Assembly (NCBI RefSeq): GCF_963675165.1
Contig: NC_087390.1
Coordinates: 1,963,501 to 2,027,500 of the forward strand
Direction of reading: 5' to 3'
Source: Halichondria panicea
Lineage: Eukaryota; Porifera; Demospongiae; Suberitida; Halichondriidae
DNA length: 64,000 bases
Position 1 is the first letter of the stretch. Each line of letters opens with the position of its first letter. This document shows positions 1-64,000 of the stretch, piece after piece. Both the position numbers and the translations under genes were made by a program. Under the pieces are notes generated by a model, which saw nothing but the letters and a program-made list of their open reading frames with translations, was not told the origin of the DNA and made no database searches.

Positions 1-3000
1 CCATGCCCCTCTTGTCCCGTCATGGTAACACGCACCTGCCCCTGTGGGAAAATCTCTCATCAGGTAACCACCAGTCCATAATATTGATGCTTCACTTATT
101 GATGGTCCTAGTTTAGAACTTAACTGGATAACCATAATTAATTTTGCCTGTATGCTTATACATATAGGTTCGTTGCAGTCGCACTGGTGACCTCCCATTG
201 TGTGGTAGTGTGTGTGGGCGTGGCCTAGCGTGTGGGCGGCATAGCTGTGAGGACAACTGTCACTCTGGGCCGTGCCGAGGCTGTGAGGAAGTGCTGACTC
301 AGCAGTGCCACTGTGGACGTCAGACGAGACAGTCTTGTTGCGGGGAAGAAAAGAGTCAAATGTTCTCGTGTGGGCAGGTCTGCAACAAGTGAGCAACATG
401 CAGTGTGGAATAATCAGCTGTCATTTTTATAGCCACCTAGGCCAACAAGTCTTTAGAGGTCCAGGCCAGTTTTCAGAGCAAATTTGATTATCCATAGCTT
501 GTGTTAGGAACGTCCAATTTCAAAGCTAAAATATTAGTAGCCGTTGGTGGTGGTGCTACATTATGGTGTACATGCTTTTTGGCAATCCCAAATCTGAACT
601 GATTTTTGCACTGTTTTACATAATTATGTAACTGTACTTCCCTCGCTACAGAGAGCTGGACTGTGGGAACCACTTGTGTGAGCTCTTATGTCATGAGGGG
701 GCGTGTCCATCGTGTCCCCTCCTCCCCTCAGCAATCACCACCTGTCCCTGTGGAGCCACACCCATTTCCCAGCTGCTGTCCGAGGGTAGAGGGAGGGTCT
801 CCTGTTTCGACCCCGTGCCCACGTGTGACAGTGTGTGTGGGAAGATATTGCCTTGCTCAATAGCTGGTGAGAATAAAGTTGTTATAACGTACTTTAAAAT
901 ACTGGGATCCAGCGTTAAATAAAGCATCTTTGAGCGACCGTAATTATTGTTAGTCCTGTTTGTCCTAATTTATGATACATACGTGTATGTATAGGCCTTT
1001 CAGATTATGTGTTAAAATCCCAAAGTATAATTTAAGCCTGTTTTTGAAAAAATAATTAATCCATATTTTCTGAAAATATGGCCCGTTCCAAATTTGAGCA
1101 TGCCATGTAAACTGGCTCTATCTAAAATCCTTTAAATTAACTTACAGGGTCGACCTAGTATATGTATGTATAGTTATCATAATTATTTTGACCTCAGATG
1201 ACCCCCACCTCTGCCCCGCCCCCTGCCACTCGGGTGTGTGTGCGTCGTGTGACAAAACGTCTGTGGTGACGTGCTTGTGTGGAGCCTCATCGAGCAGTGT
1301 GCCCTGTGTGGAGGTGGTGGACGGGAAGTGGGTGGAGTTTCGATGTGAACGTGTCTGTAACAAGAAGAAGAGCTGCGGACGTCACAGGTGTAACACAAGA
1401 TGCTGCGTGGTGAGTGAGCATCTGATTACGCTTATTTTAGTTCTCCATTCAATCATTCAAAATCAGAGTGTATTTTTGTTTGAGTAAGTACAGTGATGAT
1501 GCTTTCACAGCGCAGATCAGCTATGGTTTTGACACCTAGCTAGTCCTTAATCTTACTATAGAAACCAGTATACTGTTAAGAACAGTTAAGACAAAACTTC
1601 CCCAAGAATATACTTGACAAACATACTTCCCCCCTCCAGGATACAGAGCACAAGTGTGAGTTGCTGTGCAGTAAGAAGCTTCAGTGTGGACTCCATCATT
1701 GCCAGGAGACCTGTCACCGTGGACACTGTCAGCAGTGCTGGGAATACAGTGAGTCTCTTTTACATATTTTGATTGCCAACCTGCTGTTGAAATGCATCTA
1801 CTCTCATATGTATGCAAAGCCTCTGAAAATAGGAAATTATGGCCCGTTTCAAATTGATTTAAACACACCATCGCTCCTTTTAAGCTATCAAAAAATTTGA
1901 AAATATTTGAATTTGTTTCACCAAAACCCTTGATACAGAGTCGACTAATACATGTACTATAGTACTCTCATAATACGACATGCACATGCACTTTTAATTA
2001 CCATTTGAATAGGAAAAGAAACATTCATAATACTAGTGTTATTACCGTTCTTTGAATGAGTCCTCTGTTTCTCCACTCAGGTTACACTGAGCTCACCTGT
2101 CACTGCGGAGGTGAGGTGCTCCACCCACCCATACCTTGTGGGACACTCCCCCCTCCCTGTACCCGACTCTGTGCTCGCATGCACTCCTGTGGACATCCCG
2201 TCCGACATGGTTGCCATTACGACGAGTTCTGTCCACCGTGTACTTCCCTCGTAGAGAAGATGTGCATGGGAGGACACGAGGTGAGGTCATCAGGAGCACA
2301 CTACCACTCTTGGGCACAGTCCCAGAAGCTTACAATATGAACACAACAGTCTCATGCAGAAGTTCTGTATGTAACTGTTTGTAGGGCTTCTACAATAACG
2401 TACGTGTACCTTCAATAAACAGCATTTGCGCCTCGCAGAAAATTAATTGTGTCTGCAAATTTCCCGGAAAATACTAAGTTTTCTCTAGCTTCAGCAAATG
2501 ACCCTCCTCCATTACAGAATGTGTATATGTGCTGCATGTGTCACTGACCACTAATCCACTCTCTACTTTATACATGTAACACCACTCTTGCACAGTCTCA
2601 GAACTTACAATGTGCATGTAAAAGTATTTTCTTTGGCTGTGCTTCACGATCTACCTCTTATTGTGTTTCACTGACCACTATAGTACGTCCACCTTTTACT
2701 GTATATAGCTTCGACGCAACCTCCCCTGTCACCTGACTGACGTCTCCTGTGGAGCTGCCTGTGGTTGCCCCCTGCAGTGTGGCCGCCACAAGTGTCAACG
2801 TACCTGTCACCGTGGAAACTGTGACGAGTTTCCATGCCAACAGCCGTGTACTACCAAGCGGAGGTTATGTGATCACGAGTGTGGGGAGCTGTGTCATGTT
2901 GGGCGAGAGTGTCCAGACACACCTTGTCGGACTTTCGTTGACATACAATGTGGGTGTGGTAGAAAAAAGGAGAGATCTGTTTGTATGGCTTCTGAGTCTG

Positions 3001-5845
3001 GAGCAATGCGGCAGGCTTTTCAGTGAGTGCATTGTATATTATACAGTGACTGTCACAATGGCTGCCGCCTTTTGCATGGGCAGACCAACAGTAGCTGCAT
3101 GTATTAATTAGATGGCCTGCTATCACAGGTCCAATCATATGGGGTGCCGTTTGTGTCAAAATGCTAATTTTATCCACTTATGCAGAAGTACACTGACTTA
3201 TACACAAGTGCACCGACTTATACCACAAGTACACCGACTTATACGCAAGTGCACCGACTTATACGCAAGTGCACAGACTTATACGCAAGTGCACAGACTT
3301 ATACGCAAGTGCACAGACTTATACACAAGTGCACCGACTTATACACAGGTGCACTGACTTATACATATAACCTGACTTGTACAAGTACTTTGACTTATGC
3401 ACAAGTATGCTGACTTATGCACAAGTGCACTGACTTATGCACAAGTATGCTGACTTATGCACAAGTGCACTGACTTATGCACAAGTGCACCGACTTATGC
3501 ACAAGTACACTGACTTATACACAAGTGCACGTGCTGAATTAATTTAACCTTTAACCTTTAACCCTTTGCACATGGTTGTTCTATATAGACTAGAGACATG
3601 GCAGAATCTTCAGTTAATGTGCAAGTATTGTCAAACGCTTTAAACCTGTTTACTCAAGCTGCTACAACTCTTAACAGAATCTCTGTAAACATTACTATTG
3701 TCTGCCTTGACTCTGCCTGTACATGCACGTGCCTGTTCTTAGTAATGTTTACAGAGCTTCTGTAAGTGCAAAGGGTTAAAGGTTAAAGGTTAAATTAATT
3801 CAGCATACTTGTGCATAAGTCAGCATACTTACGTATAAGTCAGTGCACTTGTGCATGTATAAGTCAGCATACTTGTGCATAAGTCAGCATACTTGTGTAT
3901 AAGTCAGTGCACTTGTGTATAAGTCAGTGCACTTGTGCATAAGTCAGTGTACTTGTATATAAGTCAGCATACTTGTGCATAAGTGAAAGTACTTGTATAC
4001 AAGTCAGGTTATATGTATAAGTCAGTGCACTTGTGTAGAAGTCAGCATACTTGTGTATAAGTCAGCATACTTGTGTATAAGTCAGTGCACTTGTGTATAA
4101 GTCAGTGTACTTCTGCATAAGTCAGTGTACTTGTGTATAAGTCAGTGCACTTGTGTATAAGTCAGCATACTTGTGTATAAGTCAGTGCACTTGTGTATAA
4201 GTCAGTGCACTTGTGTATAAGTCAGTGCACTTGTGTATAAGTCGGTGCACTTGTGTATAAGTCAGTGCACTTGTGTATAAGTCAGCATACTTGTGTATAA
4301 GTCAGTGCACTTGTGTATAAGTCGGTGTACTTGTGTATAAGTCAGTGTACTTCCGCATAAGTGGATAAAATTAGCATTTTGACACAAACGGCACCCCATA
4401 CAATCACATGCTATGGAGAGACTTTAATGCCAATTAACCTGGCTGTAGTGTAACCAACGATTGATGGTATATTATTATAAACTGACATAGGAGGATAGTC
4501 GATCTCTATAATTCTATCTATAGCTGTTCTATATGGCTCGATCATAGAGTGATCTGTTTTACTGTACCGCTGTATCATACTGTGCTTGCCAATGTTACAT
4601 GTACGTGTTCAATGTCAATACAGAATGTTCAGCAAAGACTTGGCGTCGTCCGGGGAGACTATCAGCATCAGTGCCATTACAGGGACCAATCAGAAGAGGA
4701 GTAAGTCACTCGAGTGTGATGAGGTTTGTCGACAGGTGCAGCGTAACAAGGAGCTAGCGATGGCTCTGGATATCGAACGGCCAATTGTAGACCCCCTGGA
4801 GAGTGGGAACTCGGGGGAGGGGCTTCAGTACTCGCCCTACCTATTGGAGGAGGCTAGGTGTGTGCATGTGAGGGGAGGATAGTGTAGGATAAGGGGTGGA
4901 CACTGTATATGTAAAGAATTGTATTTTACTGGGAGCAAGTATGGAGATTTTTTGTTGAGCGTGTAATTTCAATGGGTGGATGTTTCGTCCATGCAGGAAT
5001 AACTTGGAGTTTGTGACTGAGGTTGAGGAAGCATTGAGGCAACTGGTAGAGTCTGCCTTTAAGGTAAGCCATGCACCCTTACCCCCCCCCCCACACACAA
5101 CACACACACACACACACACACACATACACACACACACACACACACTTATGCACTATAATTCAAGTATTCGCAGCTATATAATTATAGCACTGTAGACATA
5201 CAAGCATTAGTAAAGCTCGGTATAATTATACTGCTCACAATAATATTATAGCTGTACATTAAATATGATTACATGCAGGGTCCACCCTCCAAGATCCACA
5301 AGCACTTGTTCCGACCAATGAAAAGTAACCATCGTAAGATCATCCACGAGCTCTCAGTGCACTATGGCTGTGAAACCACCAGCTATGACTCAGAGCCAAT
5401 CAGGAACGTCACTGCTTCTGCTACTAAGTGGGTATATACAACTATTGTGCGTAGTATAGAATTATGTACATTGTATGTTGCAATATTGCTTTTTTCGCGG
5501 ACAACTGACCTAAACTTTGCCTGTTTATTTGTTTAGCGGTATAAACACTTTTGTACTAAACTTAGGGTATTAAGTATGGCCCATTTCTGCTCATAGTAGA
5601 TTTACTGCCCTACTATTGTAGAATTAAAAGGATTTCAATCCACTTGATCATTCTGCAGGTCAGCAGTGAAGCTCCCTTCCTTATCGCTCACAAAGCTAAT
5701 CGAGAGGGAGCGCTTCAAACCACCACCTGCACCACTCCATGTGATGACCGTGGCGGGGAAGGCGGACACCACTCAACTGGCCAACTTAGGAAATCAGTCA
5801 ACCACAGAGATTACAGACTATTTTGCTGACGATTTGAAGTTGTAA
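1..5845 (+). CDS. NFX1: NF-X1-type zinc finger transcription factor, 5' truncated by the window edge
   Basis: Nuclear Cys-rich DNA-binding regulator with a C-terminal R3H domain. Exons I read: 1-63, 168-388, 652-866, 1198-1409, 1640-1748, 2081-2280, 2709-3022, 4624-4857, 4997-5063, 5279-5427 and 5659-5845. Phases close over all ten introns and give 656 residues to a TAA stop. The first seven exons encode serial NFX1-type fingers, for example [16 protein letters not shown] and [15 protein letters not shown]. Exons 8-9 match the linker after the fingers ([22 protein letters not shown]). The R3H domain lies at 5279-5427 ([21 protein letters not shown]). The tail contains TDYFADD, like the DYF motif at the vertebrate NFX1 C-terminus. 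The R3H domain and tail argue for NFX1 over NFXL1. The N-terminal RING/PHD-like part is outside the window. The intron at 3023-4623 carries a foldback element. Confidence 0.93.
3114..3137. repeat. Left piece of a dispersed repeat split by the foldback element
   Basis: GGCCTGCTATCACAGGTCC and the next bases continue, after the 3138-4400 insertion, at 4401 as CAATCACATGCTATGGAGAG. An uninterrupted relative sits at 12868-12920 in an OXSR1 intron. This gives the pre-insertion state of the site. Confidence 0.7.
3138..4400. mobile_element. Foldback-type transposon with minisatellite arms, in an NFX1 intron
   Basis: The 1263-bp segment begins TATGGGGTGCCGTTTGTG and ends with its reverse complement. 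It is flanked by CAATCA on both sides (3132-3137 and 4401-4406), a putative 6-bp target duplication. After a unique terminal stretch of about 45 bp, each arm becomes a tandem array of a 20-bp unit (GACTTATACRCAAGTGCAC type). The left arm (about 3183-3530) has roughly 17 units. The right arm (about 3805-4365) has roughly 28 units in the opposite orientation. The core (3536-3790) is also bounded by an inverted TTAACCTTTAACC motif. No ORF of transposase type is present, so it would be non-autonomous. Tandem arrays inside inverted arms are typical of foldback elements. Confidence 0.85.
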
Positions 5846-5966
5846 CTTTGTTAGAGCTTATTTATTATTTACCGTGCGAAGTGACCCTTATCTTAGTTTT
5901 TTTTCGCTGTAATTGTGTTTGATTATGTATTAATTTTATGTACAAAAGCAATGACATTATTGAAGT

Positions 5967-5972
5967 AATAAA
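5967..5972 (+). terminator. Polyadenylation signal, NFX1
   Basis: AATAAA lies 122 bases after the NFX1 stop, in an AT-rich 3' region. It is the first canonical hexamer downstream of the stop. Confidence 0.6.
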
Positions 5973-6037
5973 GCAAAGTCATGATTTATAATATTGCATA
6001 CACAATGTCTGTAAGTTGTTTCTCTAGTTTCTAATCC

Positions 6038-6706
6038 TTTTTTTTTTTTTTTTTTTTTATTTTTTATTAAACAAATTTATGCATACAGCAAAGGTAAAAG
6101 AAAATAGCAAAATAGTAGCTAATTCAAATCAGTTACCTACACAGAAAACAATACACACAATAACCTACAACAGAACATGTAAATTACACTTAATTAAACT
6201 ACAGTAACTGATATTTAAAGAATGCAAGAGATATACCTTGTCTGCATTCGACAGTACCCAGTAGAAGTTCCAAAGCAGTGGATGTTTGTGGGTTGAATAT
6301 GCAGTATGTCCATTGTCTTATCATCAACATAGTGAGATGGGTGATGACTCACAACATAAGGATTTATAACATTGTCATGTGGGCTTATGTAACGCTCATC
6401 GAAAGATGTGCGATTTAGTGACATCCCATTTTCTTCTATTAGTGATTCGTGGTCGTCTTGTTCCGATAATACGTCCTGACTCTGAATGTCATTGCACTCG
6501 ATTACTACATCTTCTGTATTTTCTTCACTGGTGATTGACTGGCTGGAAGAAGATACATTTTTTTGAGAATCTACAGTAAATCTAGAAGGTGCTTTACTTC
6601 TCTTGATTCTGAAGATTCTCAGGAACCAATTCTTCACGCTGCGTTTCTTCTTGTGTTGTTTCAGTTTAGGCACCACTGTACTGATCTCTCCATCATCGCG
6701 CATCAC
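6038..6706 (-). CDS. Intronless ORF of unknown function followed by an A-tract (possible retrocopy)
   Basis: A 163-residue ORF runs on the minus strand from ATG at 6706 to a stop at 6215. It has a basic patch (KKKRSVKNWF, RIFRIKRSK) and then a Ser/acidic-rich low-complexity middle. I see no domain I recognise, no signal peptide and no membrane segment. About 150 bases past the stop the minus strand reads TTTAATAAAAAAT and then 21 A (6038-6058). A polyadenylation signal directly followed by a genomic A-tract, next to an intronless ORF, is what a retrotransposed mRNA leaves. I see no clear target duplication. It may be a real small gene, a retrogene, or chance. Confidence 0.4.
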
Positions 6707-6888
6707 AGCTTTGATCAGAATCTAGACTCTACTTGACATGCGCGCGCGCCGAAGAGTCTGGACTCTAGATGCTCTGGTTACAACTGTTCTTCACAAAACT
6801 GTACTAACTCTGAGAAAAAACAGACTGTTACTGTCAATCTCAACTCAAACTGTGATTCTCAGATCTTTCTAACATTTCAAAAGCAAAG
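6707..6888. promoter_or_regulatory. Likely shared promoter between divergent genes
   Basis: Only 182 bases separate the divergent starts at 6706 (-) and 6889 (+). The interval has the one CpG-dense run in this neighbourhood (ATGCGCGCGCGCCG, about 6738-6751), flanked by near-mirror copies TCTAGACTCT and AGAGTCTGGACTCTAGA. The alternating GC core resembles NRF-1-like promoter elements. This is inference from position and composition. Confidence 0.35.
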
Positions 6889-7576
6889 ATGACTATCTAC
6901 AACTTCAGCCAAAGGCGATCTTCAAGATGCACCAACAAAAGCCATGGAAACAACTGCAATCCCTCCAGGCAGGACATGTTGTTGGCCTGGATACTGCTCT
7001 GGCCAAGAGTTCTGAAGAGAATCACTCACCCAAGAGGAGGAGACCGTCCTATTGCAGTGCAAAAGTAAGGTTTGCTAACAGCTAGCTAGATTCCTGTAGC
7101 ATTAAAATTATGAAACTGAAGCTGACATTGATTAATTAATATGAAAGTTAGTGCTTACAAAAATGATTTTACGGCTTTTATTGGTTTCACATTAATTAAT
7201 TTTACACAGCCTCCACTCTTTTGTGAGCACAACCACTTCTGAAACCGATCACCCCGACGTGATAGCCACTCCTCCTCAATTCGACCGTCCTGGCACCCAC
7301 CCCCCTCTGTCATTCTTCAATAATGACCCACCCACACAAATGGCATCCTCTGCTCATGCTATTGCAGTCCCTGCAATTCCCTCCCCCTCCCGGCAGTTGG
7401 CACGGGAGCATCTCTTCCAGGTTGTGAGCAAAGACTGGTACTCTCAATCAGAGTCCTCAATGGACAAGAGCTCCAACTCTGAGTCATTGGCTAGAAGATT
7501 GCAAAAGAAGATCTCTAAGGTGAAGGTGAATGCCAACAAGTTTGTCCAGTGGCTCAGAGAAGTGGAGAATGTGTGA
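6889..7576 (+). CDS. Two-exon gene of unknown function, 180 residues
   Basis: Exons 6889-7064 and 7210-7576 join in phase (AA|C) into 180 residues. The ATG at 6889 is the upstream-most in frame. The first exon is rich in Arg, Ser and Trp (WILLWPRVLKR). The second has a Pro/Thr/Ser-rich segment and then a basic, probably helical tail (RRLQKKISKVKVNANKF, WLREVENV). There is no domain I can name. It is divergent from the unknown ORF at 6215-6706. Another frame of exon 1 opens at ATG 6927 but meets a stop right after the splice, which supports the frame chosen. Confidence 0.55.
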
Positions 7577-7709
7577 ACTCAAAATTGAACTTGAACGCAC
7601 ATCAATGTTTTTTATGCATAATAATTATGTGTACTATAATAATTATAACATGGTTTTACAGTACAATTTTATTTACATGGTTACAAAATTAAACACTCAA
7701 AATTAATGA

Positions 7710-8840
7710 TCATAATTCTTCTAATCGCTTCTTTTGAGCTTGTTGCACAACACCATACTGATACGCATAAAAGTACAACAGATTGTCATAGATACCACTG
7801 TAGCTACGGCCATTGATTAGTTCGTTCATCTCTCGGAAGAAATAATAAATGGCTTCAATCGTTGCGAGGTGTTTAGAATCCTGTCTTCTTTGAGGTCTGT
7901 GCAGAAGATAGGGTGGTTAATTTTCAATCGTGAAATTCAGTAATAGAAACACCTAACATACATGAATCTTTAGAGACAGTTACTTACCTCCAGAAATGCG
8001 TTTCCGCTTCACTTAGCTTTACACAAGGCAGATCTTTTACTCTCTCGTCCTTCATGGAAACAATAAATTGAGTTATTTTTAGTTTAGCTACCTTTAGAAT
8101 TGCATTTGTTCCGTTCCAAGTGGAGTCTATAACAACCAGTCTATCCAAACCACTCCATGGATTTGGGTCAACGGAGGCTCCTGATTGGTCAGAACCAGCG
8201 CCAGGCAGTTGGGAAGAGTCTCTCATCATTTGAGCAGCTTCAGCAGTCGTGAGGGCCATCTAGAGAGAGAAGGGGAAATTTAGAAATTACAACATAATTA
8301 TGCTAGTGATACATGTACCGTATAGCATGTATATTTTTAGGGTATAAATGTTCCCGGTTTTCGCTGATGAAGCATGTACTGTAAACATTTTATACCCATG
8401 AATTTAACATGCTCGCATATGCATGCATATTGCAGAAAGGCTGCTATTCCGCAAAAATTAAATTCGCGAAAACCTTTCTAACTGTCATTCTGCGAAAGTT
8501 TATACCCTCGAAATATACCTACTATACGGTATCTGGACTAGATGTGTTCATGACAATTTTGCAATAAAACATTATTTCTTGTTGTGCTCAATCCTTTAGC
8601 TATGAACACTATATGACTGACACACACTTGTCTCACACTTAAAATGAGATACATGATTGTACATAATTATACGTTGAGCTAGAACAGTACAGATACCTTC
8701 TTGGGGAAGAGGAGAAGTAATTTGGAGGTGTCAGTGTAGGTGGGTATGTTGGGGTGGATGTACATGGTTACATCGTCAGGGGCCAGCACTCTGGCATGGA
8801 CAGCTGTGCTTTTACCCACTCTCTCCAGCGGATGCTTCAG

Positions 8841-8879
<39 letters not shown>

Positions 8880-9290
8880 GCGTGTGTGTGAGGTTGAATG
8901 ACCATCATTCATTTTCATACTACCAATTTTATAGAAATAAACCTCTTTTGGATAAAGATACTCTAGTAGAAACATCGGAATGAACACACAATATCAATTC
9001 ACGTACATGTCCACTTTTAAGGGGAGTCTAACTCGAGGAATCACAGCTGGGTCGCTCAGTCCTACCAGTCGATAACATGTGTAGCAAAAGAACTTGCGGG
9101 AGCGTTTGCACTCGGGACACTCTGCACGGCCATCCACACCTCTGCAAAGACAAGCAACGATAATTATGTGTAAATAAAGTAGAAGAGATAAACATTTTAA
9201 CCCCTTAGGAGCTTACTTTAGTGGCTCCCATGAAGAGATTTTGAGGTCTGCAAAAGGGTTTCCATTCTGTTGAACAATCATTTTAGCCAT
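7710..9290 (-). CDS. DTWD1: DTW-domain tRNA-uridine aminocarboxypropyltransferase
   Basis: DTWD1 enzymes transfer a 3-amino-3-carboxypropyl group from SAM to uridine in the tRNA D-loop (acp3U20). Minus-strand exons: 9217-9290, 9007-9141, 8697-8841, 7988-8259 and 7710-7896. Phases close to give 270 residues; the human protein is about 300. Seen: a zinc-ribbon-like CPECKRSRKFFCYTCY, the family strand LPLKVDILKHP, GKSTAVHARVLAPDDV, the DTW-type motif VVIDSTWNGTN, then LPCVKLSEAETHFWR and the C-terminal IEAIYYFF and YDNLLYFYAYQYG. The start ATG at 9290 is my choice. The frame stays open upstream to a possible splice acceptor, so an N-terminal exon may be missing. Confidence 0.9.
8318..8529. mobile_element. 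CCGTATAGC-type MITE in a DTWD1 intron
   Basis: The 212-bp segment starts CCGTATAGC and ends GCTATACGG-like (CTATACGG). It is flanked by TA on both sides (8316-8317, 8530-8531). The inverted ends share an AT-rich stretch with TATATTT and AGGGTATAAA. It has no coding capacity. The ends resemble those of the 4.5-kb pogo-type element at 41841-46336. Confidence 0.65.
8844..8892. repeat. GT/CA microsatellite
   Basis: A (TG)n run with a few CG interruptions sits directly at a DTWD1 splice acceptor on the minus strand, forming its polypyrimidine/CA region. Confidence 0.9.
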
Positions 9291-9753
9291 TCCAGTGAAG
9301 CTGGGTGGCAAAGGACAGCTGGCTAGAGATCTGTAGCAGTTGTACAAGCGTTTCGAAGCAAAAGTGAGCATTTATTTCAGAGTTCAGTGCTCAAGGGGTT
9401 AATATGAATAGCAATTTCTAAATAAAGCCCAGTGTAGCCAAGCATACACCCAATTGTTCATTACTGTTTGTGTGCATTACAAGCACCATATAAAGACAGC
9501 GAAGTCTCAAGACTGTGAAAATAATCGTGGTAAGGGAGCATAGTACCTAAAGTGTCATGAGAGTTCATTTGTAGACCAGAAGCAAGCTATAATTGTACTC
9601 TAAGGTGTCACTAATAATTATTGACCAGGAGCTAGGGTACATGGCTCTACACATATTAGCCTTCCTTTACAGTTGTATCCATCTGTCCGTTTTGGTCATG
9701 CAGCATCCATATTTAACAAGTATAAATGTAGGTACACTAGACACACATGCGAT

Positions 9754-9798
<45 letters not shown>

Positions 9799-9847
9799 CT
9801 TACACACACTACTCACACACACTACTCACACACACTACACACAGGTG
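9291..9847. other. Interval between DTWD1 and OXSR1
   Basis: I see no gene here. It should hold the 5' ends of both divergent transcripts. A (CA)n run lies at about 9757-9796 with a CACTACT-rich tail, just upstream of the OXSR1 start. A CACACAG acceptor immediately before the start suggests a spliced, non-coding first exon. Confidence 0.5.
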
Positions 9848-16809
<6,962 letters not shown>

Positions 16810-17301
16810 CTCGAATTTTGTGTACTGTAGTTCATGTTACAATTTGCTAGCTAAAGCAGTTTTCTGTGTGTTGTAGTGTTTTTATAATTTTTTTGGATCA
16901 TCCTCACAAACCGCGTATCTTGCTGTATAATTATATAATTATTGTCGTACGTATAATTATTATAATAATACAGTCTGTTATTTAGCACTGTATATCATAG
17001 AGACCGTAATGATTAAAGTCATTAATTGTACAACAATGATCGAGCACACAAACATATAATTATGACCTGCACATATAAATTATACCAAAAAACTGTATTA
17101 TAATTATAGCTAGACTGTACAATATGTGTATACCAAACAGCTATTGATACAAAAGATACAAACTTATAAATTATATAAAATACAAAATAATACAAAATGA
17201 TAAAAAAATTAAAGACACGTACTGTAGAAGAGGGGACCACAAAAACGGGGGTAATATAATCGAATATAAAATAATACAAACAGTGTGCTGACAAAACAGT
17301 T
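16810..17301. other. Convergent 3' interval between OXSR1 and the RING/TRAF gene
   Basis: AT-rich sequence holding the 3' ends of two converging transcripts. I see no ORF with support. Confidence 0.5.
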
Positions 17302-18553
17302 TCACCTAGTACAGTTTAGTGTAACACCGCTACATACCAGTTTTCTACGTCTACTTTCCTCCAACCCTCTCGTCACACTCTCCATGTTATCGTATATCAG
17401 TGCCGTGTTTGAGCCTTGCCTGTCCATGTGATAGATGCGACCAAATCGACTGAAACACTTGAGTATCTCCTCGTCTGTGGCTCCTCTGTTTCTCGACGGT
17501 GTGTTTCTGATCATCAGCTTGTACTGTTTCCTAGGCAGCCTTTGTGGTAACGACCTGCTCTTTGTAGGTGGTGTTTGCATGGTACGATTGCTTTGTGGGA
17601 GAGTGTTGCTACGCGATGGTTTTGACCTTTTGACAACTTGGACCCAGCTCAAAGGCTCAGGTGATGTTGGATGACCCAGTGGTGGAGAAGAACCCTGCAC
17701 ACACACACACACACAGAGGGTACAGAGACAGTCTATAATTGTATGGTACTGTATTAACACATACACAGACTATGTCAGTACTGGGTAATAGGGGATTAAA
17801 TCGCTCAATCGTCACAGGAGATTTAGAGTGGGAAGGTGTACCACTGTGGTACAAGTACAAACAGATTATGCACCAAAAATGAAAATGTATCAATGCATGG
17901 TGACTGTTTGAGTATTAGCCATAATTATTGTGAACTAGCAAAACCTCTGTACTGTGCATTATGTAATGTGTTGAAGAGTCTCACACATCACTATAATTAT
18001 ACTCACGCTTTTAGAGGCCTGAGGCATTGTAAGTGGTACAGTCGTAACTGGGACAGCTGTTACTGGGACCGCTCTAGCACCTTCCTTCTTCAGGAGTTGT
18101 GCGGGGGATACCTCCTGGAGATGGTTATAGGCATGTACCATGTACCATCACTTAGCAGTAACAAACTAACAAACATTGCACGTTGGTCGACACTAATCTC
18201 ATAAGCAACGCATTGTGCCATAACCATAATGGTTACTATAGTTTACATAGACTACATGTAGTTTACATAAGACGTAGAATTCACACAGATTCACACAAAA
18301 GCAAAAACTTTAAAACACCATCTGCTATTTAACATTGTGTATGTATACACTGTGAAGTGTTGCCAAGTGTTTACAACATACGCTCGAGGTTAAAGATCTT
18401 TGTTCGTAGAAGGTGGAGTAGGGGAAAAATTCGCTGACATCATCAACAGGAGGGGAGCACTCTCGATAGGGGTCAAAGTCCGTATCAGGGTTTGGCCACT
18501 GATTTCCAGAGTCGGTATCATGGTTACCCTGTTAAACAAACAGTGAATAGTGT

Positions 18554-18604
<51 letters not shown>

Positions 18605-20078
18605 GGGGGTGGTTACATTGTGATTAAAACAGAGTATTGGATGCGTCTTCATGAATTATGGTTTACCTGCATGGTCAGCAGTGGCTACGTTTTGGATTAT
18701 TAAATAATAATAGCTGCCAACAACAGGATTCTTGGAGAGGATGTAACACATATATACCTGTACGTACATTACTTACCTGAGGCATTTCTTTGTGCCCGTT
18801 CTTGAGCTTTTTTTCAAGTTTAGCAACCATCCGGCGATCATTCTCAAGTTCAAAGTCTTTATTTGCTAGCTCCGTTTCGTGCTGCTCTTTTTCAGCCTCC
18901 ATTTCTTTGGCCGTATCTTCAAGCTTCTGGCGATATTCAGTCAACTCGCTCTGTAAAGTGGTGCTCTTTCGATCTAAATCTTCGAGAAGTGATTGCTTCT
19001 TCGTTTTATCCATTACTGCTTCGTCAAGAATTCTCTCAAGTACGGCAATCCTCTCCAGTTGTTTCTTATTATCAGTGCGTAGAGTAGTCAGTTGTTGATC
19101 CTTTTCCTTGCGTACAGCGTTAGCTTTCATAAGATCGACCGAATATTTGGCAACTTTCTTAACCTCGGTTTCTCTCCACGTCAACTCTTCAAAGAGTGAG
19201 GTTAACTCTGATTCGTCAGCTATTGCTTTCTTCATTAATTCGTTATTCTCGTTAGCAAGCCTTTCGTTATCTTCCATAGCATTAGTGCAATCAACTACTA
19301 CGTCTCCAAGCTGGATTTCGAGCTTTTGTATATCGCACATTAGGGCCTTGTTTTCGGTGTCTAAAAGAGAAGCATGTTTCTTAGCATTTCGTATCAGGTG
19401 ATCTTCTAGGTCTCGTCGCATCAACCATGCATCACAACCGGCGTAGTGATAATCACAATTTACCGTCGTTAAGGAACAGTCGTTGACAAGATGAGAGTTA
19501 AGCTTAAATCTTGGAAACCTTTCGCCACAATCGTTACTGCAATCAACCGGATGCTTTTCACATACACCATAGTGTTGATTACTTAGAATATACTTGGTTC
19601 CGGTGAAATTATTACAAAACTCGCACATGTACGGCTTTTGTGGACATGTTTCCTCGTGATCATCAATTTCACCCCTGGAATGTGAATTATCGCAATAGAG
19701 ACATTTTATCGGTACATATAAGCATCCTTCGAGGCGGTTCTTTGGAGGCTTAGGATCGATATTAAGATGATCATCGTAGTCAGCCAACAGTCCCGTCCAT
19801 TCACAGCCAAACTTCTTATTCGAGCAGTACACCTTCTTCTGAAATAGATCGCGTTTCAATCGTTTGTCCTCGGCTAGAGGTTTTGGAATACCTTTACAAA
19901 GAGGACATTGAGACTTTGGAGTATCCACTATTGGCTTTATACAGAGGTAGCAGAAGCTGTTCCCACAGCAGTGAACAATGAAGGGATCTCGTAGTATGCT
20001 GAGACAAATCGAGCAATCGGATTGAAGCTCTCTAGGAGGTTCCACGAACTCTGCATCGTAACCACTCAGCTCAGCCAT
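17302..20078 (-). CDS. RING / TRAF-type zinc finger / coiled-coil protein with a C-terminal RRM-like domain
   Basis: Probable E3 ubiquitin ligase. The first exon (18777-20078, 434 residues) has a C3HC4 RING from residue 22 (CSICLSILRDPFIVHCC to CPLCK), TRAF-type fingers to about 235 (CLYVPIKCLYCDN, CPQKPYMCEFC, CSNDCGERFPR), and then about 200 residues of coiled coil. Further exons, all phase 0, are 18382-18528, 18007-18114 and 17302-17694, giving about 649 residues. The last exon reads as an RRM: YKLMIRNTP (RNP2-like), DEEILKCFSRFGRI, NTALIYDNMESV (RNP1-like). The usual TRAF MATH domain is absent. An 18-base phase-0 micro-exon (about 18673-18690) is possible. A further open segment at about 17765-17843 does not fit the phase unless an alternative donor is used. 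The RING/TRAF part is certain; its joining to the RRM exon is inferred from phase. Confidence 0.75.
18558..18598. repeat. GT microsatellite in an intron of the RING/TRAF gene
   Basis: A (TG)n run of about 40 bases followed by a G-rich stretch (GGGTGGGGGGGGTGG). Confidence 0.95.
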
Positions 20079-20474
20079 TTTCCAGGGGTAATTGGTACCT
20101 GTATATTATATATAATTATATCAACTATATAAATTATTGCATCATTTTTATTTTTTTAGGATTGTGGCCTGGGATAGCTAGTTTAGCTTTAGTTGTGTGT
20201 GTTAGCTATGACAAACAAACCAACTGTACTAGACTAGAATAACTCGTGAATTACTTACACAAGAACAGGACCAGAAGATCAAGAACACCCAAAGTAGGTT
20301 TTGTAACTTTTGCCAGCTAGCTAGCTGCTAGGTCAGCACTTCTTGCAGACACCAGCCCCTCCCACTTCAACAACAACCGACACACCTCAAGAAGAGAGAC
20401 GAGAGAGGAGAGCCACTATTAAAACTTTCACACAACATACAGAGCTAGCTAGAGCCAGAGGAGCCCTGGCATGC

Positions 20475-22136
20475 ATGATGTCCACTAGCACCAGGAATAG
20501 ATTATTCCTTCTCAGACATGGAGAGGTGAGTCTAGTCATAGATTGAAGAGTTAGAGGGATAGGAAACGGTTTGTATCTCGAGTAACATCCGCGCTACGCT
20601 GCGGTTTAATCGAGGCCATCACAACAATATCTATTTCTACACTCAGTGCATAATAAACTATAAGTAACTGTGCTTAGTCCGTGCAACTCACTTATATTTC
20701 AAGGTCTATACCTATTGTAGTAGTCATAACCAGCACGCTTACACGTTACATGTTCCAATAGCTCTAAAACAGCCTTGGGAACATATAACTTTATTGGAAA
20801 GTCTCTTTTTACTGGGTGTGGTCAGTCATTAGCAAGTACTACACGTGGCTCATGGACTAGGGGTGTTATAAGTTGCTGAAAGAGATGATGTCTCGAGGAA
20901 ACACAGCTTTGGGAGTTACCCGGCAAAAATGTGGTTAATAGCCTCGTTCATAGGGCGTAGCGCGGATAATTTTCGAGGCTCCACTGCAGATTCAATGTAA
21001 AATCATCACGTGCACCACTCCGTTTCCTATCCCTCTAACTCTTCAATCTATGGTCTAGTTAGCTTCCAGAAACACTCTGCACCCGATTGTCATAATTATT
21101 GTGCAAGAGACCATCTATGTCTAGACGTACCTAGCTAGCTATACCGTGTATACTTTGTAGTGCACTGTTTTCTTACAATTGAATGTTTATACCTGCATGT
21201 GATCACAGAGTGAGGCTAACGTTGCCAATCGGATCGTCTCCAGTCCAGAGGAAGGAATTAAATCATGGGGGCTCACTGTTAATGGTAGACAACAAGCAAT
21301 AAAGGTAAGGGGTCTATGCCAAACATTGTTCTAATTATTTACATAGATCACAGATGGTACATTGCTAGCTAGTTAATGGATCTAGATACATGTACATCCG
21401 TAGGTTGAGCTAACTTAAGTTCCGTTCAATGTTGATTTTCTGAAAGCGTAGCTCTTCAATTTACACACAAATTCCCCTCTTTTCCCCCACTTATAGCCAC
21501 ACGCAGATGTTTCTGAGGCTATGATTTTAATGCACCATCTGAATGGGCTCGCAATGAGCTTTCAAAAAATGAGTTATGTCTACTCAAAGACACAAACGTA
21601 TTACTTGTCATGTGCAGTACAGACTCTTTAATTAGCCTACCAGTACTAACATATAAAATTCTTCATTGCAGGCATCTCAAAAGCTTCAAGATACTCTTGA
21701 TTGTGAACAAATTTCTAACTTGATAATAATTTCCTCCGACTTCAAACGTACCAGAGAAACAGCTGAAGTCATTCACCGGTGTCTCGAGCCTCTTGCACCA
21801 GTAAAACTAGAACGCCGACTTAGAGAGAGAAACTTCGGCTCTTTAAATGGCAGCCATTCTTCACACTATGAGAAGGTTTGGGAGCAAGATGCCATGAGTG
21901 CTGAGCATACAAGCTATGGCTGTGAGTCGGTTGCGAGTGTGTTTTCAAGAACATCAGAACTTGTTAGGGAAATTGAAAGCGAAAGCCAAGACAAGATTGT
22001 TTTATTGGTGTCTCATGGCGACACTTGCCAAATCACTCTGACTGGATACAAAGGATTGGCCCCCCACGAACACAGGAAACTACCCCATCTGAACAATTGT
22101 GACATTGTTGAATTGACTCGTGTAGCTAATTTATAA
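20475..22136 (+). CDS. Histidine phosphatase (phosphoglycerate mutase-like), copy 1
   Basis: Histidine phosphatase superfamily, 203 residues from exons 20475-20525, 21209-21304 and 21672-22136, all phase 0. Seen: the N-terminal catalytic RHG motif (FLLRHGESEAN), SDFKRTRETA with the second phosphate-binding Arg, LRERNFGSLNG with the acidic residue, and VSHGDT with the second catalytic His. The substrate cannot be told; relatives range from sugar-phosphate phosphatases to broad-specificity enzymes. Two tandem starts (MM) lie at 20475 and 20478. The first intron donor is followed almost at once by a MITE. It is convergent with copy 2, stop to stop only 100 bases apart. Confidence 0.88.
20537..21052. 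mobile_element. MITE with 33-bp inverted ends and 7-bp target duplication
   Basis: The left end at 20537-20569 begins CATAGATTGAAGAGTTAGAG. The right end at 21020-21052 is its reverse complement. GTCTAGT flanks both sides (20530-20536 and 21053-21059). The interior is non-coding, with AT- and GC-rich patches. It lies in the first intron of histidine phosphatase copy 1, and its target duplication overlaps the donor site. Confidence 0.92.
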
Positions 22137-22195
22137 CAGTGTTTGAAATTATTCCACTCATAATAATACGGAAATCTTGCACAACCATTATTGAC

Positions 22196-22201
22196 AATAA
22201 A
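22196..22201 (+). terminator. Polyadenylation signal, histidine phosphatase copy 1
   Basis: AATAAA lies 60 bases after the stop at 22136 and 35 bases before the stop of the converging copy 2, so the two 3' UTRs probably overlap. Confidence 0.55.
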
Positions 22202-22235
22202 TATTATAAGCCATGTTAAAAATGAATATTTGAGT

Positions 22236-23159
22236 TCACACAAATATAAATTCCCTAATGTCACAGTTTCTAAAGTTCTTTAAGTGATCGTATCTCTCAT
22301 TAGGGGGAACTCCATTGCATATAGCCCAAAGTACTTGCAACGGGTCTCCATGGGAAACAAGCACGACAATCTTATCAGTGTACTCTTCTTCGATTGTCTT
22401 CAACACTCGGGTCACCCGGACAACCATCTCTGAGACTGTTTCGCACCCGGAAACGCTTTGCGTAGGATTGATTCGATCTTGCTCCAATAGAACAGAGTAA
22501 GCTTCTTGCCATGGTCGGAGGTGAAACTCTCCAAGCCCTCTTTCTCGAAGTAAAATATCAGTTCGAAGAGGGGCCTTAACTTTGAAGTGGCTGTGAATGA
22601 ATTGAGCAGTTTCAAATGTTCTTTTAAAGTCTGAAGTGATCACAACAATCTTCTCTGTCAGGTCGTCAGTGCTACCAGAGTCAGTTAAAATGGCTTCAAG
22701 TTTCTTACCAGCCTGGAGGGGGAGGGAGGGGAAGAAGGAACGTGTGATAGAGGCAATCACCAATCGACAAATGAGAACATAGTATTGGCAAAGTCGCTAT
22801 TTGATATAATATTAATTTACTTGCTTAACCTCCATGACCTCTACCTACCTCCTTAGCTTGCTGCTCTCCTTTCTCCACTAGACCAAACGATGGTACTCCG
22901 TCCTTGGGATCTGACACTAGAACCCCCTGTACGTTACTCTCAGCCTGCACAAACCAATAGCAATTATAAATAGCAAAACATAGTCGAGTCAATCATGTGG
23001 TGTTTAATAATAGTGGTATTGCATGTAGCCTAACAGCCAAGTTATTATGCTCTTAATTACCAATCCATGCCTGACTAGAAATATCCTGTTCTTCAAGGTG
23101 CCGGTGGTAGTGCTGTCAGCAGGACCAGGACCAGGGAGAGTACTAGATCTTGTAGCCAT
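22236..23159 (-). CDS. Histidine phosphatase, copy 2
   Basis: Exons on the minus strand are 23061-23159, 22849-22944 and 22236-22712, all phase 0, giving 223 residues. The intron positions are the same as in copy 1. Seen: FLVRHGL with AESN across the first splice, SDFKRTFETAQF, LLRERGLGEF and VSHGDPLQV. A Pro/Gly/Thr-rich N-terminal extension precedes the core. Exon 2 is nearly identical to that of copy 3 (NVQGVLVSDP, DGVPSFGLVEKG), so copies 2 and 3 are a recent tandem pair. Confidence 0.88.
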
Positions 23160-23291
23160 TGTGAAGATACAGTGCGAAGATAAGAATTGTCTTTCCTGCC
23201 CCACCCCTCTACATGCAATCATACATCTACATCTACATCTACACAAATACACATTCCATAAAAATAGGTCTAGCATGCACGCAATGAGCTG

Positions 23292-24345
23292 CTACACAAA
23301 TTTAAATTCTCTAACTTCACAGTTCTTGAAATGTTTTAGATCCTTGAATCTCTCAGTAGAGGAGACTCCATTGCATAATGCCCAGAGCACTTGTAGTGGG
23401 TTACTGTGGGAGATAATCACTACAATCTTATCGGTATACTCTTCCTCGATTGTCTTCAGCGCTCTCATCACCCGGACAACCATCTCAGGTACAGGCTCGC
23501 AACCACGAACTCGTTCGGTAGGGTTGACCCTGTCATTTTCGAGGATAATTGGCAGTGCCTCTTTCCAGGGAGCTCGATTAAACTCTCCAAAGTCTCTTTC
23601 CCGAAGTGCTACATCAGTTTTGATTGGGGTCTTTGGTTTAAAATGACTGTGCATGATTTGAGCAGTCTCTATTGCTCGTTTGAAGTCTGAAGAGACGATC
23701 ACCAACTTCTTTGTGAGCTCCTCAGCTGTAACCGTGTCTGCAGTCAAATTGACTTCAAGGTTTTCAGCAGCCTGAGAGATAAATCATTTTTTACTATTTT
23801 TGAGTAGAGCTATAGCTAATGCCTAGCGCTTTTAGCTCAGACAAATGATTCAGATAAACGAAACATCTCGCATGTACGTATATAGATCTATATACATGTA
23901 CAGTGTGTGCTCCGTGACAGTATGGTACGGTTACCTCCATGGATTCTGTCCTCCCTTTCTCTACTAGACCAAACGATGGCACCCCATCTCTGGGGTCTGA
24001 CACTAGAACCCCTTGCACATTACATTCAGCCTGCAGGGAGAGCTTGCATTGGTCAATGAACATAAATGGCATATCAAGACTTATTAGTTGTCCCGGCAGT
24101 GGAAGACGACGCTGACAGATTAGTCTCGGGCCAGACCTATTAAATATCTTGGGGGCAAAATCAAGTCTCTAGAGCTGGAATTTTCCCCTTCTTCCCTTTG
24201 AGAAAAGGTCTGGCCCCCTCCCTAACTATAACTTACAGATACTAAATAAACTGAGAACATGGATTTCACTCACCAAACCATGCCTCATCAGAAATACCCT
24301 ATTTTTCAAGGGCCAAGCCTCTAGATCTCCAGTAAGTGTGGTCAT
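23292..24345 (-). CDS. Histidine phosphatase, copy 3
   Basis: Exons are 24274-24345, 23935-24030 and 23292-23771, all phase 0, giving 215 residues. Seen: FLMRHGL and AECN across the splice, SDFKRAIETAQI, LRERDFGEFNR and ISHSNPLQV. The usual SHGD after the second catalytic His is changed to SHSN. The His itself stays, so activity is possible, but phosphate-pocket geometry may differ. It lies in tandem with copy 2. Confidence 0.87.
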
Positions 24346-24586
24346 TTCACTGCACTGCACTTATATACTAGCTATATGTGGACTATATAATTACTGTATT
24401 ATTACTGTATGAATCATCATCTTTTGAGTGTTTAATAACTGCATCATCATTCTGTTGGCACAATAATTATTATATAATGATATTCATCAGCAATTTGCAC
24501 ACAAGTGATGTGGCTTTGAGGCCATTTAGTTTTAATTGAATGTTTGCACACATAGACTACAGTACATATACAATGTGAAAAGCAGA

Positions 24587-27500
24587 TCAATTAATTAGTG
24601 TCTCATGTTCTACAATTACAAAATCGGTGTCACCAGTCAAACCACTGAGTTCTTTGGGAGTTATTCGTCCAAATCTATGCACAAGCGTTATTCCCCTGTG
24701 GAAGACCATAGCTGCAAACTGAACAACTATGATGAAGCCATATACCACTAAGAAAAGCAATTGAAAAGCTTGCGTATCTAAGCCATAATCGGCGAGGAGT
24801 GGGAATTTAACAATGTACAACACCAAAAGCCACATCATATTGATTAAGAAGAGACCGATTAGAGTGGCATTTCGGAGATTACGAAGTGACCTCTTGAGAT
24901 CTTTCACAGATGTGAGCTGCTCAGAAGTTGGTTTGAGTTGATCAGCAACAAGATTCTTCCAAAAATTCTCTTCTTGGCTATCCAGTTCGCTAGTAGGTTT
25001 CATTTCTATATCCGCTTTCGTTTTGGCCATCTTCTGTTCGACTGTATAAGGAAGCAACAATCGTTACAGTAACACTTTAGACTCAATTATGCATGCATGT
25101 ACACAGACTATACTTTTGTTTGGGTAAACCAGGAAATGTAGTGCCTTCACCAGCCGTTGTAAGTGTGCTGGAAGTACAAAACAGATCACAAAATTAATAA
25201 TGAAGCTACTCCATTTTTTTTATGTACCTCTTTTGGTGATTCCCATTGCTATCAAGTCAACTTCCGTCAACCCTTTCAAATTCTCTACATCGGCATTCTT
25301 ACTGTATCCTTCTTTCTTAAACAAATCAATGTGTTCCTCCATGTTTAACTTTGTCAACCAAGAAGCCACATCTCTCTGCAAGTGTATGGCGCCGGCATAA
25401 TTATACTGTCATGTAGCTATATACTGGCGTAAGAAAAATTTCTTAGGCTTTCACTGACTTACAGGCACATCCACGTGAATAGAAAACGATGGAAGCTTTG
25501 CAGCAGCTTTGAGAATACGAAGTCTGTACCCACGCTTTTCAATTCCTATTGCTTCCAAATCCTACAATAAATGCATCAAAATAGAATAAGCAGCTGATAA
25601 TAGCATACCTCAAGCGTCATTGTTGCAATGTAGTGTAGTGTGGTGTAGCCATGCTCTTCAAATTTCTTGATGTAGTCCTGCATGTGATACGTAATAGAAA
25701 TTATTGCATGAGACCGAGTGTTTTATGAGCCTGCACAAGCATGAGGGCGAGTTGCCTGCATGTATATTGCAAAACACAAGGATTTCTCATGCTATAATTA
25801 TATATCACGACAACCCCTTACCAAATTATGTCTTGAGGCTACGTGACCGTGTAATATAACACAGAAGGGACTGTAAGACTTTTTTACACCCTTACACCCT
25901 TGTTACCTTGACAACGTGATATATAAACTACTTATACACAATGCCTTGTGGGTTACCCTGTTCGTGTACCTCATCACATTCGCATTCTTCCCCACTGAGC
26001 CACTGTTGTGCAGTGTCTTCCATAGCAGCACAAGCCACTAGCATAGGATCGTCTTCGGAATCACCTGTTCAATAAAGAAGCGATTGTAATGTAAGAAACA
26101 AAATTTACAATTCTTACTAGAGCTTAAGAGGTCTATCTCCTCTCGGGGTACTTGGGCAGGGGCATCTGACCGACAGCACCTACTCTGAACGCAACACCAA
26201 AACCACGCCATTTTAAAGTACTTTCCCCATCCGAGCAATCCTTTGTCAATTCCACTGCTGCCTTCCCGAGTGCCCCAGCTTTGAGAGTCCAGATTAGCAG
26301 CCGAGTAGATCAGCAACAGCAAATAGCCCGAGGGCAAGGCCAAGATATACCAAATACAGTGGAAAAGACAGGCAAACTCGGTAGGATGCAAGAGGGCAGC
26401 TGTGAGGAACGTAAATGCAAATAGGCCAAAGTACATGGTACTTATGCTAACTGGGAGCTTAAATTGATGACCGAAAGACATAGTTTCCAAGAAATTTACA
26501 GCTTCTTCGCATTTTGTATAAGCCTTTAGATCTACGACCTGAGAACAATTTGGAGCGTTCAGTTCAGTTAGGTCTGGATGATGAAAGATGGCATTGACAA
26601 TGTGACTAAAAATTCCCGAAATAACAATCACCATCACCATCACAAACAAAAAAGTCAGAATCTTTGCCACTTCTATTTGCGTCTTGGGAGAAGAGTAAAG
26701 GCAAACCACTCCATATAACAGGCTCACAATCACAAGAACAAAAATGACAAGAGAAACCACAACATCAGAAATAGAGAACGCTGACTGAAGGCCTGAGGCA
26801 ATCACCAATATCACCGTGGCGGGGGATATAGCCGTGGAGAACACCATAATAGCTTGAAACAGAATGAACAAAAAAGACACGGTGTCATTAGCACGGATTA
26901 TGGTAAACAGATTAGTGAACAACAAGCTTAGGTTGGCAAGAGTGGATGGAATCCACCTTCTACGCTGGGCATAAAATTGCTCAAATGTTTGCGGGCAATA
27001 GGTTTTGCTTTCGGAGGTAGCACAATATTCGAGTCGCCAGCCTTTCTCAATAAGAAGTGTACACAGCCATCGATCTTCACCCATATCCTTCATTAGAAAC
27101 TCCATCCCATTGGTCGCCACGGTAGAGTACGTTTCAAGAACCCCCTGTAGAGCACTGCAACGAAATACGCTAAAGCAGCCAGGAGAGCAGAGGACACATC
27201 CTAGCAAATGCTCGGCCGGTTTTTGGAACCAATGCCCTATTGCATAATCGAATATTTGGTACCAATACAGAGGCCCCGAGCCCTTAGGGTGTGTACGGGC
27301 ACATACCGCTCCAACACGATGATTAGAGTCGAGCATGTCCAATAGAAGAACAGCTGACTTCGGAGTAAAATCGACATCGGCGTCTGTTGTAAGTATGAAA
27401 GTGTTTTCAAGCGTCATTTTTTGACCAGCGTTAAGTTGATCACACTCGCCAATCCGATGTTTGATGATGTAGTTCATGTACATGACTTGGCTCCACCTCT

Positions 27501-30414
27501 TCTTTGGCTTAACCAGATTCTTATCTTTGAAGTGAATGTGAAAAGGCATGTGTTCTACATCATTTAGCTGGTACCGAAGGCACATTCCGTAGGGTGTTTT
27601 TTTCTTAATCCCTTCGTCTGGTTTCTTCCCAAATGTATCTTCGAGGAGAGCTAGCAATTGAAGACCAAATTGCAGCAACTGAGTTCCGTTCAGAGCGCCA
27701 TCAAAGAAGATGTGCGACTCGTAGGAGTCACAATTAGGTAACTGCTTTGTCTTTTCTCTTTCATATTGTTTTGCTATGCCATTGATTGATGTTAATACTT
27801 GCTTCATCTCGTTAAAATCTTCTCGGTACATTGTCGTACAAATAAATATAGTTCTTGGTTTTCTAGGCACCTCATTTTCTCTCTGGGTGTTTTGTTTTCG
27901 GGCATGCTTTTTGATTTGTCTGTTCAATATCATTTGCTGCTCCAGAAAAATGCCGTCATAGTAAGGAACCAAAAACATATTCGAGTCTATTGAAAGAATG
28001 ACATTTCTTTTTGTACATATATAAAACCCAATTCCTAACACTTGGCCTACCCACAGAAAAAAAAGAGCAGTAGGTCCCCATGGATACACAGCTGCATCTG
28101 CACTGAAGTGTAGAAACAAAGGAAACGAGAAGTATTTGATAATATAATAAGCAATGACTGATATAGGAGTGGAAACAAGCAAGGGAAATGCCATACTATA
28201 TGGTCCAAGAGTCATTGTACATGCCACCCAAGCAAAAATGTAAGCGAAGAGAGTGGTGAAAATCTGAATGATAAAAATTGATAATGTTTGACCACTGAAG
28301 TGAACCGCACCGGAGACACAAGAGCTATTCAGACAAAGGGGATCTATCTGATGAGTAAGCCTGAACACAGTGTACGTCACAAAGGGATACAATAGCAGAC
28401 GGACAAACGAGTTGATGAAGCCTGTAAAGTGCAATGTATATTACACTTCGTATTGTAATTTACACTTGTCACAACGACACAATGGCACAATGAAGCATAT
28501 CACACTGTATGCACACAACACGACACGTGCATTATATTAAAATCTGAGTTCTTTGGAAGAACACATTTACAATGAAAGCACCGCAGGTGCTGATGCCTCG
28601 GTGGAGATGCCAAAACTACATATAACATAAAGCTACTAATAACTGAACTTTATACACATAATGGATGCTGCAATGCAAAACTCAAGGAGTGGGTAATGAT
28701 CGACCATAATTGTTGTTAAAAACGATCGATGCCAGAGTTCAAGTCAAAATTAATGGCTGCCATCAGCAGAGCCTTGAAGCTCTCTTCTCACTCTTGCAGC
28801 TACCAATATAGCTAGCGTTCTAGTGCAGAGCTAACTACTAAGTAGAGTAGCAACACTCGGTAAAGTTTGGCTACGTGCTCTTCTGAAAAGGCTGCAATGG
28901 CATTCCAAGTAAGTAAAACTAGGCATAACTCGAGAACAAAGCATTATTTTGCAAATCTACGAATTAAAATCCAAGTAAACATGACTAGAAGCCTATAGAA
29001 ACTCTTACTTGCATGCACTTGATTCATCCTTGAGCAGCTGTAGCAGTCTACACACACACACACACACACTACCGTATACCTCACTTGCGCATGCGCACCA
29101 AGGCAAAATAATTAGACTATATGCAAGGCATAGATAAGAGATCAAACATTAATTAGCTTACTTGATTTATATCTTGTTGTTTTTACCTCCTCAGAATTAT
29201 TTTTTGCATAGATCAGCGCAATCCAGTCTTGAAACTTGTTCGTCCATACGAAAGATAAAATCAAAAGACAAATTGGGATAGCTACGATTGTTCTTAGCTC
29301 GTACAAATGGCTGCCCACATTCAGATAATGATTGAATGTAAGCCAAATAAACACAGCCATACTCGCTAACTGCAGAAGTAGAGCAGCTGTCTTCACAATC
29401 TTATTGTCGAGAAGCATCTTAAGGCAATGATAGATAACGGTAGGTTTTCTGTCCTTCCTTTTTAAGAGATCAGCATTCACAGGAAAATCGTCAACACCAT
29501 GTTCTTTATCCAGCGGAATGTAGCCTCCTCTTCTACATGACCGTTGGACACATTCGGGCTTCCTATATGTACAGGAACAAGTATCCACATACCGAATATC
29601 GACTAAAATCTGACAGAAGAAGACGCCACCCAGTAAAAGTAGGGAAATATCAGGAGGAAGTTCTGCCATTACCAGAAACACAAACACACTGATCGCTCCA
29701 ACTTCAATCACTGAAGCAATGATACCCTGTAGAAACAAAATGTCAGAGAAGCAGTTAAAATGCATGCCTTGTAAATTCAATGCATACAACGTCATGCACT
29801 ATATACACCTACGGCAATAAAGGACTTGAGTTTTGGCCACGGGAAGTTTTCGGCAGACTTTCCAAGCACTCCAAGAAAAAATGATCGCAAAAGTGTTATG
29901 AAAGTTGGAATGGTCATTACTAGAAGCAATTGCCAGTAGATGCTGATGGCTATATCCTCCACTGTGTCTAAGGGTAGAATGTCTTCTTCATTGTTAGAGT
30001 TTAACTGGGAACTGTTACGAGTAGCCTGTCTCAATTTATCTGTCAAACTAACAAGAGTTAGCTTGCTAAAAATTGTGAATGCCAAAACCAGAACAAAGAA
30101 GAAGAATCCAAAAACAATTTTTATGGCGAGAAAAATCCTTTTTTTTCTTCTGGATTCACTTTTGTCGTCTGCAGTTGGTCGCTCTTTGAGCTTTGGGTAT
30201 CTTTCTTTAGAGTCACTTCCAATGCTCTGTTTATCTTCATCATCATCCCTATATAGAAGTCATTGAAATGTCACATAGATCGATACAAATGAGTCATGTA
30301 GATAACGTATTTTAAACTATCTTTTTGCGTATTTTACGTAACATTAAATTGTTTACTTGATCACCTTTTCGGACACTCTTGGAATAGAATTTTACAATCT
30401 CCCTGGCTTGCCAT
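24587..30414 (-). CDS. Chitin synthase A with tandem SAM domains
   Basis: Membrane GT2 enzyme polymerising UDP-GlcNAc and extruding the chain. Ten exons: 30365-30414, 29813-30248, 29162-29726, 26118-28421, 25970-26064, 25609-25677, 25463-25561, 25228-25375, 25114-25167 and 24587-25041. Phases close to 1424 residues. N-terminal membrane helices precede the catalytic domain: TTDADVDF (about 697), MGEDRWLC (about 800) and QRRRW (about 837), the acceptor and product-site signatures. The metazoan motif SWGTRE follows the main transmembrane cluster. Exons 5-8 encode two SAM domains (AQQWLSGEEC to HVDVP, and RDVASWLTKLNMEEHID to MGITKRG). The last exon has two further membrane helices. No myosin motor is present. 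The start at 30414 (MASQGDCK) is inferred from phase; it gives a short first exon like copy B. Confidence 0.92.
28422..29161 (-). other. Intron 3 of chitin synthase A
   Basis: A 740-bp intron. It contains a short CA run (29049-29069) and no coding or transposon signal that I can support. Confidence 0.6.
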
Positions 30415-30883
30415 TGAATAAACATACAATCAGACCTCAACAAGCTGAAAGCTGTGGTTTCACATGCACATGTGACCATGCACTTCTATATATGTAGAAC
30501 TATGAGTATCACAAACCACTTCCTGCATGAGGTATTTAAGAACTATAATGGTCATGGTAGATTCCATCTTTTCTTGCTAGTATCTATAGTAGATCTATGT
30601 TACTTAGGCAAATCTCCTGTTATCTCACAGTCAGTAATATCCAATGCATGCAGCACTCACTGAATAGACATCCGTAAATTTGAACTCATTCTGCAACTAA
30701 TTTTACAGCCCACCCTCATCTTGACAGAACAAGGCAATTATGGACGTATATAGATCTAGATAGAGGAAAGGGTTTATAGCGGCATGTGTATATATAGCTC
30801 ATGATCTCATCAAGAGTTCATTCATAGGACATAATGTTCGTAACAATTACTTGCTGTCACATGCATGCAATGCTCGAGACTTT

Positions 30884-32927
30884 TCAAGCACAGATGTAGG
30901 TGTTGACTTGATCCAGACACTCTTGATCTTTTGGACAAGGATCACTCACACAGTCATCATCATCTGTCGTATACTTATAATAAATTATAGGTTTAATTGT
31001 TACAGTACAACAATTGCAAGATAGAGCATTCACCCGGTGTGCGTTGAGCTTCATTGCACACGCAGCGGCGGCAAAAGGGATACAATAACTTTTTCACCAT
31101 AATGACCTTATATATCATTATATGGGGAATGATCGTAAATCGGGAATGATAGTGAATCTATACAGCAACGATTAGATCGATTAGAAAACAGTGTTTTTTG
31201 TCACTTTCGAAGATCGCCGCCTACTATAAATTATAACTAGCCTATTATTTCAACTACTGTCTCATTAGCAGTTAATTAAGCAGTCCATGAAAGTGTCTAG
31301 TTCGCTCAAACAGCTCATTTTTGTGCACACATACACACTATACTACCCCTGCTGCGCGCACGGGGTAATTAACACAAAATGAGTCGTGCATGTGTATGTA
31401 TACAATGTTTCATAGCAGTTTCTTGCACATGATGCATGAATGCGCTATACCTCTAAAGTAGAGACTGAGACCGTGCTTGGGATCTGGAGTGTTACAGCGA
31501 GAATCGTACAGAAGATCAACTCCAAAACGACCAGAACTTCCATAGCTTGTAGAAAAGGTCGTAAGACACATCCCGTGACCCATACTCAGAGAACTGTAAC
31601 AGTCACAGTTGTCATCATCCAACAAAAGAGAACGCACGCCATTCTGAACTCTGTACATAAAGCTGTCTTGGGCTGCATTCGGTTGTGGTCCTGCATTCAA
31701 ATCCATACTGATAAATGGTTGGGAATACATAGACTGCCAGGGTTTTATCCATGCAGGAGGGAGGGGGGAACTTCTCCGCTATAAACACTTAAACCCCCCC
31801 TCTCTAAACAGTCTATATATATATAGCTCCCCCTCTTGAAAATTCTTAGAGCTTCGGGGTCGTTTTTGCTCGGGGGAGGACCCCTGCATGGACCCTCAAT
31901 ATGATAGTCATGCCTGCATGTCTGTAGTGCATGCATGGCGACTATACCTGAATTTTGCTACAATTGAATCTCTGCACATGCATACATGTGAGCAGGCTTG
32001 TATCATGCAGGAGTTCATAAAGATGTGAATGAAAGATTCCTTTATGAACTCCTGCCTGCATGTATCTAAAATTCTATACGGGTAGTCCAATATAAAACTA
32101 TCCAGACCTCACCTGCTATCACTAGAGGGTTCCATGTTTGACTGTTTACTACTTTTTGATCCCGATGGTGATAGAAAGCATTCCATGCTGCATGAGCTGT
32201 AGGATTCCTGGGATCAAATTGCCACCTATTTTGTGGGCATTTAATAAAATAATGTACATGCACTTTTTGTTTTCTGTGTCTCAATTAAGTGAATTACCTA
32301 TATATTGTACCCGCTGAATCAAATGCAAGTAGTTCAGTATCTGCTTCGTCCAGTGCACCGGGCAAGCGGCCAAAGCAGTAGCTAGCATTTACATCACAAG
32401 CTCCATAGGGCACTATAAAAACACATCAAGTACATATACTGTAATACTGTTATTGTATAAGCAACTTGTATGCACATGCATATGGAAACAAACCTCCAAG
32501 GACATCTATTTCGGTGTCAGGCCACCCACTGATAGGAGTGTACCACCAAAACCTGGTCCAGCGAGTACCATCGAGGATCAGAGAAGGCATGTTGTCTATA
32601 TACATGCAGTATATATACCAGAAGTAAACATTTCTGAAACTATGTACGTACAATAATTTTATATTGAAACTTACATGGACGTTTGATATTTGTGTTCACT
32701 GTCGAGCATTTGTCGTGGAGTTTTTGTATGTCAGATTTTAGTCCAACGATTTCTTTTACCGCCTCTACCATCCCAGTGCATATGCAAGGTGGGTTGTTGA
32801 GGGTCAGCTCAGTGCGACAGTAACAGCTTCCATCTGAATTCTCCATTGTAGTAAGTGAACTTTTACTGATGCATATTTGAGATACAAACAAGATGATCAC
32901 CAACACTACACTTGCCCTGAAATACAT
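30884..32927 (-). CDS. Secreted protein of unknown fold with a C-terminal partial EGF-like motif
   Basis: Six exons: 32675-32927, 32494-32595, 32298-32412, 32113-32225, 31451-31690 and 30884-30963. Phases close to 300 residues. A clear signal peptide (VVLVIILFVSQICIS) is followed by a Cys-containing segment and a short amphipathic, possibly coiled, stretch (AVKEIVGLKSDIQKLHD). The body has conserved-looking aromatic motifs (RWTRFWWYTPISGWPD, CFGRLPGALDEADTELLAFD, AHAAWNAFYHHR, LDDDNCDCYSSLSMGHGMC, LSLYFRG). The tail (CVSDPCPKDQECLDQVNTYIC) has the spacing of the first part of an EGF-like module and then stops. I do not recognise the body domain. An extracellular matrix or recognition role is a guess from the signal peptide and EGF-like end. 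Confidence 0.72.
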
Positions 32928-32999
32928 TATGCATGCATAAATTTAAGACAAGTTCTATAATGAAGAATTTGTAATTTATGTTTCATTATAAGTCAAGTA

Positions 33000-34960
33000 T
33001 ATGCCGGAATATTTGACTGCTTCTCTTGCATTCTGTTCCTATGTTTCATACATATATATACATGCATGCATGTATACATATAACTTGTTTCATATATTCT
33101 TTGTATACATGTATACATTTACTGTTCCTATGTTTCATACGTACAGTATTCCCATACTGCATTTCCAATGTTTCATACACATATATTTGTGTTACTATAT
33201 TCTGCATGCTCTTCCTATGTTTTCAACGTTTCATATACTTATACATGTGTTCCTGTTGTATGAGTGTGGCCCAACCAGAAGGAGGTCGCGTTCGGGTTGC
33301 AAGCCTACATCAGGATTTGTCTTACTGTACTATATGAATTGAACAGTGCATGTATACTAGTATCTTTTTATATATTTAAAAGTGGCTAACTGCATGACTT
33401 GACCGCAGCTAAGCCACAGCATTAGGCCCTGATAAATTATGCTCGGAATAATTTTAGCATAAATAGGTGAATAATTGGGAATAATAGGCATCAATGTCCA
33501 TTTTTGGTAAAGATCATTACATTAAGTTTTGCATAAGGATGTTCTTGTGGTAAAAGTGTCTCATGAATCAGCCGCCCTTCGTTTAGGAAGACTTAATTTT
33601 TTGAGTGTCGGAATATTTTTCATGTCTGCGAGAAAATACAGAATCATAATTATATCTTGCATGATCAGTTGCATGTGTGTTGTGTTTATATAATTATACG
33701 TCTTAACTTCAGATTTTTATGAGAATAATCGGATTTTTTATGAGAATAATAGGCACATTTTCAAGAATTAAAGAATAGAATAATGGGTGAAAAAAAGCAT
33801 AATTTATCAGGGCCTACGTACACAGCATTGGACGATGATAGAATTTACATGCATCGCAGTTGCACAGCTAGATGCCTATTATCGACCATATATAATATAA
33901 TTATGTGCAATCTGATAATTGGGCTGCAACTATATATCATGTATAATTATTGTATGTAGACTTGCAACTTGCCATCCCTTCTTATACGTAGAGGTTAAGC
34001 CATGCCAAACTACATGTATTCGTATGTATCATTTTCCACTATTGATAATTCATACCAGTCATGTCACTCATGTGTTCCTACATTTGTTCCTACTATTGAT
34101 ATGTTTCATACATGTGTTCCTACTGTTCCTACATTTTATATGTTTTCAAACATTTCCTACGTATTATATTCCTATCTTAGATACTATTCCTATACCTTAT
34201 GGCTTTATTGCATGGGGAAACAGGTAGATCTGGATCTAATGTGCAAATTGCAGTATAAACTCAGCCGAAGCCACTGCACACACACATATAGATTATAACT
34301 CCTTATTAAATATATTGGCTTGTATAGTTGGTGGTGGCTCATGCACAAATGAGAACTAATGACCATACCTCTCACACATGCACACACACACACACGCACA
34401 CGCACATGCACACACACACATGCATGCACACATGCACACGTGCTCGAGGGTCACCAATATTGACAGGTACTTCAAAACACATGCAATACATGCTGCGCTC
34501 ATCTCAATAATAGTGCCACTTACTTGTAGTGGGAGGAGAGGTAGTGATGACTCCAGCCACTGAAACACAGCACAATGTAGTAAAAGGATGAGAACACCGA
34601 CCCACTTACCTAACTGCACACAGAATGTCATATCTACTCCAGTATTGTCAGGAATCACACAGCAGTAGAAGGCACATGTCATACACCTGCTATATAGTTA
34701 TTGTAATCAGGCCGAGCGTTCCATATTGTAGAGGTTGTCCATTGTGTCAATGCAATCTTTACTGAATGTAACTCTAGATCAATAAATGTGCATGTGACAT
34801 TATAGAATATGCTGTTAGATTGAGGTTGTGCTTTACGAGTTAATTAAGGTTGTTTTCTTAGTATTACTATTAATGGAATACGTACTTGTGTGTGTGTGTG
34901 TGTGTGTAGGATCATCACTGGAGGAGCATACTAGCAGAAACTGAATAGTAATTGCACAAC
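33000..34960. other. Non-coding interval with simple repeats and one MITE
   Basis: Dominated by degenerate repeats of the TGTTCCTATGTTTCATAC type (33020-33260 and 34060-34200), AT microsatellites, a (CA)n block at about 34376-34440 and short GT runs. Apart from the inverted-repeat element at 33425-33814 I see nothing that looks like a gene. Confidence 0.6.
33425..33814. mobile_element. MITE with GGCCCTGATAAATTATGC ends
   Basis: A 390-bp AT-rich element with inverted termini GGCCCTGATAAATTATGCT and AGCATAATTTATCAGGGCC, flanked by TA on both sides. No coding capacity. Confidence 0.75.
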
Positions 34961-35134
34961 CGTCGTCCATTGTTCTGACTGGAGATGATATTCTAACAAT
35001 TTGTGAGAAGCTGAAAAGTGCAAGCAAGAATTGGTTCAACTTGGGACTGGTTCTCGGGGTGAGCAATTACGAGATCAAGATCGATACCAAGATAACGATC
35101 GCCGCCTATGAAGGTGATAGCCAAGCGTCTTGAA
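34949..35134 (+). pseudogene. Possible death-domain remnant
   Basis: An open stretch ending in a TGA at about 35132 reads LTGDDILTICEKLKSAS, then NWFNLGLVLGVSNYEI. The helix pattern and the buried W, LG.LG resemble death-domain helices 1-3. A splice-donor-like GTGAGC follows LVLG. I see no start, no upstream exon and no matching downstream exon, so it is a fragment or a single exon of an undetected gene. Confidence 0.35.
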
Positions 35135-35261
35135 GTCACTGATCTAGAACATCCGATGACATGGCCTTACATATGTGAATATCTAAGGAGGCCTACTGTT
35201 GAGCGTAACATAACGATGGGTGCACCTTACATGATGTTCTACAGACAAACTCTATCAACTG

Positions 35262-35410
35262 CACAAACAAGATGATCACCAACATACACTTGCCCTAATA
35301 TATATATATGCATGCAACAGTTCTAATGAAGAATCTGTAACTCATTAAGTCAAGTATGCCGGAATATTCGGCTGTTTCTCTTGCATTCTGTTCCTATGGT
35401 TCATGTTCCT
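35262..35410. repeat. Duplicated 5' end of the secreted-protein gene
   Basis: CAAGATGATCACCAACA, TATGCCGGAATATT and TCTTGCATTCTGTTCCTATG recur in the same order at 32893-33048, which spans the first-exon start and upstream region of the secreted-protein gene. The copy lacks the rest of the gene. Confidence 0.75.
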
Positions 35411-35449
35411 TCATATATTTGTATTACCCAGCTGTATATAGTCTATGTG

Positions 35450-35990
35450 CTGCAAATTTGTGATTATCGAGCTTAACCAATCATACATTGATCTACTGTG
35501 TTCAGGCTCAAGTTTGCAGCCAAGTACAAAGTGGTGTAGGTAAGAAATAAGGAAAATACCTTTAGAATAAACCTCCTTTCTCTGGTTGAGTATATAGGTT
35601 TTAGAATCACAGGTTTCTCACAGTTTAATATGAGGCTATCGAATTGGTAAAAAGTGTTATATATATCGTTTGCTTTGAATGGTTTGTTTGCTGTTAACTA
35701 TGCAATGCTCGAGTTAGTTTATATGCTCAACATGCGAAGATTATTTGTTGTGTATATGTTATTAATTGTGTGACCGCTTCAATTGCTGGTGTTTATGGAA
35801 GCGGCCGGTGCAGCAATTCACCCAAACAATGGTACTGATATTGTTTTGGAATCAAGGCCGCTATATCCGTCTGCTTGGATTCATCCTGTACTGCCTCCTA
35901 TAGCTCGCTGGTACAAGGACTACAATGCACACAAAGTGGTGAAGGAGGTCTATGATTGATATCTAACACCTCGTAATCTAGACGACTGAT
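35450..35990 (+). pseudogene. Decayed POT-type transporter copy (T0)
   Basis: Pieces of the intact transporter at 36903-38447 occur in order but heavily eroded: GATTATCGAGCTTAACC, CTCAAGTTTGCAGCCAAGTA, TGCGAAGATTATTTG, GGAATCAAGGCCGCTAT, CTTGGATTCATCCTGTACTG and the 3' end GGTCTATGATTGATATCTAA. Large deletions, frameshifts and stops rule out function. Confidence 0.85.
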
Positions 35991-35999
35991 TATGGAGAC

Positions 36000-36902
36000 A
36001 AAGAAAATGTATACCGTTGGTGCACATTTTTGTATGAAATACCTATCAAACATTCATATCATATAGCTCAGGGTTAATTTTTCCTAGACAACTGCAAATA
36101 GTTAATAATTATAGTGCTCCTGGTTACCATGGAGTTGTCTGCTCCCTCCTGGGTGGAGAAGATGCCCAACTCTGTCTCAGTCAGTTTGAATAGCTCCTCT
36201 GCAGAGTACAGTGGGTAGATTCATTAATGGTGGTATTCATTGAGAGCACATTACTTGTTGAGCTAACAGACACTGACACATGAGGTGAGAACCAATAACA
36301 CTGAAATCTGCCCACTTGCCAACCAACACACACGTACAAGAGCTGCTGTATCTAAACACAGTTAACTTTTAGGAATCACAAAACAAGCATCAACTTCACT
36401 ATCTTTTATTCCCACTTTTATCATTCTTTTGTAGTGACGTTGAATCTATTGCAGTAAAATAATTTCGTTGTTTTAATTTTTGTATGATGCTCTTCAATAC
36501 ATATAATTATACGAACATTTCCACCATACGGAAATATTAAAACCCACTATACGGTATTTTTAGCTGTCTTTTTTTCCCCGTCTAACAATTCAAAGTGATA
36601 CCGAAATGTAGCAGTTCATTAGCCATCATGTTACCGTTAGTAGAATATACGTTAACAAAATAAAGTCACAAATGTTTTTCTTAAGGTACTGATAGATATG
36701 ATGATAATAATCTATCATTTTCATTGTTTACAGAGTCTATCTTCACTTATTTGATACACAAAATTAATATTGTCCTAATGTATGGTACCCTATAATACCA
36801 GACAGTCTCTTAGTTTACCACTTGTTTCATTAGAGTAACAATACTGCATCACTGATAACCACTTGACAGTTGTCTACTATATAGACTGAACAGCTAGTCG
36901 AA
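36000..36902. other. Interval upstream of the intact transporter
   Basis: AT-rich. It contains one end of a CCGTATAGC-type MITE (CACTATACGG at 36545-36554 followed by TA) and a possible degraded left end near 36011 (ACCGTTGGTGCAC). The segment from about 36650 is shared with 47120-47340, so it belonged to the duplicated unit. Confidence 0.5.
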
Positions 36903-38447
36903 ATGAGTATCTGTAAATACAGAGTGAGAAAGTTCTATTCAAAGGGAGCCTACCTTGTGCTAGCTTGGGCACTGCTGGCGAGTGCTACTACTATTGCTAG
37001 CTTTAACGTAATCAAGACACTCTTAACAGACTATCCTGATTGGCTAGTCACAATAACACTGGCATTTTTTATGCCAATAATATTTTGTCTCGGATTTTTA
37101 GCCAATTACAAGCTTCAAGATTACACAATAGCAAGGATCGGAAGTATCACCATGTTTCTTGTAACAATTGTTTTCAGCATATACGTCCTAATCCTCGGCC
37201 CTGGAATAGAATATGGTTTTGGAAAGTACAGGCTCATTAACGAAGTCATATTTTGTATAATGCTTTGTGTGTTTTTGGTGGCATTGACATGTTTCACCTG
37301 CGTACTACAGCTTGCTTTGGATCAGATGCCTGATGCTTCATCTTCTAGTATCACTAGTTTTATCGCTTGGATTGTGTTCAGTATAAGTGCCGGTAGCTGG
37401 TTTGGAGATTTTGGACAATATATGGTATTGAAAGGTAACTGCTTTGGTCTAATTATTGATTCAATCAGTAGTATCCAGATTTATAGTCTGTGTCCAGTTT
37501 TATTTGCAAGTCTTATTCTTGTTCTCAACCTCCTTTTCGCTAAAAGCTGGTTGATTATCGAGCCTAACCCACCAAAATCTTTTAAAATCATTTATCAGGT
37601 TCTCAAGTTTGCAGCCAAACACAAAGCTCCCCTCAATCGCAGTGCTCTCACATACTGGGAGGAAGACATACCTTCAAGAATGGACCTAGGAAAGTCGAGA
37701 TATGGTGGACCATTCACTACAGAGGAAGTTGAAGATGTGAAATCAATTCTACGAATGTTTGCTATGAGCCTACCCTTGTGGTTAATCTCGTTTGCACTTG
37801 CTTTTAATCCTATAGTTTATGACAATGTCATTCCATTAAATTTTCCTAATCTCACCAGCTGCACATCTAACATGCTTTTCTCTTTCACGTACAGTAATTA
37901 TTGGTGGAGTATGATCTGTACCCTGGTTAATGAATTCTTTTTCTATCCGCTTTTCAGAGATAGATTTCCAAGTATTCTAAAGAGAATTGGTATTGCTTCC
38001 TTCCTTTCTCTGGTGTTGAGTATTGTATTCATTATAGTGCAATCATTGGAGGTTCTTCACAAAAAGGAGGTAATCACCATTATTTCCTTGATGATGAAAG
38101 GCTTGCTGGGAAATATTTTTTTCTGTGCAATGCTGGAGTTAGTTTGTGCTCAGGCCCCGTACAACATGCGGAGATTATTTGCTGCATGTATGGGTTTACT
38201 TTTTTTGACCTCTGCATATGCTGGCGAATATATAAGTGGTGTAATTCACCCCAAAAATAATACTATGGTACTGATCTTGTTTGGAATCAAGGCCGCTATG
38301 AGTCTGCTTGGATTCATCCTGTATTGCTTCCTGGCTCGCTGGTACAAAAGGAGAGTTAGAGACGAGGACTACAATGCATACAGAGTGGTGGAGGAGGTCT
38401 ATGATCGATATCTAACACCTCGTAACCTAGACGAGAAGATGACTTGA
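36903..38447 (+). CDS. POT/PTR (SLC15-like) family transporter, intact single exon (T1)
   Basis: A 514-residue multi-pass membrane protein in one uninterrupted exon. I see about eleven or twelve hydrophobic segments. The cytoplasmic loop has NRSALTYWEEDIPSRMDLGK and RYGGPFTTEEVEDVKS, which resembles the loop of proton-coupled oligopeptide transporters (PTR2/SLC15) in plants and animals. The POT family moves di/tripeptides, nitrate or other small solutes with protons; the substrate is unknown here. The C-terminus is charged (KRRVRDEDYNAYRVVEEVYD). It is the only intact member of a local family with three broken copies. The start at 36903 is the first ATG and begins MSICKYRVRKFYS. Confidence 0.75.
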   Translation: MSICKYRVRKFYSKGAYLVLAWALLASATTIASFNVIKTLLTDYPDWLVTITLAFFMPIIFCLGFLANYKLQDYTIARIGSITMFLVTIVFSIYVLILGPGIEYGFGKYRLINEVIFCIMLCVFLVALTCFTCVLQLALDQMPDASSSSITSFIAWIVFSISAGSWFGDFGQYMVLKGNCFGLIIDSISSIQIYSLCPVLFASLILVLNLLFAKSWLIIEPNPPKSFKIIYQVLKFAAKHKAPLNRSALTYWEEDIPSRMDLGKSRYGGPFTTEEVEDVKSILRMFAMSLPLWLISFALAFNPIVYDNVIPLNFPNLTSCTSNMLFSFTYSNYWWSMICTLVNEFFFYPLFRDRFPSILKRIGIASFLSLVLSIVFIIVQSLEVLHKKEVITIISLMMKGLLGNIFFCAMLELVCAQAPYNMRRLFAACMGLLFLTSAYAGEYISGVIHPKNNTMVLILFGIKAAMSLLGFILYCFLARWYKRRVRDEDYNAYRVVEEVYDRYLTPRNLDEKMT

Positions 38448-38779
38448 TTATGGAGACAAAGAAAATGTATATTCTGTAATCGTTATTAGTTCATAGATTT
38501 TATGTACTTGGTACTAAAATTCAATGCCAACAAGTGAAACTAAAAGTTAACAGTTACTAACTCATAATGCTGTGTGCATCATGTACTGTTGTGAACGTAG
38601 CACTGCATGTAGAGTGTATCATAGTATGGTTAGAGGTTTGTTGTATAGTGTTTGTGTTCCTTACTGAGCATTTTCAATACATTTCACCTTGCATGTCTAT
38701 CTTCCTCCTTGCCTTTTTTATTATTCAACTCGATGACAGTTTACATTGTATAACAATAATTACATTTTTGCAGGCCCTA

Positions 38780-38919
38780 CACTGTAAAAAATGGTGTGTG
38801 GTTTTGACGCAAGTGCGTGACTATTGTGGCAATTATCAGGAAAAAACGCAAGAAAAAACGCACATTTGCCACAATAGCCACGCACTCCGTGTCAAAACCA
38901 CACATCATTTTTTACAGTG
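38780..38919. mobile_element. 140-bp MITE with CACTGTAAAAAATG ends and TA duplication
   Basis: Termini are CACTGTAAAAAATG...GTGTGGTTTTGAC and the reverse complement, with TA at 38778-38779 and 38920-38921. The paralogous flank at about 47813-47825 reads GCCCTATTCATTAC with a single TA: an empty site. It is nearly a perfect hairpin. TA duplication and a CACTG terminus suggest the Tc1/mariner superfamily. Confidence 0.93.
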
Positions 38920-39455
38920 TATTCATTACTTTACTTCAGCGGTAAACCCCAAATTAAACTTTGAGCCAGGGCTACAATCTACATTGAGGTCTACTGGGGC
39001 ACTTAACTATAATTATGCATTGTTTACATACACAGGCCTGCCATTTTAACAGGATTGACTTGTATAATAATTATGTCTACTGACCATTTTGTGTTTGTGA
39101 ATTTATTGCTTGCAGAATGTGTTCTAATAATACGCTGTTTCCCGTTTTGCTCGCTATGACCTTGGCTTTTTTCAGAGAGCTCTTCTTGCGTCTTCTACTC
39201 CTACCTGCGGAGAAATCAGTGTACTGAATGCACAGATTAATTATAAATCAGTTGGCAATCCGAGGAGGACACAATTAACCTTAGGTGCTATAGGCACTAA
39301 TTCTTAATTCTTTGAACGTTTCATCTTTCAGTCTTTCTTTATAGATAATATATAATTCTTTACATATACTCCACAAATCCTTTCCCACATGCATAGCCAT
39401 AGGTGGGCGTGTGATTAAAAGGTCATAGATCTAATTTAGAATTTAGGCCTAGGTC

Positions 39456-39576
39456 CAGAGGAGGTACGACATCCGCGTGTCATCCGCATGTCTTTAACAC
39501 ACACATCCTTAGGTCAAAGTTCGGAATGTGTGTGTTAAAGACATGCGGATGACACACGGATGTCGTACCTCCTCTG
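39456..39576. mobile_element. 121-bp hAT-like MITE
   Basis: Inverted arms start CAGAGGAGGTACGACATCCG and are flanked by GCCTAGGTC on both sides (39447-39455 and 39577-39585). CAGAGG ends with an 8-9-bp duplication suggest hAT. The related flank near 48322 lacks it. Confidence 0.88.
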
Positions 39577-39789
39577 GCCTAGGTCTATATTTATATAGCT
39601 AGATCTATATATATATCTATATAATTATAGTCTATCGAAAGCTAAATAGGAACTAGATCTACCTATACTACTTCGAAAGCTAAATAGCTAAGCCAACTAT
39701 CTACCTACTTCGAAAGCTAAATAGCTAAGGCTTAATACTATCTATGGCCGCCTAATCTATATGCTCTAACTAACTGTAAGCTCAAGAAA

Positions 39790-40809
39790 ATGGAAAGGCT
39801 AAAGCTGAAGGTGATATTATTACTGTTGCTTTGGCTTGGTGTTGTTACAGTACTATTAGTATTAAGGCATTCTCACACCACGGTAGTCATGATGGAGCAA
39901 TTCCATGTTAATATGGCAGTGGCAACTGAAATTGCACCGACTCGATTTGTGTATCTAACGCAAACAGAACACTGTGTTCCAACTTATTTAAAGTCTCCCG
40001 AAGTGATTGGGGACTCTGAAGCATGTCAGTGTGATGTTATCGTCCTCAGTTACAAAAAAGAGTGCAATGATATATCATTGCCTCATGTCCAATACATACT
40101 CAACTCTAGTAAGTCTACGACCTGGACTGTTGGAAGAAACTTGCTTTATAAAGCAGCCAAGGAAAGGAAAGAAAAGTACATATACTACATTTTCATGGAC
40201 GACGATGTTCAACTGATAATGGCGGATAAAAAAAATACACAGAATCCATGGAGAATGTACGAGGAGTCTCTCAAGACCTTCCAACCAGCAGTAGTTACAA
40301 TACTTATTACGTACGAACGAAGGAGTTTCTCCGATAAAAGTTTTCCTGAGCGATTGAATTGTGAACTCACAGGATATATACAAATATACGTCACGGATGC
40401 AATCTTTAACGCCTTTCACTATCAAGTGATAGACCACATTCTTCCATACACAACAGATTTTGATTCAGTGAGCTGGTGGCACTCACAAGCATATCTTATG
40501 ATCAAGTGTGATATCCTATTTAATGATGAAGTGGTTATCGACCCTCGTATTAAAGTAATAAATTCAAAGCACCGCAACTACCCACGGAAAGAGTTTTTCG
40601 ATGACGTCAAGCAAATTGTTACTGACATTCGATCAGAAACACCAGAAAAGTATCAAAAATCAGTTGAGCCAATTTTGCAGCAATGGTTAACAAATGTTGA
40701 ACAAAAGTTATTGTTAAGGCAACAAACTTGCAAACGTGATCTGTTTGTACATCCATATAGACCATACGAGAATAAGAACTATCCGGGACGTCTGATGCTT
40801 GAGATCTAG
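39790..40809 (+). CDS. Type II membrane glycosyltransferase-like protein
   Basis: A 339-residue single-exon ORF. A short cytoplasmic N-terminus (MERLKLK) is followed by one membrane anchor (residues about 8-27) and a luminal domain. FMDDDVQLI (DDD at residues 137-139) looks like the DxD metal/nucleotide-sugar site of Golgi GT-A enzymes, and WTVGRNLLYKAA just before it fits the helix preceding that site. Two N-glycosylation-like or Cys features are visible (ILNSSKS, CEC-poor stem). The family is not one I can name; function is inferred from topology and the DxD motif. A diverged fragment of its 3' end is repeated at about 40910-40970. Confidence 0.6.
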   Translation: MERLKLKVILLLLLWLGVVTVLLVLRHSHTTVVMMEQFHVNMAVATEIAPTRFVYLTQTEHCVPTYLKSPEVIGDSEACQCDVIVLSYKKECNDISLPHVQYILNSSKSTTWTVGRNLLYKAAKERKEKYIYYIFMDDDVQLIMADKKNTQNPWRMYEESLKTFQPAVVTILITYERRSFSDKSFPERLNCELTGYIQIYVTDAIFNAFHYQVIDHILPYTTDFDSVSWWHSQAYLMIKCDILFNDEVVIDPRIKVINSKHRNYPRKEFFDDVKQIVTDIRSETPEKYQKSVEPILQQWLTNVEQKLLLRQQTCKRDLFVHPYRPYENKNYPGRLMLEI

Positions 40810-41064
40810 ATTTTGCTTTGACTTCTATTCAACAGCTATAGTTATGTCTTTATGATCATACCAAATTAATGTCTTGTTTTCATCCTGCTTGAACCAGTGG
40901 AAAAGCGCATGTTTGTACATTCATATAGTCTAAGACCTTATGAGAATCTGGTTTAAAAAGAACTATCGAAGACAGTGGCATAGATATTTATGACTATGTG
41001 AACATTAATTTCACCAACTGCACATCTAACATGCTTTTCTCCGCCTTCACCTACAGTAATTATT

Positions 41065-41802
41065 TAGCCTCCTTCGCAGCCTCTCCTTTTTCTGTTCTTT
41101 GTCACAGAAGAGAAAATTGGAGGAACAAAGAAAGAAAGAAGGAAGCAACTAAGAAAAAGGAGAGCCTGCCTTGCTAAGTCGCGTGATCCCCTACTGACGT
41201 AGACAAATTTTAACGAGCGTGGGCGAGAGAAAACCTCAATAACTGTCCTCCCACACAGTACTTGGAGCGCATTTACCAGGAACATAATCTGTTATGAACA
41301 GTACAGTACAGTGCAGTAGAGTCAGCCTTCGTGAGACCTTTAGTCAGTAGAGGAAGTATGAAAGACTAGAGTAGAGTAGACTATACTGCTGTAATAATTA
41401 TATATCTACTAATCAAGTGGGTCTGTTCTGAACTCAGGAAAAAAAACTGAGCTAAATTTAGATATTTAGTCTCTTTAGTCTTTACTAGGTAAGCCCTTGT
41501 CTACGATGTTTCCACGCTTGATTCTGGCTTACTATCTACGATGCTAACAGCTTTTATTTAGAGTTTGCAATGCGTAGGCATGCTGTAGCTTTTTGCTCTG
41601 TCAGGCTCCGCCCAGCTAGTGATTGCCCACGTTCATTTTCACTCGTCTACCACTCGTCTACCGTCACGCGACTTAGCAAGGCAGGCTCTCCTTTTTCTTA
41701 GTATCTTCCTTCTTTCTTTCTTTGTTCCTCCAATTCGTCCCGTATTTTATCTTATTGAACTACAGTGACAAAGAACAGAAAAAGGAGGTGCGAAGGAGGC
41801 TA
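41065..41802. mobile_element. Mutator-like element (738 bp) in transporter copy T2
   Basis: It starts TAGCCTCCTTCGCAGCC and ends GCGAAGGAGGCTA, with inverted arms of about 130 bp. GTAATTATT is duplicated on both sides (41056-41064 and 41803-41811). T1 at the same position has one GTAATTATT. The 9-bp duplication and long inverted arms fit Mutator (MULE) elements. No transposase is encoded. Confidence 0.9.
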
Positions 41803-41999
41803 GTAATTATTGGTGGTGGTCTATAATTATGATCAGTATACCGTACGGGTAGAAAATTTCGAGGGTTTAAAATTTCGTGCAATTCAATATTTTGTCTTAT
41901 TTGGAAAATTTCGCGGGTAGTAAATTTCGTGGAAGTTAAATTAAGAGGGTGTGGCATTTATCTCGCGTGAGATACATGCAGTAGACAGCAGTCGAGTAC

Positions 42000-42995
42000 A
42001 TGTACATCATCATGGATACATTCTCCATAGCATCGATGACAAGAGGCTACCATGTCTATCAGGGTACATGGAATGCGTTAGTAGGGGAAGTTTTGGAGTG
42101 CAAGAGAGAAAGCAGCAATAGCCATGATCCCTTCGCGGTGGCAGTCATGAGAAATAGCACTGGTGGAACTGCTGTTGTTGTAGGGCATGTACCGAGACGT
42201 TTATCTGCTCTCTGTTCTCTATTTCTAAGAAGAAGTGGCTCAACAATAACTTGTAGAATTACTGGAAGCAGAAGATATTCTACAGATCTTCCCCAAGGGG
42301 GCCTCGAAATACCCTCTATGCTCACTTTTTCTGGACAGCGGCAAAATATTAATAAGGTAAAAGCCCTCATTGCTGAGGTACAGGTAACTATTGGTAAGAA
42401 GGATGCAACAGGTGATATTGATGTGGATATGCCTGCAAAACGGCCAGCCCTATGCAGTGATGTTTGGACAAACCTCGAAAATATTACTTTGTATATGGAA
42501 GACAAACAGAAGATCCTTGGAAATGATCTATTAAATGACGATTATATTAACACAGCACAGAATTTGTTAAAGAGACAGTTCCCTTCACTGACCGGCCTTG
42601 AATCGACTTTAACAGTTGGACGCACTGTATACGATAATTGGGTATGCAACTATCTTCAATTTCTCCACTGCCGTGGTAATCACTGGATTACTGTCAGCAC
42701 GTTAGGATGTGCTAAAGGTGAAATTAACATTTTTGATTCAATATTCTCTTCACTCGATAAAGTTTCTGAAGATATTCTGAGCAACATTTTCAAAAACAAT
42801 AGCCTTTGTTTCAAGAACGCTGATGTTCACAAACAGAAAGGAGTCAAGGACTGTGGTCTTTTTGCCATAGCTTTTGCTACGCATCTTGCTAATGGTACTA
42901 GTCCCACCTGTGTTTCATTCGATCAAAGTAGTTTACGAACTCATCTTGTATCATGCATTAGCGAAAATGTTATCAATTTATTTCCTATGCTGTAA
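42000..42995 (+). CDS. HIRAN-like domain plus Ulp1/C48-type cysteine protease, transposon-borne
   Basis: A 331-residue intact single-exon ORF inside the pogo-type transposon. Residues about 10-125 resemble a HIRAN domain (LVGEVLECKRESSNSHDPFA, VVVGHVPRRLSALC, LTFSG). The C-terminal half has a Ulp1 catalytic layout: His in CRGNHWITVS, Asp in INIFDSIF, Gln and Cys in KQKGVKDCGLFAIAF. The protease family cleaves SUMO/NEDD8-like modifiers. In mobile elements such genes are found in several superfamilies, and their role is not settled. Start choice: ATG at 42000, with a second in-frame ATG at 42012. It is convergent with the transposase remnant. Confidence 0.75.
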   Translation: MYIIMDTFSIASMTRGYHVYQGTWNALVGEVLECKRESSNSHDPFAVAVMRNSTGGTAVVVGHVPRRLSALCSLFLRRSGSTITCRITGSRRYSTDLPQGGLEIPSMLTFSGQRQNINKVKALIAEVQVTIGKKDATGDIDVDMPAKRPALCSDVWTNLENITLYMEDKQKILGNDLLNDDYINTAQNLLKRQFPSLTGLESTLTVGRTVYDNWVCNYLQFLHCRGNHWITVSTLGCAKGEINIFDSIFSSLDKVSEDILSNIFKNNSLCFKNADVHKQKGVKDCGLFAIAFATHLANGTSPTCVSFDQSSLRTHLVSCISENVINLFPML

Positions 42996-43176
42996 AATTG
43001 TTATACCATTCTATCGCAGAACATGATAATAAACATAAAAACATCCTAAAACTGTTTTAAAGAATTTACAATTCCAGAATTTCTAAATCCATTGATGATG
43101 ATTTCAGGATGAGATTCGAAGTAATTAAACATATCAATTGCCCACTGTGCTGTCAAGGGTTTCATCACACTTAACC

Positions 43177-44500
43177 TTAAATCAACAGGTTCCTCGGTTC
43201 CACTCTTAGTTGCTTGCAAACGATATCACCATACCACTCCTGAAATTTCTTCCTCAGAAAGTCCTTAGCAGGCTTATTAACGCTTAAATTAAGTGGTTGA
43301 AGCCTGTCAGTACAGTTAGCTGGAATGACCACATACAAAATACAATTTTCTTCTAACAATCTACGAACATTGTCAATCAAATGCCCCTTGAATACATCAA
43401 ACAATACCAGGGCAGGATGATCAGACGCAAGGTTCAATTTAGAACGTGTTTCAGTCACATAAGGAACTAATCTTTGTTATATAATCAATCATCGTATCAC
43501 CATTAGACCAGTGATTGGCTGTGCAAGTTATGTGCCAATTTTCAGGAAAAGAAATCTTCGAAAGACACCGGGTTGTGGTGCCTTGGTATATCAGCTGTAG
43601 TGGTAGAAACCTTCCAGATAAAGAGCATCCAAACACAGCGGTGCTTTGCCTTTTATCATCGATAGCAACAATTTCGACTCTTTTCGTTCCCCGCTTTTCC
43701 ATGGTCCATGAAGATGACGGAACAATTTTCATTGCAGTTTGATCCCAATTGATAATTAATGCATCTGGGATGTCTTCCATTTTTACTACACACTTCACAT
43801 CATTGCAAAAGTCGTCTTTCACCGTTTCAAAATCGCTGACTAGCACTTTTGATTTTGAATTTGCACGCCTCTTACTGAAACCCATTCTTCAAAGAATACT
43901 TTTTGCCCACTCTTTGCCAAGTATAATATCACCACCAAATTCATTCATCGATGATCTGTTGTGTTTTAAGAGCAGTCCTCTTCCAATTCCAATAATAACA
44001 CTTGTGCCAATGGGTGTACCACGTCTACGTAGACTTACAATAATGTCTTGCAGCTTCTTGTCCAGAGTGCTGCCCAGAAGAGGTGGCCTACCACGTTTCT
44101 TAGTTGCTAATGACTTGACAACCATTTTTTCTGGTCGAGCTTGTTCGATCAGCTTCTTAAGCTGCTTTTCATATAGATTTTTCCAATCCCGAACACTACT
44201 TTCCTTAAGATTTTTCTTGTTAAAAAATCTGACAGCTGCAGCAATCCCATTTTCACTGGCATGTCTTCCAATCACTAATTTGTCTTCCTCAGAATTTCTT
44301 GTGTATGGTCCACGTTTTTTTTTCTCTTGTGCTGCTTTCACTTGCTTGCTTACTTCAACAAGAGTTGAGGCTGGTAGATCTATAGACTTAGATGACAGAC
44401 CAAAAGGATTATCTGCAACAGCATGAAAGTGAACAGAGACATGTTTAGCCTCGATTCCAAGCCGCTGAGAAAGACGGCCTGGTATACACTGTTTACGCAT
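43177..44500 (-). pseudogene. DDE (pogo/CENP-B-like) transposase, inactivated
   Basis: Read on -, the N-terminal part (from 44445 down) has a basic, AT-hook-like KKRGRPPLLG and a helix-turn-helix region. It stops at an in-frame TGA (43889-43891), continues in the same frame (MGFSKRRANS, INWDQTAMK with the first Asp), and shifts frame near 43455 (LVLFDVFKGH with the second Asp). At the third catalytic position the family normally has LQPLD; here it is LQPLN. So there is one nonsense mutation, one frameshift and a catalytic Asp to Asn change. The upstream end is cut by a Mutator-like insertion at 44446; bases past that point are not transposase. Confidence 0.8.
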
Positions 44501-45542
44501 GCGCCAGAATTACCCAGAATCTGGGTAATCGTAAATTGCAGTATATTTATCAGTATTCTTATTCCGCATTAGTTTGTAAAACATTGATATCCGTTTCATT
44601 TATAATGATGTCATTGAAAAAAGAAATCTAGTCCAAGTTGTGTAATGGCTGCAACCTTCTCTTCTGCTCTCGCGTACGCGTTATCCTGTGTTGGAAAACC
44701 AGGTCTAGTCTTGAAAGACAAGCAGCTGGAGGCGTTGAAGTGTCTGTACGCTGGTGTTTATGTGGGTACCGTACCGACCGGCTATGGCAAGTCCCAGAGC
44801 AAGTCCATCTGCTTTCCAAACACTCCCTTTCTTGGATTGATGTGAAGCTTGACAGGACCAGTGCACCTCTCTCTGAAAGAAGTGTTGTGATAGTGATTTC
44901 TCCTCTTGTTTCTCTGAGTGAAGCCATCTTCAAAGTGTTGGTGTGTCTGTTCGACGTTCAGTGCCATTCTCTCTGGAAGGAAGTATTGTTGTGACATTTG
45001 CCGAAAATTGGTCACAGAGTAAGTACGTGGTATCTGATCCGAGAACTGTGTGGCCTGAATGTGTTTACAATCCGAGGGACTTGTGTGTATCCGATCCGAG
45101 TGACTTGTTGCTTGAGTGTGTATCCGGACTTGTTGCTTGAGTGTGTATTAATGGATAGTGCTTTCAATGGTAAATCTATTGTGTAAATCAATAAGTAGTC
45201 CTCACATTATGTTACGTCACAGCCACTGTACTTATCCACATTTATTTTTACCCACAGGTTTAACTAATTTCTTATGAGATTAACTTGTCGCCTGAGTGTG
45301 TATCCGATCCGAGCCTCAAGTTAATGAATAAATCTACAGAGCTGATATTTTACTTAGCTGTCTCTGTCTATAGTATATACAGAGAGGTAGCCTCTCCTTT
45401 TTCTTTTTTCTGTTCTTTATATAAGATAAAATACTGTTTTAACGTTCAATGAGATAAAATACGGTAAATAATAAATTAATTGTCCACCCACGCGCCAACA
45501 GTAAATACCAGGCCACTATTCAAGGGGCTGGAGTCGAGGCTA
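44446..45542. mobile_element. Mutator-like element (1097 bp) carrying a RecQ-like fragment
   Basis: It starts TAGCCTCGATTCCAAGCCG and ends GGCTGGAGTCGAGGCTA. AGACATGTT is duplicated (44437-44445 and 45543-45551). It is inserted in the transposase gene of the 4.5-kb transposon. Inside, 44645-45000 carries helicase-like sequence in broken frames. The right part (about 45389-45480) includes TAGCCTCTCCTTTTTC, similar to the arms of the 738-bp element. Confidence 0.88.
44645..44990 (+). pseudogene. RecQ-helicase-like fragment captured in a Mutator-like element
   Basis: Starting at ATG 44645 the frame reads MAATFSSALAYAL, then KDKQLEALKCLYAG and GTVPTGYGKS, a Walker A-like motif of the RecQ type (LPTGYGKS). 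In another frame VVIVISPLVSLSEAI matches the RecQ region after it. Frameshifts and missing exons mean no functional product. Confidence 0.7.
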
Positions 45543-45678
45543 AGACATGTTCTTCACATACGTACGTTGCATTGATACATGTACGTTGATATCATTAATT
45601 AAGCCGCGGCTTCTGTGCGTGTGCGCATGCACATACAAAACCTTCCATGGGTTTAATTTTCGTATTCTGACAGTACCC

Positions 45679-46280
45679 TAGCCTCGATTCCAGGCCGATT
45701 AAAATACGGCCTGGTACTTATTGCATGGTGATAGTGCGCATGCGTTAGTTTATTCACCAAAATCTGGGGAATTCCCTTTTTCTTTCTCTCATCTATTTTC
45801 TATCTTTGTACATCAGCTTAGCTCTCTATTGCGTTGTTCCAGAAGGCTTTCACACTAGTCTGAAGCCAGAAGAGGCTCTCATCTACCTCTATGACGGTTG
45901 TATGGTCAGAATGTCTTACCTTGGATCTGTACAGGCTATGGGAAGTGTATGGTGCCTCAAACTGCTACCATGCGAAGACAACCTGGCTACAGGACCATCC
46001 TAGACGTAGATGAGAGCCTCTTCTGCCTTAAAACTAGTGTTCAAGCCTTCTAGACCAACGCAATAGACGGCATAAGCCACAGCTTCACAGTACTCAGTCA
46101 TAGAAATAAAGTATTACGGAACATATTCTTAGTAAACGGACTAATTTTTCCGGTATAATTTACTAAGGTTTTACGTTCGTAGTACGATTACCCATATTCT
46201 GGGTAATTTGAAGCGCATGCGCACTATCACCCCTGCAATAGGTACCAGGCCGTATTTTAATCGGCCTTGAATCGAGGCTA
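45679..46280. mobile_element. Mutator-like hairpin element (602 bp)
   Basis: It starts TAGCCTCGATTCCAGGCC and ends GGCCTTGAATCGAGGCTA, with ACAGTACCC duplicated (45670-45678 and 46281-46289). The inverted arms reach almost to the centre (GCGTTGTTCCAGAAGGC near 45830 pairs with GCCTTCTAGACCAACGC near 46045). Short ORFs inside are by-products of the palindrome. Confidence 0.92.
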
Positions 46281-46879
46281 ACAGTACCCACGAAAAACGC
46301 GAAATTAAAACCCCACGAAATTTTCTACCCGTACGGTACCCTGGTTAATATATATATATAGATTCTTTTTCTATCCGCTTTTCAGAGATAGATTTCCAAG
46401 TATACTAAAGAGACTCTGGTATTGCTTCCTTCCTTTCTCTGGTTTTGAGTATTGTATTCATTATAGTGCAATCATTGGAGGCTCTTCACAAAAAGGAGGT
46501 AATCACCATTATTTCCTTGATGAGAAAGGATTGCTGGGAAATATTTTTTTTGTGCAATGCTGAAGTTACATTAGTTTGTGCTCAGGCCCCGTACAACATG
46601 CGGAGATTATTTGCTGCTTGTATGGGTTTACTTTTTTTGGCCTCTGCATATGCTGGTGAATATATAAGTGGTGTAATTCACCACAAAAATAATACTATGG
46701 TACTGATCTTGTTTGGAATCAAGGCCGCTATGAGTCTGCTTGGATTCATCTTGTACTGCCTCCTGGCTCGCTGGTATAAGAGGAGAGTTAGAGACGAGGA
46801 CTACAATGCATACAGAGTGGTGGAGGAGGTCTATGATCGATATCTAACACCTCGTAACCTAGATGAGAAGATGACTTGA

Positions 46880-48600
46880 TTATGGAGACAAAGAAAATGT
46901 ATATTCTGTAATCGTTATTAATTCATAGATTTATATAATTATTATTGGTACTAAAATTCAATGCCAACAAGTGAAACTGAAAGTTAACAGTTACTAACTC
47001 ATAATGCTGTGTAGCACTGCATGTAGAGTGTATTTCAGAGTCATTATAGTATGGTTATAGAGGTTTGTTGTGTAGTGTTTGTATTCCTTACTGAGAACTT
47101 TTCAATACATTTCACTTGTCTATCTTAACTTCTTTACAAAATTAAGGCACAGATGTTGTTCTTACGTACACTGATTCTAATATTAAAATTAATCATCAAC
47201 ATTTTTTCATTGTTTACATGAGAGTATCTTCACTTTATTAAATACATGTTGTCCTAATGCTATACTGAGGCAGTCTCCTATCCTAGTATCACTTGTTCTG
47301 TTAGGATAGCAATATATACCGCATAGACTACAAACCACTACTAGTCTACTGAGAAAGGGATCGAGCCTACCTTGCATGGACACTGCTTGTAAGTGCTACT
47401 GCTATTGCTAGCCTTAACTTAATCGAGACACTTTTTACAGACTATCCTGATTGGCTATAGTCACAATATATAACACTGGCATTTTTTCTGCCAATAATAA
47501 TATTATGTCTCGGATATACTATCTAGTAGCCAATTACAAGCTACACAATAGCAAGGGTTGTTATCACAATATTTCTTGTAACAATTGTTTTGAATGAAGT
47601 CGTACTCTGTATAATACTTTGTGTGTTTTTGGTGGCACTGACATGTTTTATCTGCACACTACAGCTTGCTTCGGATCAGATCGATGCTTCATCAGCTACA
47701 CACCACACAAAACTGACTTCATACGTATGGGAGCCAAGATTTCCTACTTGCCTTTTTATTATTCAACTCTCCGATGACAGTTTACATTGTACAACAATAT
47801 TACATTTGCAAGCCCTATTCATTACTTTACTTCAGAGGTAAACCCCAAATTAAACTTTGAGCCAGGGCTACAATCTACATTGAGGTCTACTGGGGCACTT
47901 AACTATAATTATGCATTGTTTACATACACAGGCCTGCCATTTTAACAGGATTGACTTGTATAATAATTATGTCTACTGACAATTTTGTGTTTGTGAATTT
48001 ATTGCTTGCAGAATGTGTTCTAATAATACGCTGTTTCCCGTCTTGCTCGCTATGACCTTGGCTTTTTTCAGAGCTCTTCTTGCCTCTTCTACTCTACCTG
48101 CAGAGAAATCAGTGTACTGAATGCACAGATTAAATCAGTATAGGCAATCCGAGGAGGACACAATTAACCTTAGGCGCTATAGGCACTAATTATGACTTTT
48201 TTTAAATTCTTTGAACGTTTCATCTTTCTTTCTTTATAACTCCACAAATCCTTTAGCTTTGCCCACATGCATAGGAGCGTGTGATTAGAAAAGATGAAAC
48301 AATGTCATAATTAAGAATTCAGGCCTATAGCTTTATCTGATATTGTCATCAGTCATTGGGCACTACAGTAGACTCTCGCCAATTCGGCTCTCTGAATTAT
48401 GGTCACCTCGATATACCGGTCGTTTCGTTTGGTATGGATTGCTAGCTTGATCATTACTTCCCCAAACTCGCCCTGAAATGCGGCCACTCGCTATTTTGCC
48501 TACTGTGGTCAGTTCTGTATGCCTGCCCCATGCAAACTACATTTTAAATGTGTTTCTTGCGATCGGATATACGTTTGGGTGTCTATTATAAAGAGGTTAG
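46880..48600. other. Duplicated 3' flank of the transporter, with a truncated N-terminal copy inside
   Basis: 46880-47120 matches 38448-38700. 47120-47735 matches the upstream and N-terminal region of T1. 47735-48330 returns to the T1 3' flank (38700-39420). No intact gene is present. 48340-48600 is unique AT-rich sequence between the duplication and TTC19. Confidence 0.75.
47340..47710 (+). pseudogene. N-terminal transporter fragment T3
   Basis: It matches the first 120 or so codons of T1 (GGGATCGAGCCTACCTTG, CAGACTATCCTGATTGGCTA, CTTTGTGTGTTTTTGGTGGC, GCTTCGGATCAGATCGATGC). It has stops, small indels and internal deletions, and breaks off after TGATGCTTCATC-like sequence. Confidence 0.8.
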
Positions 48601-48603
48601 AGC

Positions 48604-51600
48604 TCAGTAATTTCGAAGTCGATTCACAATTTCACAGCTTAAGTACAAACCACCCCCACCTTGACTAATAAGGACAGTTCCCAGCGTGTAATAGTACAGC
48701 TCTAAGTCTTCTAACATTGCTTCGTCTTTGAGTGCCTCCAGGAGGGAAATGCTTTTTCTCAGATAAATCTCTGTTTTCGGGTCAGTAGTGTCTGTACAGT
48801 GAGTGTGTTCGTGCATGGGATAATTTAAATCAACCTTATAATTTAGCAGACTATTAAAATACAAACAATTAATAGACTAGTGATGTCATTACAAACAAAA
48901 CAGACCTATACTTTTACCTTTCATTAATTGTCAGCATAAAATTAATTACTGACTATACAACACTATCTTCACACCACAAATTAATTTAAATACGCACGTG
49001 TACAAATCCACGAGTGCTCCTCACCTTTCATTGCTAGCACCATAGCGAGGTTGTAGCTGGTCACTGCCATGTTCTGAGCTGCTTGAGATCCACTCAGAGT
49101 CTCCATGATGTGCAGGCTCTCCTGGAGCAGCTGCTCTGCTTGTGCGGGTTGTCCGAGGCTGAGAAAGGCAGCTGCCTCATCGGTAAGCAAAGTGGCATAC
49201 TGAAAATGAGAGTAGAACATTTTCAATAATGTGAATATTACAGGCTCTAAGATTGAGGTAACAAAGTTACTCTAGACTTATGGACTTAAAACCTCACTTT
49301 CAGTAAACAATTACTCTGACACAGATTATTACCATGCATGCACTTGTTCTAGAAATCAGTTATAGGCACTCAAAGGAATGCAATGAACGACACACATACC
49401 TGTAAGCTATTCTTCTTGAACAGCTCTGCAGCAATCTTCTTGGCCTCTCCATAAGCTAAGAGAGAATCTTGAGACTTTCCAATCATCATGAGATACTTGC
49501 CTTGGCTCTCATAGCATATACCCAGCAGAGCAAGGCTGAAAGAAACAACGACATTTTAAAACATTCCAGAGAGAGAGAGAGTGATTTATCGAGCTGCTAC
49601 CCTCAACAAAAGTACGGAGCATCAGACTTGTAATCCAAAGTTTAAGGGTTTTACTTTAAGATATTAATTGTCAACCGTCGGACTAGTAGAGATCAGTATA
49701 TCAAGAGTTTATAATAATTATATGAGAGAGAGAGAGAGAGAGTATCGAACGAAGCAATAACTGGCCAATTAGAGCGCCTGGAGTCGCCACTTGCCTCAAG
49801 GCCAGCAATAATGTTATTGCTAAATTGTTATTATTGATCACACGTTTTCAGACAGGAAGTCACTGATGCAAGGAATGCAAGCGTTCATATATCGATCGAT
49901 TGGTACACGTGCACACAGCGTATTTTTCATTAAATGCAAATGATGCAACACGTTTTAACAACGAATATGTTTTTTCTCTCTTATTATGACCGGACTTGGT
50001 AATAATAGCTTCAATGGCTCAATCCACTTACTGATCTTTTGTTCTGTTCTCGTCCAAGCATTTCTTTGCACTCTCTACACACCACTGAAAGCCGATGTCC
50101 GCTTCTTTGTATCTGAGAAATAATTCAGTAAGAGATGACTACTTATAAAGTGTCTAGATACATACCTTGTTTGATTTGCGTAAATCTTTGAGAGCTTTAG
50201 CGATATCTCTATCATTGCCTCCTGCTCCTATAGGGAGAGCAATGCAGTGGTGAATACGAATAAGAGCTCCAATGAAATTGAAACCCAATACACACATGTA
50301 GTGGCTATACGTACATCCGTTCCATTTTCTGATCCAGTTGCTGTGACGATGAGTCGTAGAGTCTCCTTGAAAGTGGCTTCTGCCTGAGGGGGATTGAGAT
50401 TGTTTCTTTATAATTATGTAATGCTAAAATTGAATATCACCTGTCTATACTTCTTTTGCTCCAAGTACAGATTAGCCAACTGCAGTACAATAAAAGAACT
50501 ACATAATTATTGTAGAACACACCAACTTTTTTCTGGACATGTTATTTTTCTTGTTAAAGGTAAAGCAGGGTTTATTTCAGGATATTTCCCGAAAGAGGCA
50601 AAATGCTTAAAACCTAAGGGGGCACCATTTTTTAAATGAACGTAATACGCTGATCCAATGTCATGATTTTCTGAAAGTACTTTTCAAAATAATGATGTGT
50701 TTAAATCATTTTGTCGGGGCCATCACTTGCCACTATTGAATGCAGACCTCCACCGCAAAAGAAGAACGACAACTGATTTTATTTATTTGATTCCTCTACA
50801 ACATGATTGTGTACTGGTCTTGGAATTGGCAAATACCTCAAATATGAACTTTGACACCATTGGAACTAAGCTTTCAGAACATATGATATTGGATACATGG
50901 AAATCAAGTTATGGTAGCTGAAAAGTCCCTAAAACCATTTGTTAAACAGGGGGGGGGTTGTAGTTTACCTTTTAACGGTCATATAATTTGAGTGCCGTTG
51001 ATCCAATGTCAAAACCAGCTAAGAGCAAATTTTAGGGGGGAGGGCAATGTTAATACCATGCATGAAGTTAAATCCAGGAGGGGGCAAACCAAATCCAAGG
51101 GAAAGAAAAGCCCCTGAAATTAACGCTGTAAATAAATTATTATCTGAAATCTGAGTGTGATAGCGGCTAAATATCACCTTATCCATGGTAACGGCCTTGG
51201 CCTCAAGGTAGGTCTGATTCTGGGCATGCTCAGTAGAGCTGAGCAAGTGCAGGGCGCTGTGATAGCATTGGTCGGCTGTAGAGTAGTCACCATTGGAGTG
51301 AGCTTTTTGTGCTTTGAGAAGCTCACGTTTCACTGACTGAGGAACTTTCCCTTCCTCGTCTTTCTCGTCATGGAAACCAAAAAGGCCGAGAAAACCTGAA
51401 TCGAAACGGTACAGGTGAAAACAAAGAGATGCTTATAGATCAGGCTCGGAACTATCATTAACTATGATTAGTTTGTAATAATTTAAGCCGGCCGATAATA
51501 ATTATGGCAGAAGCAGAGCATATTTAATTCGGGGAAATAGATCTATCGAGTCTTTATTTCATACCTCCAAGCAAAAGACCCAGTCTGGAGTTAGTGTCGC

Positions 51601-51784
51601 TCTGATACCGAGAGCGATGACCACATAAGTTGATCTTGTATTTTGCAGTTGAGAAGTTAACAATCGAGCAGCTAGATCTACCTCTCAATGCTGCAGTCCT
51701 TCCACAGTGAACCTGATGGTTGTGTACTATTTGTCTCCACACAGAAGGGATCCTGACTACTCTGGTCAAAGCTCTAGGAAGCAT
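48604..51784 (-). CDS. TTC19: TTC19-like mitochondrial tetratricopeptide repeat protein
   Basis: TTC19 is an inner-membrane factor that supports turnover of complex III Rieske fragments. Exons: 51565-51784, 51178-51395, 50441-50479, 50315-50383, 50166-50227, 50032-50112, 49400-49535, 49025-49199 and 48604-48791. Phases close to 395 residues (human 380). The Arg-rich, acid-free N-terminus (MLPRALTRVVRIPSVWR) fits a mitochondrial presequence, followed by LGLFGFHDEKDEEG. TPR-like helices follow. IEISLKLSKIYANQTRYKEAD matches the human region closely; later repeats read YATLLTDEAAAFLSLGQPAQ and YNLAMVLAMKG. A splice donor-like GTGGGG near 48660 offers an alternative C-terminus. The last repeat seems shortened where the duplicated transporter flank begins. 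Confidence 0.85.
50480..51177 (-). other. Intron 2 of TTC19
   Basis: A 698-bp intron with GAACGTAATACGCTGATCC-type sequence and a G-run (50950-50958). Short ORFs on the plus strand look incidental. Confidence 0.5.
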
Positions 51785-52790
51785 TATTTTTTCCTCTCTG
51801 GACTGACAAAACGGTAAGGAGCGCTGTTGGCATTAAGTACATTTTCACCATTATTTTAATCTAGATGATCTAGATCTAGCTACCATGACAATGTGGCCAC
51901 AAATTAGTTGGGCGGAGCCCGACCGTCCCTCAACTAGCCACAAATCTGAGAGGGTGCATAATAATTGTAAGTACACAATGTACATGTATGAAGTTTTGAG
52001 TATTGCATGCTAGAGTAAAATTAATTGCTCAGAAATTGTTTTCAAGGAGTCGTATTAAAAGTGCTAGAACATTTCTGGGCAGTGCAGTGCTGTTATGCAG
52101 CTATTTCGCGTTGGCCCGCACTTTGAGCCGCTGATCTTATTTCATGCAATGCCATAATGGCATTACTATTTCTACCATAATTCAAAATAAATCTATGTGT
52201 GCCAGATTAAAATATATGTTTAATTCCTACTAATCTCTAAACCTAAATTTACCGGCGGCCGGAGTGGATATTAATGCATGGGGCTCTATAGTTATTGTGA
52301 TAGATCTACTCACCAGGTCAATGTGTTATTCTATACTTCATATAAAAGTAAAAGTAGGAAGATCTACTAATACAACTTTCACATAGGATGTTAGTGGCCA
52401 GGGAATGTACCATCACATGCACGCCTACTTTACTGGAGTATAACCACAATAGCCCATTATTCTCTAGCACTGCTACTGCCTCTAGATCTATTGGCCTAGC
52501 TATATATAGTCAGTTTTGTGAGGTGTAGCTGCATGATCTGCAAGTAATAATTTCATTCCTATATACTAGTCTAGACCTACTTTTTGCAAGCTGCAAGGTA
52601 TGTGCATTTGTAGCTTTTATATGTGAGCTATGTAGCAGAGTCTTTGTGTACAGTAAATAGTCATAAACCAGGTGTATTTAGAGCATTTCCACTTTTTAAT
52701 TTCCCTAGACAGAGGTTGTTGGACCATAAGAAACTCTACTTTCAAGTTGCCAAGCAGATCAAGGTTTCTACCCGGAACCGTCTCAGTGCC
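51785..52790. other. Divergent promoter interval, TTC19 and chitin synthase B
   Basis: About 1 kb between divergent starts, mostly AT-rich. No ORF with support. An open frame from 52623 leads into the first coding exon of chitin synthase B but is probably 5' UTR. Confidence 0.5.
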
Positions 52791-55700
52791 ATGGCCACCC
52801 GGTCCCCTATGGGTATTGATGTGAGCTTCAGGGGAGAACAACAGGAGAAGAAAGAGAGGAGATCAAGGTAAACTGATTGTGGTGCAGGTTTAAGGTTAAG
52901 GCATTTGGTCACATGTAACAATGACTTTACTGTTGAGTTTTGCACCTCCAAGCCTCTATAATCGAGGTAATACTTGTGTTGTACCTCCTCTGCTGGTTAC
53001 CCATTGGTCAATATACACTGCTAATTTTCTCTCTGCATACAGGAACATTTTAGGCCAATTGAGGCACACATGTCGTATATACCTCCTCTGGGTAACCAAT
53101 ATAATAATTGGGATGAAGCCGGGTGGTGGCTCATTTTTACAAGGTTGCTTATCTATAGCCACGTGGTCAGACTGTGTGCTGATTTGATGGGTGTGACTTA
53201 ATTAAGCTTATGGGTTCTGTATTCTTCTTGCTATAAGTTTTAGATATGATTACAGTGCCTTCAGCTTTGAGAGTAAATTTAACCACAGAGTGAGTAGTTG
53301 TACTTAAATGTATCTCAAGATTGGAACATGCATTTCTAAGAAATTGTGCTGATACCATTGTGTAAGTGAATAAATAAGCTACAACCTTATTTGAAAATAT
53401 TTCCCCAAAAGTTGTTGTAGTGGGAAATCATTTTAGGTAAAAATGGGGGTGATCGTAAAATATATGTGTAACATGAAATATCTCCGGAACTAAAGTATTT
53501 CTGAACAACTTTTTTGTATCAAAAGATAGAAAATTAATATTAATGTGCAAAAACAATTAGACCTTAGCCGACAAATTCGCTTGAGTTCCATCGCTAAGCA
53601 AAAAGGCACCTAAAATATCCCATAATTGAGTATTAATCAGGACGTGTACTTATGTAAGCTATACGTAACCATGCATATGTTAGCTAAACTATTCAGGAAT
53701 GTTGTGCCAAAGTTCCATACCTTAGCCGAAAACAATTTTTTTTTTTTTTTTTTTTTTCAATAATACACACACTCAGTATAGTTCAATGTACAGTATAGTG
53801 TAATAATTATGCTAGTTAGTTCAATGTTCAGGGATCAGTGGTCTGTTATCAGTGAACAATTGGTCTTTTCCATCGCTAAGCGATTGTCCACTATAGAAAA
53901 TGTTGGTGTTTTATAAACCACCACATACCCACCACCTTTGGTTGCCATGGAAATATTTTTGGATATGTTTTAGATAATTAATTTTGTTCACCAACACAAT
54001 GGTATCATCATATTTTCTTAGAAATGTTCCAATCTCAAAATTTATGTACTAACACGTACAAATTGCGTTTATTTACTCTATAGACTAAAGGCACTGTATA
54101 CTTATAGCTAGGGTGTGCTACCTAAAGACTGTTTGCAATCCATCACACACCCCCATAGGAGGAGTCGACCAAGTGTTCGCATGCATCGAATATTACCAGA
54201 GGACACCTCCGTGGAAACAAATGGGCAGCAGCAAGAAGAAGATGAGAACAAATCTATCCCAGGAACGAGAGTCTTCTTTGTAATCAAAGTTCTGTTTGGC
54301 ATAATCTTCTTCCTCATTGTGCTAGTGTGCACCGTGTTTAGCAAGCTCACCCTGGTTAGTCTAACGAATAAATTGAGGGACCTCTCATTCTGCAACGATA
54401 CTACTGTCAATCCAATGTGCACGGAAAAAATCGAAAGCTCATTAGTTTCTCTTTACTGGCAGCTTCTCCTTGTCATGGTGATTCCAACTTTCATTGTATT
54501 TATGCGATCGCTGGTTTTTGGAGTTTTGGGAAAGACAACACAGACATATCCCTGGCCAAAAATGAAGTCCGCAATTTTGGTAAGCTTTGATCTGGTGCAG
54601 CCTATAGATGTAATTGAATGCTACCCATCATGCAGTGTGCTACATACAGTGCTCTGTTTTAGCAGTACACTTTGAGCTTCAGTTAGACACACTTGAGTTG
54701 TGTGCATGCATGCATGTGGTTGACATATGGGACCATTAATTTGATTGTTTAAAGCATAATTAGGTATCTTGTCGTGGTAGATACTACTAGGACTATGGAT
54801 TACTACTGTCATTGTAAGCAAAAACCACTGAAGTCCTGCATGTGAATATTGTTTAAAATGCATGCAGAGGTGGTCATTATAGGTCGCTATTTGAGGTATC
54901 GCACAAGGGTCTTAACTTGCACACGATCAGTGCTTGCTCACATGTGACAGCCATGTGGCTCTACGTTGGAAGTGAACATTAGAATTACGTGTATCAGTCT
55001 CCAACAGAGCTAGCTAGAGATTAGATTAGACTGATGTTTATGTCTCAGAAGAGATATCGTGGATCTCCAACACCACAGCAGCCTCAGAAGAAGCTGTCCA
55101 GCATGCTACACATGCACCCTTTGAAACCAACTTCGAGCAAGCGAATAGTGTTTGCCTAGCCCTTGGTGATCATGATCATGTGCAAACCCTTGTGCGATAC
55201 CCCAATTATGTAGCGACCTAATGAGACCGGTCCTACCTCCTCTAAATACATGTGTACTCAGATTGTCATTATGTCTCAGAGCATAGCCGTACAAGGCATA
55301 CGGTACAGCTGTTCAACTTTCTATTGTAACTGCTCAACGGTTTCAAATGCGACAAAAACTAACCACTTCTATAGGATTTTAGCTTGGGTGTTGTTCGTGG
55401 ATTTGCAAACTGAAAACTTCTTTCTTGAGTTATAGCCTGTTGCAATCTTTTCAGAATCTTTCATAGAATCACCTGTTCACACAACCTTTCTAACTTATGA
55501 GTATACTAAAGTGCTTTGTTTTATAGCTATACAAAAGTCAGAAAAAAGCTGAAAAGCTGTACACCATTTGCCAGAACCAGCCATTATTGTGAACTCTGAC
55601 CTCTTTGCAGATCCACCCTTTCCCCCATTTTAATGACAGGAACCGGAATATACTTCAAAATATCCTTGAAGGTCATCTCAAACCATCACTCAGATCTAGA

Positions 55701-58700
55701 CTTTTGTTTCCATTAAGGTCCTAACTCTAGACCAATGCAAAACATGCCTTGAGGCAGTATAATTTATTATTTATGCTTGCAACATTCATATTTACACACA
55801 CTCATACACTGCAGGGTATAGTTGCCTCCATTCTTGAAGTTGTAGCGATCAGTGTGTTCGTATTCCTGGTGATGGCTGAACTTCCTCCCGGTATCTCTCT
55901 CCTACTTCTCAGTGGAGTTTTTTTCTGTCAGATTGCAATCGATATCGTGTGTACCAAGAAAATTTGCTGTGGACTGAAATCTAAACCATTGGGATACAAA
56001 AATATAGAAGATAGTTTGCAAGATTCACAAGAAAATGGAAACCTAGATTCACAGCAAGAGGCAATCACAGTTTCTAGCGTCCGGCTAGGAAAAGTGCGCA
56101 AGATTCTTAGTGTTCTTAAGCTGCTGCTTGAAAATAAGACTGTTAAAATTCTAGCTCTCTCGCTTCAATTCAGCAGTGTGGTTCTTTTTATCGCTCTTTG
56201 GTGCTTTAGGTTTATGTCATTTTCCAATACGGGGCTCACCACCGATCTGTACAGGACAAGACCAATGATAGCTCTGCCTTTTTGTCTGTTGGTGCTGTCT
56301 GTCATATGGACGAACAAGTTTCAAGATTGGATCACGAAGATCAACAAACATGGTGCGTACGACGACAGAACAGCAAGATACAAATCAAGTAAGTCTTAAC
56401 TACATATATAATTATAGCAGATTGAATGTACGTATAAGTGTGTACAGTGTGTGTGTGTGTTTGCAATTGTTTGCATCCATGCAATTATAAACTCTGTGAA
56501 AGTTTGAGCACTGTCTAGACTTTTTATTTTTCTTCTATAGGTTTTATCAACTCGTCAGTTCGACTAGTATTGTACCCGTTTGTCACCTACATCATCTTCC
56601 GTTACATCACCACTCATAAAGTAGACCCGTGGTGCATGGTCCCTTCTGATAGCCCTTGTTTGGATTTCAGCGGCGACACTTTATCGACCTTTTTAGTGCA
56701 GATATTCACCACTATGTTTGCATACCTCTTTGCTTGGATTGCCTGTACAATGACATTGAGTCCATATGGTATGGCATTACCACTTCTAATCGCTACTCCA
56801 CTATCAGCTATTTGCTATTACGTTCACATGTACGGTTTCCAATATTTGTCTTTCCTGAGTTTTTATAAAAGCGAATCGATTATTATTTTCGGTCATGCAT
56901 ATCCTTGGGCACCCATTATCCTTGGATTTCTGTGGGTGGGGCAAATTCTTGGCATCGGATTTTACATATTCACAAAGAGAAACATTATTTTATCTGAGGA
57001 TTCAAACATGTTTTTAACTCCATCTTATGACGGTGTGTTTTTCGAACAGCATATGATTTTGAACAGACAAGTGAAGAAAACAGGGGCTTCGGAGAATGAG
57101 ATGACATTTATGGGAAATGTGATACTGAGAAGTCTAAGAACAATCTTCATCTGCTCTACAATGTATCGAGAAAATGTGGTCGAAATGAGACAAATGCTGA
57201 CTTCCATAAGACGTGTAGCCTTGAATTACGAGAGAGAGAAAAGAATCAACCGACAAAATTGTGACTCTTACGAATCGCATATTTTCTTTGATGGCGCTCT
57301 GAACGGAACTCAGTTGCAAGATTTCGGACTTCAACTATTATCTCTTTTAGAGGAGACTCTCGAAGTTAAACCAAAAGACGGTATAAAGAAAATCACTCCT
57401 TATGGAATGTGTTTACAGTACCGTCTCAATAAAGTTGAACCAATGTCATTTTACATTCACTTCAAAGATAAAAATTTAGTCAAGCCGAAAAAGAGGTGGA
57501 GTCAAGTCATGTACATAAATTACGTCATCAACTACCGTATTCAGAATGATCCTAAGCTAACGGCAAACAACACGTTTATACTCACAACTGACGCAGATAT
57601 CGATTTCACTGCAAAATCAGCTGTTGTTCTACTGGACATGCTCGAAACAAACCCTAAAATTGGAGCGGTATGTGCCCGTACACACCCTAAGGGCTCGGGG
57701 CCTATGTATTGGTACCAGGTTTTCGATTATGCAATAGGACATTGGTTCCAAAAACCGGCCGAACATTTGCTAGGATGTGTCCTCTGCTCTCCTGGCTGCT
57801 TTAGCGTGTTTCGTTGCAGTGCTCTGCAGGAGGTTATTGAAACGTACTCTACCCTGGCGACCAATGGGATGGAGTTTCTAATGAAGGATATGGGTGAAGA
57901 TCGATGGCTGTGTACACTTCTTATCAAGAAAGGCTGGCGACTCGAATATTGTGCTATTTCAGAGGACCAAACCTACTGCCCACTTGAGTTTGGGGAGTTT
58001 TTTGGACAGCGTAGGAGATGGATTCCGTCTACGATTGCCAACCTGAGCTTGCTGATTTCCGAAACTACTAGCATCACTCGAAAAAATGACACTGTATCTG
58101 TTTTGTTTATTCTGTTTCAAGCTATTATGGTGTTCTCTACGGCTATCTCCCCCGCTACTGTGATACTGTTGATTGCCTCAGGCCTTCAGTCAGCGTTCTC
58201 TATTTCTGATGAACTCACCTATTTAATAATTGCACTGCTGATATTTGTGAGTGTAATCTATGGAATGGTCTGTCTCTTTGCTTCACCAAAATCCCAAATA
58301 GATGTTGCAAAAGTTTTGAGTTTCATCTTTGCAATAGTAATGCTAACGGTTTTCGTGGGCATCTTGCAGGGTGTCATACAAGACATTTTTCCTGACCCAG
58401 ATCTCACTTTTCTCAAATCTCCCAACTGTTCTGCTATTACTGGACAAAATATCACTGGTGATATTGCAAAGTGCAAAGGTCTTTCAAGATACCTCGATTC
58501 TCTACCAAACACACTCCCACAGGGCCAGTTCAAACTACCAGTCAGTATTAGCGTCATCTACCTCGGTATCTTTGCAGTTACCTTTATCGTTGCAGCTCTC
58601 TTACACCCTACCGAGTTCACTTGCCTTTTTCATTTTATTTGGTATATCTTGGCCTTGCCCTCGGGCTATTTGCTGTTGCTGATCTACTCGGCTGCTAACT

Positions 58701-60684
58701 TGGACTCTCAAAGCTGGGGCACTCGGGAAGGCAGTAGTGGAAAGGATAAAGGATTGCTCGGATGGGGAAAGTACTTCAAAATAGCGTGGAACAAACTTGT
58801 GTCTTGTTGTGTTCAAACTCGGTGTTGTAAGCCCGATCAAGATATTGAAAATATAACCACCGCCAAAGAGGCACCAAAGAAAGAACAAGAAGACAGCAGC
58901 TCATCACATGGTAAGTGTGTTATACTGTCTATTGTGTATTGTGTAATAATTCTATGTTTTTGTTTAGAGCACCACTCTATGGCTGATATAGACTATGTTA
59001 AAATGAGTAAAGAAGCTCGGAAATGGTTACTGAAGAACGGTTGCAGTGAGGTAGGTATTTCACATACAACTATTGTAGGATTACGAGTGAAGCTTCATTA
59101 CACAGGACTATGTTCAGATGTTCTCTGAGAATGGATACACCACCGAACACTACATTGCAGCTATGGCACTCAAAGTTCGTTAATATGATGGAGTAGTAAA
59201 GTTTTTTTTTATGACCTTCTCAACTATTAGGATCTTGAGGAGATTGGAATCGACAAGAGAGGGTTTCGACTTCGTCTTGCCAAGGCAGCCAAGAGGCTAC
59301 CTGGTCTGCCCATACACGTGGATGTTCCAGTGAGCTGAGTTGTAATTCTCTAACTAGACAACTCAATCAGTACTTTCCCCATGCATTTACCATTTCGTTT
59401 AGACCACACTGACCCCTCCACACACACACACACACACACACACAAATGCTTCGTGTAAAAATTCTCATTCTCTACCTTATACAGGAGGATGTAGGAACAT
59501 GGTTGAGAAATCTTGAGATGACCGAGTACACACAGCTGTTCATGTCCGAAGGTTATGAGGCGGGGGAGGATATCGAGAATTTGAAAGGCCTCACAAAGAA
59601 AGATTTGCAAGGGATGGGGATCACAAAAAGAGGTGAGTTTGTGGGAACGTTTGGTAGGTGCTGTGTGAACTTATTACAAAACTTCACATTAATTTTAACA
59701 CAGTCATTCATGCATTTATGCTCTATTTGGTCAAAGTGTACAAAGCTTTAATTGCCTGACAGATTTAGTTAGATTTAGTATTTTAATAAGTTCATTTCGT
59801 CAATATCCTATAATAAGCTAATTGCACGCTAAACTTGATCATTGTATATAGTGGTATTGAAAATACAATGATTATAGGCAGGGAACATTGGGCTAGAGTA
59901 TAGTCTAGTATAGCTAGTACCTGTCAAAACAGGCAATACAAACTCATTGTCCTAATTTAGCCTACCCATTATCCTGTCAACCATATTCAGTTCATAATGG
60001 AATACTCTGTTACAGCTCATTTGCAGCGCCTGACAAAGGCACTACACAGTCTGGCATACCCCAAGGAAGGTTCGTTCACTGATATTAATTCAAATTTCCT
60101 GTGTGTGAAAAAATTAAACTTCCACTGAAACTTCCATGGTTTTAATTATAATTATAATTAATAATAATTTGATAAGCTGACCAAGTTTGCTGACAGTGCA
60201 TTAATTCAATACTTGTCTCTCATTTCCAGTTGAGCTACAAATGTACCACACTAAAGGAGTGATAGAAAATGTTAGTGACGTGCCGCTGAGCAACGAAGAA
60301 ACTCAATTCTGGAAAGACTTGATTGTCAAGAAGCTCAAACCAGTCTCAACACAACTCACCGCTATTGAGGAGATCAAGGAGTCACTACGCAGTCTAAGAA
60401 ACACGGTCCTTGTGGTTCTGTTCCTTGTGAACATCATGTGGATCATTGCACTCTCCACTTTTAAATTTCCGAGACTGGCTGATTACGGTATTGACCCGAG
60501 GGCGTTTCAGTTCTTGTTTCTGTTTGTGTACGGCTTCATCATCATTGTGCAGTTCTTGATGATGATCTGCCACAGAGGGATCACCTTGGTGCACTATTTT
60601 GGACGAGTTAGACCTTATCATGTTGTCATACCTCCCACCGGTCAACTAGACTTTTTGAATGTATCTTTAAAGCATCCATACTAG
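52791..60684 (+). CDS. Chitin synthase B with tandem SAM domains
   Basis: Paralogue of copy A. Exons: 52791-52867, 54159-54579, 55815-56388, 56541-58910, 58968-59050, 59106-59174, 59231-59329, 59485-59632, 60016-60069 and 60230-60684. Phases close to 1449 residues. The start lies in a strong Kozak context (GCCATGGCC). Four C-terminal exons have exactly the lengths seen in copy A (69, 99, 148, 54) and the last is 455 in both. The catalytic exon carries TTDADIDF, MGEDRWLC, QRRRWIPST and SWGTRE. SAM 1 spans exons 5-7 (ARKWLLKNGC to HVDVP) and SAM 2 is exon 8 (EDVGTWLRNLEMTEYTQLF to MGITKRG). Exon 10 ends in two helices around NIMWIIALSTFKFP. The donors after exons 6 and 9 are GTTCGT, weak but at homologous positions. 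SAM domains may mediate oligomerisation of the synthase. Confidence 0.92.
53738..53757. repeat. Poly-T tract in chitin synthase B intron 1
   Basis: About 20 T in a row within a 1.3-kb AT-rich intron that has no other recognised element. Confidence 0.9.
54865..55244. mobile_element. hAT-like MITE in chitin synthase B intron 2
   Basis: The left end CAGAGGTGGTCATTATAGGTC and the right end GACCTAATGAGACCGGTCC...CCTCCTCTA are imperfect inverted repeats. They include a matching inner block GGTATCGCACAAGGGT (about 54895) and ACCCTTGTGCGATACC (about 55187). AATGCATG and AATACATG flank it, a 7-of-8 match. Non-coding, about 380 bp. Confidence 0.65.
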
Positions 60685-60763
60685 ATAGTATTGTGTTTGT
60701 GTGTTTTTGTGGATGATACTTTATGATTTATTATACAGTTTTACAACAGACAATCTTTCCCCT

Positions 60764-60898
60764 AATTTTGATAAGAGCAAAACCCTGATTTTCTTTAGAC
60801 GACCTTTCCCCCTAATTTCAATCTTGAGATTTCCAATTTTGATAAGAGCAAAACCCTGATTTTCTTTAGACGACCTTTCCCCCTAATTTCAATACTGA
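60764..60898. repeat. Two-copy 71-bp tandem duplication
   Basis: AATTTTGATAAGAGCAAAAC and GACCTTTCCCCCTAATTTCA occur twice, 71 bp apart, between chitin synthase B and the methyltransferase gene. Confidence 0.9.
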
Positions 60899-60937
60899 AA
60901 TGGTAAGCTTGAGATTTCAGTTGTTCCATATTTATGT

Positions 60938-63501
60938 TTGCTACGGTTCAAGGACCTTGAGAGCGCGCAGGAATCCTTTGTTCGTTTCCTAGGACAGCTA
61001 CAGCAAGACTGCAAGATAGGATTCTTGGAATGGGTGTGCAAAGAGTACAGTCCCAGTGCATTGGAACCAGACCACATGGACCTGCTGAAGGAGGAAACTG
61101 AGGAACCAGGTAAAGCAATTTATCATTGAACTTCTATTTTACGGGTAAATTTATTGCCTGAGGAGAGATATTGATCTCAACACGTAAGATCTACAATTTA
61201 CCTGCTGTACGTACGTAATATTTATAATTATACACTCCGTGTTATTCGTGTACAGATGTTCTTGATGAGATAGCGAGGGACCTTAAGGCAGTTCTACCAC
61301 TGACGGCACTGTCACCAGGGGAACCACAGTTTATTCCCGATGAGGTAATGTTGCTAAATCATGTGAAGGTGAAGCTTGCACCAAGGAAACATTGTGGCGA
61401 CAATGTTCGCCCTACATGTAACTATCGACCTTCCAACAGCACTGTTGAGACCACTCAATTCATGTCTTGCGCTTTTAACTTTAGCATCCCCATAGAGACA
61501 ACCTATTGTTTGCACTAGCTGTATAGCTGCCCTTCCCCCTTCCCCCTCAGGGCTCCTCCAGTGAGAAGACCACCACCCTGCACGTAGACTCGTTCCTCTA
61601 CCCAGAGGAGGAGGACATTGACCAACTGTGCTCTCAGCTGGGCATCAGTAGGAGCTACTGTCTCCACTGTGCCTCATGGAGAACTGCACCTCTCAGTAAG
61701 ATCGAAGATTGTTTGCAGGCTATTAAACATTACACTCCTCTATAATTATATATATGAGACACTGGAAACGAACCTGTTCGAGCTGCACGATTGAAGTGTG
61801 TCGAACTCCCTCAGTCATCTCCCCATTTGGATTTAGGGTAGCTAATTATTCGGAACCAGTTTGAACTATATGAAATCCTCAGCAAAGAGTTATTTGTGTG
61901 CGATTGAAATGTATCCTGGGGTCCTAGTAGCTACAGAATGTACATTTTATTTGTTTCAGAATGTACATTTTATTTGTTACAGAATGTACATTTTATTTGT
62001 TACAAACTGACTTAGCTATGTAGAGCCACACCTTTCTCACACACAGCCTTTGGGTCGCCCAGATTAGCTACATGAAAATATTTACTGTTCTGTTGTTTAT
62101 TTTTGCTCCTAGATTTTATCTCACACTCCATGTCTCGTGATGAGGTTCGGTACATCTTTGGGGATCTTCTGCCTGACCTGACCGGGAAGACAGTAGTGGA
62201 TGTGGGATCTCGTCTTGGGGCCGCTGTGTATGAGGTGTGCAAGTGGGGGGGGGGAGGGTAGCCTTACCGTATGTGTATGTATCTTATTCACGTGTGAGTG
62301 GAATCTATTAAGATGTGTATGCTTTGCCTCTTGGCTAGCTACAGCTTTAATCAGTATCTGATCCCTTCAGTTGTATACTGTTTACTAAAAGTCTTTATTC
62401 CCCCAGGGCTTTCTCCACTCCAAGGCAGCCTCTCCGGTTGGCATAGAAAAGAACGCTTACTTCTGTGAGATACAGCAGAGGACGGTTACCAAGTACAACA
62501 TGGCTGGCAGGGTGAAAATAGTGTGCTCGGATGTACTCGAACAGGGACAGCTGTTAGCCTCCGCTGACGTCGTGGTACTCAACTACGTCTTTGAAATGTT
62601 CCGTACTCTGGAGGAGAGAGCCAGGTAAGCAAGTGTCGTGATAGTTCGTTTCTGCATGATTGAAATCTCAGTGGAGAGCTTCTTTTTAGCTTATAATATA
62701 TATAAATCTACAGTTTTGGAATACTTTTTTAGGCAAATTTCCATTTCTTACGCACATGGTGTTTATGTTTTCATTTCCTGCACGTGTTGCTGCTGTAAAC
62801 TTGTTTATCAGTCCACACGCAACACATGCAGGGGGTACCGTAGCAAATGTTTATCTGCCCCCCCACACGTATATGTATATACAGGATGTGGGAGTTTCTA
62901 TTGTTAGTCCACACGCACAACACATGCAGGGGGTACCATAGCAAATGTTTATCTGCCCCCCCCCCCCTACGTGTACATGTATATACAGGATATGGGAGTT
63001 TCTATTCTCAACAGTAAGGAGGAGAGGAACAATACTCATCACAGTCACGAGCATTCAGGACTGCTGGAAACCACTCCCCTTTAATGTAACCTACCGTATA
63101 GTGCGAACTTTTTATTTCGTGGAATAACTGCTCACCGGAAGCCACGCCTTTAATCTTTGCACGTTATAGCATAATTAAAGAACAATTTTCGTGCAGGATT
63201 GCTAACCCATGAAATCAGCAAAAATAAAAATTTCGTGCTATACGGTATTCAAATTCGTATACAATATTTCTGTGCATATTTGAAACAGAACACTAGTCTT
63301 GGTACTTGGTTTGACTATGTATACATGTATATGGTGTAATTGTGTGAATGCATGGCTTGATCAGCAAAACGTTTCTATTGATAATTTGCGTTGTTTGTGC
63401 AGACCCAGCTGGAGCTGGACTCGTGGGTGGTTGAGATGGAGACAGGAGCTGATCCAAGCAACGAAGACCTTACTAACTTACATCTCTACTGTGTGCTGTG
63501 A
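60938..63501 (+). CDS. Class I SAM-dependent methyltransferase, substrate unknown (5' end unresolved)
   Basis: Exons: about 60938-61109, 61256-61344, 61551-61695, 62113-62234, 62407-62624, 62989-63085 and 63403-63501. Phases close to about 313 residues. The N-terminal half is helical and acidic (FVRFLGQLQQDCKIGFLEW). Exon 3 contains YCLHCASWRT. The Rossmann part follows: motif I KTVVDVGSRLGAAVYE, an acidic SAM-binding GIEKNAYF, CSDVLEQ, and motif IV VVLNYVFEMF, then WEFLFSTVRRRGTILITV. The NYVFE at motif IV resembles the N[ND]VFE of DOT1-like and related enzymes, but I cannot assign a target. No ATG opens the first exon in frame; the coding start is upstream in an undetected exon or at a splice acceptor near 60920 or 60951. 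Confidence 0.72.
62806..63005. repeat. Tandem duplication spanning an exon start of the methyltransferase gene
   Basis: TCCACACGCA[CA]ACACATGCAG, GGGGTACC[GA]TAGCAAATG, TTTATCTGCCCCCC and TATATACAGGAT[GA]TGGGAGTT occur twice about 108 bp apart. The second copy leads into exon 6; the first carries the same acceptor and about 20 bases of exon sequence but then hits TTGTTAG. Confidence 0.88.
63094..63245. mobile_element. CCGTATAGTGCG-type MITE in the last methyltransferase intron
   Basis: The element of 152 bp runs from CCGTATAGTGCGAA to TTCGTGCTATACGG with TA on both sides, and starts only 8 bases after the exon 6 donor. Same family as 8318-8529 and 16416-16619. Confidence 0.8.
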
Positions 63502-63719
63502 ACAAAATTAACCATTGTATATATAATTATACCTCCCAAACTATCAATTGCAATTGAATTCGTAAACATCAATTTGTCCAGATAAAATTGAAAGTCAAAG
63601 GAAATTAACTGACTGCATAATTATGTACTCTGCTCATGATCATAAATAATGATTTTGCAATATTAAATAGTCTTCTGAGTCTCAGTTATTAAATAGTTCA
63701 TTGCTTATGGAGTTTTAAT

Positions 63720-64000
63720 TCAGTCTTTTCTGACAACTCTCTTGAGTGCAAACTTGTACGCCTGGATATCTCCCTTCCACGGGTGAATGCCTTGCTTCTC
63801 GCACACCCATATCTCCTTGGCAACCTACAGCAATAAGCCATGATCAACATACATAAAATCAGATTCTCTACAATGTTACACAATCAAAATTATATCGTTT
63901 TTTGTAGTATATACACACATTGTAAACATGAAAAGTAATGGTCCTATATTCATTATCCCCACCTGACTAATAAGCCTGAAGTCATGGCTAACCAACATCA
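63720..64000 (-). CDS. ABCF2: ABC-F family ATPase, ABCF2-like, 3' end only
   Basis: Cytosolic ABC-F ATPase of the translation-associated class. Two exons are visible on -: 63963-64000 (cut by the window edge) and 63720-63824, which holds the stop. Together they read [12 protein letters not shown], then [20 protein letters not shown] and [11 protein letters not shown]. The first part is the switch/H-loop region (SHD) of the second nucleotide-binding domain. The second matches the ABCF2 C-terminus (VAQEIWVCE...) more closely than ABCF1 or ABCF3. The rest lies beyond 64000. Confidence 0.85.

Follow-up and report, generated by a model that had tools for sequence, protein, structure and literature searches.

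Why should an intact reading frame that joins a HIRAN domain to a Ulp1-type protease lie beside a decaying DDE transposase in the sponge Halichondria panicea, and does it belong to the transposon or to the host? The locus lies in a window of 64,000 nt (NC_087390.1 of assembly GCF_963675165.1, positions 1,963,501-2,027,500, forward strand), whose numbering is used throughout. Here a pogo-superfamily transposon of animal type, with two genes, survives in decayed form (41841..46336), and its identity as a two-gene element of this superfamily is held with high confidence. The motif CCGTACGGG at 41841-41849 returns as its reverse complement at 46328-46336, TA adjoins both ends (41839-41840 and 46337-46338), and the arms (41834-41877 and 46300-46343, spaced 4422 nt) are 86% complementary over 44 nt, in agreement with the TA-flanked inverted termini proposed in a first-pass annotation. 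TA also stands beside both ends in two related elements, on C4 and C5, and its placement points to a TA target duplication of the whole element. The 9-mer CCGTACGGG itself was discarded as evidence: it occurs 187 times in the genome vs 609 for a reversed control. The case for an element rests on the paired long ends and on the copies.

A sister copy at C4:5198453-5201173 (2.7 kb) is 96.35% identical to the window over 2522 aligned bases, and its HIRAN-Ulp1 ORF is broken. Two stretches of the window element are absent from it: N1, of 1097 bp (44446..45542), with ends TAGCCTCGA/TCGAGGCTA and the 9-bp target duplication AGACATGTT, and N2, of 602 bp (45679..46280), with N1-type ends and the 9-bp target duplication ACAGTACCC. 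Since the C4 copy is without them, N1 and N2 are later insertions that enlarged the window element; the first-pass annotation does not mention them. N1 belongs to a high-copy family (copies elsewhere 93-99% identical) and sits immediately upstream of the inferred transposase start. The transposase, a broken pogo-type DDE enzyme on the minus strand (approximately 43058..44442), was located by tblastn with an open 485-aa relative, its start being read from an alignment, and it faces the HIRAN-Ulp1 ORF tail-to-tail. It has a premature stop (43889-43891), frameshifts near 43467 and 43205, and Asn in place of the third catalytic Asp; near 44429 there is a further 4-bp difference between window and C4. 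As far as they can be read there, the C4, C11 and C13 copies place the origin of the stop, the Asn and the 43467 frameshift on the window-copy branch. The stop and the Asp-to-Asn change had been correctly noted in the first-pass annotation, which gave one frameshift where there are two.

On the plus strand, the opposing ORF (42000-42995) stays open over 331 codons. Neither the C4 nor the C13 copy has the ATG at 42000, while that at 42012 is common to window and C4, and the gene is delimited from the latter (42012..42995, 327 aa plus stop). In the 331-aa reading, HIRAN (PF08797) spans residues 18-92 (42051..42275; 34.2 bits, cut-off 24.7, E 2.3e-8) and the Ulp1/SENP-type protease domain (Peptidase_C48, PF02902) residues 222-317 (42663..42950; 23.5 bits, cut-off 20.7, E 5.5e-5), both above cut-off, as expected of the intact two-domain ORF first described. 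The catalytic set found in the protease domain is His228, Asp246, Gln279 and Cys285; among ten aligned Ulp1 domains (four placed in an element, six without a demonstrated element), Cys and His are conserved in all and Asp and Gln in nine. Judged by these residues and by the profile, the domain would belong to the Ulp1/SENP (C48) family. C48 was matched by nine of the ten Ulp1 rows (best E 3.5e-8); because six also matched the YopJ acetyltransferase family, more weakly (best E 6.2e-5), a chemistry other than C48 is possible. A profile from the ten Ulp1 domains led to SENP1 (E 1.7e-6), and one from nine genome HIRANs, all near transposases, gave a weak match to HLTF structures (E 0.008). PDB matches were obtained only with these separate domain profiles: the whole-protein profile A1 had none, and the single window protein had one chance-like match (E 0.055). 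A structure prediction from the window protein as single sequence reached a mean pLDDT of 33. In other copies, HIRAN scores lie above the cut-off of 24.7 for C1 (25.7) and C15 (25.5) and below it for C5 (22.1) and C2 (16.8); PF02902 exceeds its cut-off in the C5 ORF as in the window, and the C1 and C15 ORFs gave no Pfam C48 match at E 0.01.

A relative with an open transposase and the same ORF, proposed in the first-pass annotation as a check, does exist. At C5:640511-643525 (3.0 kb) both genes are open, between TA-flanked ends of 45 nt (39/45 complementary). Its HIRAN-Ulp1 ORF encodes 330 aa and its transposase 485 aa (DDE_1, PF03184, 43.5 bits vs a cut-off of 22), with Asp253, Asp369 and Asp405 and 35 residues between the last two, i.e., DD35D. 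The transposase N-terminus matched none of the Pfam DNA-binding motifs CENP-B_N, HTH_Tnp_Tc5, HTH_psq, BrkDBD and HTH_ABP1_N at E 0.01; a HIRAN-bearing relative on C7 has HTH_Tnp_Tc5 at 33.6 bits. The first ~112 bp of the C5 element recur elsewhere at least 39 times, at 94-98%, 40 of the 1422 candidates having been scored; another 34 rows consist of the inverted 39-45 nt. Eight MITEs examined, of ~230 bp, bear both C5 ends (96-98% and 89-93%), with TA beside both ends in seven (the left end of the eighth was missed by the exact pattern). Three of the eight, each at a different locus, share exactly the same 230 bp, which indicates that a system with C5 ends jumped recently. MITE mobility needs a transposase alone, and therefore does not prove that the second gene is needed. 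Relatives with the same ends and no ORF, named at the outset as potential counter-evidence, are thus present in the form of MITEs, yet these carry no ORF of any kind.

Of the 38 HIRAN loci in the 131-Mb genome, 18 have a pogo-like transposase no more than 4 kb away, whereas a random control, which assumes uniform positions and ignores the clustering of mobile DNA, gave a mean of 0.18 pairs and a maximum of 3 in 2000 draws. Fourteen of the 18 pairs are convergent. Two are probably chance as pairs of the same kind, C3:3557k (a HIRAN of another multi-copy family, in divergent order) and C15:1702k (whose HIRAN groups with other HIRANs), and 16 remain without them; the pair at C3:5469k came to light only because DNA around a transposase match was examined. 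In the co-occurrence lists, neighbouring rows were merged or omitted and multi-copy Ulp1-only rows largely omitted, which makes the Ulp1 count a minimum. One transposase clade pairs with HIRAN-Ulp1, others with HIRAN alone and a third with Ulp1 alone. HIRAN-Ulp1 occurs in seven of nine rows of one clade of the transposase tree, from which C3_5470 was dropped as too broken and in which C11, C13:3136k, C1:13905k, C8:3696k and other fragments are unplaced. Relatives on C2, C6, C7 and C9 have HIRAN with no Ulp1 found, and none of the listed HIRAN or Ulp1 loci lies within 4 kb of seven transposase loci matched by the C5 query (C1:13905k, C2:4672k, C2:4677k, C11:2181k, C1:8296k, C1:6186k and C8:2967k). 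HIRAN also accompanies distant transposases, including a Tigger-like one, and another pogo-like element encodes Ulp1 with a PHD finger (22.5 bits, just under the cut-off of 24). A single HIRAN-Ulp1 fusion event is likely, not proven, because the HIRAN-only row C2 falls outside the HIRAN-Ulp1 rows in one tree (80/91) and among them, without resolution, in another; the HIRAN tree is weakly resolved. In scans with alignment A1, viral contigs yielded 10 pattern matches and prokaryote contigs 50, none confirmed as a relative.

Selection separates the history of the gene from that of the window copy. Three open HIRAN-Ulp1 ORFs, compared pairwise in frame, have pS of 0.78-0.84 vs pN of 0.40-0.44, a contrast not seen in either of the other frames, and are 58-59% identical in HIRAN, 14-22% in the linker and 39-45% in Ulp1. 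Because synonymous sites are saturated yet both domains are conserved, these comparisons indicate long-term selection on HIRAN and Ulp1 alike. This conservation, catalytic residues included, and the presence of the gene at 16-18 loci, among them most of the rows of one transposase clade, strongly disfavour a functionless passenger acquired by chance; the MITEs, mobile without the second gene, speak for such a passenger, but we regard it as barely credible. Domestication, in which the host would have retained the window ORF as one of its genes during the decay of the transposase, would fit an open ORF beside a transposase with at least three lesions, and on the window-C4 path the ORF has 11 silent and 12 replacing changes, a silent excess with P 0.008-0.041 depending on the assumed transition weight. 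The corresponding dN/dS is 0.39, vs 0.78 for the transposase (edge codons still included); it is 0.38 vs 0.88 for window-C13, 0.53 vs 0.88 for C4-C13 and 0.96 (from 130 poorly aligned codons of the ORF) vs 1.17 for window-C11. However, the transposase has 9 silent and 23 replacing changes on the window-C4 path, a difference from the ORF that is not significant (Fisher P 0.16), and the window branch alone has 3 silent and 2 replacing changes in the ORF (P 0.08-0.15; polarised counts start at 42012 and skip seven gap-flanking codons, 42042-42062). All 3-4 lesions would fall in the transposase by length with a chance of 0.20-0.11, and the nearly identical C4 copy has a broken ORF. The polarised substitutions lend domestication no support, and we consider it very improbable; an intact ORF in a dead copy is compatible with chance. 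The suggestion that the ORF was specially retained or newly useful is not supported; the ORF is a regular part of the element group. The original interpretation is, as a whole, partly supported.

The explanation we tentatively favour, at somewhat less than even confidence, is that a two-gene element of the pogo superfamily lies dead in the window, and that HIRAN-Ulp1 is one of its normal genes and aids transposition. Gene 1 would be the DD35D transposase and gene 2, tail-to-tail with it, part of the usual kit. Excision by the transposase would leave 3'-OH ends on the element and at the donor break; HIRAN, acting like that of HLTF, may bind these ends or the transposase-DNA complex, and the tethered SENP-type protease could then strip SUMO or a similar modifier from nearby proteins, easing release, repair or re-insertion. 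We infer each of these steps (end binding, modifier removal, help to a step), and a DNA-end-targeted deSUMOylase that helps transposition or repair is, as a specific mechanism, possible though open to considerable doubt. The HIRAN domain of HLTF is required for action on the 3' end of the Cas9 post-cleavage complex, in an N90A-N91A-sensitive manner, according to the portion of the report cited (PMC11237066). On our reading of the alignment, the second of these Asn corresponds to Asn40 of the window protein, invariant in the four proteins compared, and N90 to Ser39; with one of two required Asn conserved, binding of 3'-OH ends may be supposed by analogy. HLTF works through a motor that the window protein does not have, which counts against the mechanism.

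Other roles for gene 2 within the element were also weighed. In an anti-silencing role, already suggested in the first-pass annotation, HIRAN might bring the protease to element DNA, where removal of SUMO from silencing factors would permit transcription. SUMO-dependent transposon silencing occurs in animals, the Ulp1 profile is SENP1-like, and in the PHD-bearing element Ulp1 is paired with a domain of chromatin-reader type; however, what HIRAN is known to recognise is the 3' end of DNA, not chromatin or a specific sequence, and no observation here connects it with silenced copies. Anti-silencing is rated unlikely. Alternatively, gene 2 might control the transposase of its element, by deSUMOylation or otherwise, and so adjust the stability of that enzyme or its localisation to the nucleus. 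The two genes do stay together in one transposase clade, but HIRAN also accompanies distant transposases, and therefore a DNA or host target is favoured over a single transposase; we rate this regulator as distinctly improbable. In its broadest form, the element-gene explanation would give several pogo branches of this genome an accessory protein built from modules (HIRAN, HIRAN-Ulp1 or Ulp1-PHD) and working on transposition intermediates. HIRAN would cap 3'-OH ends, the protease would strip SUMO from proteins of repair or of the transpososome, and the element would in this way direct the processing of its own breaks. This extension is rather doubtful.

Among known systems, the element is most readily set beside the DD35D Passer/Fot transposons of the pogo superfamily (IS630-Tc1-mariner), with which it shares TA, DDE_1 and the 35-residue spacing; the 44-45 nt ends of window and C5 resemble the 40-60 bp of Fot, and the lengths of C4 and C5 fall within the pogo range of 1.2-5.2 kb (PMC7386202; PMC9976928). 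In the sections cited, the superfamily is described as having one or two ORFs that encode transposases, and Passer a single ORF and ends mostly <30 bp, unlike the longer ends and second, convergent HIRAN-Ulp1 gene found here (PMC7386202; PMC9976928). The terms 'HIRAN' and 'protease' do not occur in PMC7386202 or PMC7325037. Ciliate Tec/TBE elements (Tc1/mariner) also bear extra ORFs beside the transposase, one on the opposite strand, but in the text cited the extra ORF is a site-specific recombinase and neither HIRAN nor a protease is mentioned (PMC7325037). Transposon-encoded Ulp1 is described in Ginger1 and Mutator, in one Ginger1 also with PHD, although their transposases are unrelated to the window's and the Ulp1 of Ginger1 is the C-terminal part of the transposase rather than separately encoded together with HIRAN (PMC2836005, in the part cited). 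Some oomycete Cryptons have a C48 peptidase beside their recombination enzyme; these are tyrosine recombinase elements, for which the passages cited mention no HIRAN (PMC3212892). For the Ulp1-type proteases of Ginger1, Mutator and Cryptons, a role in transposition or repair is proposed and not demonstrated in the same passages (PMC2836005; PMC3212892). Among host proteins, HLTF/Rad5 share the HIRAN domain (by the weak profile match above), HLTF being a translocase and ubiquitin ligase without a protease in the account cited (PMC11237066), and SENP1/Ulp1 SUMO proteases share the catalytic domain and its His-Asp-Gln-Cys set, whereas the window domain has only ~165 residues, is element-encoded and follows an N-terminal HIRAN.

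As far as the searched literature shows, this two-gene form of the pogo transposon is new. Its protease is fused with HIRAN, a domain for which HLTF has revealed the ligand, the 3' DNA end. With its small size, its two genes, a relative that is still open and non-autonomous copies of very recent date, the element makes the use of SUMO proteases by transposons testable. If the proposal is true, the modular accessory protein would be a transposon-encoded, DNA-end-targeted deSUMOylase.

The locus at 41841–46336 is a pogo-type transposon with two genes, present here as a decayed copy. The boundaries proposed in the first-pass annotation are exact (TA, CCGTACGGG at 41841–41849, a mirrored end at 46328–46336, TA), and the predicted joining of HIRAN to a SUMO-protease-like domain in one plus-strand ORF holds, both HIRAN and Peptidase_C48 (C48, the Ulp1/SENP-type family) exceeding their Pfam cut-offs. 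The ATG at 42000 is absent from the copies on contigs C4 and C13; the one common with C4 is at 42012. The minus-strand transposase carries the stop and the Asp-to-Asn change already described, the latter at the third catalytic Asp, with two frameshifts rather than one. Of these lesions, the stop, the Asn substitution, and one of the frameshifts arose on the window copy's own branch, as far as the C4, C11, and C13 copies are readable there.

Two later insertions, N1 (44446–45542) and N2 (45679–46280), are absent from the sister copy C4:5198453–5201173, which is 96.35% identical to the window element across 2522 aligned bases. Both end in TAGCCTCGA/TCGAGGCTA, each with a 9-bp target duplication of the kind typical of Mutator-like elements. 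N1 lies immediately upstream of where the transposase is inferred to begin; it is a member of a large, young, high-copy non-autonomous family (other copies 93–99% identical, best 40 of 750 candidates scored). It holds an ATG-started ORF (44645–44845) with a TGYGKS motif, which to our eye resembles the start of a RecQ-type helicase; a Pfam search of this ORF gave no match, and it is possibly a captured gene fragment. N2 contains a 100-nt inverted repeat (45825–45924/45968–46067, 80% complementary).

A full-length relative with an open transposase and the same ORF, of the kind that the first reading proposed to look for, is present at C5:640511–643525. Its ends are complementary at 39/45 positions, its transposase is open (485 aa; D253, D369, D405), and so is its HIRAN-Ulp1 ORF (330 aa). 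The first ~112 bp of this element recur in at least 39 other places at 94–98% identity (best 40 of 1422 candidates scored); eight fetched places are MITEs combining its first 112–113 bp (96–98%) with its last 89–118 bp (89–93%), and three of these are identical across 230 bp with differing flanks. Judged from these sequences, the C5-type system has moved recently. The window element's left end is likewise found in at least 38 places besides C4 (best 40 of 91 candidates scored), and four window-type MITEs read whole (208–217 bp) have both ends, although two are perhaps a single duplicated insertion, since their flanks are mirrored. The MITEs lack the HIRAN-Ulp1 ORF, consistent with internally deleted copies.

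Protein searches of the genome (131 Mb, 39 contigs) found additional loci carrying both genes. When 38 HIRAN clusters were compared with 73 clusters of pogo-like transposases, 18 of the former had one of the latter no more than 4 kb away, against a random mean of 0.18 and maximum of 3 (2000 draws); 14 pairs are convergent, 3 divergent, and 1 same-strand, and for two of these 18 the association is probably coincidental. A second HIRAN ORF family, multi-copy and near-identical, occupies C16:235318, C1:8144726, C1:5202023, C3:3833452, C7:5249999, and C3:3557603; at five of these six places no transposase within 4 kb was among those listed. Ulp1-only ORFs are also multi-copy at many places (open frames of ~208, 213, 193, and 425 aa) and probably belong to other mobile elements.

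In a 28-row transposase tree, a nine-row clade (100/100) unites the seven HIRAN-Ulp1 rows, C13:3125k (Ulp1 alone found, the 1 kb upstream showing no HIRAN), and a HIRAN-only element on C2. A wider 14-row clade (100/98) adds five rows with HIRAN close by, of which that at C3:3556k is probably there by chance. The third clade (12 rows, 99/99) has no HIRAN within 4 kb among the loci listed; four rows have a same-strand Ulp1 ORF, one with a PHD-like stretch. Because clades carry HIRAN-Ulp1, HIRAN alone, or Ulp1 alone, the two domains are modular, and in one branch they are joined in a single protein. At the locus L078 (C1:14029147–14031860), a DDE_1 transposase is followed by a same-strand ORF with Ulp1-like and PHD-like stretches, both slightly under the Pfam cut-offs (19.5 of 20.7 and 22.5 of 24 bits). 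The locus L076 (C6:450206–452881) has a HIRAN-only ORF (42.7 bits) facing a transposase (DDE_1, 134 bits) between ends matching at 25/25; we take it from its ends to be Tigger-like, and it is possibly young.

Comparison of three HIRAN-Ulp1 ORFs that are open, those of the window copy, C5, and C1:8540k, gives a saturated pS of 0.78–0.84 and a pN of 0.40–0.44, with no such contrast in their other two frames; identity is 58–59% in HIRAN, 14–22% in the linker, and 39–45% in Ulp1. Between the window copy and C4, the HIRAN-Ulp1 ORF (11 silent, 12 replacing changes) is non-neutral (P 0.008–0.041, depending on transition weight), whereas the transposase (9 silent, 23 replacing) shows no departure from neutrality. 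The two sets of counts do not differ significantly (P 0.16), and the window branch of the ORF has few changes (3 silent, 2 replacing), so the suggested retention of the ORF once the transposase had died is not demonstrated.

A profile built from ten of the genome's Ulp1 domains, of which four come from loci that include a pogo-like transposase and six from loci without a demonstrated element, matches SENP1 (E 1.7e-6), with the catalytic His and Cys in 10/10 and the Asp and Gln in 9/10. The YopJ acetyltransferase family matches six of the ten more weakly, and the C1 and C15 ORFs have no C48 match at E 0.01. A profile of nine HIRANs near transposases matches HLTF (E 0.008), whose HIRAN binds 3′-OH ends, is required for Cas9 removal from cut DNA, and is disrupted by N90A-N91A (PMC11237066). 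In an alignment read by eye, N90 and N91 correspond to Ser39 and Asn40 of the window HIRAN.

As far as the accessible parts of these sources describe them, pogo elements have one or two ORFs encoding transposases (PMC7386202), Passer has one ORF (PMC9976928), and ciliate Tc1/mariner elements bear other extra ORFs (PMC7325037); "HIRAN" and "protease" have zero mentions in PMC7386202 and PMC7325037. Ginger1 and Mutator elements are known to encode Ulp1, which has been proposed to aid post-transposition repair (PMC2836005), and C48 peptidases occur in Cryptons (PMC3212892). Titles and abstract openings of the matches listed include no paper on the HIRAN-Ulp1 pairing, which may be described in Repbase or a subscription paper. 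The state of the window copy is not what is novel; the novelty is that there is a second gene, spread in modular fashion across several transposase branches. The product of this gene is most likely a deSUMOylase that, by its inferred mode of action, would be recruited to DNA ends or transposition complexes.
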